DNA from: Myxococcales bacterium
GTDB lineage: Bacteria; Myxococcota_A; Polyangia; DRWM01; JAAZOP01
Length of the DNA: 36,239 nt
Reading direction: 5' to 3'
NCBI GenBank assembly: GCA_012797735.1
Contig: JAAZOP010000160.1
Coordinates: 1-36,239 of the forward strand
The notes under the pieces are model-generated. The model saw nothing but the letters and a program-made list of their open reading frames with translations. It was not told the origin of the DNA and did not search any database. This document shows positions 1 through 36,239 of this stretch, piece after piece. The stretch's first letter is position 1; every line of letters starts with the position of its first letter. Position numbers and translations under genes: made by a program.

Positions 1-2
1 CC

Positions 3-857
3 ACCGCCGCGGCGCCCGCCTCGCCCGCCGCGCCGCCCGGAGCGGCGGCTCCGGCGCCGAGCGAGGCGTTGGCGCACGCCGAGTTCGCGGCCCACGCCGC
101 CTGCACCATCCCGCTGCTCGACATCGAGCCGCTGCCCGACTTCACGTCGTTCGGCCCGGTGGAACGCGAACCGCTGCGTTCGATCCGGCGCAAGGTCGCA
201 CGCAAGATGGTGACCTCCGCGATCCTCGCGCCCCACGTGGCGCACATGGACGAGGCGGACGTGACGCTCCTGGAGGAGTTCCGCCGGGAGGAACGGGAGC
301 GCCGCCGGGGCCAGCCGGGGGAGCACCTGACGCTGCTGGCGTTCGTGGTGCGGGCGGTCGTCGCGGCGCTGCGCGACGCCCCCGCCTTCAATGCCAGCGT
401 CGATCCGCTGCGCGAGGAGATCCTGTACAAGAAGTTCTACAACATCGGCATCGCCGTCGACTCGGGCCGCGGCCTGGTGGTGCCGGTGATCCGCGGCGCG
501 GATCGGAAGACGATCGTCCAGTTGGCGGAGGCGATCGAGGACCTGGCGCGGCGCGGTCGCGAGGGGAAGCTCGACGTCGAGGACCTCCGGGGCGGGACGT
601 TCACGATCACCAACGTCGGGCCGCTGGGCGGCACGGCGCTGATCCCGATCATCAACTACCCCGAGACCGCGATCCTCGGGATGGGTCGGGTGCAGGAGCG
701 GCCGGTCGTCCGGGACGGCCAGATCGTCATCCGCCGGATCCTGCCGCTGACGCTGGCGTTCGACCATCGCGTCGCCGACGGCGCGGACGCGGCCCGGTTC
801 GTCAACACGCTGACTCGTCTGCTGTCGGACCCGCGCGAACTGCTGATGCAGAGCTAG
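3..857 (+). CDS. 2-oxo-acid dehydrogenase E2 acyltransferase, 5' cut by window edge
   Basis: Dihydrolipoyl acyltransferase core of a pyruvate or branched-chain 2-oxo-acid dehydrogenase complex, which moves the acyl group from lipoyl to CoA. The reading frame is open from base 3 and begins in an Ala/Pro linker of the kind that joins lipoyl, subunit-binding and catalytic domains, so the lipoyl domain lies outside the window. The catalytic domain follows: PLRSIRRKVARKM, then GRGLVVPVIRGA, then GGTFTITNVGPLGG, and near the C-terminus the active-site motif FDHRVADG with its His codon near 765. The stop is 15 bp before the E3 start, which has its own ribosome site. An internal TTG at 69 lies in the linker and is not the true start. 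Which 2-oxo acid is used cannot be told without E1. Confidence 0.95.
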   Translation, partial: TAAAPASPAAPPGAAAPAPSEALAHAEFAAHAACTIPLLDIEPLPDFTSFGPVEREPLRSIRRKVARKMVTSAILAPHVAHMDEADVTLLEEFRREERERRRGQPGEHLTLLAFVVRAVVAALRDAPAFNASVDPLREEILYKKFYNIGIAVDSGRGLVVPVIRGADRKTIVQLAEAIEDLARRGREGKLDVEDLRGGTFTITNVGPLGGTALIPIINYPETAILGMGRVQERPVVRDGQIVIRRILPLTLAFDHRVADGADAARFVNTLTRLLSDPRELLMQS

Positions 858-872
858 GACGGGAGGTGCGCG

Positions 873-2294
873 ATGGTGATGGGGACCCCCCGGCAGGAGA
901 CCGAAGTCGCGATCGTGGGCGGCGGCCCCGGCGGCTACGTGGCCGCCATCCGCGCCGCGGACCTGGGCAAGGACGTCCTGCTCATCGAGGAGCGCCCGCG
1001 CCTCGGCGGCACCTGCCTCCTCGAAGGCTGCATTCCGTCCAAGACGCTGATCCACGCCGTCGATGTGCTCGCGGCCGCCAAGGAGGCCACCCGCTTCGGC
1101 GTGACGTTCGGAACGCCGAAGCTGGATCTCGCCGCGCTGCGCGACTTCGTCGGCTCGGTCGTGGGCGGCCTGACCCGGGGCGTCGATGGGCTGTTGCGAC
1201 GGCGCGGCGTCCAGGTGCTCCGGGGCCACGCACGGTTCACCGGTCCCCACACGCTGCTCGTCGAGGGCGACGAGCAGGCGACCGTCGAGTTCCGCCAGGC
1301 GGTCATCGCCGCCGGCTCGCGTCCGACGCCGTTCCCGCCGGCCGGCGATCTGCCCGTCTGGTCCTCGACCGACGCGCTCGCCGTGCCGGAGATCCCGCCC
1401 CGGCTGCTCGTGATCGGCGGCGGCTTCATCGGCCTCGAACTGGGACAGGTCTACGCCGGTCTCGGCTCGCAGGTCACGCTCGTCGAATCCTCCGCGCGGT
1501 TGCTCCCGGGCGCCGACCCGGACCTGGCCGAAGTCGTCGCGCGCCGGGCCGGCCGCACCTTCGCCGAAATCCTCGTCGGCGCGCGGGTCGCGGGTCTCGA
1601 ACGCACAGAGGCCGGGTTGGCGGCGTCCCTGGAGCGGGAGGGACGCACGGAGCGCCGGGAGGCGGAACGGGTGCTCGTCGCCGTGGGGCGCCGCCCGAAC
1701 ACCGACCGCCTCGGCCTGGAAACACTGGGACTGCAGACCGACTCGCGGGGCCGGCTCGCCGTCGGGGAGGACGGCCGGACCGCCGTCCCGCACGTCTTCG
1801 CGATCGGCGACGTCGTGCCGGGACCGATGCTGGCGCACAAGGCCTCCCGCGAGGCGAAGGTCGTCGCGGAGGTGATCGCCCAGCATGCGTCCGCGTTCGA
1901 CAACCGGGCGATTCCCGCGGTCGTCTACACCGACCCCGAGATCGCCTGGGCCGGTCTGACCGAACAGGAGGCGCGCGAGCGCAACGTGCCGGTCAAGGTC
2001 GGCCGGTTCCCCCTGCGTGCCCTCGGCCGCGCCTGGACCCTCGGTCGCACCGATGGCCTGGTCAAGATCCTCGCCGACCCGGAGTCGGGCCTGGTCCGCG
2101 GCGTCGGGATGGTCGGCCCCCAGGCCTCCGAACTGATCGGCGAGGCGACGCTGGCGATCGAGATGGGCGCGACGCTCGAGGACATCCTGGTGACGATCCA
2201 TCCCCACCCGACCCTCTCCGAGGCGCTGGTCGAGGCCGCCGAGGTCGCCGCCGGCACGCCCGTGCACGTGCCTCCGGCGCGCGGCGAGACATGA
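873..2294 (+). CDS. lpdA: dihydrolipoyl dehydrogenase (E3)
   Basis: FAD- and NAD-dependent oxidation of the dihydrolipoyl group on E2. The 473-residue length is normal for the family. Visible motifs: FAD-binding GGGPGG at residues 16-21; redox-active disulfide GGTCLLEGCIPSK with C48 and C53; a second dinucleotide fold VIGGGFIGLELG near residue 180; the FAD motif VFAIGDVV; and the C-terminal HPHPTLSEA with the catalytic His-Glu pair. A gggagg ribosome site at 861-866 supports the ATG at 873. It lies between E2 and a lipoate-ligase-like gene whose ATG overlaps its stop, so the three are probably one operon. Confidence 0.97.
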   Translation: MVMGTPRQETEVAIVGGGPGGYVAAIRAADLGKDVLLIEERPRLGGTCLLEGCIPSKTLIHAVDVLAAAKEATRFGVTFGTPKLDLAALRDFVGSVVGGLTRGVDGLLRRRGVQVLRGHARFTGPHTLLVEGDEQATVEFRQAVIAAGSRPTPFPPAGDLPVWSSTDALAVPEIPPRLLVIGGGFIGLELGQVYAGLGSQVTLVESSARLLPGADPDLAEVVARRAGRTFAEILVGARVAGLERTEAGLAASLEREGRTERREAERVLVAVGRRPNTDRLGLETLGLQTDSRGRLAVGEDGRTAVPHVFAIGDVVPGPMLAHKASREAKVVAEVIAQHASAFDNRAIPAVVYTDPEIAWAGLTEQEARERNVPVKVGRFPLRALGRAWTLGRTDGLVKILADPESGLVRGVGMVGPQASELIGEATLAIEMGATLEDILVTIHPHPTLSEALVEAAEVAAGTPVHVPPARGET

Positions 2295-2914
2295 CCACGG
2301 TCGCCGTCCTGCCCTACGACCGGGAGCAGGACCTCGTGGACGAGGTCCGGGCGGACGGGCGGCCGCGCGTGCGCGTCTACCGGCCGCGCGAGACGGCGAT
2401 CGTCCTGGGGCGCGGGAGCCGGCTCGAGGTCGAGTTGCGGCTCGCGGCGGTCGAGCGCGACGGCGTGCCGGTGTACCGCCGTCCCGGCGGCGGGTGCGCC
2501 GTCGTCCTCGACCCCGGCAACGTCGTGGTCGCGTTGGCCGAGCCGCAGGCTGCCCTGCCGCGCCCGCGCGAGCTGTTCGCCGCGTTCTCCGAACGGCTGC
2601 TCCGGGCGCTGGCGCGAATCGGCATCACCGACGTCCGGCGCGTGGACGCCTCCGACCTGGCGCGCGGCGACCGCAAGGTCGGCGGCGCTTGCCTCTACGC
2701 GCCGCGAGGCGCCGTGCTCTACACGGCGACGCTGCTGGTCGAGCCGCGGGTCGACCGGATCGAACGCTACCTCGCGCATCCGCCGCGCGAGCCGTCCTGG
2801 CGGCGAGGCCGCCGTCATGCGGATTTCGTCGGACGACTCGTCGATGGTCCCGGTTCCCCCACGGCGGCCGATCTGGCCGCCTCGCTCGAAACGGCCCTGC
2901 GCCCGGAGCCCTGA
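2291..2914 (+). CDS. lipoate-protein ligase A-like protein (BPL/LplA catalytic fold)
   Basis: 207 residues of the biotin/lipoate ligase fold. Seen: VYRRPGGGCAVVLDPGN (residues 61-77), matching the lipoate/adenylate-binding RRxxGGG...D.GN signature, and GDRKVGG (126-132), matching the catalytic-Lys segment (K129) of LplA, followed by a strand AVLYTATLLVE. The accessory C-terminal domain of E. coli LplA is absent, as in short LplA-like and LipM-type proteins. The ATG overlaps the lpdA stop by 4 bp (ATGA), so translation is probably coupled. The inference is that it loads lipoate or octanoate onto the E2 encoded just upstream. Whether it is a true ATP-dependent ligase or an acyltransferase is open. 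Confidence 0.85.
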   Translation: MTTVAVLPYDREQDLVDEVRADGRPRVRVYRPRETAIVLGRGSRLEVELRLAAVERDGVPVYRRPGGGCAVVLDPGNVVVALAEPQAALPRPRELFAAFSERLLRALARIGITDVRRVDASDLARGDRKVGGACLYAPRGAVLYTATLLVEPRVDRIERYLAHPPREPSWRRGRRHADFVGRLVDGPGSPTAADLAASLETALRPEP

Positions 2915-2990
2915 CCGGCCCGGCCGCGGAGCGGAAGCGCGGTCCCGGCGCCGCGCAACGCCCCTTCGCCGCGGAGTCCCGGGCGAGGGG

Positions 2991-3019
2991 TTGCCGGTGC
3001 CCGGCCCGGTGGTTAGACC
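2991..3019 (+). promoter_or_regulatory. candidate promoter of the flavoprotein gene
   Basis: TTGCCG at 2991-2996, 17-bp spacer, TAGACC at 3014-3019; transcription would start near 3026, about 35 bp before the ATG at 3061. The same TTGnnn/TAGAnn pattern recurs upstream of several other genes here. It lies in the 146-bp gap after the lipoate-ligase-like gene. Confidence 0.45.
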
Positions 3020-3060
3020 TGGATCCGTCGGGCCGTTCGGCTCGACCAGGGAGGGCGAGG

Positions 3061-4008
3061 ATGGTCGGGGATCGAATCCGCCAGCGGCTCGGCATCCGTC
3101 ACCCGATCGTCCAGGGCGGGATGATCTGGAACGCCGGCGCACGACTCGCCGCGGCGGTGTCCGAAGCGGGCGGCCTGGGCCTGATCGGTTCGGGATCGAT
3201 GGACCCCGACACGCTGCGCCTCCACGTGCGAAAAGCACGAACGCTGACCGCCGCACCGTTCGGGGTCAACGTGCCGCTCACCCATCGGCACGCCGCCGCG
3301 AACCTCGACGTCGCTCTGCAAGAGGGAGTGCGCATCTTCTTCACCAGCGCCGGATCGCCCGCGCCGTACCTGCCCCGGCTCCGGCAGGCCGGCGCCGTGG
3401 TGTTCCACGTCGTCTCCACACCGGACCTGGCGCGCAAGTGCGAGGCGCTCGGCGTGGACGGCATCGTGGCCGAGGGTTTCGAGGCCGGCGGACACGACGG
3501 GCGGGACGAACTGACCACGCTCGTCCTGGTGCCCCAGGTCGTGGCCGCGGTGCGCGTTCCGGTGTTGGCGGCCGGCGGCATCGCCACCGGCGCGCAGATG
3601 GCCGCGGCACTGGTCCTCGGCGCCGACGGCGTCCAGGTCGGCACGCGGTTCGCGGCCACGACGGAAGGTTCGGGACACGAGGCGTTCAAGCGCGCGATCG
3701 TCGAGGCGGGCGCGACGGCGACGCACCTGGTGCTCAAGAAGCTGATCCCCGTGCGCCTGATCGACAACGCCTTCCGCCGCCGCGTGCTCGAAGCCGAGGC
3801 GCGCGGCGCATCGGCCGACGAACTGCGGGAATTGCTCGGCCGGGGTCGCGCGCGCCGCGGGATGTTCGAGGGCGACCTCGAGGAGGGTGAACTGGAGGCC
3901 GGACAGTCGGCCGGTCTGGTCCGGGAGATCCGGCCGGCCGCGGAGGTCGTTGCGGAACTGGTGGAGGAGTGCGAGGCGGCGCTGCGGCGGGTGACGCAAC
4001 ACGAATAG
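3061..4008 (+). CDS. nitronate monooxygenase / NAD(P)H-dependent flavin oxidoreductase family
   Basis: FMN-dependent TIM-barrel protein of 315 residues in the 2-nitropropane dioxygenase / FabK family. Seen: RHPIVQGGMIWNA (residues 13-25) at the first strand; EAGGHDG with H145, the position of the conserved active-site His; and the phosphate-binding AAGGIATG (170-177) and GADGVQVGTRF (187-197). The ribosome site gggagggcgagg directly precedes the ATG. The family covers nitronate monooxygenases, enoyl-ACP reductase FabK and uncharacterised flavin reductases; the GGHDG motif favours the nitronate monooxygenase side but does not fix the substrate. It stands alone behind its own promoter and converges on a lipoprotein gene. 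Confidence 0.9.
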   Translation: MVGDRIRQRLGIRHPIVQGGMIWNAGARLAAAVSEAGGLGLIGSGSMDPDTLRLHVRKARTLTAAPFGVNVPLTHRHAAANLDVALQEGVRIFFTSAGSPAPYLPRLRQAGAVVFHVVSTPDLARKCEALGVDGIVAEGFEAGGHDGRDELTTLVLVPQVVAAVRVPVLAAGGIATGAQMAAALVLGADGVQVGTRFAATTEGSGHEAFKRAIVEAGATATHLVLKKLIPVRLIDNAFRRRVLEAEARGASADELRELLGRGRARRGMFEGDLEEGELEAGQSAGLVREIRPAAEVVAELVEECEAALRRVTQHE

Positions 4009-4011
4009 GCG

Positions 4012-4034
4012 AACGGCCGCTCGGCCCGGCCGTT
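4012..4034. terminator. bidirectional hairpin between convergent genes
   Basis: Perfect 8-bp stem (AACGGCCG/CGGCCGTT) with a 7-nt loop, 3 bp after the stop at 4008 and 18 bp before the stop of the minus-strand gene ending at 4053. There is no T-run, which is usual at this G+C. Position and stem support termination for both genes. Confidence 0.5.
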
Positions 4035-4052
4035 GCGCCACGGCGCAGAACG

Positions 4053-4607
4053 TCAGGATCCGGACCCGACGCGAGCCGGCTGCCGGCGCGGTCCGGGGTC
4101 GTCGCCGCAGAAGCCCTCGACGCACGCGGCCCGGCACATCTTCGGCGCGCACGCCAGCGACGGTCCGTGCGGACAGAAGATCCCCTCTGACACCAACGCC
4201 TTATACCCCTGCACCACCCGGTAGATACGGTCGGCGGTGGCCCGGTCGGACGTTCCGCCGCAGCCCGTGAAACCCTCGATGCCGCCGACGTAGCAGACGC
4301 AGTCGGCGTCGGCGGCGCACGGGGAGGGGAGGGTGGCGAGCGCGGCGACCAGCTCCCGGTGCAGTTCCTCGCAACGCGGATCGGCCGGGGGTTCCGCGTC
4401 GGCCGGTGGTTCCGCCGCCGGGGCGTCCGTCGCCGGCGCGACGTCGGGCGAGATGGCCTCCACCGGCGTCGAGACGTCCGTCGCGCCGGCCGGGACGGCG
4501 ACCGGGACGTCCGCCGCCGCCGAGGTCGTCCCCGGTGTGTCGGCACGGGAGCCCGCACGGGACGAGCAACCGCCGAGAAGCAGCGCGAGCAGGCAGGCGA
4601 AACGCAT
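4053..4607 (-). CDS. Cys-rich lipoprotein of unknown function
   Basis: 184-residue predicted lipoprotein. Signal peptide MRFACLLALLLGG then lipid-attachment C15. Residues 20-75 form an Ala/Pro/Asp-rich tether. The folded part (about 77-175) carries many Cys in a regular arrangement: CEELHRELV, CAADADCVCYVGG, a central helix, then CPHGPSLACAPKMC and ACVEGFC, likely disulfide-paired outside the cytoplasm. A strong ribosome site (ggaggaggtc) precedes the ATG at 4607. I do not recognise a named domain. It is divergent from the beta-helix gene at 4929. Confidence 0.85.
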   Translation of the reverse strand: MRFACLLALLLGGCSSRAGSRADTPGTTSAAADVPVAVPAGATDVSTPVEAISPDVAPATDAPAAEPPADAEPPADPRCEELHRELVAALATLPSPCAADADCVCYVGGIEGFTGCGGTSDRATADRIYRVVQGYKALVSEGIFCPHGPSLACAPKMCRAACVEGFCGDDPGPRRQPARVGSGS

Positions 4608-4928
4608 CGGGACCTCCTCCGCCGCGCGGGAACGGATCCCCCGATCGGCCCGTCGCGCCGCGGACCGCCCATCGTACGTGCGGGGCCGGCGGAGATCCAG
4701 CGGCGGCCGCCGGGGAAGTCGCGCGAAGACCGCCGCGCGACGGGTCCCCGGCCGCCGCTCGCCGCCGCGGCGCCGCGACGCCGTCCCGCGCGGAAGGTCG
4801 CGCGATCCGCAACGTCCCCCCGCGCGGAAGGACCGCTGCGGTCCGTCTCGCGCACCCGAAGGCCGGCGCGCGAGCATTCCCGTTGCCGCGGAGACGCCGG
4901 CGCGGTACACCGATCCCGGGAGGTCGCG
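4608..4928. other. 321-bp intergenic region between divergent genes
   Basis: It separates the minus-strand lipoprotein from the plus-strand beta-helix gene and must hold promoters for both. The ribosome site of the first lies within 4608-4620. A plausible promoter for the second is at 4883-4911. The rest is rich in CGCCGCG runs and I see no ORF, repeat or RNA gene in it. Confidence 0.6.
4883..4911 (+). promoter_or_regulatory. candidate promoter of the beta-helix protein gene
   Basis: TTGCCG at 4883-4888, 17-bp spacer, TACACC at 4906-4911. The start of transcription would fall near 4918, leaving a very short leader that still contains the gggaggt ribosome site ahead of the ATG at 4929. The -10 is a weak match. 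Confidence 0.35.
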
Positions 4929-7900
4929 ATGTCGCACTCGATCCGGTGCCCCGGTCGCCTGGCCGCCGTCGTTCCGCTCGCCGCCCTGCTCGCCGCGACC
5001 GCGCTCGCGCCGGCCCCTGCGGCGGCTGCGCCCCCCACCTGGCCCACCGCCCGGGAGGTCTGGACCGACGGTTTCGAAGGCCCGGGCCTGGACGACGCCT
5101 GGGAGGACTACGGCGAGGGCCGGATCGCCGTTCGCGCCGACGCCGCCCGGGCGCCGAGCGCCGCGGGTCTGGCCGTCGACCTCTCCGGCACCGGTCAGAC
5201 CTATCTCCAGCGCTGGCACATGACCGAATGGCCGCCCCTCGAGTATCCGCGCGACACCTACTTCCGCTTCTCGTTCCGCCCCCACGGCGCCTCGATCCCC
5301 GCCGGCGCGGACGCCGCGCTGCTGCGCGTGCGCGACACCGACTGGAACCTGATGGTCGGGTTGCGGCTGACGCAGGACGCCGCGGGCTACCACGTCGCCC
5401 TCGAGTTGCCGGACGGGTCGGTCGATGCGACGTCCTTCCTGCTGGACGACGACTGGCACACGATCGTCGTCGGCGTGCGCCCGCACGACTGGATCGGGCT
5501 GTGGGTCGACGACGGGGCGCCGCGCATCGTCGAGGGGGTCGAGCATGCGGCGGATTTCGTGCAGGTCCTGCTGCTCGGCAAGCCCGACGGCAACTGGAGC
5601 GGCCCGACGCCTTCCGGCACGGTCCACTTCGACGACCTGACGCTGCTGTTCGGCGCGTACCCGGAACTGTGGGTCGATCCTGCGGCCGGCGACGACGCGA
5701 ACGAGGGGAACGCCCGCGCGGCGCCGCTGCGGAGCCTGGCGCTGGCGGCGAAGCTGTCGGCGCCCGGCACCACGGTGCACCTCGCGCCCGGGGACTACCG
5801 CGAGTCCGTCGCGCTGCGGGTCGATGGGACGGCGGAGCAGCCGATCCGCTACGTTGCCGACGGCGGACGCGGCACCGTCCGGATCCTCGGGTCGGAGCCC
5901 GCGACCGCGGTGACCTGGTCCCGGCTGACCGACCCGGCCGAGATCGACCTGCCCGCCGGCGTCGACCTCGCGACCGCCGCGATCTGGAAGGCCGACCTCT
6001 CCCGCTACGCGCTCGAGGAACCGCCGAACTTCGTCGTCCTGCGCGACGGCGGCTCGGTCGTGCGGCTGACGGCCGCGCGCGAGCCCGACGAACGGATCGA
6101 CACGCCGTGGAAGCATCACGAGTTCTGGTGGGCCGCCGAGGGCGGCTCGGCGGTCACCACCTGCGAGCCGCGGGACGAGCCCGACTGCGACGCGCCGCAA
6201 CGCTCCGACCGCTGGCTGATCGACCGCCACGACGACCCCGAGCCCGCCGGCATCGAGCCCGGCAGCCTGGCCAGCCTCGGCGACGTCACCGGCGCGACGA
6301 TCTTCGTCAAGGACAACTGGAGCGGCCACTACACCTTCCGCCGCCGCGTCGCCGAGACCCCCGAGCCCGGCCGCGTGCGGCTCGAGGCGTTCCCCGACGC
6401 CTACACCGAGGGGTGCTGGTTCGACCACGACCCGGCCAACCCCGCCCTCGGCTGGCACTCCAAGTACTTCGTCGAAGGCCTGGCCAAGCTGCTCGACACC
6501 CCCGGCGAGTGGTACTTCGACGTCGCGACCGGCACGCTCTACGTCTGGACGCCGGACGGGCGGTCGCCCGCGGAGATCGGCCTGGAGTTCTCCGTGCGCG
6601 ACGTGGGGATCGATCTGTCGGGGCGTTCCTACGTCGAACTGCGGGATCTCGGCGTGCTGCTGTTCGACGAGACGGGGATCGAGGTGTCCAACGGCGGCGA
6701 GCGCGACCGTTCGCACGGCCTGCGGCTCGCCGGCCTCGACGTCGGCTGGGTGCGCTACGGCCTGGAACTGGCGCAGGAACCCGCGCGCGGCTCGCCCCCC
6801 GGCGTCCAGATCCGCGGCTTCACGCTGCGCGACTCGACCTTTCACGACATCGACACCGTGGCGATCTCGCACTGGGGCGGGTCGGGAGAGGACTTCGTGC
6901 GGCCCGGGATCACCGACGTGCGGATCGTGCACAACGAGTTCGCCCGGATCGGATTCCGCGAGAACGAACGGGGCGGCGTGGGGCTGTCCTTCGGGCGCGC
7001 CGATCACTTCCTGTTCGAGGCGAACCACGTGCACGACATCGCGCACTGCGGCGTCCACTTCTCCCAGGGCCAGACGGTCCCGGGCAACCGCGGCTACGAC
7101 CTCGCGCCCGACGAGGTGCTGACCGGGGACATCCTCGTGCGCGGAAACCTGATCGAACGGTGCGTGCGGAACGCCACCGACGCCGGCGGCCTCAAGTTCT
7201 GGGGCGCGACGCGCGACCGCAGCCACGTCTTCCGCGACGTGCTGGTCGTCGGCAACGTGTCGCGCGACAACGTCGGTTGGGCCTGGGTCTCCCAGCGGCG
7301 CGACAACTGGACCTATTTCGGCCGGGGCGGGATGGGCTACTACATCGATTTCGCCGGCGGCATCACCTTCTTCCGCAACATCGCCTGGAACAACGGCCTG
7401 GCCGGCTTCATGGCCAGCGGAAGCTGGATCGACCAGCCGGTCGTGCTGGCCAACAACACCATCGCCGGCTCGCCCCTCGGATACACGATGGGCGTCCGCG
7501 GCGCCTTCGCCGACGCCACCGTCGGCCTCGATGCCGTCAACACGCTCTTCCTGCACCTGCACCGCTTCGCCTACTCGATCGGCCAGCCGCAGATCCTGGC
7601 CGGCCGCGCGCGGCTCGACCACGACCTGTTCTGGGACTGCGGCTGGGAAACCTGGGAACACCATGCGCCCGGGCTGATGGCGGGGCACGTGGACGATTCC
7701 GGCTACCGCGAACTGCCCGCGCTGGCCGACGTGCAGGCGCTGGGGTTCGAGGCCGACGGGCGCGTCGAGGACCCGCGCCTGGCCGGCTTCGACCCCGCGC
7801 TGGCCTGGCCGGACTTCCGGCCGACCGCCGCGAGCACCGCCGTGATCGACACCGCCGGGCCGCTCCCCGACGCGCTCGTCGCCCTGCTGGAGAAGTTCGA

Positions 7901-8234
7901 GATGACCGACGGACGCCGCGGCGCGGCCCTCGACCGCGGCGCGCTCGAATACGACCCCGATCACCCCGACGCCCCGTTCGCGCTCGATGTCGGGCCCGGC
8001 GACGGCACGGCGCCGATCCGGACGCCGTGGGACGAGGGCTACGAGGACCCGCCGGTGCCGCCGCCGGGCGGCGGCGATTCCGGCTGCGGCTGCCGCACCG
8101 CCGGGACCCGAGGCGCGACCCGGTTCCCGGCGGCCCTGCTCGTCGCGGCGGCCGCGCTCCTCGCCGCGTCGCGACGGAATCGCCCCCTCCCGCGGCCCGC
8201 GCCTCGGGAGCGGCGGCGATCCGGCACGCCTTGA
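4929..8234 (+). CDS. secreted right-handed beta-helix protein with MYXO-CTERM-like C-terminus
   Basis: 1101 residues. A signal peptide (about 1-35, ending in an Ala-rich run) is followed by a concanavalin/LamG-like beta-sandwich (about 40-245, starting WTDGFEGPGLDDAWEDYG). A YPELWVDPAAGDDANEG segment opens a right-handed parallel beta-helix (about 250-980) with stacked motifs such as LRLAGLDVGWVRYGLEL, FEANHVHDIAHCGVHFS and VLANNTIAGSPLGYTMG. After a Pro/Gly-rich stretch, GGGDSGCGCRTAG (C1053, C1055) plus a hydrophobic segment and Arg matches MYXO-CTERM sorting signals, which direct surface attachment in Myxococcota. Unusually, about 20 basic residues follow the first Arg pair. The gggaggt site supports ATG 4929. 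Such folds are common in polysaccharide lyases and hydrolases; I infer glycan binding or cleavage but see no decisive catalytic motif. Confidence 0.85.
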   Translation: MSHSIRCPGRLAAVVPLAALLAATALAPAPAAAAPPTWPTAREVWTDGFEGPGLDDAWEDYGEGRIAVRADAARAPSAAGLAVDLSGTGQTYLQRWHMTEWPPLEYPRDTYFRFSFRPHGASIPAGADAALLRVRDTDWNLMVGLRLTQDAAGYHVALELPDGSVDATSFLLDDDWHTIVVGVRPHDWIGLWVDDGAPRIVEGVEHAADFVQVLLLGKPDGNWSGPTPSGTVHFDDLTLLFGAYPELWVDPAAGDDANEGNARAAPLRSLALAAKLSAPGTTVHLAPGDYRESVALRVDGTAEQPIRYVADGGRGTVRILGSEPATAVTWSRLTDPAEIDLPAGVDLATAAIWKADLSRYALEEPPNFVVLRDGGSVVRLTAAREPDERIDTPWKHHEFWWAAEGGSAVTTCEPRDEPDCDAPQRSDRWLIDRHDDPEPAGIEPGSLASLGDVTGATIFVKDNWSGHYTFRRRVAETPEPGRVRLEAFPDAYTEGCWFDHDPANPALGWHSKYFVEGLAKLLDTPGEWYFDVATGTLYVWTPDGRSPAEIGLEFSVRDVGIDLSGRSYVELRDLGVLLFDETGIEVSNGGERDRSHGLRLAGLDVGWVRYGLELAQEPARGSPPGVQIRGFTLRDSTFHDIDTVAISHWGGSGEDFVRPGITDVRIVHNEFARIGFRENERGGVGLSFGRADHFLFEANHVHDIAHCGVHFSQGQTVPGNRGYDLAPDEVLTGDILVRGNLIERCVRNATDAGGLKFWGATRDRSHVFRDVLVVGNVSRDNVGWAWVSQRRDNWTYFGRGGMGYYIDFAGGITFFRNIAWNNGLAGFMASGSWIDQPVVLANNTIAGSPLGYTMGVRGAFADATVGLDAVNTLFLHLHRFAYSIGQPQILAGRARLDHDLFWDCGWETWEHHAPGLMAGHVDDSGYRELPALADVQALGFEADGRVEDPRLAGFDPALAWPDFRPTAASTAVIDTAGPLPDALVALLEKFEMTDGRRGAALDRGALEYDPDHPDAPFALDVGPGDGTAPIRTPWDEGYEDPPVPPPGGGDSGCGCRTAGTRGATRFPAALLVAAAALLAASRRNRPLPRPAPRERRRSGTP

Positions 8235-8273
8235 GGCGAGGCCTCGCGGAACGTCCGGCGCGGCCGCAGACGC

Positions 8274-8942
8274 TCAGCCGCCGTGATCGATCACGTACTC
8301 GACGACGCCGTCCGGGTCCGGAAGGGAGAACTCCACGTCCGCGCAGGTCTCGCCGAGGAGGTACTCGTCGCAGGGCGACGAGCCGCCGCGACCGGTGCCC
8401 CAGCAGAAGCGGGCCGAGTAGGTTCCCGCGGGCACCGGCTCCGGCGCCTCGCACGGATGATCCCCGCACGCGCCGTCGGTCGTCCACTTCCGGCCGTCCC
8501 ACAGGTACTCGACCCCCGCGCTGCCGGCAACCAGCTCGCTGAGCTGCGCGCAGGGCGCGCCGCAGACCGAGCACGCGGGACACTCGGCGCAGTCGCAGAT
8601 CGCGCAGTTCTCGGCCTTGGCGAACGGGGTCCCGCGGTCCGAGAGCGTCAACCAGTGGCCCGACGTCGAGGAAGGCTCGAAGGAGGCGACGTAGAGCGTC
8701 TCGGGGATGTCCGAGACCAGGCGCAGCACGAAGCGCGTGGGGAACGGCGGCGCGAGGGTCTCCTGGGCGGCGTCGTCGGGTCGGACATCGAGCGTCTCCG
8801 CACCGGTGTCGTCCGGCCGCGCATCCGCGGCATCCTCGTCGTCCCCGCCGGAGGAGGAGTAGCAGGCCGGGCCGCAGAGGGCGGCGGCGAGCAGGCCGAC
8901 GAGCGTCGTTCCAACGGTGCGGGAATCGGGTAAGATGCGCAT
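8274..8942 (-). CDS. Cys-rich lipoprotein of unknown function
   Basis: 222-residue predicted lipoprotein: short signal peptide with a lipobox ending at C27 (LCGPAC), then an Asp-rich tether (DDEDAADARPDD), then a globular part. Its centre holds a dense Cys knot, CAICDCAECPACSVCGAPC, at about residues 112-130, and the C-terminal half has further Cys (ACGDHPCEAP, FCWGTG, SPCDEY, TCADVEF), suggesting disulfides or a metal site. There is no Shine-Dalgarno before the ATG; a promoter-like pair places the transcript start on the ATG itself. It faces the preceding beta-helix gene tail to tail and is divergent from the chalcone-isomerase-like gene. No family recognised. Confidence 0.8.
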   Translation of the reverse strand: MRILPDSRTVGTTLVGLLAAALCGPACYSSSGGDDEDAADARPDDTGAETLDVRPDDAAQETLAPPFPTRFVLRLVSDIPETLYVASFEPSSTSGHWLTLSDRGTPFAKAENCAICDCAECPACSVCGAPCAQLSELVAGSAGVEYLWDGRKWTTDGACGDHPCEAPEPVPAGTYSARFCWGTGRGGSSPCDEYLLGETCADVEFSLPDPDGVVEYVIDHGG

Positions 8943-8948
8943 GCCTGC

Positions 8949-8977
8949 ATGTTGGGCGAGTGCGGCCGGAGCGTCAA
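8949..8977 (-). promoter_or_regulatory. candidate leaderless promoter
   Basis: On the minus strand TTGACG (8977-8972), 17-bp spacer, CAACAT (8954-8949), then six bases and the ATG at 8942. A start 6-7 bp after the -10 falls on the ATG, consistent with the missing ribosome site. The -35 is close to consensus and the -10 is moderate. Confidence 0.45.
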
Positions 8978-9043
8978 GATGCCGGGCGCCGCGGTCCGGC
9001 GAGCCCGGGTGGCGCGGGGCCGCCCGCCCGACTGAATCGCCGC

Positions 9044-9071
9044 GCGGACGCGCCGTCGAATGCGCGTCCGC
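9044..9071. repeat. 10-bp inverted repeat upstream of the chalcone-isomerase-like gene
   Basis: GCGGACGCGC at 9044-9053 and its exact complement at 9062-9071 around an 8-base loop, 11 bp before the ribosome site of the gene at 9096. It could be an operator between the two divergent genes or a hairpin in the leader; the sequence alone does not decide. Confidence 0.5.
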
Positions 9072-9095
9072 CGGCCGGGGCGGAGGGAGGTTTCG

Positions 9096-9815
9096 ATGCG
9101 CAGGATCGCTGTCGCCGCCGCCGTCGCCGCCGCGATGCTCGGGGCCGCCGCCTTCGCGGCGCGGACGACCGGGACCGTCACCGAGCCCGAGACCGGGAAG
9201 ACGTTCGAGACCTCGCGCGACTTCGGGGGCAAGCCGCACACGCTGATCGGCGTCGGGGCGTTCGAGGCGTTCGGCGCGGTCGATGTCTACGCCGCGGGTT
9301 TCTACCTCGACACCGAGGCCGCGGGGCGCTCCTGGCAGCGGTTCCTCGAACGGCAGGCGGCGTCGTTCGTCCACGATGGCGCCGTCGATTGGGCCGCCCT
9401 CAAGAACAGCTCGACCCTCTACCAGTGGATCTACTCCGGCTCGTTCGGCAAGGGGATCCAGATCAAGATGGTCCGGTCGGTCACGCGCCAGCAGGTGATC
9501 GACCTGCACACCGACGTCATGCGCCGCCTGGTCGATGACTTCGACAACGCCGTCCAACAGCCGCCCCTCAAGGACTACGTCGATGCCACCTGCCGCGACG
9601 GGCAGGACGGCGACGAACTCGAGATCTGGACGCGCGGGTCGACGATCTTCGTCCGGAGCAGCCGCTACGGCCAGACCAGGATCGAGAACGCGTCCTCGAT
9701 CATCCGGGCGGTGTGGCAGCTCTGGTTCGGCGCCAGCCCGATCCAGGTGCCGCTGCGCCGCGAGCTGGTGGAACACCTGGAGAACCTGGGAGGCCCGGCG
9801 GCCGCCGCCGAGTAG
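9096..9815 (+). CDS. chalcone isomerase-like exported protein
   Basis: 239 residues with an N-terminal signal peptide (residues 1-22, ending AAAFAA). The pattern LIGVGAFEAFGAVDVYAAGFYLD is the hallmark start of the bacterial chalcone-isomerase-like family, whose members are periplasmic and mostly uncharacterised, with no flavonoid substrate expected. The ribosome site ggagggagg (9082-9090) selects the ATG at 9096 over an in-frame ATG 36 bp upstream. The C-terminal part (TIFVRSSRYGQTRIENAS, then a helix) also fits the fold. Lipid or fatty-acid binding has been proposed for relatives; the function here is unknown. Confidence 0.85.
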   Translation: MRRIAVAAAVAAAMLGAAAFAARTTGTVTEPETGKTFETSRDFGGKPHTLIGVGAFEAFGAVDVYAAGFYLDTEAAGRSWQRFLERQAASFVHDGAVDWAALKNSSTLYQWIYSGSFGKGIQIKMVRSVTRQQVIDLHTDVMRRLVDDFDNAVQQPPLKDYVDATCRDGQDGDELEIWTRGSTIFVRSSRYGQTRIENASSIIRAVWQLWFGASPIQVPLRRELVEHLENLGGPAAAAE

Positions 9816-10152
9816 CGCCTCCTGCCCGTTGGCCAGGGCCTCGCCGAAGTCGCCGCCGCCCATGCCGGACGGGCTCCAGGCTCCGGGCTCGAGGCGGCAG
9901 GCCGGCGGAATCACGATCGACCTGTCGCTCCTGGAGCCTGCCCCGAAAATCGCCCGTCCCCTGCACGTCCGCCCAGTGTTTTCGTGATTCGTGGGTCGCC
10001 CGCCAGGGCCGTGGGCAACGGAAGCCTCGCGCCGGCCGGCGATGCGGACTTCGGCGACACCCTGGGCCGTTGGCGCCCGAACTTGCGCGGACGTCCGCGG
10101 GGTCGTAGAAGATCCCCCGTCCCGGCCGACGTGCCGGTGGGAGGAGGAAACC
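9816..10152. other. 337-bp intergenic region
   Basis: It holds the promoter (10083-10111) and ribosome site of the next gene. A loose inverted similarity links about 9835-9857 with 10048-10070 (GACTTCGGCGA followed by CCCTGG on opposite strands). A less G+C-rich patch lies near 9945-9990. I see no convincing ORF or RNA gene; the minus-strand reading frame across it is a shadow. Confidence 0.5.
10083..10111 (+). promoter_or_regulatory. candidate promoter of the Dickkopf-like lipoprotein gene
   Basis: TTGCGC at 10083-10088, 17-bp spacer, TAGAAG at 10106-10111, the same -10 as at the tRNA-Phe promoter. The start would be near 10118, 35 bp before the ATG, with a ggaggagg ribosome site in between. 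Confidence 0.5.
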
Positions 10153-11280
10153 ATGCGACGAAACCGGTTGTTCTGGCTGCTCGGCGCGGCGCTCGCGACG
10201 GGACTGGCCGTCGCGGCCGCCTGCGACGATGACGGCGGTCCCGGCGGCGACGGCGAGATCACGCTCGACGAGTACGACGAGGCCTACATCGAGGCGTTGT
10301 GCTCCGCGGTGGCGCGTTGCCCGGCGATGGGCGGCGACGACCTGTACTTCATCGTCGGCGGCGCGACCGATGCGTCGGCCTGCGTGTCGCGCATGCGTCA
10401 GGCGCTGGCGACGGGCACGGTCAGCATGGGCGCCCTGTTCCAGGCCGCGGTGGACCGCGGCTCCGGCACGTGGGACGGCGCGCTGGCCGCCGACTGCTTC
10501 CAGCTGATCCGCAACGCCCCCTGCGACGACTTCATCAGCGGTGCGCTCGACGTCGAACACCAGGAATGCGCCGAGATGTTCCACGGCAACGTGGCCGCCG
10601 GCGCCGCCTGCTACCTCAACATCGATTGCGCGGACGGCTGGTGCGACACCTCGTCGGCCTGCCCCGGCACCTGCGTCGCCTACGCCGCCCCGGGCGCCGC
10701 CTGCGGCGCCGCCGCCGGCGGGAGCCGCTGCGGCCCCGGCTACGACTGCGGGGACGCGGACACCTGCGTCGCCTCCACCGTCGTCACGATGCTGGACGTG
10801 GGCCAGGCTTGCGGCGACCCGGATACCGAATGCCGCCACGGCCTGTACTGCGACGAACGGACCTCGTCCTGCCGCGCCTACCTCGGCGCCGGCGCCGCCT
10901 GCGGCGAGGGGACGGCCGAGTGCATGCCCGGGATGGTCTGCCACCCGACCGACGCCGTCTGCAGCCCCGTCCAGTTCTCCGCCACCGCCGGCACCCCCTG
11001 CGGCGAGGGCACTACGACCCTCTGCGACACGCTCCAGAACCTGTTCTGTCACCCGAGCACCCGGCAGTGCACCCGCGCGCCCGGCGACGGGGAGGCCTGC
11101 CTGAGCCTGGGCCTCTACAACCTGTGCGGCGTCGGTCTCTATTGCGGCGCCGACTCCGTCTGCCACGCCAAGCTCGCCGACGGCGCCGCCTGCGAAGACG
11201 ACAGCTGGTGTCGGAGCGGCGAGTGCCGCGGCACCTGCCGCCCGTTGCGCGAGTCCTGCGACATCACCGACATATTCTAG
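10153..11280 (+). CDS. lipoprotein with Dickkopf-like Cys-rich repeats
   Basis: 375 residues. Signal peptide then C24 followed by Asp-Asp-Asp. An N-terminal helical domain (about 35-150) with conserved Cys (ALCSAVARC, ASACVSRM, CFQLIRNAPC) is typical of large Myxococcota lipoproteins. The rest (about 150-375) is a run of Cys repeats such as GAACGAAAGGSRCGPGYDC, GQACGDPDTECRHGLYC and GAACEDDSWCRSGEC, like the Dickkopf N-terminal Cys-rich domain. A gaggagg ribosome site supports ATG 10153. These proteins are abundant on myxobacterial surfaces and their roles are unknown; protein binding is an inference. The second such protein in the window is at 29775-32663. Confidence 0.88.
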   Translation: MRRNRLFWLLGAALATGLAVAAACDDDGGPGGDGEITLDEYDEAYIEALCSAVARCPAMGGDDLYFIVGGATDASACVSRMRQALATGTVSMGALFQAAVDRGSGTWDGALAADCFQLIRNAPCDDFISGALDVEHQECAEMFHGNVAAGAACYLNIDCADGWCDTSSACPGTCVAYAAPGAACGAAAGGSRCGPGYDCGDADTCVASTVVTMLDVGQACGDPDTECRHGLYCDERTSSCRAYLGAGAACGEGTAECMPGMVCHPTDAVCSPVQFSATAGTPCGEGTTTLCDTLQNLFCHPSTRQCTRAPGDGEACLSLGLYNLCGVGLYCGADSVCHAKLADGAACEDDSWCRSGECRGTCRPLRESCDITDIF

Positions 11281-11383
11281 GGAAGCTCCGCCGCAAACCG
11301 TCCAGGCGGACGTCGGGCGGGGATGCGAGTCGAAGAGCGCTGCGCTCACGCGCGCCCGAACTCGTTCCGTTCATGCAGAGGAG

Positions 11384-11401
11384 AGGCGCGCGAGCGCGCC
11401 T
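11384..11401. terminator. hairpin between convergent genes
   Basis: An 8-bp perfect stem AGGCGCGC/GCGCGCCT with a 2-base loop (or 7 bp with 4) overlaps the stop of the minus-strand gene ending at 11400 and lies about 100 bp after the plus-strand stop at 11280. A second small stem, GAGCGC/GCGCTC, is at 11335-11347. No T-tracts are present. Confidence 0.3.
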
Positions 11402-12149
11402 AGTACACGACCGTCGGCGGCGGCGGGCCCGGCGGCGCCGGCGCGGGCGTCGCCGCCGGCCGGATCGACCAGACGCCGTCCGACGGCAGCGGCCGGCCCC
11501 GCAACTCCTGGATCGTCAGGCCGTTGCAGTCCTGCGCCAGCACGTCCCACGCGGGCCACGACGGATCGACCGAGACGGCCAACTCGCTCCCCGGCGGCAG
11601 CAGCAGTCCCCCCAGCAGCTCGTTGCCCCAGACTCCGTCGGCCGTCGGCGAGAACCACAGGCGGCAGATCGTCAGGCCGCTGTCGTTCGACAGGATCAGC
11701 CGGCTCGCCGCGTAGCCGACGACCGCGGGCGGCGGCGGAACGTACGCCGGCCGCCCGGCCCCGGGCGGGATGACCCCGTGCGTCGTCACGCGCACCGGTC
11801 GGACTCCACCCGGCACCGCCGTCACCGCCGAGTAGGGATCGATCACCGGGTCCGGCGGCGGATCCGGACGCGGCGGCGCCGGAGTCCCGATCACCAGCGG
11901 CCCCGGCGTCGTGGTCGTCGTCGTCGTCGCCGCCGACTCGGGGTCGGCCGGGGCCGGGCGCGGCGGCAGCGGGCCGTGTTCCACCGGCACCTGCACCCCC
12001 TCCGGCGGCGGGTAGGTCGGCGCCGGGGTCGGCTCGATCGTCGGCGCCGGCGGCGGCTGGACCACCGTCGGACGGTCCGCGGGCGGAGAACAGGCGCCGG
12101 CGGCGATCGCCGCGGCCAGGAAGAGGCAGAGGCATGGCGTCGTTCGCAT
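11400..12149 (-). CDS. Pro/Thr-rich lipoprotein with a C-terminal WG-type beta domain
   Basis: 249 residues. Lipobox ends at C20 (AIAAGAC). Residues 25-110 are a low-complexity Pro/Thr/Ala tether that includes seven consecutive Thr. The C-terminal domain (about 150-230) reads LILSNDSGLTICRLWFSP, then DGVWGNELLGG, then LLPPGSELAVSV and WDVLAQDCNGLTIQELRG, a pattern seen in small uncharacterised extracellular beta domains of Myxococcota. The aagggag site supports ATG 12149; in-frame ATGs 21 and 66 bp further upstream are less likely. It is divergent from the PNGase F-like gene. Function unknown. Confidence 0.82.
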   Translation of the reverse strand: MRTTPCLCLFLAAAIAAGACSPPADRPTVVQPPPAPTIEPTPAPTYPPPEGVQVPVEHGPLPPRPAPADPESAATTTTTTTPGPLVIGTPAPPRPDPPPDPVIDPYSAVTAVPGGVRPVRVTTHGVIPPGAGRPAYVPPPPAVVGYAASRLILSNDSGLTICRLWFSPTADGVWGNELLGGLLLPPGSELAVSVDPSWPAWDVLAQDCNGLTIQELRGRPLPSDGVWSIRPAATPAPAPPGPPPPTVVY

Positions 12150-12296
12150 GGCGGCCGGCTCCCTTCGCATCCCGGCCGCCGACTTGGACGCCCGGGCGTC
12201 CCGGGAGATTCGCACGGTCGTGCCGCCGCCGGAAGCCTTCGCCTCGCCGTCCCCGCGGTTTCGCGGCCTGGCCGGCCCGGCCGCGCCAACCGGACG

Positions 12297-12326
12297 TTGC
12301 GCCGCTTGCGGCGCGTTGCCTAGACT
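12297..12326 (+). promoter_or_regulatory. candidate promoter of the PNGase F-like gene
   Basis: TTGCGC at 12297-12302, 18-bp spacer, TAGACT at 12321-12326, 27 bp before the ATG at 12353. A gaggagg ribosome site follows at 12341-12347. It lies in the 203-bp gap between divergent lipoprotein genes. Confidence 0.5.
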
Positions 12327-12352
12327 GCGGACTGGCCGGAGAGGAGGATCCG

Positions 12353-14059
12353 ATGCCGATGCGTCACGTCGTCCTGCTCGCGGGAGCGCTCCACCTCGGC
12401 TGCGGCGGCGGCGGCGGCCGGGACGCCTCCGACACCGTCGAGGCGGAGATCGACGGGGCGCCGGAGGCCGACGCGGAGCCCGACGCCGACGTCCCGGAAA
12501 CGCCGCTCGACGCTCCCGGCGACGACGCCGACGGGACCGACGGGGGGCCGGGCGTCTGCGAGCGGCTCGGGCTGCCGGTCCGCCCGTGGGTCGAGGCGCC
12601 GGACGACGCGTCGCTGTTCGCCGTCGCCGCCGACGCGACCTTCGAGACGCTCGACGGCGTCGCGAGCCTGCGCGAGTTGTGGAGCGGCTGCGAGGTCCTG
12701 ATGTTCGTGCAGGACGAGCCGGCCCAGGTCGACGACTGGGCCGGGCCGTTGTGGAGCCGGGACGTGCGGTCGCTCCTGGCCCGGTCTCCGCGCAACGCGC
12801 ACTGGTTCTTCGTCTCCACGCAGGTCGTCGGCTCCGCCCGGCTCGAGGCGCTGGCGGCGTTGCAGGCCGAGGTCGAGGCGGCGCTGGGCGGGATGTCCGA
12901 GGAGGACCGGGCCTGGTGGTCGGAGCGGGTCCACTACCTGCCCGCGCGCGCTCGCGACCTGCCCGGCTGGCTCGGCCGGTTGCTCGGTTCGCCCGGGTGG
13001 GGCGTCGCCGTCGATCGCTTCCAGCGCATCCGCTTCCTCGGGAGCTACGGCGACTACGCCCGCTACGACGCGGCCCATGGCTGGTTCCGCGCGAACCTCG
13101 CGATGGCCGCGAACGAGGTGCGCTACTACAACTTCGAGGCCGAGCGGGAGGCGCGGCTGGCGGCCGAGGACGCCGTCGTCGTGCGGCTGTTCGACGGCGT
13201 CGAGATCTCCGACCCGGGCTGGACCGGCGTGCCGGGGTACGCCGAGGTCGAACTGCCGGACGCGGCGACGATGGCCGGCTTCGACGGACTCGAACTGGAC
13301 CTGACGCTGGCCTGCATCGGCGACGGCGAGTACGGCGACTGCCCGGCCTGGGACTACGACGTGCTGCTGTACCTGTGCGACGCGGCCGAGCCCGACCGCT
13401 GCGACACCTGGCTCGGACACTGGATCACCACCTACCACCGGTGGGGCCGTTGGGTGCACGACGTCTCCGGCCTCCTCCCGCTCCTGGCCGGCGGCGGGCG
13501 TCGTCGCTTCGCGTTCTACACCACCCAGCCCTACGCCGTGACCCTCGACCTGCGCTTCGTCCGGCGCGGGAGCGGGTTGCGGCCGGTGGAGGCGCACCCG
13601 TTGTGGTCGGGCGGCGACTTCGATGCCGGCTACGACGCGCTGCATCCGCCCCGCATCGTCGCCGTCCCGGCCGACGCGGTGCGCGTGGAACTGGCCACGG
13701 TGCTCTCCGGTCACGGCGGAGTGGAGCCCGAGAACTGCTCCGAGTTCTGCGACATGAACCATCACTTCCTCGTCAACGGCCACGACAACCTGCGCCGCTT
13801 CCCCGAGGCGGGGACCGAGTCGGACTGCATGACCAAGGTGGACCAGGGGACGGTGCCCAACCAGTACGGGACCTGGTGGTACGGCCGGAGCGGCTGGTGC
13901 CCCGGCAAGGAGGTGCCGTTCCACGTGTTCGACGTCACGGACCAGGTGCTGCTCGGCGCCGACAACACGCTGGAGTACACCGCGGACTACCGGGGTGCGC
14001 CGTACCCGCGCTCGGGCGCCCACATCCGGCTGTCGTCCTGGTTGATCGTCTGGCGCTGA
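12353..14059 (+). CDS. lipoprotein with thioredoxin-like domain fused to PNGase F (peptide-N-glycosidase F)
   Basis: 568 residues: lipobox C17, acidic tether to about 65, a probable thioredoxin-like domain (about 70-265, FAVAADATFETLDG ... GVAVDRFQRIRFLGSY, without a CxxC), then a PNGase F-like region (about 280-568). PNGase F cleaves N-glycans from Asn. Recalling the Flavobacterium enzyme, its three disulfides can be matched: C330 with a Cys shortly before it (Cys51/56), the pair in CSEFC (Cys204/208), and the Cys of DCMTK with that of GWCPG (Cys231/252). Asp60 maps to D334 in CPAWD and Glu206 to E464 in CSEFC. Glu118, a supporting catalytic residue, aligns with T391 in FYTTQPY. Lipid anchoring suggests action on glycoproteins outside the cell. 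An ATG two codons downstream is an alternative start. Confidence 0.85.
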   Translation: MPMRHVVLLAGALHLGCGGGGGRDASDTVEAEIDGAPEADAEPDADVPETPLDAPGDDADGTDGGPGVCERLGLPVRPWVEAPDDASLFAVAADATFETLDGVASLRELWSGCEVLMFVQDEPAQVDDWAGPLWSRDVRSLLARSPRNAHWFFVSTQVVGSARLEALAALQAEVEAALGGMSEEDRAWWSERVHYLPARARDLPGWLGRLLGSPGWGVAVDRFQRIRFLGSYGDYARYDAAHGWFRANLAMAANEVRYYNFEAEREARLAAEDAVVVRLFDGVEISDPGWTGVPGYAEVELPDAATMAGFDGLELDLTLACIGDGEYGDCPAWDYDVLLYLCDAAEPDRCDTWLGHWITTYHRWGRWVHDVSGLLPLLAGGGRRRFAFYTTQPYAVTLDLRFVRRGSGLRPVEAHPLWSGGDFDAGYDALHPPRIVAVPADAVRVELATVLSGHGGVEPENCSEFCDMNHHFLVNGHDNLRRFPEAGTESDCMTKVDQGTVPNQYGTWWYGRSGWCPGKEVPFHVFDVTDQVLLGADNTLEYTADYRGAPYPRSGAHIRLSSWLIVWR

Positions 14060-14152
14060 ACGGGGCGCTGGCGGCGGACCGGCCGCCGATGCTAGGGTTC
14101 GCCCCGTCGCGTCCCGCGGGCAGGGGCCGGGGCGGCCGGGCAGGATGGACCG

Positions 14153-15421
14153 TTGACCCCGATCGAAGAGCCCACCGGAGGGGAGATCACACAGCACGGC
14201 CGGCGGTATCCGCTCGCCGCGCTCGCCACCCTGCTCGTCACCACCGTCGGCCTCGGTTTCTCGATCGGGATCTTCACGCCCGCGATCGCCGCCCGGCTCG
14301 ATGCCTGGGGCGTCTCGCCGGTCGTCAACGGCCTGACCAGCACCGTGATGTACCTGGCGATCGGCCTGGGCGCGCTGTTCGCCGGGCGGCTGATCCGGCG
14401 GCTGGGGGCCCGCTGGACGTTCCTGGCGGGGGCGGTCGGGCTGGCGGCGACGGCGGCGCTGTTTCCGCTGCTGCCGAACCTGCCGGCGTGGTTCGTGTTG
14501 CGCGCGCTCGCCGGCGGCTTCGCCGCGCTGTTCTTCGTCTCGACCGAGGTGGCGGTCGGGCTGATCGGGGACCCGCGCAAGCGGGCCCGCAACCTGGCCT
14601 TCTACGGGGTGGCGTTCTCCGTGGGCTTCAGCGCGGGCGCCGGCTCCTGGCCGCTGTTCGAGATGATCGGGCGGTGGGCCCCGCTCTTCGCCGCCAGCGC
14701 CGCCAGCGCCGCCGGCGCCGTCCTCGGCGTGTTCCTCTTCACCGACGCCCGGCCGTCGCGGCGCGACCGGCCCGAACGGCGGAGGCGTCCCCGCGCCGAC
14801 CTCAAGGTCACCCTGGGCGTCGGCTTCAGCTACGGGTTCTGCGAGGCGGTCGTCACCGCGCTGATCGCCGTCTACGCCGTCCGCATCGGCTACTCGTCCG
14901 ACGCCGCCGGGTACTTCCTGATGCTGATCGTCGGCACGGGTCTGGTGACCCACATCCCGGTCGGCCTGATCGCCGACCGCGTCGGTCCGATGTTCCTCAC
15001 CCGCATCGCCACCGTCGTCGCTCTCGCCGGTGTCGTCGCCCCGCTGGTCTTCCTTTGCGACGCCACGATCGTCCTCGCCTGCGTCCTGGCCGGCGCCGGC
15101 GTCGGCTCGCTGTACACCCTCGGCCTCGCCGAGGTCGGCCGCCGCGTCGATGCGACGGCGCTCGCCCACGCCAACGCCCGCTTCACCGCCTCCTACGGCG
15201 TCGGTTCGGTGCTCGGCCCGGCCGCCGGCGGCGCCGCGATGATCCTCGTCGGCGCCCAGGGCTTCTTCTGGAGCCTCTCCGCCTGCCTCGCCGTCCTCGC
15301 CGTCGCCGTCCTGGGCGCCCGCGCCGCCGCCGCCCCTGCCGCCGCGCCGGTCGTCCCCCACATCTACAGCAAGTACCCCCTCGACCTCGTGATGTCCGAC
15401 GCCATCGAGGAGTGGCCGTAA
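14153..15421 (+). CDS. major facilitator superfamily transporter
   Basis: 422 residues with about twelve hydrophobic segments in two halves and a basic loop in the middle (SRRDRPERRRRPRADLK, about 203-219). The loop after TM2 has the MFS signature in the form GRLIRRLGAR (about 80-89) and the matching loop in the second half reads GLIADRVGPMF. Start: a TTG at 14153 preceded by cagga; the nearby ATG at 14145 is out of frame and stops at once. The C-terminus ends in a Pro/Ala stretch and a short polar tail. Substrate unknown; the pattern resembles drug or sugar exporters only in general terms. It follows the PNGase F-like gene by 93 bp and may be co-transcribed. Confidence 0.88.
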   Translation: MTPIEEPTGGEITQHGRRYPLAALATLLVTTVGLGFSIGIFTPAIAARLDAWGVSPVVNGLTSTVMYLAIGLGALFAGRLIRRLGARWTFLAGAVGLAATAALFPLLPNLPAWFVLRALAGGFAALFFVSTEVAVGLIGDPRKRARNLAFYGVAFSVGFSAGAGSWPLFEMIGRWAPLFAASAASAAGAVLGVFLFTDARPSRRDRPERRRRPRADLKVTLGVGFSYGFCEAVVTALIAVYAVRIGYSSDAAGYFLMLIVGTGLVTHIPVGLIADRVGPMFLTRIATVVALAGVVAPLVFLCDATIVLACVLAGAGVGSLYTLGLAEVGRRVDATALAHANARFTASYGVGSVLGPAAGGAAMILVGAQGFFWSLSACLAVLAVAVLGARAAAAPAAAPVVPHIYSKYPLDLVMSDAIEEWP

Positions 15422-15438
15422 CCGCGCCTGCCGTTTTT

Positions 15439-15467
15439 TTGACCCGCTCCGTCACCTGCCGCATCGT
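15439..15467 (+). promoter_or_regulatory. candidate leaderless promoter
   Basis: A run of seven T (15434-15440), unusual here, leads into TTGACC (15439-15444), 17-bp spacer and CATCGT (15462-15467); six bases later comes the ATG at 15474, which lacks a ribosome site. The T-run might instead belong to a terminator for the transporter, but I see no stable stem before it. Confidence 0.35.
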
Positions 15468-15473
15468 CGGGCC

Positions 15474-16058
15474 ATGGGGCCTCGGCGCCGCAACGTCCGG
15501 CTCGTCCCCCGCCGCGGGACCGGCCTGGCCGTCGTCGCGCCGTTCGCCGTCCTGCTCCACGCCGGCCCCTGGCACGAGGATCCCCCGCTCCCCGGACCCC
15601 CGGCCGGCAAGAACGTCTCGCGCGACGCCCCGCGCTACTACGTCGCCGTCGGACCCCTCGACGACGCCTCCGGCTCCGGCCGCGACGACTTCGATGACCT
15701 CGCCCGCCGCTTCCTCCTCGACGAACTGGCGCGGTTGCCGTCCGTCGAACCCCATGCGGAGATCCCCGCCCCGGCCGAGTTCTCCGCGGAACTCGAGCGG
15801 CGCGGACTGCGCGGCATCGTCCTGCAGGGATCGATCACGCGCCTGTCCCGCAGCCGCTCCGGCGTCTCCGCCGCCCTCTCGATGCTGGTCCTCGACGAGG
15901 ACCAGACCTTCCGCGCCCTCCTGCGCGGCGACGGCAACGCCTGCGGCCGCTCCGGCCCGCTCTCCGCGGCCGAGATCCCGGCCGCGGAGATCGATGCCCT
16001 CCGCGCCGCCGCCGGCGCCGCCGTGGACGGCCTCGACGGCTACCTCCGCGGGTTGTGA
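15474..16058 (+). CDS. hypothetical exported protein
   Basis: 194 residues. The N-terminus is basic then hydrophobic (RGTGLAVVAPFAVLLHAG), a possible signal anchor. The body alternates strand and helix: RYYVAVGPLDDASGSG, then a helix (DDLARRFLLDELARLP), then GIVLQGSITRLSRSR and VSAALSMLVLDED, ending in a long Ala-rich helix. This resembles, from memory, the C-terminal domain of myxobacterial HEAT-repeat proteins and the LpoB/CsgG-like fold. The identity is uncertain. There is no Shine-Dalgarno; a promoter pair upstream would make the mRNA leaderless. Confidence 0.65.
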   Translation: MGPRRRNVRLVPRRGTGLAVVAPFAVLLHAGPWHEDPPLPGPPAGKNVSRDAPRYYVAVGPLDDASGSGRDDFDDLARRFLLDELARLPSVEPHAEIPAPAEFSAELERRGLRGIVLQGSITRLSRSRSGVSAALSMLVLDEDQTFRALLRGDGNACGRSGPLSAAEIPAAEIDALRAAAGAAVDGLDGYLRGL

Positions 16059-16152
16059 CGCCCGCCAACGCCGCGGACGACCGCCGGACCCGTTGGCCCT
16101 CCCGTCGCCTGCCGCCCGGGCCGCGCGGCGTGCCCGCCGGCGTTTCGTTCCG

Positions 16153-16168
16153 GCCGGTCGCGACCGGC
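16153..16168. promoter_or_regulatory. 16-bp perfect palindrome
   Basis: GCCGGTCGCGACCGGC, in the 254-bp gap upstream of the GDPD lipoprotein gene and about 110 bp before its putative -35. It is a possible dimer-binding site, but G+C-rich DNA gives palindromes by chance. Confidence 0.25.
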
Positions 16169-16276
16169 GGCGTCCGTCCCCCGCCGTCCATCCGCACGCG
16201 GCGCGGAACCTGCTGCGCATCCCCCGAGGTGCTCCGCAAGTGGAGCCGTTCTTCCCTCTCCCGGCTTCCCGAACCC

Positions 16277-16305
16277 CTCGACTTTCCCGCCCCGGCGGCT
16301 AGACT
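16277..16305 (+). promoter_or_regulatory. candidate leaderless promoter of the GDPD lipoprotein gene
   Basis: TAGACT at 16300-16305 is a good -10 and ends seven bases before the ATG at 16313. The -35 candidate CTCGAC (16277-16282, 17-bp spacer) is weak. No Shine-Dalgarno precedes the ATG. Confidence 0.4.
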
Positions 16306-16312
16306 AGCCTCG

Positions 16313-17404
16313 ATGCGCGCAGCGAGACGAGTTCTCTGCCTCGCCGCGGCCGCGGCGTTCGTCGCGACGTGCGGATGCAGCGACGACGCGACCGCGCCCC
16401 CGGACGGGGATGCGGGGACGGACGACGCCCCCGGCGACGCGGGGGATCTCGGGCTCGACGACGCCCCGGTCGAGGCGGAGCCCGACGCGCGGCCGGACGT
16501 TCCGCTCGACGGCTGGGAAGAGGATGCGGCGGGCGACGCGCCGGCGGAGACGACCGACGCCGAGGACGCGGTGGACGCGCGGCCGCCGTACGAGCGCGGC
16601 AGTCTGGCCGGCTGCCTGCTCGACCCGTCCTGCGACCGCGTGCTGGTGAACTCCCACATGGGCGCCTGGACCGCGACGATTCCCGGCAACAGCATGGCCG
16701 CCTATCGCCGCGCCTGGGAGCTGGGCGCCGACATGATCGAGGCCGACGTGCGCGTCTCGCGCGACGGCGTGCCGTTCATGATCCACAACGACGAGATCCA
16801 GTACTACGAGTCGCTGCTGTGCGCCGGACGGGTCGTCTCCGAGTCCGACGCCGCCGAGATCGATGGCTGCCTGCTCGCCCCCTCCCTCACCGAGACGATC
16901 CCGACGTTCGCGGAGTTCGTCGAGTGGGCGCGCGGGAAGATCCTGATCCACCTCGACATCAAGGAGGCGGCGCACATCCCCGTCATGGCGCAGGCGGTGA
17001 TCGACCACGCGGCCCAGGACTACGTGTTCCTCGCGCTGTCGCCGGGCGAGGCGCAGACGATTTGGCCGACGGTGCCGGGCCACGACGAGGTGCATTTCGA
17101 GATCCGGGTGGGCAGCGTCGCCGACATCGATGCGGCCCTCGGACCGCTGCGCCATCCGACGCTGTTCCTGCTGGAAGGCGATGCGACGTGGGACGGGGTC
17201 GACGAGACGGCGATGCGGGCCCAGGTCGCGCGCGTGCACGCCGCCGGGCTGCGGATCATGGCTTCGAGCGACACGTACCTGGCGACGGTGGAGAACCACC
17301 TGCACCTGTACGACATGGGCTTCGACGTGATCCTGTCGTATGACTGCGAGAACGGCGTGGCCGCGGCCCGCGAGGTGAACCGGGCCCGCGGGTGGCCGCC
17401 GTAG
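16313..17404 (+). CDS. glycerophosphodiester phosphodiesterase-family lipoprotein
   Basis: 363 residues. Signal peptide with C20 or C22 as lipid site, then a long acidic tether (about 23-90). The GDPD TIM barrel runs from about residue 108. Visible catalytic elements: VNSHMGAW with H115 (HMG replaces the usual HRG), GNSMAAYRRAWELGADMIEADVRVSRDG with metal ligands E143 and D145, and MIHNDE with H158. The C-terminal barrel ends in FDVILSYDCENG. The family hydrolyses glycerophosphodiesters to glycerol-3-phosphate and an alcohol. As a lipoprotein it would act outside the cytoplasm. HRG to HMG is a departure to note. It is followed at 53 bp by the PHP lipoprotein gene. Confidence 0.88.
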   Translation: MRAARRVLCLAAAAAFVATCGCSDDATAPPDGDAGTDDAPGDAGDLGLDDAPVEAEPDARPDVPLDGWEEDAAGDAPAETTDAEDAVDARPPYERGSLAGCLLDPSCDRVLVNSHMGAWTATIPGNSMAAYRRAWELGADMIEADVRVSRDGVPFMIHNDEIQYYESLLCAGRVVSESDAAEIDGCLLAPSLTETIPTFAEFVEWARGKILIHLDIKEAAHIPVMAQAVIDHAAQDYVFLALSPGEAQTIWPTVPGHDEVHFEIRVGSVADIDAALGPLRHPTLFLLEGDATWDGVDETAMRAQVARVHAAGLRIMASSDTYLATVENHLHLYDMGFDVILSYDCENGVAAAREVNRARGWPP

Positions 17405-17457
17405 CCGGCGCGCGGCCGATCGCCCGTGCTCGTCGCGCGCCGCGGGAAGGACCGACC

Positions 17458-18927
17458 ATGCCCCGCATCCTCGCCGCTGCGCTCCTCGCTCTCGCCGCCG
17501 CCTGCGGCCCTTCGACCGGCACCCCGGACGCCGCCGCCGACGCTGCCGACGCCGCCGACGCGCTCGACGTCGAGGAGGCCGGCGAGGAGTTCTCGTGGGA
17601 CGCACCGCCCGATCGCGACGCGGTCGATGGCCGCTTCTACCACCCCTTCGAGGTGCTTCCGACGTCCGAGATCCCGGCGCCCGACGGCTGGCAGCTCCGC
17701 CGCTGGATCCTCCACGCCCACTCGATCTACTCCCACGACGCCTGCGACGACGAGCCGTTCGTCGGGGACGTCCGCAACGAGGAGTGCTTCCACCAGCTCC
17801 GCGCCGCCGTCTGCGAGGACGCCCAGGACTTCCTCTTCCTCACCGACCACGCCGCCACCTTCGCCGACCACGAGTTTCCCGACGTCCTGCTGTTCGAGCC
17901 GGGTGACACGCTGATCGAACGCGACGGCCTGCCGGTCGCCAACCGCATCCCCTGCGGCGACGGTCGCGAGGTGATCGTCTGTGCCGGCACCGAGACCGGC
18001 ACGATGCCGATCGGCCTGGAACGCCACGTGGGCGACACGCCCGCCGAACGCCACGCCGCGTACGAGGACGTCTCCGCCGCCGGCGTTCAGGCGTTCCGGG
18101 ATGCCGGCGCGCTGGCCTTCGTCCAGCACACCGAGGACTGGGACGTCGAGGTGCTCCGGTCCCTCGGCCTCGACGGCATCGAGATCTACAACCTCCACCA
18201 CAACCTCGAAGCCGACCTGGGCACCGTCGTCAACCTCGTGATCGATCTCCGCACGCGGCCCTGGCGCGTGCCGATCCCCGAGCTGGGCCTCGCCGCGTTC
18301 CTGCTCGAGAACGAGACCGATCTGGCGACCTGGTCGACGCTGCTGGGCGAGGGCCGAAAGACCGGCATCCTCGCCACCGACGTGCACCGCAACACGTTCG
18401 ACGGCCTCTCCACCGACGGCGAGCGGCTCGATTCGTACCGCCGGCTGATGCACTGGTTCGCCAACTACGTGCTCCTGCCGCCGGGCGAGGTCGACGACCG
18501 GTCGCTCAAGGAGGCGATCCGCCGCGGCCGGCTGTACGGCTCGTTCGACGTCTTCGGCTACCCGATCGGCTTCGACTTCTTCGCCGAGGCCGGCGCGACG
18601 CGCTACGAGATGGGCGACGAGGTGCCGGCGGCGCCCGCCCCGACCCTGCGCCTCGTCCTCCCCGCCGTCCATCACCTCGACCCCGCCGGCCCGCAGCCCG
18701 CGATCCGCGGCCGGATCCTCCGCGCGGCCGCCGGCGGGACCTGGGAGGAGGTCGCCGCGGGCGTCGAGGACCTGTCGTACGTCGTCGCGGCGGAAGGGGT
18801 GTATCGGGCCGAGGTGCGGATCACCCCCGAGCATCTCCGCCCGTGGCTCGGCCTGCGCGCCGACCTGTACGTCGTCGAGCGTCCCTGGATCTACGCCAAT
18901 CCGATCTACGTCGGGACGCCGCCCTGA
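17458..18927 (+). CDS. PHP-domain lipoprotein (putative metal-dependent phosphoesterase)
   Basis: 489 residues. Lipobox ends at C16, followed by an Ala/Asp tether (TPDAAADAADAADALD). The PHP-like metal site is visible: ILHAHSIYSHDA (H86, H88, H93, D94), FLFLTDHAA (D130, H131), GTETG, the His of FVQHTEDWD, and GILATDVHRN near the end of the barrel. A C-terminal beta domain follows (about 385-489). PHP proteins hydrolyse phosphoesters with two or three metals; a lipid-anchored one would work outside. The gggaagg site selects ATG 17458. It probably shares a transcript with the GDPD lipoprotein just upstream, so both may free phosphate from external esters. The substrate is unknown. Confidence 0.82.
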   Translation: MPRILAAALLALAAACGPSTGTPDAAADAADAADALDVEEAGEEFSWDAPPDRDAVDGRFYHPFEVLPTSEIPAPDGWQLRRWILHAHSIYSHDACDDEPFVGDVRNEECFHQLRAAVCEDAQDFLFLTDHAATFADHEFPDVLLFEPGDTLIERDGLPVANRIPCGDGREVIVCAGTETGTMPIGLERHVGDTPAERHAAYEDVSAAGVQAFRDAGALAFVQHTEDWDVEVLRSLGLDGIEIYNLHHNLEADLGTVVNLVIDLRTRPWRVPIPELGLAAFLLENETDLATWSTLLGEGRKTGILATDVHRNTFDGLSTDGERLDSYRRLMHWFANYVLLPPGEVDDRSLKEAIRRGRLYGSFDVFGYPIGFDFFAEAGATRYEMGDEVPAAPAPTLRLVLPAVHHLDPAGPQPAIRGRILRAAAGGTWEEVAAGVEDLSYVVAAEGVYRAEVRITPEHLRPWLGLRADLYVVERPWIYANPIYVGTPP

Positions 18928-18939
18928 ACGGGAGGACCC

Positions 18940-20085
18940 ATGGACTCGGTCTACTTCACCCCGGACCACGAGACGTTCCGCGCGTCGGTGCGCCGGTTCC
19001 TCGAGCAGGAGGTCGCGCCGCACGCCGATCGGTGGGAGTCCGAGCGCCGCATTCCGCGCGGGATCTTCCGGCGGATGGGCGAACTCGGACTCCTCGGGAT
19101 CCTGTTCCCCCCCGAGGTGGGCGGCGCGGGCGGCGACCTGTTCCACGCCGTCGCGTTCCTCGAGGAACTCCCGCGGTCGCGCATGGGCGGCTTCTGCGCG
19201 GCCGTCGCCGTGCAGCAGTTCATGGCGACCCGCCACATCTGGAGCCACGGCTCCGAGGAGCAGAAGCGCCGCTGGGTCGTCCCGTCGATCGAGGGCCGCG
19301 CCGTCGGCGCCCTCGCCGTCACCGAGCCCGACGCCGGGTCGGACGTCGCCGCGCTGCGCACGCGCGCCGAACGCCGCGCAGACGGCTGGGTCGTCAACGG
19401 CGCCAAGACCTTCATCACCAACGGCGCCGACGGGACCTTCTTCACGCTCGCCGCCAGGACCGCCCCCGACCGCGGCGCCGGCGGCCTCAGCCTGTTCGTC
19501 GTCCCCGCCGACGCCCCCGGCGTCCGCGTCGCCCGCCGCCTGGAGAAGCTCGGCTGGCACTGCGGGGACACCGCCGAGCTGTCCTTCGAGGACGTGCGGC
19601 TGCCGGCCGACGCCCTGGTCGGCGAGGAACACGCCGGCTTCCGCTACCTGATGGAGGCGTTCCAGCTCGAACGGCTCTGCTCCGCCGCGATCGCCGTCGG
19701 CTCCGCCCGGCTGTGCCTCGAGGAAACCCTGGCCTACGCCCGCGAGCGCAAGGCGTTCGGCCGGCCGATCGTCGAGTTCCAGGCGGTCGGCCACAGGTTG
19801 GCCGACCTGGCGACCGCGACCGAGGCGGCCCGCCAGCTCACGCTCCACGCCGCCTGGCGGCTCGCGCACGACCTCCCGGCCGTCCGCGAGTGCTCGATGG
19901 CGAAGCTGTTCGCCACCGAGACGGCGAAGCGGGTCGCCGACGAATGCCTCCAGTGCTACGGCGGCTACGGCCTGATGGAGGAGTACCCCGCCGCGCGCTT
20001 CTTCCGCGACGCGCGTCCCCACACCATCGTCGCCGGCACCTCGGAGATCATGCGCGAGATCATCGCCCGGCGGATGCTGGAGTAG
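18940..20085 (+). CDS. acyl-CoA dehydrogenase
   Basis: 381 residues, normal for the family. FAD-dependent alpha,beta-desaturation of acyl-CoA. Seen: N-terminal helical domain; the signature ALAVTEPDAGSDVAAL (about 122-137); GAKTFITNGADG in the beta domain; and the C-terminal YGGYGLMEEYPAARFFRDAR with E347/E348 at the catalytic-base position, then GTSEIM. The gggagg site at 18929-18934 supports ATG 18940. It follows the PHP lipoprotein by 12 bp, though the functions look unrelated, and converges with a crotonase gene that ends 21 bp away. Chain-length preference cannot be read. Confidence 0.95.
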   Translation: MDSVYFTPDHETFRASVRRFLEQEVAPHADRWESERRIPRGIFRRMGELGLLGILFPPEVGGAGGDLFHAVAFLEELPRSRMGGFCAAVAVQQFMATRHIWSHGSEEQKRRWVVPSIEGRAVGALAVTEPDAGSDVAALRTRAERRADGWVVNGAKTFITNGADGTFFTLAARTAPDRGAGGLSLFVVPADAPGVRVARRLEKLGWHCGDTAELSFEDVRLPADALVGEEHAGFRYLMEAFQLERLCSAAIAVGSARLCLEETLAYARERKAFGRPIVEFQAVGHRLADLATATEAARQLTLHAAWRLAHDLPAVRECSMAKLFATETAKRVADECLQCYGGYGLMEEYPAARFFRDARPHTIVAGTSEIMREIIARRMLE

Positions 20086-20106
20086 CCGCCGCTGCCCGGT
20101 CCCGCC

Positions 20107-20934
20107 CTACGCCCCCGTGAACCTCGGCGGACGCTTCTCCGAGAACGCGGTGAACGCCTCGACCAGGTCGTCCGAGGGGAGGAACGCGCTGTTCCACTGG
20201 GCGACCAGGCGCAGGCCGTCCGCCACACCGAGCCGGTCGTTCCACTCGAGCACCTGCTTGGCGCCCTGGACCGTCAGCGGCGGGTTCTCGGCGATCTCTC
20301 GCGCCGCGGCGCGGGCGGCTTCCAGCAGCGCCCCGGGCGTCTCGTACACCGCATTCACCAGCCCGATGCGCAGCGCCTCGGTTGCATCGATGTTCTTCCC
20401 CGAGAAGGCCAGCTCGCGCGTGTGCCCCTCGCCGATGATGCGCGGCAGACGCTGGAGGCACCCGAGGTCCGCGACGATCGCGAGCTTGACCTCCCGCAGC
20501 GAGAACTTCGCGTCCGCCGAGGCGTAGCGGATGTCGCAGGCCGCCGCGAGGTCCAGGCCGCCGCCGATGCACCAGCCGTGCACCGCGCAGACGACCGGCT
20601 TGCGACACCGCGCCACCGCCTCGATCGCACCCTGCAGCTCGCGGATCAGGTCGAGCAGCGCGGCGCGCTGCGCGGCCGACGGCCGCCCGGTGACCAGCGG
20701 ACCCAGCGTCCCCAGCATCGCCATCAGGTCGAGGCCGTAGCAGAAGTGGGGGCCGTCGCCGCGCAGCACCACCGCGCGCACCGCGGCGTCGCGGTCCAGC
20801 TCCCCGAACGCGAGCGGCAACTCGCGGAACAGGTCGGGCCCCATCGCGTTTCCCTTCCCGGGGCCGCACAGCGCCACTTCCGCCACCGCTCCCTCGCGCG
20901 TCACCCGCAGCGCCTTCCGCTCGCCGCCCGTCAT
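20107..20934 (-). CDS. enoyl-CoA hydratase family, dienoyl-CoA isomerase type
   Basis: 275 residues of the crotonase fold. Oxyanion-hole segments are HFCYGLDL (64-70) and VHGWCIGGGLDLAAACDIRY (118-137). Three acidic residues match, in spacing and context, the catalytic set of mammalian delta3,5-delta2,4-dienoyl-CoA isomerase (ECH1 D176, E196, D204 from memory): D128, E148 and D156. The following LGCLQRLPRIIGEG and the C-terminal WNSAFLPSDDL also resemble ECH1. That enzyme helps degrade fatty acids with odd-numbered double bonds. It is convergent with the acyl-CoA dehydrogenase and separated from the next gene by a 209-bp divergent promoter region. A plain hydratase would be expected to have two Glu. 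Confidence 0.85.
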   Translation of the reverse strand: MTGGERKALRVTREGAVAEVALCGPGKGNAMGPDLFRELPLAFGELDRDAAVRAVVLRGDGPHFCYGLDLMAMLGTLGPLVTGRPSAAQRAALLDLIRELQGAIEAVARCRKPVVCAVHGWCIGGGLDLAAACDIRYASADAKFSLREVKLAIVADLGCLQRLPRIIGEGHTRELAFSGKNIDATEALRIGLVNAVYETPGALLEAARAAAREIAENPPLTVQGAKQVLEWNDRLGVADGLRLVAQWNSAFLPSDDLVEAFTAFSEKRPPRFTGA

Positions 20935-21047
20935 CGTCGCCTCCCTCCCGCCGGCCGCGCGCCGTCCGTCCGCCGCCGTCGAGCGCCCCGGCCCGCCTCG
21001 TCCGTGCCGTCCGCACGGCGCTCTCGATCCGGTGCCCTCGCACGCGG

Positions 21048-21077
21048 TTGGCGCGGCGCGGCGGGTTCCCGTAGCAT
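21048..21077 (+). promoter_or_regulatory. candidate promoter of the HExxH lipoprotein gene
   Basis: TTGGCG at 21048-21053, 18-bp spacer, TAGCAT at 21072-21077; the predicted start is near 21084, 60 bp before the ATG at 21144. Confidence 0.4.
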
Positions 21078-21143
21078 CCGCTCCGCGGGAGGGTCAAGCG
21101 GCGCCGCGGTGGTCGTCGCCCGGACCCGCCGCGGGAGCGACCG

Positions 21144-22613
21144 ATGCCGATGCCCACGCCGTTCCGGAAAACCCTCGCCCTCGCCGCCCTCTGCCTGGTC
21201 GCCGCCGCGCCGCCGCTCGCCGGTTGTTCCCGGCGCAGCGCCGAGGCGCCGCCGCTCGCGGCGCGGGACGACTCCGCGGACCTCGCGATCGCGCCGGCGC
21301 CCTCCCTCCCGGACGCCCCGCCGCTCGACGTCGCCGTCCCGAGCGAGGCGTCGTCCGGCGTCCCGCCCGAGGCGTCGTCCGGCGTCCCGCCCGAGGCGTC
21401 GTCCGGCGCCCCGCCCGAGGCGTCGTCCGGCGCCCCGACCGCCTCCCCGGTCGTCTTCCCCGAGCCCGGGACGGGGCGGTTCGGTCGCGCGACCGTGCCG
21501 GCGACCGTGCCCGAGACGATCGTCCTCAACGAACTGCGCCTGATGTGGCTCGCCCTCGACGCGCTCGAACGGAAAGGCTGGAACGGTTCGTGGGGCGACC
21601 CGCTGCCCATCGCCGCCGCGGACGTCTCTCCCGCCGAGGTGCGGAGGATGGTCGCCGACGAGGAGCGCAAGGACGGCGAGCTGACGATCCCGGCGGAGTG
21701 GGAGGACCTGTACGTCGGGGACGCGGCGCGGGCCGAGGTGCAGGCCGAGCTGCTGGCGGCGCGGGTCGAATACGTCGCGTTCCTGCGCGAGCGCGGGGTG
21801 CGGGCCGAGTACCTGGAGGAGCTGGACTTCGTGCTGCCGGGCGACCCGCGGCGGATGGTCTACCTCGGCGACAACGACCCGCAGGCCAAGCCGACCGCGA
21901 CCGAGCCGTTGGTCGTCGACGAGGCGACGCAGGAGCAGGACTACTCGCGGCTGACGCTGAAGGTCCACGGCGTCGACCTGTGGAACGGTTCGGACATGTG
22001 CCGCGACTCGCGGGTCCTCGGCCCGCCTACCGCCGCGGCGGACGCCCTGCGGGCGTGGCACCGCGACTGCCGCGACTTCGCCCTGCGGCAGACGGCCTAC
22101 CACGAGCTGACGCACGCGTTGCAGCGCGCCTACGTCAACCGGCACCTGGCGCCGGAGGAGCGCAACCGCCGGGCGAGCTGGTCCGACGCCTCCAAGGCCC
22201 TGTACACGCTCGAACGGGCCTGGTTCTGGCGCTGGGGCGGCCACGACGCCGTCGCCGCCGTGGCCAACCACGCGATGGCCGACGAACGGCAGGCGGACGG
22301 CGTCTCGTTCCAGGTGCTCGTCCGCGCCGGCGGCCTGTCGGACGCGCAGGCGAAGGCGGTCTGGGACCATTGGTTCGGACGACTGTCCGACGCCCGCGAC
22401 CTGTTGCTGCGCATCGGCGACCGCTTCGACCGGCAATGGCCGGAGTACCCTGCGGACGACTTCGGCGGCGCGCTGTTCGACGTCTTCTCCGGCCAGCCGG
22501 GAGCCCAGCGCATGGCGCTCAAGCTCTCCGCCCTGCCGGCCTACGTCGGCTACCTGCAGCCGATGCGTCCGGAAGAGTCGGACGCCTTCTGGCGGGCGCT
22601 GCGGGAACCGTAG
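21144..22613 (+). CDS. lipoprotein with HExxH metalloprotease-like motif
   Basis: 489 residues. Lipobox ends at C28 (PPLAGC). A Pro/Ala tether includes four copies of an EASSG[V/A]P[P/T] octapeptide (residues 68-99). The folded part starts near 110 and carries AYHELTHAL, an HExxH zinc-site motif with H320, E321 and H324; MADERQADG places E381 as a likely third ligand, as in gluzincins. The Trp-rich region FWRWGG lies between. I do not recognise a named peptidase family, so protease activity is an inference from the motif. The ATG at 21144 has only a weak gggag site; the MPTP ATG two codons on is an alternative. The gene stands alone, divergent from the crotonase. Confidence 0.82.
   Translation: MPMPTPFRKTLALAALCLVAAAPPLAGCSRRSAEAPPLAARDDSADLAIAPAPSLPDAPPLDVAVPSEASSGVPPEASSGVPPEASSGAPPEASSGAPTASPVVFPEPGTGRFGRATVPATVPETIVLNELRLMWLALDALERKGWNGSWGDPLPIAAADVSPAEVRRMVADEERKDGELTIPAEWEDLYVGDAARAEVQAELLAARVEYVAFLRERGVRAEYLEELDFVLPGDPRRMVYLGDNDPQAKPTATEPLVVDEATQEQDYSRLTLKVHGVDLWNGSDMCRDSRVLGPPTAAADALRAWHRDCRDFALRQTAYHELTHALQRAYVNRHLAPEERNRRASWSDASKALYTLERAWFWRWGGHDAVAAVANHAMADERQADGVSFQVLVRAGGLSDAQAKAVWDHWFGRLSDARDLLLRIGDRFDRQWPEYPADDFGGALFDVFSGQPGAQRMALKLSALPAYVGYLQPMRPEESDAFWRALREP
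21345..21440 (+). repeat. four 24-bp in-frame tandem repeats
   Basis: Four head-to-tail 24-bp units, nearly identical (unit starts GAGGCGTCGTCCGGC), encode four octapeptides in the tether of the lipoprotein. Copies 1-2 end GTC CCG CCC, copy 3 GCC CCG CCC, copy 4 GCC CCG ACC. Near identity at the DNA level suggests recent expansion by slippage. Confidence 0.95.
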
Positions 22614-22852
22614 TTTTCGACGGTCCGGATCCATCGCGGCGCGCGACGAGACGCTCGATTCTCGGCGCGTAGCCCGGGTGCCGTGTCTGGTGCATCTCCG
22701 GGTCGCGTCAGGATCCGGCCGTCGCGAGCCGGCGCTACCCGACGCGCTCGTCGGCGACCGGGCCGCGTCGGGCGCCTCGTGATCTGCCAGCCAAGGTCCT
22801 CCCCCCTGGGACGATGTCCTGGTCCGTCCACCCCGGTCAGCCTGCGTTCCTC

Positions 22853-22882
22853 TTGACAGATCGTCGCTGGCGACGGTAGAAG
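22853..22882 (+). promoter_or_regulatory. tRNA-Phe promoter
   Basis: TTGACA at 22853-22858 is a perfect -35; after 18 bp comes TAGAAG (22877-22882). The start would be near 22889, seven bases before the tRNA. The spacer contains a small inverted repeat CGTCGC-TG-GCGACG (22862-22875). Confidence 0.6.
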
Positions 22883-22895
22883 CGCCCCGTCCTGA

Positions 22896-22968
22896 GCCCA
22901 GGTAGCTCAGGTGGTAGAGCAGGGGACTGAAAATCCCCGTGTCGGCGGTTCAACTCCGTCCCTGGGCA
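22896..22968 (+). tRNA. tRNA-Phe (GAA)
   Basis: A full cloverleaf folds by hand: acceptor GCCCAGG/CCTGGGC (7 bp); D stem GCTC/GAGC; anticodon stem GGGGA/TCCCC with loop CTGAAAA and anticodon GAA at 22929-22931; variable loop GTGTC; T stem GGCGG/CCGTC (one G-T pair) with loop TTCAACT; discriminator A at 22968. No CCA is encoded. The 3' part from the anticodon loop onward is duplicated at 27058-27100. Confidence 0.97.
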
Positions 22969-22969
22969 C
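22927..22969 (+). repeat. attachment site copy 1, 3' part of tRNA-Phe
   Basis: These 43 bp run from the first base of the anticodon loop to one base beyond the discriminator and are identical to 27058-27100 in direct orientation. The bases on either side differ at both copies, so the match ends sharply. This is the classical footprint of site-specific integration at a tRNA gene. Confidence 0.9.
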
Positions 22970-23007
22970 TCGGTTTTCGGCGTTTTCGCGGGGTTCTGCG
23001 ACGGGGG

Positions 23008-23074
23008 GTCCCTGCCTACCCGCCCTCTACACTATTTCCGAGGGGGGGCAGGTGTCTCATCCACGTTGGCACGG
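23008..23074 (+). repeat. left arm of 66-67-bp inverted repeat
   Basis: 67 bp that match the complement of 24347-24412 with one substitution and one extra G in a G-run. Starts GTCCCTGCCTACCCGCC and ends CCACGTTGGCACGG. It lies 39 bp beyond the attachment site and 49 bp after the stop of the lipoprotein gene. It may be a solo insertion-sequence end or the terminal repeat of a cassette. Confidence 0.9.
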
Positions 23075-23123
23075 AGGAGGGGCAAGGAGGCCACCAAGGT
23101 TGGCGCCGAGGGACGGACGACCC

Positions 23124-24218
23124 CTACGGCGCGACGAGCGACAGCGGTAAGCGAACGCGGAAATCCCCTCCCTGCGGAGGGTTCGAGGTGAAGCTCATCG
23201 AACTCAGAACGGCTTGGATGCAGGCGGTTACGCCGGCCGCGTCCAGCCCGGGATCGTTCCGCTCGACCTCGACCGTCACGGTCCCCCGCGCGCTGATGGC
23301 GACGATGAAAGTCAGCTCGCCCGCCAGGGTCGGAGCGCTGCGCAGCTTTTCCTGGTAGCAGGCGTCGAGCGCTTCGCTCTTCTCGGCGAGGACCCGCCGG
23401 AACGTCCACCCGTCCATCTTCCCACTGCCGCCCGCGGGTTGTCCTCCAGAGTAGCTTCGGACCCTGCCGAGTCGCGGTCGCGCGGGTTCCGAAAGCATGT
23501 ACTCGTAGAGATAGAACTCATCGACCGACTTCGATTCCATCGTGGCGTCGGGGGCGAACACGAACTGGCTGTGCCCGACGCTCGCGGGACCCATGCCGCC
23601 CTCGAACAACACCCACATGTCCACCAAGACGCCGCCGTCCGGCTGTGCTTGCGCCCTGGGCGGCGTGAACGTGCGGCCTGCCCTTTCGAAAACCGGCATC
23701 GCCGTCTCCAGAATCTCGCCTCCGGCGATCTCCATGTCGGCAAACACGACCTTTCGCACCCACAGCATCGCCAGCCGCTCCCGCTCGGGCGGCGGCGCCG
23801 TCGTCCAGCCCATCGATGTCAGGACCCTGCTGGCAGCCTCCTCGACCCCATACACGCGGCACCGGTGGATGACGTGGGTGCGCAGGCAACCGACTTCCGT
23901 GGCCACCTTGCCCACGATGGCAGCACCGATCTCCGGAACCGGCATCGCGCACCGGTGGGCGCGTTCCTCCTCGTTGCCGGTGATCCGAACGAACGCGTCG
24001 ATCGCCTTTTCCGTCGTCGAGACGTCGCAAGCCGGCGTCTCTGTTGTCGAGGCGTCGCCAGCCGGCATCTCCGTTGGAGCCGACACCGGGCCAGCCGCGT
24101 CGTTCACACGCGCCGCCACGTCGGGACCAGGCGTGCCGTCGCCCTTCTTCGTCGTCCGGCGGCACGAGCTCGTGACAAGCGCCAGTATCACGACGGGTAT
24201 CAGCGCGACCAGCCTCAT
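23124..24218 (-). CDS. lipoprotein with AgmX/PglI-type C-terminal domain
   Basis: 364 residues. Signal peptide then C19 (LVTSSC). A Thr/Pro/Asp tether with two near repeats (STTETPACDVSTTEKA) runs to about 75. The middle (about 75-260) is not recognised; it has a Cys-containing N-terminal part (CLRTHVIHRC) and a strand-rich part. The last ~95 residues read AEKSEALDACYQEKLRSAPTL, GELTFIVAISARGTVTVEV, then VTACIQAVLSSMSF and a closing strand, matching the AgmX/PglI C-terminal domain common in Myxococcota, a TonB-C-like fold of unknown role. A gggagg ribosome site supports ATG 24218. The gene sits between long inverted repeats inside the island. Confidence 0.85.
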   Translation of the reverse strand: MRLVALIPVVILALVTSSCRRTTKKGDGTPGPDVAARVNDAAGPVSAPTEMPAGDASTTETPACDVSTTEKAIDAFVRITGNEEERAHRCAMPVPEIGAAIVGKVATEVGCLRTHVIHRCRVYGVEEAASRVLTSMGWTTAPPPERERLAMLWVRKVVFADMEIAGGEILETAMPVFERAGRTFTPPRAQAQPDGGVLVDMWVLFEGGMGPASVGHSQFVFAPDATMESKSVDEFYLYEYMLSEPARPRLGRVRSYSGGQPAGGSGKMDGWTFRRVLAEKSEALDACYQEKLRSAPTLAGELTFIVAISARGTVTVEVERNDPGLDAAGVTACIQAVLSSMSFTSNPPQGGDFRVRLPLSLVAP

Positions 24219-24257
24219 GGCAACCTCCCGGGCTGGTATTCGAGCCAACCCTCCGGC

Positions 24258-24287
24258 ATTCTGACTCCGCGAGTCGCATGTGATCAA
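24258..24287 (-). promoter_or_regulatory. candidate promoter of the island lipoprotein gene
   Basis: On the minus strand TTGATC (24287-24282), 18-bp spacer, CAGAAT (24263-24258), 40 bp before the ATG at 24218. The promoter lies inside the inverted-repeat unit, so gene and promoter would move together. Confidence 0.45.
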
Positions 24288-24346
24288 TGGCTGACCAACA
24301 AGTGCCGACCTCCACGTCGCGCAGGATTCGGCGAAGAAGGGGCCCC

Positions 24347-24412
24347 CCGTGCCAACGTGGATGAGACACCTGCCCCCCTCGAAAATAGTGTAGAGGGCGG
24401 GTAGGCAGGGAC
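24347..24412 (-). repeat. right arm of 66-67-bp inverted repeat
   Basis: 66 bp complementary to 23008-23074. It lies 84 bp upstream of the IS3-type orfA fragment in the orientation expected for an IS left end (it contains TGAGACACCTGCCCCC, which resembles IS3-family termini), so the repeat may come from that element. Confidence 0.9.
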
Positions 24413-24495
24413 GAGATAGGAAAGCAGAACGGACAGGTGACGGCAGCGACGGTGCAGGGGAGGTCGGGCCCACCGGGCCCGAGGCGGCCGCGGGG

Positions 24496-24864
24496 GTGGC
24501 CTCCGCGCCGGCGGTGGTGCCCGACCCTCAGGTGGAACGGCCGGCGCGGCGGACGTTCACCGCGGAGTACAAGAAGCGGGTCCTCGAGGAGGCGGACCGC
24601 TGCACCCCTGGAGACGGTGAGCGCGGCGCCCTCCTGCGTCGCGAGGGGCTGTACTCCTCGCACCTGACGACCTGGCGGGCGCAGCGTGCAGCGGGGACGC
24701 TGGCGGGCCTGGCGCCGAAGAAGCGCGGGCGCAAGCCGGCGCCGGCGCCGGAGCGTAGGAAATCCGACGCCCGTTTGGTTGCCGCCAAGCCATCCGCTCC
24801 TCGTGCTTCGCTGGTCGAAGCGGTAGCATCCGGGGCGAGTCGGGGCAACGGCGAGGCCGGGTGA
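24496..24864 (+). pseudogene. IS3-family OrfA transposase fragment
   Basis: The frame carries RRTFTAEYKKRVLEEAD, then GALLRREGLYSSHLTTW, then LAPKKRGRK, the helix-turn-helix segment typical of IS3-type OrfA proteins. After about 24735 the similarity ends in an unrelated low-complexity tail, and no OrfB (DDE integrase) follows, so the element is truncated. The GTG at 24496 is the first start codon in frame. A 6-bp hairpin (GCTTCG/CGAAGC, 24805-24821) lies in the stretch between this and the next IS fragment. Confidence 0.75.
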
Positions 24865-24876
24865 GAGGCCCGAAGG

Positions 24877-25545
24877 TCAGTCCTGCGCGACCGGCGGGAG
24901 CTGGGAGGCGTCGTCGTAGAGGGGAAGCTGGCAGTCCTCCTGCCAGGCCGGGTCGGCGAACTCGTCGGACGAGGGCGGCGAGCCGTCGTCCGGCGGCCGG
25001 CCGGCGGAGGGAGAGCCGCGACCAGCCGGTGGCCGGGGCGGCCGGGAGACGGGCAGCTCGTCGGGGTCGCGCGGAGGAGCGAAGGCGGCGGGCTCGGCGG
25101 ACACCCCGAGTCGCTCGAGATGGTCGCGGATGTCGTTCGGGTCGGTGACGGGGTCGAGGACCGCCATGCGGCCGCCGCACCTGGGGCAGACCAGCACGTC
25201 TTCCGCCCAGGTCCGTCGGAAGAGGTCGGGCCAATTCACGCGGGGCTGCCGGGCGAGGAGGCGGCCCTCATCGAGACGCCTCCAATGCTCGGCGGAGAGC
25301 GTGCGAGGGACGGGTGTCGGGGCCGCGAGCAGCGGGTCGTCGCCTTCGCCGAGGGTTGGGCGCGCCGGGACGGAATCGGGCGTCCGGGGAGGAACGGTCG
25401 GTGCCGGGTGGGTGGGCCCGCCTGCGGCCGGAGGATGTCGGCACGCGGGAGACGCCTCGGGTGGGCGCGGCACGATGCTGGAACGCCAGGGTGAGTTGGC
25501 AGCGAAGACTCCCGCGTAGCGAAGAAGCGGTGTCCCGTCGGCAAC
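24877..25545 (-). pseudogene. IS91-family transposase, C-terminal remnant
   Basis: The minus-strand frame reads, N to C, LLRYAGVFAANSPWRSSIVP, then a Pro-rich linker, then NWPDLFRRTWAEDVLVCPRC and GGRMAVLDPVTDPNDIRDHL, ending in an acidic tail. This is the C-terminal third of IS91-type (Y2, rolling-circle) transposases with its CPRCGG zinc motif. No start codon lies upstream; the similarity stops near 25545, where an IS66-like fragment on the other strand begins. The catalytic Tyr region is missing, so it cannot be active alone. Confidence 0.75.
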
Positions 25546-25566
25546 GGTGTGCAGGGCGGCGACGCC

Positions 25567-25716
25567 GGGCGCGAAGGCCGCTTTCGCGACGAGAAGGTGG
25601 CGGGCCTGTGCTCGGACCTGTACCTGCGGCGTCAGGTGCTGTGGACCTTCGCCCGGGAGCCGGGCGTCGAGCCCGCCTCCAGCCGCCGGGCCGTCGAGCC
25701 GGGGTCTGACACCTGA
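25567..25716 (+). pseudogene. IS66-family transposase fragment
   Basis: A 50-codon stretch reads GREGRFRDEKVAGLCSDLYL, then RRQVLWTFAREPGVEP, matching the segment of IS66-type transposases before the conserved PTNNxAER motif. Here PTNN is replaced by ASS and the frame ends in a stop at 25714. It abuts the IS91 remnant, giving a nested IS scar. Confidence 0.6.
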
Positions 25717-25736
25717 TCCTCGAACTCGCCTGCGCT

Positions 25737-26507
25737 TCAGCGACCACCCAGTCGGTCTGGCGCAAAGCGTCGCAACGCCCGCCGGGCCTTCGGATTCCGC
25801 GTGACGATCAGGTCATAGAGATACGGCCAGTATGATGTGACGTTCTGGTTCCCCTGCAACCGCGCCCGGACGAAACCCGCAGTTCGTAGCACGGGGTGCG
25901 TCCGCAGGTCCTCCAGGAAGATCGGGGCGTCGAGGCGGGCCAGGCACCTGAAGCGGCCGAACAGACCGGTGCCCTCGCGCCAGGCACAGCGCGAACGGCG
26001 GAGGTCGGAGTCCAACACGAAGATGTCCCGGATGCACCTTTCCGGCACGCACCGGTACATCAGCATCAGGTCGCCCTGATGGGCACTCTTGCGAGCCAAC
26101 CAATCCACTTGGTTGCGGTCGAGGTACTGCTGCTGCGACGCGATGGCGGGCTGGATCCAGACTTTGGGTCCAAGGCCGTAGAACTTCCGAAGCTCGATTA
26201 CGCGGAGGGACTCCGGGCGCTCGGGCCAGTCGTCCTCCCAGCAGACGATGCAGTCGCACCGCCGGGCGGAATGGCCGTGGGTACGGAAGCTGCTCGACCG
26301 GAACTCAAACTCGATTCGGACCCGCCGCTCGCCCCTGGTCCCCTTCTCGTAGGCGACACAGTCCGGAAACCCTTGGCGGATTTGTTCGACCCGCATTCGC
26401 AGCCTCTTCGCCAAGTGGGCGAAGAGGAAGACGACGCCCTGCTCGTTTGTCGGCGCCAAGCGCATCGGGCCACCTTCCAGCACGTCCGGTCGTTCCGTCT
26501 TCTTCAT
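25737..26507 (-). CDS. PD-(D/E)xK-like nuclease with C-terminal PUA/EVE-like domain, candidate defence protein
   Basis: 256 residues. N-terminal half: APTNEQGVVFLFAHLA with E22, GFPDCVAYE with D49, RVRIEFEFRSSSF with E66 and E68, and HGHSARRCDCIVCWEDDW. The order helix-Glu, PD, ExE, then a hydrophobic CDCIVCW strand fits a PD-(D/E)xK nuclease core, with R70 near the usual Lys position. C-terminal half (about 116-240): VWIQPAIAS, GDLMLMYRCVP, RDIFVLDSD, a PIFLEDLRTHP segment and YWPYLYDLIVTRN, resembling PUA/EVE-type modified-base readers. Both assignments rest on pattern recognition. The inference is recognition of modified nucleic acid coupled to cleavage, as in modification-dependent restriction. 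The gggagg site supports ATG 26507; an in-frame upstream extension is unlikely. It is less G+C-rich than its surroundings. Confidence 0.75.
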   Translation of the reverse strand: MKKTERPDVLEGGPMRLAPTNEQGVVFLFAHLAKRLRMRVEQIRQGFPDCVAYEKGTRGERRVRIEFEFRSSSFRTHGHSARRCDCIVCWEDDWPERPESLRVIELRKFYGLGPKVWIQPAIASQQQYLDRNQVDWLARKSAHQGDLMLMYRCVPERCIRDIFVLDSDLRRSRCAWREGTGLFGRFRCLARLDAPIFLEDLRTHPVLRTAGFVRARLQGNQNVTSYWPYLYDLIVTRNPKARRALRRFAPDRLGGR

Positions 26508-26538
26508 CGGTAGAACCTCCCGGCGCGGTCTCAGCCAG

Positions 26539-26769
26539 TTACTCACACTGAGGGGCAGCCTCCATTGACCGGCGAATCCAGTCCTCCGTGGTTCGTGCCC
26601 GAGCGACGTCCAACATGAACTCCTGCCTCCGGCTGACGAACCGGTGCAGCGTCCGGCCATCGCGGAAGCCCCACCGCCGTCGGTCCGCATGGTACCCGAC
26701 GCACGTCCCGGCGCGGAGCGGGCAGGTGGCCAGTCCGGCCTCCGCGATCACCCAGCCCGGTGACGGCAA
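26539..26769 (-). CDS. small hypothetical ORF upstream of the nuclease gene
   Basis: 76 codons from a TTG at 26769, ending 31 bp before the nuclease ATG. The peptide (GWVIAEAGLATCPLRAG, WGFRDGRTLHRFVSRR, QEFMLDVARARTTEDWIRRS) looks protein-like but matches nothing I know. Directly before the TTG and in the same frame is a TGA (26772-26770). Upstream of that, 17 codons from a GTG at 26823 have a strong ribosome site (gaggaggaagg). It may be one gene broken by a nonsense codon, or two coupled mini-ORFs. Confidence 0.4.
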   Translation of the reverse strand: MPSPGWVIAEAGLATCPLRAGTCVGYHADRRRWGFRDGRTLHRFVSRRQEFMLDVARARTTEDWIRRSMEAAPQCE

Positions 26770-26823
26770 TCACCGGGTCTCAGCGAAGCGACACCGGTGC
26801 TCGTCGGTGCAGTTCGTCTCCAC

Positions 26824-27057
26824 CCTTTCCTTCCTCCTCGGTCCGTCTCCTGCGACCGGGCCAGGGTACGCCGACACCGGTTTGGGTGTCCAGCCCCACG
26901 TCCGCGGCGCGGCGCCGCACCCGCAGGTTGCGGTCAGGCTGCCTCGCGCCGCCAGCGCGTCCGAGCGCACCCGATCTGTTACGCATGCGTTACGCAACCT
27001 TCCGCTTGCGCGCGAAAACAAAGCGAAGTTGGGGCCTTGTGGCACTCGTGTTCCGGT
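26824..27057. other. island right end without a gene
   Basis: About 230 bp between the small ORF and the second attachment site. The left edge holds the purine-rich ribosome site for minus-strand translation. I see no integrase, excisionase, repeat or stable hairpin in the remainder; plus-strand ORFs here are shadows that run on into the VWA gene. Confidence 0.5.
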
Positions 27058-27100
27058 CTGAAAATCCCCGTGTCGGCGGTTCAACTCCGTCCCTGGGCAC
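27058..27100 (+). repeat. attachment site copy 2, 3' part of tRNA-Phe
   Basis: 43 bp identical to 22927-22969. It lacks the 5' half of the tRNA, so it cannot make a tRNA. By the usual logic of tRNA integration this is the original 3' end, displaced from its 5' half when the island came in. Confidence 0.9.
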
Positions 27101-27159
27101 AAAGGAATTCGGCGAAATCGACGGGTTGCGGGACTCGCGCGGCGCGACGGCTGTCGGAC

Positions 27160-27239
27160 TTGATCCCTCCCCGTCCGGCACCGGATACTTCCCACGGTGG
27201 CGGTCGCTCGCCGGGCCATCCGGCTGCGGTGCCGGACGG
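27160..27239 (+). promoter_or_regulatory. promoter with embedded 13-bp inverted repeat
   Basis: TTGATC (27160-27165), 18-bp spacer and GATACT (27184-27189) form a promoter for the VWA lipoprotein gene; the start would be near 27196. CCGTCCGGCACCG at 27171-27183 fills the spacer and its exact complement lies at 27227-27239 in the leader. One arm is upstream of the start, so an RNA hairpin is excluded if this promoter is right; a DNA-level operator pair or loop is more plausible. Confidence 0.45.
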
Positions 27240-27254
27240 CAAGGGAGGGGACGG

Positions 27255-28304
27255 ATGCGGCGGGTCCTGCTGTGGATGGTGGCGCTGGGCGCTGCGGCGC
27301 CGACCGGCCTGTCGTTGGTCGGCTCCTCCGGTTGCGACGGCGGGGCCGAGGCGCCGTGCGTCGACCTGGAACTGCTGAAGGGCTGGGCCGCTCCGCCGGG
27401 CAACGTCGCGGTCTACTTCACGGTCGACACCTGCGCGGGTGAGCCCGTCCCCGGCCTCGTGCCGGACGACTTCGACATCAGCGAGGACGGCCTGACGGTC
27501 CCGCCGGCGCAGGGCAACCAGACGATCCTGAACGCCAGCATCGGGTTCCGGGTCCGCACGGTGCTCGTCCTCGGCCTGTCGGGGAGCGTGCTGGAGAGCC
27601 GGCCGGAGCTCCTCGCCGCCGCCCGGACGTTCGTCGAACGAACGGTGGCGGACGACAGCGAGGTCGCCGTCTACGTGTTCGACGGCGCCCCGACCATGCA
27701 GCGCATCGTGGACTTCACCGCGGATGCGACGGTGCTCCGGGACGGCATCGACTCGCTCTCCACCTGGGAGCCCCGCGACCTGTCCACGGACCTCCACGGG
27801 GCGATCCTCGAGGGGCTCGGCGTGCTGGACGCCGCCGCCCCGATCCCGATCAGCCTGGACGCCGTCCGCGCCGGCGGGATGGTGCTGTTCACGGACGGCA
27901 CCGATCGGGCCGCCCGTCATACGCAGGAGGAGGCGCAGGCCGCCGTCGACTCGACCCGGCACTTCGTGATGACGATCGGGCTCGGCGGCGCCATCGACCG
28001 GGCCGGACTGGAGCGTTTCGGCAAGGATGGATCGGAGTTCGCGGCCGGTGCGGAAGCCCTGGGGACCGCGTTTGAGCGGACGGCCGATCGCGTGCGGCGG
28101 ATGAGCGGTCGCTACTACGTGCTGGGCTACTGCTCGCCGAGCCGATCGGGCGCGCACACGATGGAGCTTCGCGTCGAGGGGCGGCGGGGGGAGCTGCGGT
28201 TCCGGTTCGACGCGGCCGGTTTCGGCGGGCTGTGCGATCCGAACCCGACGGGGGCGGATGCCGGCGCGGGTGCCGGCGGGGACGGCGACGCCGGAGGCAC
28301 CTAG
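27255..28304 (+). CDS. VWA-like lipoprotein with incomplete MIDAS
   Basis: 349 residues. Lipobox ends at C27 (VGSSGC). A short beta domain (about 45-90, PGNVAVYFTVDTC ... DDFDISEDG) precedes a von Willebrand A-like domain (about 95-300). The metal site normally reads DxSxS; here it is VLVLGLSGSV, with Gly at 107 where Asp is expected, while S109, S111 and the later MVLFTDGTD are kept. The C-terminus is a Gly/Ala/Asp tail. A gggagggg ribosome site supports ATG 27255. VWA lipoproteins bind proteins or peptides; loss of the Asp suggests weakened metal binding. It is the first chromosomal gene after the island. Confidence 0.85.
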   Translation: MRRVLLWMVALGAAAPTGLSLVGSSGCDGGAEAPCVDLELLKGWAAPPGNVAVYFTVDTCAGEPVPGLVPDDFDISEDGLTVPPAQGNQTILNASIGFRVRTVLVLGLSGSVLESRPELLAAARTFVERTVADDSEVAVYVFDGAPTMQRIVDFTADATVLRDGIDSLSTWEPRDLSTDLHGAILEGLGVLDAAAPIPISLDAVRAGGMVLFTDGTDRAARHTQEEAQAAVDSTRHFVMTIGLGGAIDRAGLERFGKDGSEFAAGAEALGTAFERTADRVRRMSGRYYVLGYCSPSRSGAHTMELRVEGRRGELRFRFDAAGFGGLCDPNPTGADAGAGAGGDGDAGGT

Positions 28305-28436
28305 GCGGACCCCGGGGGAAGCGCCGCCGCCGGGGTGTCCCGTCCGGGCCGTTCCGGAAGACCCTCGCGGCGGCGGCGATTCGCGCAGCGGCTGCCCGGG
28401 AGGCGACACGGTGGGTTCCCGGGACGGAGGAAACCG

Positions 28437-28565
28437 ATGACTCTCGACGACCTGGCGCCGCGGGTCGAGCGAACGCTGCGCGCCCTGTCCGTGCCGGAGT
28501 GCTCGCCGGTCGTCGTGGACGCGGCGGCGGGCGGTGGCGGCGGCGCGGGGAGGTCACGACGGTGA
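28437..28565 (+). CDS. possible small ORF overlapping the symporter start
   Basis: 42 codons from an ATG with a good ribosome site (ggacggagg). The peptide starts MTLDDLAPRVERTLRALSVP and ends in Gly and Arg residues. Its stop TGA overlaps the GTG start of the symporter by 4 bp (GTGA), the usual geometry of translational coupling. It has no membrane segment and no family I know. Since the downstream gene is damaged, this one may also be a remnant. Confidence 0.4.
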   Translation: MTLDDLAPRVERTLRALSVPECSPVVVDAAAGGGGGAGRSRR

Positions 28566-29711
28566 TCGCGGTCTTCGTCCTGTACCTCGTGCTGCTGATG
28601 GCGCTCTCGTTCTGGACGGCGCGGATGTCCCGGACGTCGGCCGACGCAGTTCTACGGCGGCGGGAAGGTGCTGTACGACACCTTCGGCATCCCGCCGATC
28701 TGGGGCGTGGTGATCGGTTCGCTGGTGGTGGTCTTCTACTGCATGATCGGCGGGTTCATCACGGTGGTGGCGACCGACGTGCTGCAGGCGATCCTGATGA
28801 TCGTCTCGCTGGTCGTGATGCCGATCCTGCTGCTGTTCGTGATGGCCTCGCACGACCTGGATCTGGCGGCGGCGATGCGCCAGGCCGGCGCGTCGTACGT
28901 GTCGCTCACCGGGGGCGAGACCGGCGCGGCGGCGGTGTTGCTGGTGGCGAGCGGCCTGAGCTGGGCGTTGGGGTACACGGGGCAGCCGCAGCTCCTGACC
29001 CGGATCATGCTGCTGCGCAACCGCCGGGACCACGACCGCGGCAAGTGGGTGGCCGCCGCCTGGACGCTCGTCGCGTACGCCGGCGCGATGCTGATCGGCT
29101 ACCTCGGCATCGCGTTCGTGCAGGGCGGCCTGATCGGCGGCGACGCCGTGGCGCGGCTCTCGGACACGGAGCACAAGGGCTTCGAGCTGATCTTCCCGGT
29201 GCTGGTCAACACCTTCCTGCTGCCGGTGCTCGCGGGGATCATGCTCTCGGGCGCGATCTCGGCGATGATGTCGACCGCCTCCGCGGAGATCCTCCTCTGC
29301 TCCTCGACGATCACCCAGGACCTGCACGGGAACTTCGCCCGGAGGAAGATGGAGGAGCGCCGGGCGCTGTGGTTCAACCGCGTCGTGACGCTGGCCGTGG
29401 GGCTGGCCGCCTTCCTGCTCGCCTTGACCGTGCGGGACTCGGTGTTCGGACTCGTCTCGTACACCTGGTCCGGGATCGGCTCGTCGTTCGGTCCCGCGCT
29501 GCTGCTGATCCTGTTCTGGAAGCGGGTCTCGCGCGCCGGCGTCGTCGCCTCGTTCGTCTCGGGGACCGCGGGCACGATCGTCTGGAAGAGTCTCTTCGAG
29601 CGGCAGACCGGGGTTTCGGAGAGGCTGACGAGCTTCCTCTTCGCGTTCGCGATGGCGGTGCTGTTCTCGCTGCTGCTGCCGGAGAAGCGGGCGGCGGCGG
29701 GCGGTGGCTGA
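28562..29711 (+). pseudogene. sodium:solute symporter (SSS/PutP type) with internal deletion and frameshift
   Basis: The start (GTG 28562) encodes the first membrane helix, VIAVFVLYLVLLMALSFWTAR, up to TSAD at about 28645. At that point the frame shifts by one and the protein resumes as QFYGGGKVLYDTFGIPP. Aligned by eye to E. coli PutP, about residues 34-144 are missing, including the helices that hold part of the sodium site. The rest is well kept: VATDVLQAILMIVS, GYTGQPQLLTRIM, AGIMLSGAISAMMSTASAEI and LVSYTWSGIGSSFGPALL, to a normal end at 29711. An ORF from GTG 28668 could still be translated but would lack the first helices. A single deletion explains all this; an assembly error is the alternative. 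Confidence 0.8.
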
Positions 29712-29762
29712 GGCCGGCCGGGCGCGCCGGCCGCCGCCGGATCGGGAGGCACCCGGGGGTGC
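29712..29762. terminator. hairpins between convergent genes
   Basis: Immediately after the symporter stop is a 7-bp stem GGCCGGC/GCCGGCC (29712-29732, loop 7). A second stem GCACCC/GGGTGC is at 29749-29762, 13 bp before the stop of the minus-strand lipoprotein gene. The pair suits one terminator per direction; T-tracts are absent. Confidence 0.4.
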
Positions 29763-29774
29763 GGCGGGCCGGTC

Positions 29775-32663
29775 TCAGGGCACGACCGCGGGGACGCCGT
29801 CACGGGCGGCGGTGCCGAGGAACTGGGCGATGCGGCGCCGGGCCGCGGCGTCCCGCGCGGCGACGAAGTGCCCGTCCTCGCCCGCCGGCGGTTCGTGCAT
29901 CGTGAGCACGCCCGTCACGCTCGCCGCGCCGACGCGCCGGTTGCCGGCGGCGGGCAGGGCGACCGAGGCGAAGGGGCCGATGTCGTCGAGCACCGGCTCG
30001 GCGATCGCCAGCCACAGGGCGCCGGCGAGCGCCGACTGGGCGTTCTTCGGGGCGTAGGTGTCCCGCAGCCCGTAGACCTGGAGGACGTGGCGGGCCGCCA
30101 GCGGGACGAACGGCGCGGGGAGGACGTGGCGGGCGTAGTTCACCGGGTCGGCCACCTCGAGGTACGTCTGGAAGACGGTGAGGGCGGGGTGGGCGCCGCC
30201 GAGGTCCGGGTCGGCGAGCGCCATGCGCAGGGCGCCGGCGACGTCGTAGGGCGAGGTCTTCGAGAGTAGCACGTCGGTCAGGGAGCCGGCGGCGCCGGAC
30301 AGCACCGCCGCGGCGAACGAGCCGTCGAAGGGGAGGGCCGTCACGCCGTGCGTCGCGCCCTGCGAGTGCCCGAGGAAGTAGGTCCGCGTCGCGTCGAAGC
30401 GGACCGCCTCGCCGGTGGGCGACGTGCCGGCGTCCCAGTCGGTCGCGGCGAGCAGGCGGGCGGCCTGCCAGAGATCGACCGCGCCCTGCAGGACGTTGCC
30501 ATAGGTCGCCGCCGGGTTCTCGAAGTGGAAGAACAGCCGTTCGGGATCCTCGGTCGAGCCGCCGCGGCGGGCGCCGTGCATCGGCGCCTCGAAGGAGAGG
30601 ACGGCGAAACGCTGCACGGTGGCATCGTCGAGCGTGACGGCGGCGAGGTCTGCGGCGAGGCCGTCCTCGATGAACGAGCGGTAGTGGCCGCCGGTGCCGT
30701 GGGCGACGACGACCACGGGCCAGCCGCCCGCGGGCATCGGGCCGCCGCGCGGGATCGAGAGCGCGAAGCAGACCGGTTCGTCGCGCTGCCGCACGGGGCG
30801 GCCGGCGCCGTCGAGCGCGAAGCCGCCGCCGTCGGCCGGGGTCGCGTAGGGGGCGGTGCCCTCCTGGAACACCGGCGTCGGGAACCGCCCCTGCACCTCG
30901 AAGAACGCCGGGTCCTCGCCGAAACAGCCGCGCACGTGCTCCTCGCCCGCCAGACCGTCGTCGCAGGGCGAGACCGTTCCGGCCGTGCAACGGACCAAGT
31001 CGGACGCCGCGGGCGGGGGGAGCGCCTCGACGACCTCGCGGGTCCGCTGGAGCAGGGCCGGGACGTTCTTCGTGGTGAACTGGGCGGCGACGAGGATCGA
31101 GGCGGGGTCGATGCCGTCGTGGGCGAGGTAGGCGCGGAAGGGAGCGTAGGCGTCCCAGGCGCGGGCCGCGGCGTCGTCCCCGGCCGGCCGCGACGGCCCG
31201 ACGACGAGCGCGAAGTCGGCGTCCTGGGTCATCGGCCGGCCGGCGGCGTCGAGCACGCCGGTGGTGAGGACGACGGCGTAGGTGCGGCCCGGCTCGTAGG
31301 GCGACCCGCGCGGGGGACGCACGGCCAGCCAGTCGCGGCACAGGTACCGGCCGCCGCCGGTCGAGGCGCTCCAGCCGAAGCCGAGCCGCCGGTGGCGATC
31401 GCCGGGCGACGCCGGCGGCGTGAGGTCGACCACGTAGATCGTCGGCGTCGCGCCGCCCGCCTCGAGGGTGTCCCAGTTCAGGCCGGCGGACGAGCGGAGG
31501 ATCACGGCGCCGTTGGTGGCGAAGCCGACCCGGTCGCGCTCGAGCGCGCGCAGGTAGCGGTCGAGGACATCGACCGGGAGGCCGGCGGTGTCCGGGTGCG
31601 GGAAGCCGGAGAGGTCGAGGTGGCCGTCGGCGGTGCGGCGGATGTCGTTGGGCCACGGGAGGCGGAAGAAGTCGTGGCCGGGGGCGAGGGGGCCGCGGGG
31701 GATCTCGAAGTAGATGCGCGAAGGGGTGTCGGTTTCGCGCGGCGTGCACGCGACTCCTTCCCACAGCGGGTAGCCGGGGCCGCCGTCGGCCCCGGCGGCG
31801 CGGACGCAGGTGCCCTCGGCGCTGCAGGCCAGCCCCGCCGCGCAATCCTCGACGGTCGCGCAGGGGAAGCCGAGGTCGCCGTCGGGGGCCGCCGGCGTGC
31901 AGCGGCCGCCGTATCCCTGGGTCGCGCAGACGAGGCCCGGGGCGCAGTCGGCGGTCGACCCGCAGAACGTCCCCGCCGCGGCGTCCACGGCGGGGAGACA
32001 GAGGGTCTGCGGCGCGCCCCGCTCGTCGCGACCCCACAGGCAGGCCAGCCCGGGGGCGCAGTCGGCGGTGTACGTGCATTCCCCGCCTTCCGCCGTCGTG
32101 CCGGCCGGGCCGCAGGTGCGGTCGTCGCGGCAGACGAGGCCGGTGCGGCAGTCGGTGTCGAGCATGCAGGGGTCGCCGAGGCCCGGGCGGCCGCAACGGC
32201 CGTTGCCGCGGCAGATCAGGTCGGAGCGGCAGTCGTCCGCGACGGAGCAGGGTTCGTCGAGACCGCCGGGGCCGCAGCGGCCGTCGCTGCGGCACACGTA
32301 CTCCCACCAGCAGTCGTCGTCCTGTTCGCAGGGGTCTCCCAGGCCGGCCTGGCGGCAGGCGCCGTCCTCGCCGCAGACCAGCTCCGGGAGGCAGTCGGTC
32401 TCCTCCGTGCAGGAGGCGCCGACGCCGCCGTCGGCGCAGGTGCCGTCGGCGCGGCAGACGACCTCCTCCCCGGTGCAGTCGGAGTCCTCCAGGCAGATGC
32501 CGCAGACCCCTTCCGGCCGGCAGATCAGGTCCGGGAGGCAGTCGGCTTCGTCCTCGCACGGGTCGCCGATGTCGCCGGGGGCGGTCCGCCGGCGTTCGCC
32601 TCCGGAGCAGCCCGCCGCGACGGCGGCGCAGAACAGGACGGTCGCGGGCACGCATCGAGTCAT
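29775..32663 (-). CDS. large lipoprotein: Dickkopf-like Cys repeats plus lipase-type alpha/beta-hydrolase
   Basis: 962 residues. Lipobox ends at C19. Residues 36-286 are nine Cys repeats of the form C-x5-C-x6-C-x5-C with small changes (for example DPCEQDDDCWWEYVC). A second part starts with IYFEIPRGPLAPGHDFFRLPWPND, the P-x-PND signature seen at the N-terminus of bacterial virulence-factor-type lipases. The C-terminal alpha/beta hydrolase has the oxyanion strand VVVVAHGTGG and the nucleophile elbow FLGHSQGATHG with S767; YGLRDTYAP and a late TMHEPP are candidates for acid and His. A lipid-anchored esterase or lipase is inferred. The ggagg ribosome site supports ATG 32663. Confidence 0.87.
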   Translation of the reverse strand: MTRCVPATVLFCAAVAAGCSGGERRRTAPGDIGDPCEDEADCLPDLICRPEGVCGICLEDSDCTGEEVVCRADGTCADGGVGASCTEETDCLPELVCGEDGACRQAGLGDPCEQDDDCWWEYVCRSDGRCGPGGLDEPCSVADDCRSDLICRGNGRCGRPGLGDPCMLDTDCRTGLVCRDDRTCGPAGTTAEGGECTYTADCAPGLACLWGRDERGAPQTLCLPAVDAAAGTFCGSTADCAPGLVCATQGYGGRCTPAAPDGDLGFPCATVEDCAAGLACSAEGTCVRAAGADGGPGYPLWEGVACTPRETDTPSRIYFEIPRGPLAPGHDFFRLPWPNDIRRTADGHLDLSGFPHPDTAGLPVDVLDRYLRALERDRVGFATNGAVILRSSAGLNWDTLEAGGATPTIYVVDLTPPASPGDRHRRLGFGWSASTGGGRYLCRDWLAVRPPRGSPYEPGRTYAVVLTTGVLDAAGRPMTQDADFALVVGPSRPAGDDAAARAWDAYAPFRAYLAHDGIDPASILVAAQFTTKNVPALLQRTREVVEALPPPAASDLVRCTAGTVSPCDDGLAGEEHVRGCFGEDPAFFEVQGRFPTPVFQEGTAPYATPADGGGFALDGAGRPVRQRDEPVCFALSIPRGGPMPAGGWPVVVVAHGTGGHYRSFIEDGLAADLAAVTLDDATVQRFAVLSFEAPMHGARRGGSTEDPERLFFHFENPAATYGNVLQGAVDLWQAARLLAATDWDAGTSPTGEAVRFDATRTYFLGHSQGATHGVTALPFDGSFAAAVLSGAAGSLTDVLLSKTSPYDVAGALRMALADPDLGGAHPALTVFQTYLEVADPVNYARHVLPAPFVPLAARHVLQVYGLRDTYAPKNAQSALAGALWLAIAEPVLDDIGPFASVALPAAGNRRVGAASVTGVLTMHEPPAGEDGHFVAARDAAARRRIAQFLGTAARDGVPAVVP
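31806..32558 (-). repeat. nine Cys-rich (Dickkopf-like) coding repeats
   Basis: Nine units with four Cys each, joined by short Gly-rich links such as GGVG, AGLG and RPGLG. Units 3-6 are closest in length and sequence; units 7 and 8 carry insertions before the last Cys. Divergence at the DNA level indicates an old expansion. Confidence 0.85.
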
Positions 32664-32841
32664 CCGGCTTTCCTCCCGGCGGCGGGCGGATCGGAGGGCC
32701 CGCCGCGCCCGGTCCTCGGCCATGCGGACGACGAAACGGTAGCACGCGGAGGCGGTGGGGTCGACGCGGAGGGCGGATCGTTCCCGGCCGGGCGGTCCGC
32801 CCGCGAGCGGCCGGTGTGGGCGGCCGGGGACGCCGCGTCGC

Positions 32842-32870
32842 TTGTGCGGCGGGCCGGCCTCGGGTAGGTA
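32842..32870 (+). promoter_or_regulatory. candidate leaderless promoter of the thiolase-FadB operon
   Basis: TTGTGC (32842-32847), 17-bp spacer, TAGGTA (32865-32870), then six bases to the ATG at 32877. The start would fall on the ATG. GGGTAGG just upstream could also act as a weak ribosome site if transcription begins earlier. Confidence 0.4.
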
Positions 32871-32876
32871 GCACGC

Positions 32877-34082
32877 ATGCGCATCATCGTCTCGGGGGCG
32901 AAGCGGACACCTTTCGGCCGTTACCAGGGCGTGTTGTCGGAGACGGAACCGCTGGATCTCGCGGTCCACGCCGCGCGGGCGGCGTTGGAGGCGGCGGGGG
33001 AGGGGGGGCGGACGGTGGACCAGATCTTCGTCGGCAACTGCATCCCGGGGGCCTTCGAGGCCGCCTCGGTGACGGGCCGACAGATCGGGCTCCGGCTCGG
33101 CCTCGACGTCTTCGCGACGACGATCGACACCGCCTGCTGCTCGCCGCTCACCGCCCTGCGCCTGGCGCTGTGGGGCATCCGCCTCGGCGAGATCCGCTCG
33201 GCGCTGGTGATCGGCGTGGAAGCGATGAGCCGCGTGCCGCACCTGTCGCGCCAGCTCCGCGCGGGGGTGCGGATCGGGGAGGTGAAGCTGGTCGACCCCA
33301 TCTTCCCGATCACGTATCCCGGCTACAACCCGGTCGCGGTGGACGCGTCGGACGGCGCGGAGAAGCACGGGGTGTCGAAGCACATGCTGGACGCGTTCGC
33401 GATGGGCTCGCACCTCAAGTGGGCCGCGGCGGCGCGGGCCGGCCGGTTCGCGGACGAGATCGCGCCGATCCGGGTCCGGCGGGAGCGGAAGGAGGTGCTG
33501 GCGTCCGAGGACGAGCAACCGCGGCCGGACGGGAGCATGGCCCGGATCGCGATGCTGCCGGCGGTGTTCGGCTCGAAGACGACCACCGCCGGCAACGCGC
33601 CGGGGCTGAACGACGGGGCCGCGGCGGTGCTCGTGATGACGGAGGAGCGGGCGCGGGAGGTCGGCGCGCCGGTGCTGGCGGAGCTCATCGACCAGGCGGG
33701 CGTCACGGACGCGCCGCACGGCATCGCCTGGGTCCCGGCGCTGGCGATCCGCAAGCTGCTCGGCCGCCACGGGCTGCGGGCGGACGAGATGGATCTGATC
33801 GAGATCAACGAGGCGTTCGCCGCGATGCCGCTGGTCAGCACGAAGATCCTGGCGGAGAACGACGAGGAGCGCTGGCTCCGGCTGCTGGAGCGGACCAACG
33901 TGAACGGCGGCGCGGTGGCGATCGGCCACCCGGTGGGCGCCTCGGGGCTGCGGATCCTGATGACGATGATCTACGAGCTGCGCCGGCGCGGGGGAGGGCG
34001 CGGCGTGTGCGCGATCTGCGGCGGCCTGACGCAGGGCGAGGCGGCGCTGGTGCGGGTCGCCGGCGAAGGGGGCGCGCGATGA
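32877..34082 (+). CDS. acetyl-CoA acyltransferase (thiolase)
   Basis: 401 residues. It catalyses the last step of beta-oxidation (3-ketoacyl-CoA plus CoA) or its reverse. The nucleophile is C87 in IDTACCSPLTAL, where the usual CxSG reads CCSP. The other catalytic elements are standard: NEAFAAMP, VAIGHPVGASG with H351, and CAICGGLTQG with C381. Its stop overlaps the next ATG by 4 bp (ATGA), so it is coupled to the FadB-type gene as in fadBA and fadJI pairs, with the thiolase first. CCSP in place of CSSG may alter the oxyanion surroundings. Confidence 0.93.
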   Translation: MRIIVSGAKRTPFGRYQGVLSETEPLDLAVHAARAALEAAGEGGRTVDQIFVGNCIPGAFEAASVTGRQIGLRLGLDVFATTIDTACCSPLTALRLALWGIRLGEIRSALVIGVEAMSRVPHLSRQLRAGVRIGEVKLVDPIFPITYPGYNPVAVDASDGAEKHGVSKHMLDAFAMGSHLKWAAAARAGRFADEIAPIRVRRERKEVLASEDEQPRPDGSMARIAMLPAVFGSKTTTAGNAPGLNDGAAAVLVMTEERAREVGAPVLAELIDQAGVTDAPHGIAWVPALAIRKLLGRHGLRADEMDLIEINEAFAAMPLVSTKILAENDEERWLRLLERTNVNGGAVAIGHPVGASGLRILMTMIYELRRRGGGRGVCAICGGLTQGEAALVRVAGEGGAR

Positions 34083-36172
34083 GCGAGCTGACGTACGGGC
34101 GGGACGAGCGGACCGGGGTCGCGACGTTCGCGATCGAGACGCCGGGGCCGGTGAACACGATCGGGGCGGGGCTGATCGCGGAGCTGTACGCCGCCGTGCA
34201 GCGGGCGAACCGCGAGGGCGTCCGGGGCGTGCTGCTCGTGTCCACGAAGCCGCGCAGCTTCCTCGACGGGGCGAACCTGGTCGAGATCCGCAAGAACCCC
34301 TCGGCCTTCGAACTGGAGCACCTGGTGCGGCGACTGCACGACGCGCTGGCGGCGCTGGCGCGGAGCCCGTTCCCCGTCGCCGCGGCGCTCGAGGACCAGA
34401 CGGCGCTCGGCGGCGGCTGCGAGCTGCTGCTGTGGTGCTGCGACCACGTGTTCGCCTCCGCCGGCTCGAAGCTCGGCCTGCCCGAGGTGAACGTCGGGCT
34501 GTTCCCCGCGGCCGGCGGGATGGAGGCGCTGCGCCGCCTCGCCGGCCTCCAGGCGACGCTCGACGTGGTGCTCCACGGCCGCGTGCTGCCGGCCGCCGAG
34601 CTGGCGGCGACGGGCGTCGTGACGGTGGTGCCGGCGGGCGAGGCGCGGGCGCGCGCCGTCCAGTGGCTGCTCGACCACCCCGGCCGGACCAACCGGAACC
34701 ACGACCCGGCGCGTCCGCCGGTCGACGAGGCGGCGCGGGCCGAGTGGCCCGCGATGATCAAGCGGGCCCGCGCGCGGTTCTGCGTCTGCCCCGAGAAGCC
34801 GTGGTTCCGCGCGGCGCTCGACGCCCTGGAAGAAGGGCTCGACCGGCCGTTCGAGGAGGCGGTGCGGGCCGGGACGCGGCACTTCGCGCCGCTGATCGAG
34901 CACCCGAACTCGCAATGCAAGATCGACCTGTTCCTGGCGACGACCGGCGTGGCGCCGCGGCTGGCGGACCCGGGGCCGGCGAGGCCGCGGGACGTCGAGA
35001 CCGTCGCCGTGGTGGGCGCCGGCCTGATGGGCCGCGGCATCGCGCAGGTGTGCGCCGACGCCGGCCTGCGCGTCGTGCTGCTCGACGTGGACGACGCGAC
35101 CGCCCGCGCCGGCCGCGACCGGATCGGCGCCGAACTGGAGCCGCTCGTCCGGAAGGGGAAGTGGACGGCCGAACGGCGCGCGCGGCTGCTCGAGCGGATC
35201 GAGCCGACCGCGGATCGGGGTCGGCTGGCGGGCGTGCCGCTGGCGATCGAGAGCGTGTTCGAGGATCTGGCGCTCAAGCGCCGGGTGCTGGCCGAGGTCC
35301 GGGCGGCGAACCCGGAAATCGTGTTCGCCTCGAACACCTCGACGCTGCCGATCGACGAGCTGGCGGAAGGGTCGGCGCGCCCGGAACGGGTCGTGGGGAT
35401 GCACTACTTCTCCCCGGTGCCGCTGATGCCGCTGCTCGAGGTGATCCGCGGGCCGCGGACCTCGCCCGAGGCGCTCGCCACGGCCGTGGCGGTCGGGCGG
35501 CGCCAGAAGAAGACGGTGATCCTCGTGGGGGACGGGCCGGGGTTCTACACGTCGCGGACGTTCGGGGTCTACGTGCTGACGGGGTTCTTCCTCGCCGAGG
35601 CGGGGATCGACCCGTGGGAGGTGGACCGCCTGGCGCTCGAGGCCGGCTTCCCCCAGGGACCGCTCGACGTGTACGGCACCGCCGGCGGGAACGTGATCTT
35701 CCACGCGGCGCGGGCGATGAAGGAGCGGATGGGCGACCGCCTCGACGTGCCGGAGTCGCTGGAGCGGATGTGGCGGGCGGGGTACGTCGGCGCGGGGAAG
35801 CCGTGCTTCTACCGGGAGGGGAAGGAGCCGGACCGCAGCGCGCTGGAGCACCTGGCGCGGCGGTCCGGAGCGCCGGCGCCGGACCGCGAGGAGGCGAAGG
35901 AGATGCTGCTCCTGGCGATGACGAACGAGGCGTTCCGCTGCGTGGACGACGGCGTGCTCGACGACTGGTACACGATGGACCTCGGGGCGGTGCTGGGGAT
36001 CGGGTTCCCGGACTGCTGGCACGGGCCGGCGCGGTACGCGAGCCTGCGCGGGCTGCGGGTCGTGCGGGACCGGCTGCGCGCCCTGCACGAGCGGCACGGG
36101 ATGGCGTGTTTCCGGCCGGCGCGGGAGTTCGACCGGCTGATCGCCTGCGGGGTCGACCGCGGGCTCGTCTGA
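34079..36172 (+). CDS. FadB/FadJ-type enoyl-CoA hydratase / 3-hydroxyacyl-CoA dehydrogenase fusion
   Basis: 697 residues with two activities: hydration of 2-enoyl-CoA, then NAD-dependent oxidation of 3-hydroxyacyl-CoA. Crotonase half: FLDGANL (61-67) and LGGGCELLLWCCDH with E115, then LGLPEVNVGLFPAAGG with E136, matching the two catalytic Glu of FadB. Dehydrogenase half from about 305: VAVVGAGLMGRGIAQ, FASNTSTLPI and GMHYFSPVPLMPLLEV with catalytic H442, followed by two C-terminal helical domains. The 4-bp overlap with the thiolase gene argues for a complex. Together with the acyl-CoA dehydrogenase and dienoyl-CoA isomerase elsewhere in the window it would complete a beta-oxidation spiral. 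Confidence 0.95.
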   Translation: MSELTYGRDERTGVATFAIETPGPVNTIGAGLIAELYAAVQRANREGVRGVLLVSTKPRSFLDGANLVEIRKNPSAFELEHLVRRLHDALAALARSPFPVAAALEDQTALGGGCELLLWCCDHVFASAGSKLGLPEVNVGLFPAAGGMEALRRLAGLQATLDVVLHGRVLPAAELAATGVVTVVPAGEARARAVQWLLDHPGRTNRNHDPARPPVDEAARAEWPAMIKRARARFCVCPEKPWFRAALDALEEGLDRPFEEAVRAGTRHFAPLIEHPNSQCKIDLFLATTGVAPRLADPGPARPRDVETVAVVGAGLMGRGIAQVCADAGLRVVLLDVDDATARAGRDRIGAELEPLVRKGKWTAERRARLLERIEPTADRGRLAGVPLAIESVFEDLALKRRVLAEVRAANPEIVFASNTSTLPIDELAEGSARPERVVGMHYFSPVPLMPLLEVIRGPRTSPEALATAVAVGRRQKKTVILVGDGPGFYTSRTFGVYVLTGFFLAEAGIDPWEVDRLALEAGFPQGPLDVYGTAGGNVIFHAARAMKERMGDRLDVPESLERMWRAGYVGAGKPCFYREGKEPDRSALEHLARRSGAPAPDREEAKEMLLLAMTNEAFRCVDDGVLDDWYTMDLGAVLGIGFPDCWHGPARYASLRGLRVVRDRLRALHERHGMACFRPAREFDRLIACGVDRGLV

Positions 36173-36205
36173 CGGGCGGCGCGCCGCGGCGGCGCGTCGG
36201 GGGTC

Positions 36206-36239
36206 TCAGCGCCGGCGGCGGCGGCGGGCGAGCCCGGCG
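36206..36239 (-). CDS. possible C-terminus of a gene ending at the window edge
   Basis: Read on the minus strand the last bases give AGLARRRRRR and a TGA, the typical end of a MYXO-CTERM protein. Only eleven codons are visible and a short Arg-rich frame is easy to obtain in such G+C-rich DNA. Confidence 0.3.
   Translation of the reverse strand, partial: AGLARRRRRR

Follow-up and report, generated by a model that had tools for sequence, protein, structure and literature searches.

Perfect attachment repeats at a tRNA-Phe gene enclose a probable relic of an integrative element in a Myxococcales genome

In the window, by which we mean the whole analyzed stretch of 36,239 bp, a tRNA-Phe gene is followed at some distance by an exact copy of its own 3' part, and the first-pass annotation, having seen no recombinase in between, supposed that such an island would need an integrase supplied in trans, like a satellite element. 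The locus thus raises the question of how the island came to the tRNA gene and whether it can still move. We conclude that the island is very probably the decayed remnant of an integrative element, either a temperate phage or a genomic island, that was inserted at tRNA-Phe by its own tyrosine integrase.

Attachment repeats and recurrent integration at tRNA-Phe

The target gene and the two repeat copies are as follows.
22896–22969, plus strand: tRNA-Phe(GAA), the regenerated target gene (ARAGORN; 100% identity in three congeneric genomes)
22927–22969, plus strand: attL core, 43 bp, from the anticodon loop to one base past the discriminator (exact repeat)
27058–27100, plus strand: attR core, the displaced tRNA-Phe 3' fragment (exact repeat; two copies only in the genome)

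The repeat proved exact, at the positions first reported: 22927–22969 equals 27058–27100 over 43 bp without a mismatch; the block takes in the anticodon loop from its first base onward and reaches one base past the discriminator. The bases directly flanking it differ (A/T upstream, T/A downstream), and two more bases are identical upstream of the mismatch, giving a match of 45/46. The 43-bp sequence has two matches only in the 5.3-Mb assembly of its own genome; the chance occurrence of an exact 43-mer is negligible. The same tRNA-Phe block is also seen as attP or as a displaced fragment in other genomes and in viral contigs, and a functional reading of the perfect repeats is not required. Upstream of the tRNA gene, the segment 22759–22867 is found again in congeners, near contig starts and at other places, and is possibly a promoter region common to rRNA operons.

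In relatives of this bacterium, tRNA-Phe is a recurrent integration site. Among the metagenome-assembled genomes compared, a tyrosine integrase sits at the 3' end of tRNA-Phe in six (G001, G003, G008, G028, G029, and the LakeFargette MAG; two belong to the same genus), and four of the six (G001, G028, G029, and LakeFargette) have a displaced fragment as well. In G001, one contig contains the tRNA, the integrase at a distance of about 2.3 kb, and the fragment 32.5 kb downstream, while in the other three genomes the fragment is on another contig. G003 has its integrase about 0.2–0.3 kb from the tRNA and no second fragment; further inward it encodes RecA-like and sliding-clamp-like proteins and a repressor-type regulator. 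Three congeners share synteny through the upstream genes and tRNA-Phe, and the DNA after the tRNA differs. Four IMG/VR viral contigs (L147–L150) have the core fragment as an attP that adjoins or lies within an integrase ORF, whose frame crosses the attP core in three of them; the viral-contig proteins sampled include a terminase-like protein on one contig and a phage exonuclease on another. The ten integrases from the six genomes and four viral contigs form one clade (support 99/95), set apart in the tree from XerC/D and from the other integrases compared.

The tRNA, fragment, and integrase combination in four related genomes and the four viral attP sites bear out the annotated tRNA-Phe island as one bounded by site-specific attachment sites. 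The abundant IS remnants in the island might instead suggest an IS-mediated or random duplication of the tRNA fragment, made without any integrase; however, independent elements and viral contigs break at near-identical tRNA positions (27–32 to 74) and possess integrases and arm repeats, and we disfavor such a duplication as very improbable.

Missing integrase and the anatomy of the two inner ends

Searches of the island for a tyrosine recombinase by tblastn with the ten related integrases, and by an unfiltered profile search of all six island frames, returned nothing above background, and no integrase pseudogene was found in the island beyond short tail scraps. The genome, whose assembly is rated 99.85% complete (662 contigs), has two PF00589 matches only, both XerC/XerD-like: one fits the XerC/XerD family models best and the other XerC, although both fall short of the strict equivalog cut-offs and one is cut by a contig end. 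The absence of a visible recombinase is thus confirmed for the island, with only XerC/XerD-like proteins genome-wide, and since the island has no integrase gene we file it as a remnant rather than as an intact tRNA-integrated element.

Three short features at the inner ends bear on the lost enzyme.
22970–23007, minus strand: 38-bp remainder of the original left end, where an antisense frame extends into the tRNA with 12 codons free of stops (PVAEPRENAENR)
26977–26997, plus strand: P-arm-like site, GTTACGCA twice, 11 bp apart, beginning 80 bp before the right core
26990–27057, minus strand: putative remnant of an integrase C-terminal tail in its attP form (...GFSDRNTSATRPQLRFVFARKRKVA*), an open antisense frame through the core

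Short direct repeats common to both inner ends, as for integrase arm sites, occur in G001, LakeFargette, and G028; such repeats are usually paired, about 11–12 bp apart, and mostly some 80–105 bp from the core. At the right end of the island, the GTTACGCA pair matches G028, LakeFargette, and the viral attP sites in its spacing and distance from the core, and nowhere else in the 36-kb window is an 8-mer directly repeated without mismatch at period 11; a loose repeat score (period 10–13) is equalled in 12% of random segments, so that only the exact period-11 form is rare. The exact arm sequence also occurs in viral contig L151, where no core is nearby, and we took that occurrence as chance. The antisense frame through the right core has no stop for 23 codons and leads into a basic tail, SDRNTSATRPQLRFVFARKRKVA, which can be aligned with SGRAPKVPRPRLRVIFPRPDGTK, the tail at the LakeFargette fragment, and shares a shorter L-R motif with G028 and three viral attP sites, these similarities being judged by eye and without a significance test. 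This frame looks like a remnant of the element's own integrase tail and would fit an attP that once lay inside the integrase gene, an arrangement described for phage Mx8, with attP inside int (PMC6070905), and noted too in the Islander paper (PMC4383910).

The left end is reduced further. An end of a truncated insertion sequence starts 38 bp past the tRNA and occupies the expected position of both the left arm site and the integrase, and no arm-type repeat was found at this inner end. The PVAEPRENAENR frame may possibly represent the last codons of the lost integrase, a weak suggestion from a reading too short for proof.

These ends bear directly on whether the island is a living satellite or mini-island, mobilized in trans when phages or islands specific for tRNA-Phe supply their integrase. 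Both cores are perfect, the right arm pair is intact, and helper-type elements with a matching attP exist among the viral contigs; however, an IS end stands in place of the left arm site, the genome holds no candidate integrase beyond XerC/D, no packaging, regulatory, or replication genes were recognized, and the cargo comes down to IS debris, an orphan ORF, and one gene that has relatives elsewhere in the genome. We therefore regard a living satellite as improbable, and slightly more so a minimal passive element that tRNA-Phe-clade phages would keep mobile through one arm site and two perfect cores. The proposed dependence on an integrase in trans was not upheld: with the left arm region gone, a tail like that of an own integrase at the right end, and no recognized satellite genes, loss of a former integrase is the simpler account.

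Island content and the right flank

The interior between the two inner ends contains the following features.
23008–23077, minus strand: 70-bp terminal piece of a truncated IS copy whose outer end is 23077 (97% to 24344–24412 inverted and to own contig C156:5001–5069)
23127–24218, minus strand: lipoprotein-like ORF with an AgmX/PglI C-terminal (myxo_SS_tail) domain (NCBIfam NF033768, 1.4e-12, above cut-off)
24343–24744, plus strand: IS fragment, a 70-bp end followed by an orfA-like coding sequence (ORF 24496–24864; 83% to C156)
24749–25530, minus strand: 3' fragment of an IS91-type (Y2) transposase with further copies in the genome (93–97% to C321, C147, and C634)
25737–26510, minus strand: 257-aa ORF without an assigned family (searched in Pfam, NCBIfam, PADLOC, and PDB without a match)
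26539–26769, minus strand: ORF of 76 aa, no family assigned (ORF list; Pfam and NCBIfam searches)

The two 43-bp copies are separated by 4,088 bp. The lower G+C annotated for the DNA between them holds overall, at 0.690 vs. 0.739 for the rest of the window, where sampled 4.1-kb segments range from 0.722 to 0.760 and all exceed the island; it is not evenly low, however, since the IS91-like part (24501–25500), at 0.749, is as rich as the surroundings. The description of the island as IS-rich stands, as both 24749–25530 (93–97%) and 24343–24744 (83%) have copies on other contigs of the same genome. The full C321 paralog of the former carries the Pfam domain Y2_Tnp (6.6e-16), and the latter has weak HTH_Tnp_1 and IS66 TnpA matches below cut-off. 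The 70-bp inverted pair was considered as a transposon around the lipoprotein gene and rejected after comparison with C156, in which the 70-bp sequence is the outer end of an insertion sequence; both outer ends face the gene at 23127–24218, and the 70-bp copies are therefore the ends of two truncated IS copies.

The lipoprotein-like ORF has related sequences in the same genome on C405, C551, and C370. For the 257-aa ORF, there is one partial match among 58 relatives (G011, C8) and no match in viral, plasmid, phage, and PDB collections, and its structure prediction (pLDDT 34) was left unused; a nuclease-like motif, FPDC...EFEF...CDCIVCW, was noted by eye only. Family searches recognized no packaging, regulatory, or replication genes among the island ORFs, and a promoter/terminator scan found none.

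Past the right core, two features mark the flank.
27255–28304, plus strand: gene for a VWA-domain protein (TIGR03436, 1.7e-14, below its cut-off)
28549–30000, plus strand: backbone homology to congener G002 (C268), including a sodium/solute symporter gene at 28668–29711 (sequence and family matches)

tRNA-Phe joined directly to the flank at 27101 was seen in no sampled genome: G001 and G003 are occupied, the G002 contig ends at the tRNA, and across the congeners and the comparison of G020 with G028 the sites were occupied, contig-limited, or not syntenic. As the sampled genomes offer no empty site, we infer the insertion of this very island from its ends. Four contigs (G002:C56, G017:C232, G025:C26, and G031:C208) end within about ten bases of the tRNA-Phe 3' end, the G025 match stopping at tRNA base 66 of 74, a pattern that may come from a mixture of occupied and empty sites in the sampled populations.

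The segment 27101–28548 has no match in congeners, so the event may have exceeded 4.1 kb. Its first bases (27101–27127) resemble the sequence after tRNA-Phe in G003 (19/27 by eye; the alignment runs 10 bp past the core), which hints at a tandem or attP-like junction. A tandem or larger insertion would make the copy at 27058 a middle attP-like site, with the DNA past 27100, at least to about 28548, co-inserted; apart from the likeness to G003, it would account for a VWA gene unmatched in G001–G003 and for G002 homology that begins only at 28549. On the other hand, neither the window nor the genome has a third fragment, 27101–29000 shows no integrase similarity, and VWA homologs occur widely in the class (in 13 of 28 other genomes), and we consider the larger insertion doubtful, no likelier than the living satellite. 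An assembly chimera, a metagenome contig joined at the 43-bp repeat, might be suspected from the fragmentation into 662 contigs, yet other contigs of this genome carry copies of the island IS fragments, the right flank is ~85% identical to congener G002, and the right end has P-side features unexpected from a chance join, all of which makes a chimera scarcely credible, the least probable of the readings.

Thus, the island has a decayed middle between what appear to be the ends of an integrative element belonging to the tRNA-Phe integrase clade, and is most likely a relic of an ordinary kind at a site that relatives use repeatedly. We propose that the element's own integrase would have recombined a 43–46 bp core, from the anticodon loop to the 3' end, with the same stretch of tRNA-Phe, which would have restored the tRNA at the left and displaced the old 3' end to 27058–27100. 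The integrase gene would have lain at the left end and read toward the core, its frame probably running across attP as in several of the relatives and phage Mx8. Insertion sequences and deletion may later have stripped away most of the cargo together with the left arm site and the body of the integrase, so that the lipoprotein gene and an orphan ORF would survive alongside IS fragments, both cores, the arm site at the right, and a piece of the integrase tail. With one arm region lost and the enzyme missing from the genome, the island can probably no longer move.

Comparison with known systems

Perfect attachment repeats that lack an accompanying integrase are not necessarily the mark of a satellite. 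PICI-like phage-inducible satellites, also small islands at an attachment site, carry their own integrase and regulatory genes; none of their hallmarks (own integrase, regulator, packaging-interference genes) was recognized among the ORFs of the window island. The 32.5-kb G001 element (JACRCZ010000048.1) has the same tRNA, core, and integrase side as the window island, but differs in its intact integrase, many defense-type genes (methylase, GmrSD, STAND NTPase), and other arm sequences. Its island (C5:23537–56160) encodes a cytosine methylase, GmrSD, an HATPase-type ATPase, an STAND-like NTPase, and a ParB protein, and is rich in restriction and other defense-type genes, including the HATPase/GmrSD pair. 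The tRNA-Phe integrase clade is common to viral contigs and defense-gene islands of uncultured Myxococcota-type bacteria, for which it could supply integration tools.

The likeness to phage Mx8 (PMC6070905) lies in the integrase frame that crosses the core in the related elements and viral contigs, so that integration alters the integrase C-terminus, and in the similar-looking tail kept at the right end of the window; however, Mx8 has another target and no demonstrated relationship to these integrases. When one clade integrase was compared with a phage collection, the best-covering matches were about 24–33% identical, and Mx8 was not among the matches listed. Islander requires an integrase gene (PMC4383910), whereas the window island has lost its own; arm sites and part of an integrase tail can survive at an outer edge and reveal which enzyme was lost. 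A close likeness in form is to the Islander subsite A islands and prophages, with crossover in the anticodon loop, which have the same regenerated tRNA and displaced direct 3' fragment at their ends and a repeat that likewise spans the anticodon loop to the 3' end (PMC4383910).

Follow-up and report, generated by a model that had tools for sequence, protein, structure and literature searches.

The window, by which we mean the whole 36,239-nucleotide stretch analysed here (contig JAAZOP010000160.1 of the Myxococcales bacterium assembly GCA_012797735.1), carries a gene for a 256-aa protein that joins an N-terminal PD-(D/E)XK-like domain to a C-terminal EVE domain. On balance this nuclease-EVE gene is likely to be a horizontally acquired, single-gene, Type IV-like modification-dependent restriction nuclease, and it probably protects its host from viruses without help from other genes. 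In outline the layout has been described before: proteins that combine EVE with PD-(D/E)XK were predicted to form a class of Type IV restriction enzymes (Bell, Wolf and Koonin 2020, PMC7641849). An earlier sequence-only reading, which had recognised no described system with exactly this layout, is to that extent superseded by that paper, and it holds for the nuclease family, absent from the libraries searched. The new part, as far as sequence libraries can tell, is the N-terminal putative nuclease family, which is absent from the Pfam, NCBIfam and PADLOC collections searched. The features under discussion are collected in the table.

Table. Positions in the window of the nuclease-EVE gene, its domains and the tRNA-Phe island that carries it.
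Feature	Position	Strand	Basis
tRNA-Phe(GAA), insertion site	22896..22969	+	ARAGORN and Rfam
Left attachment repeat (3′ 46 nt of tRNA-Phe)	22924..22969	+	Direct repeat
Right attachment repeat, 45/46 identical	27055..27100	+	Direct repeat; flank comparison with G003
4.13-kb inserted element between the repeats	22970..27100		Repeats, same-genus comparison, GC
Nuclease-EVE fusion gene, 256 aa	25737..26507	-	ORF aligning with 37 full-length relatives
C-terminal EVE (PUA-like) domain, about residues 112-247	25767..26174	-	PF01878 in family, EVE structures, PDB profile match 2gbs
N-terminal PD-(D/E)XK-like domain, about residues 16-111	26175..26462	-	AlphaFold topology, structural matches, conservation
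N-domain E22	26442-26444	-	Acidic residue
N-domain D49	26361-26363	-	Acidic residue
N-domain E66	26310-26312	-	Acidic residue
N-domain E68	26304-26306	-	Acidic residue
Small upstream ORF, 76 aa	26539..26769	-	Exists; partner role unsupported

The nuclease-EVE ORF runs from an ATG at 26505-26507, preceded by GGGAGG about 10 bases upstream and consistent with the aligned N-termini of relatives, to a stop codon at 25737-25739, and its end-to-end alignment with 37 relatives from independent genomes, to which it is 35-66% identical there, identifies it as coding. The 256-aa protein by itself has no match in Pfam, NCBIfam, PADLOC or the PDB, and in PHROG nothing above the level of chance; single-sequence searches gave almost nothing, and it was profiles built from weak matches that opened the family. 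The profile was seeded from such matches in relative L002 and in a Natrinema plasmid, while those in L003-L007 were dismissed as chance, the motif being missing from the reading frames scanned. Searching 84,980 genomes with this profile yielded 237 candidate stretches, 212 of them relatives, and of these the best 80 were kept and supplemented with seven viral-contig loci. Among these are about 40 full-length relatives with 34-67% identity, from some 15 phyla. The closest among the relatives kept (best 80 of 212) is L015 with 67% identity, and the tree groups the window copy with it (93). The L002 match is a broken N-domain relic (L002:1477-1734) in the genome of a different member of the same class, lying beside a transposase-like ORF, and the Natrinema plasmid holds a divergent N-domain copy (L008:4001-4225) at a place where the incomplete PLSDB gene table gives no gene.

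The sequence-only reading had proposed a PD-(D/E)xK-like core from E22, D49, E66, E68 and a following CDCIVCW, all of which lie at the residues it named, and structure prediction did return a PD-(D/E)XK-like core. The N domain is modelled by AlphaFold with a pLDDT of 92.5 and shows the alpha-beta-beta-beta-alpha-beta topology of the PD-(D/E)XK superfamily (helix 22-32, strands 38-43, 50-56 and 59-70, helix 72-77, strand 86-91). In the model E22 stands at the start of helix 1, D49 just before strand 2 and E66/E68 on strand 3, and the four are predicted to occupy the canonical PD-(D/E)XK site positions. Conservation, counted over 85 aligned N-domain sequences, is nearly complete for these residues (E22 84/85, D49 85/85, E66 84/85, E68 85/85) and extends to D85 (81/85), C89 and W90 (both 85/85). 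A further conserved pattern, HxH...C...C, is formed by H77 (80/85), H79 (80/85), C84 (77/85) and C89 (window 26241-26279, residues 77-89), parts of which some members lack; judging from the sequence pattern, it could be a site for a metal, zinc for instance.

Comparison with solved structures points in the same direction at modest scores. The best structural rows are nearly all of PD-(D/E)XK fold, with Z values up to 6.7, below the level of 8 that is regarded as safe: EndoMS (6.7), FokI (5.1), VRR_NUC (5.1) and Can1 (5.0), along with Card1, AgeI, HindIII and the modification-dependent enzymes MspJI and AspBHI. Neither Foldseek nor a BFVD search gave a match at E < 0.001, no sequence similarity of the N domain to any solved structure was found, and PDB profile matches (Vps26 and others) were rejected at E 0.17 or worse. 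Neither Pfam nor NCBIfam has a family for the domain, and PADLOC has none for the full-length proteins.

The N domain departs from the superfamily in one respect. The PD (85/85) and the first Glu of the motif (84/85) are present, but the Lys position is occupied by Glu (E68) in every one of the 85 sequences, so that the motif reads PD...ExE instead of ExK and catalysis is not assured. Active members of the fold with ExE do exist, such as BamHI, and hence the substitution weakens the PD-(D/E)XK label and not the mechanism. The BamHI active site comprises E77, D94, E111 and E113 in a D-x16-E-x-E pattern, and the N domain shares both this spacing and the additional upstream Glu, which makes cleavage plausible. 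The likeness is one of motif only, given that BamHI appears in Foldseek at E 0.4 or worse and is missing from the VIA-align list.

The C-terminal half had been read as a PUA/EVE-like fold, and this assignment has become firmer. PF01878 is matched by 20 of 38 full-length family members (best E 3.2e-8), the window copy by itself giving no match, and the C-domain model aligns with EVE structures at Z 11.6-13.4 (2ar1 13.4, 2gbs 13.1, 2eve 12.6, the EVE of VcaM4I 11.9), with YTH and ASCH structures ranking after EVE. Four residues, W136, D146, Y151 and W227, are near-invariant in the family. SRA and HNH were not among the structural matches listed, an absence that is no argument against kinship.

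Other described or predicted enzymes resemble the nuclease-EVE protein. The class of Bell and co-workers (PMC7641849) likewise holds both kinds of domain in one chain and is predicted to restrict modified DNA, with EVE on either side; the window N domain itself matches no Pfam, NCBIfam or PADLOC family. VcaM4I, an EVE-HNH enzyme (PDB 6yex), flips 5mC/5hmC and restricts T4gt phage (PMC7897488). It combines an EVE sensor of the same fold with a nuclease in one chain and takes the flipped base into an aromatic pocket of P24, W82 and Y130, but its EVE is N-terminal and its nuclease HNH, whereas the window protein has a PD-(D/E)XK-like nuclease domain and a C-terminal EVE. In the PvuRts1I family (PD-(D/E)XK-SRA, cited in PMC7897488) the order agrees, with an N-terminal PD-(D/E)XK and a C-terminal base reader of the PUA superfamily in a single gene; the reader is SRA there, while that of the window protein matches EVE first.

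The gene lies in a tRNA-integrated island, as the sequence-only reading had noticed. The 3′ end of tRNA-Phe is repeated directly over 46 nt (45/46 identical), the copies being 4131 bp apart. The insert has a GC content of 0.689 against 0.739 in the rest of the window, and that of the nuclease-EVE gene is 0.647 against 0.733 for the window, a value as low in only 0.3% of equal-length windows. Besides this gene the insert contains a lipoprotein-like ORF and ORFs that by eye resemble transposase remnants, the latter with no Pfam match; reading its ORFs by eye revealed neither an integrase nor a methylase gene. The small upstream ORF had been proposed as part of the defence cargo, an idea that finds no support, the ORF showing no family match and no similarity to any fetched locus. 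Inverted repeats of about 70 bp (23008-23077 and 24344-24412, 97-98% complementary) flank the lipoprotein-like ORF at 23124-24218 on the minus strand, and a further copy occurs on contig C156 of the same genome; together these may represent a small transposable unit.

Comparison within the genus supports the insertion. The left flank including tRNA-Phe is common to the window and two of the three same-genus genomes compared (G001 and G002), and the third, G003, has the tRNA itself. In G003 the repeat is present in a single copy, and the DNA 3′ of its tRNA-Phe resembles that beyond the right repeat of the window. G001 has a second repeat copy, about 32.5 kb from tRNA-Phe, that bounds an island of its own, with genes for a tyrosine integrase, a C5 DNA methylase, GmrSD_N and FRG (L108, and L109 at G001:C5:22000-36000). 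The nuclease family is missing from all three genomes, so that it is present in 1/4 genomes of the genus, and in 2/96 relatives. In this genus tRNA-Phe is an insertion hot spot that has received restriction-type cargo of different kinds.

A survey of the relatives' neighbourhoods did not place them in housekeeping operons, and no conserved neighbour gene or operon partner emerged across their loci. DNA methylase domains were detected in 3/128 flanking ORFs, that is, there is no obligatory methylase, in keeping with Type IV enzymes, which require no cognate methylase. Restriction-modification neighbours occur as anecdotal cases in a few loci: in L017 the nuclease-EVE gene sits between two DNA methylase genes, and in L015 one such gene is found at a distance of about 1 kb. 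An integrase-like ORF lies next to tRNA-Leu on the L015 contig, within which no tRNA repeat was found. In L016 the gene is flanked by a HEPN-MNT-like pair, with a nucleotidyltransferase domain detected, and a HicAB-like pair.

At least four relatives are integron cassettes. The attC-site scores of L026, L030, L031 and L032 exceed the 99.9% quantile of 1075 background windows, and attC-like sites of L021 and L027 were recognised by eye. Two automatic attC finders had been rejected as too strict or too lax, and the third separated clear sites from background but missed L027, the site of which is clear by eye. In the verrucomicrobial integron L026:9151-11700 the nuclease-EVE gene is one of several cassettes; it adjoins an intI-like fragment and is followed by an attC-like site. 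The window gene has no attC site at its end.

The N domain also makes up whole proteins of about 100-160 aa by itself, or is found with other C-terminal parts. Among the latter are fusions to DUF5655, for which several matches are weak and one is above the Pfam cut-off. In one such locus (L069:9947-12925) the N domain-DUF5655 gene lies 22 bases upstream of an HsdM-like gene (type I methylase subunit), followed by an HsdS-like ORF. Two planctomycete proteins (L074 and L093) carry the N domain with another C-terminal part that is common to both and has no Pfam match. For the EVE fusions a single origin suffices on the tree (SH-aLRT 79, short alignment). Phylum labels switch at least 21 times among them, which points to horizontal transfer on many occasions, bearing in mind that metagenome bins can be mislabelled as to organism. 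We tentatively propose, at less than even confidence, that the N domain represents an undescribed compact (about 100 aa) ExE nuclease family, a module that stands alone or is paired with exchangeable readers (EVE, DUF5655 or others) and that has spread through both bacteria and archaea, in part as integron cassettes of a single gene, in defence against modified phage DNA.

A Type IV-like restriction enzyme fits the pairing of nuclease and base-reader folds, and it fits a gene that is mobile, patchily distributed and tied to no obligatory methylase. The defence role and the recognition of modified bases are suggested by the EVE fold together with the mobile setting and the anecdotal restriction-modification neighbours; DNA as the target, base modification as the trigger and cleavage as the outcome are likewise inferred. 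According to the proposed mechanism, the C-terminal EVE would bind DNA and take a flipped-out modified base into its pocket, and the base-bound EVE would then position the N-terminal PD-(D/E)XK-type core, which may cut the nearby phosphodiester backbone with a metal held by D49, E66 and E68 together with E22. Host DNA without the modification would be spared and modified phage or plasmid DNA would be cut.

Other readings have to be weighed against this one. The protein might recognise a modified base in RNA, such as tRNA, and cut RNA as an abortive or stress nuclease, since EVE, YTH and ASCH domains also bind modified RNA and the fold matches next after EVE are YTH and ASCH structures; the position of L016 between HEPN-MNT-like and HicAB-like pairs is in line with such a role. 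We hold this to be unlikely, given that DNA nucleases make up nearly all of the N domain's best matches, that the DNA-cutting VcaM4I is among the closest matches of the C domain and that PD-(D/E)XK enzymes mostly act on DNA. Slightly less probable is an N domain that keeps the fold without the activity, in a protein that is a modified-base-binding regulator or decoy. The invariant Glu in place of Lys speaks for this reading, yet three carboxylates and the helix-1 Glu that remain near-invariant over some 15 phyla would be hard to explain without catalysis, and the D-(x16)-ExE spacing is that of BamHI, itself in the Foldseek list at a non-significant E.

The last alternative, a conventional restriction enzyme with a methylase encoded nearby, in which EVE reads sequence or the lack of host modification, draws on the methylase genes next to the L017 and L015 copies. 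With none in the window insert, so few among the flanking ORFs of relatives, and single-gene integron cassettes that speak against a fixed partner, we give it the least credence of the three.

If active, the nuclease-EVE protein would be a minimal modification-dependent nuclease of 256 aa, from an unnamed family, that fits into one integron cassette, and it might become a tool to map modified bases. The family offers a defined predicted active site (D49, E66, E68) and about 40 natural variants.
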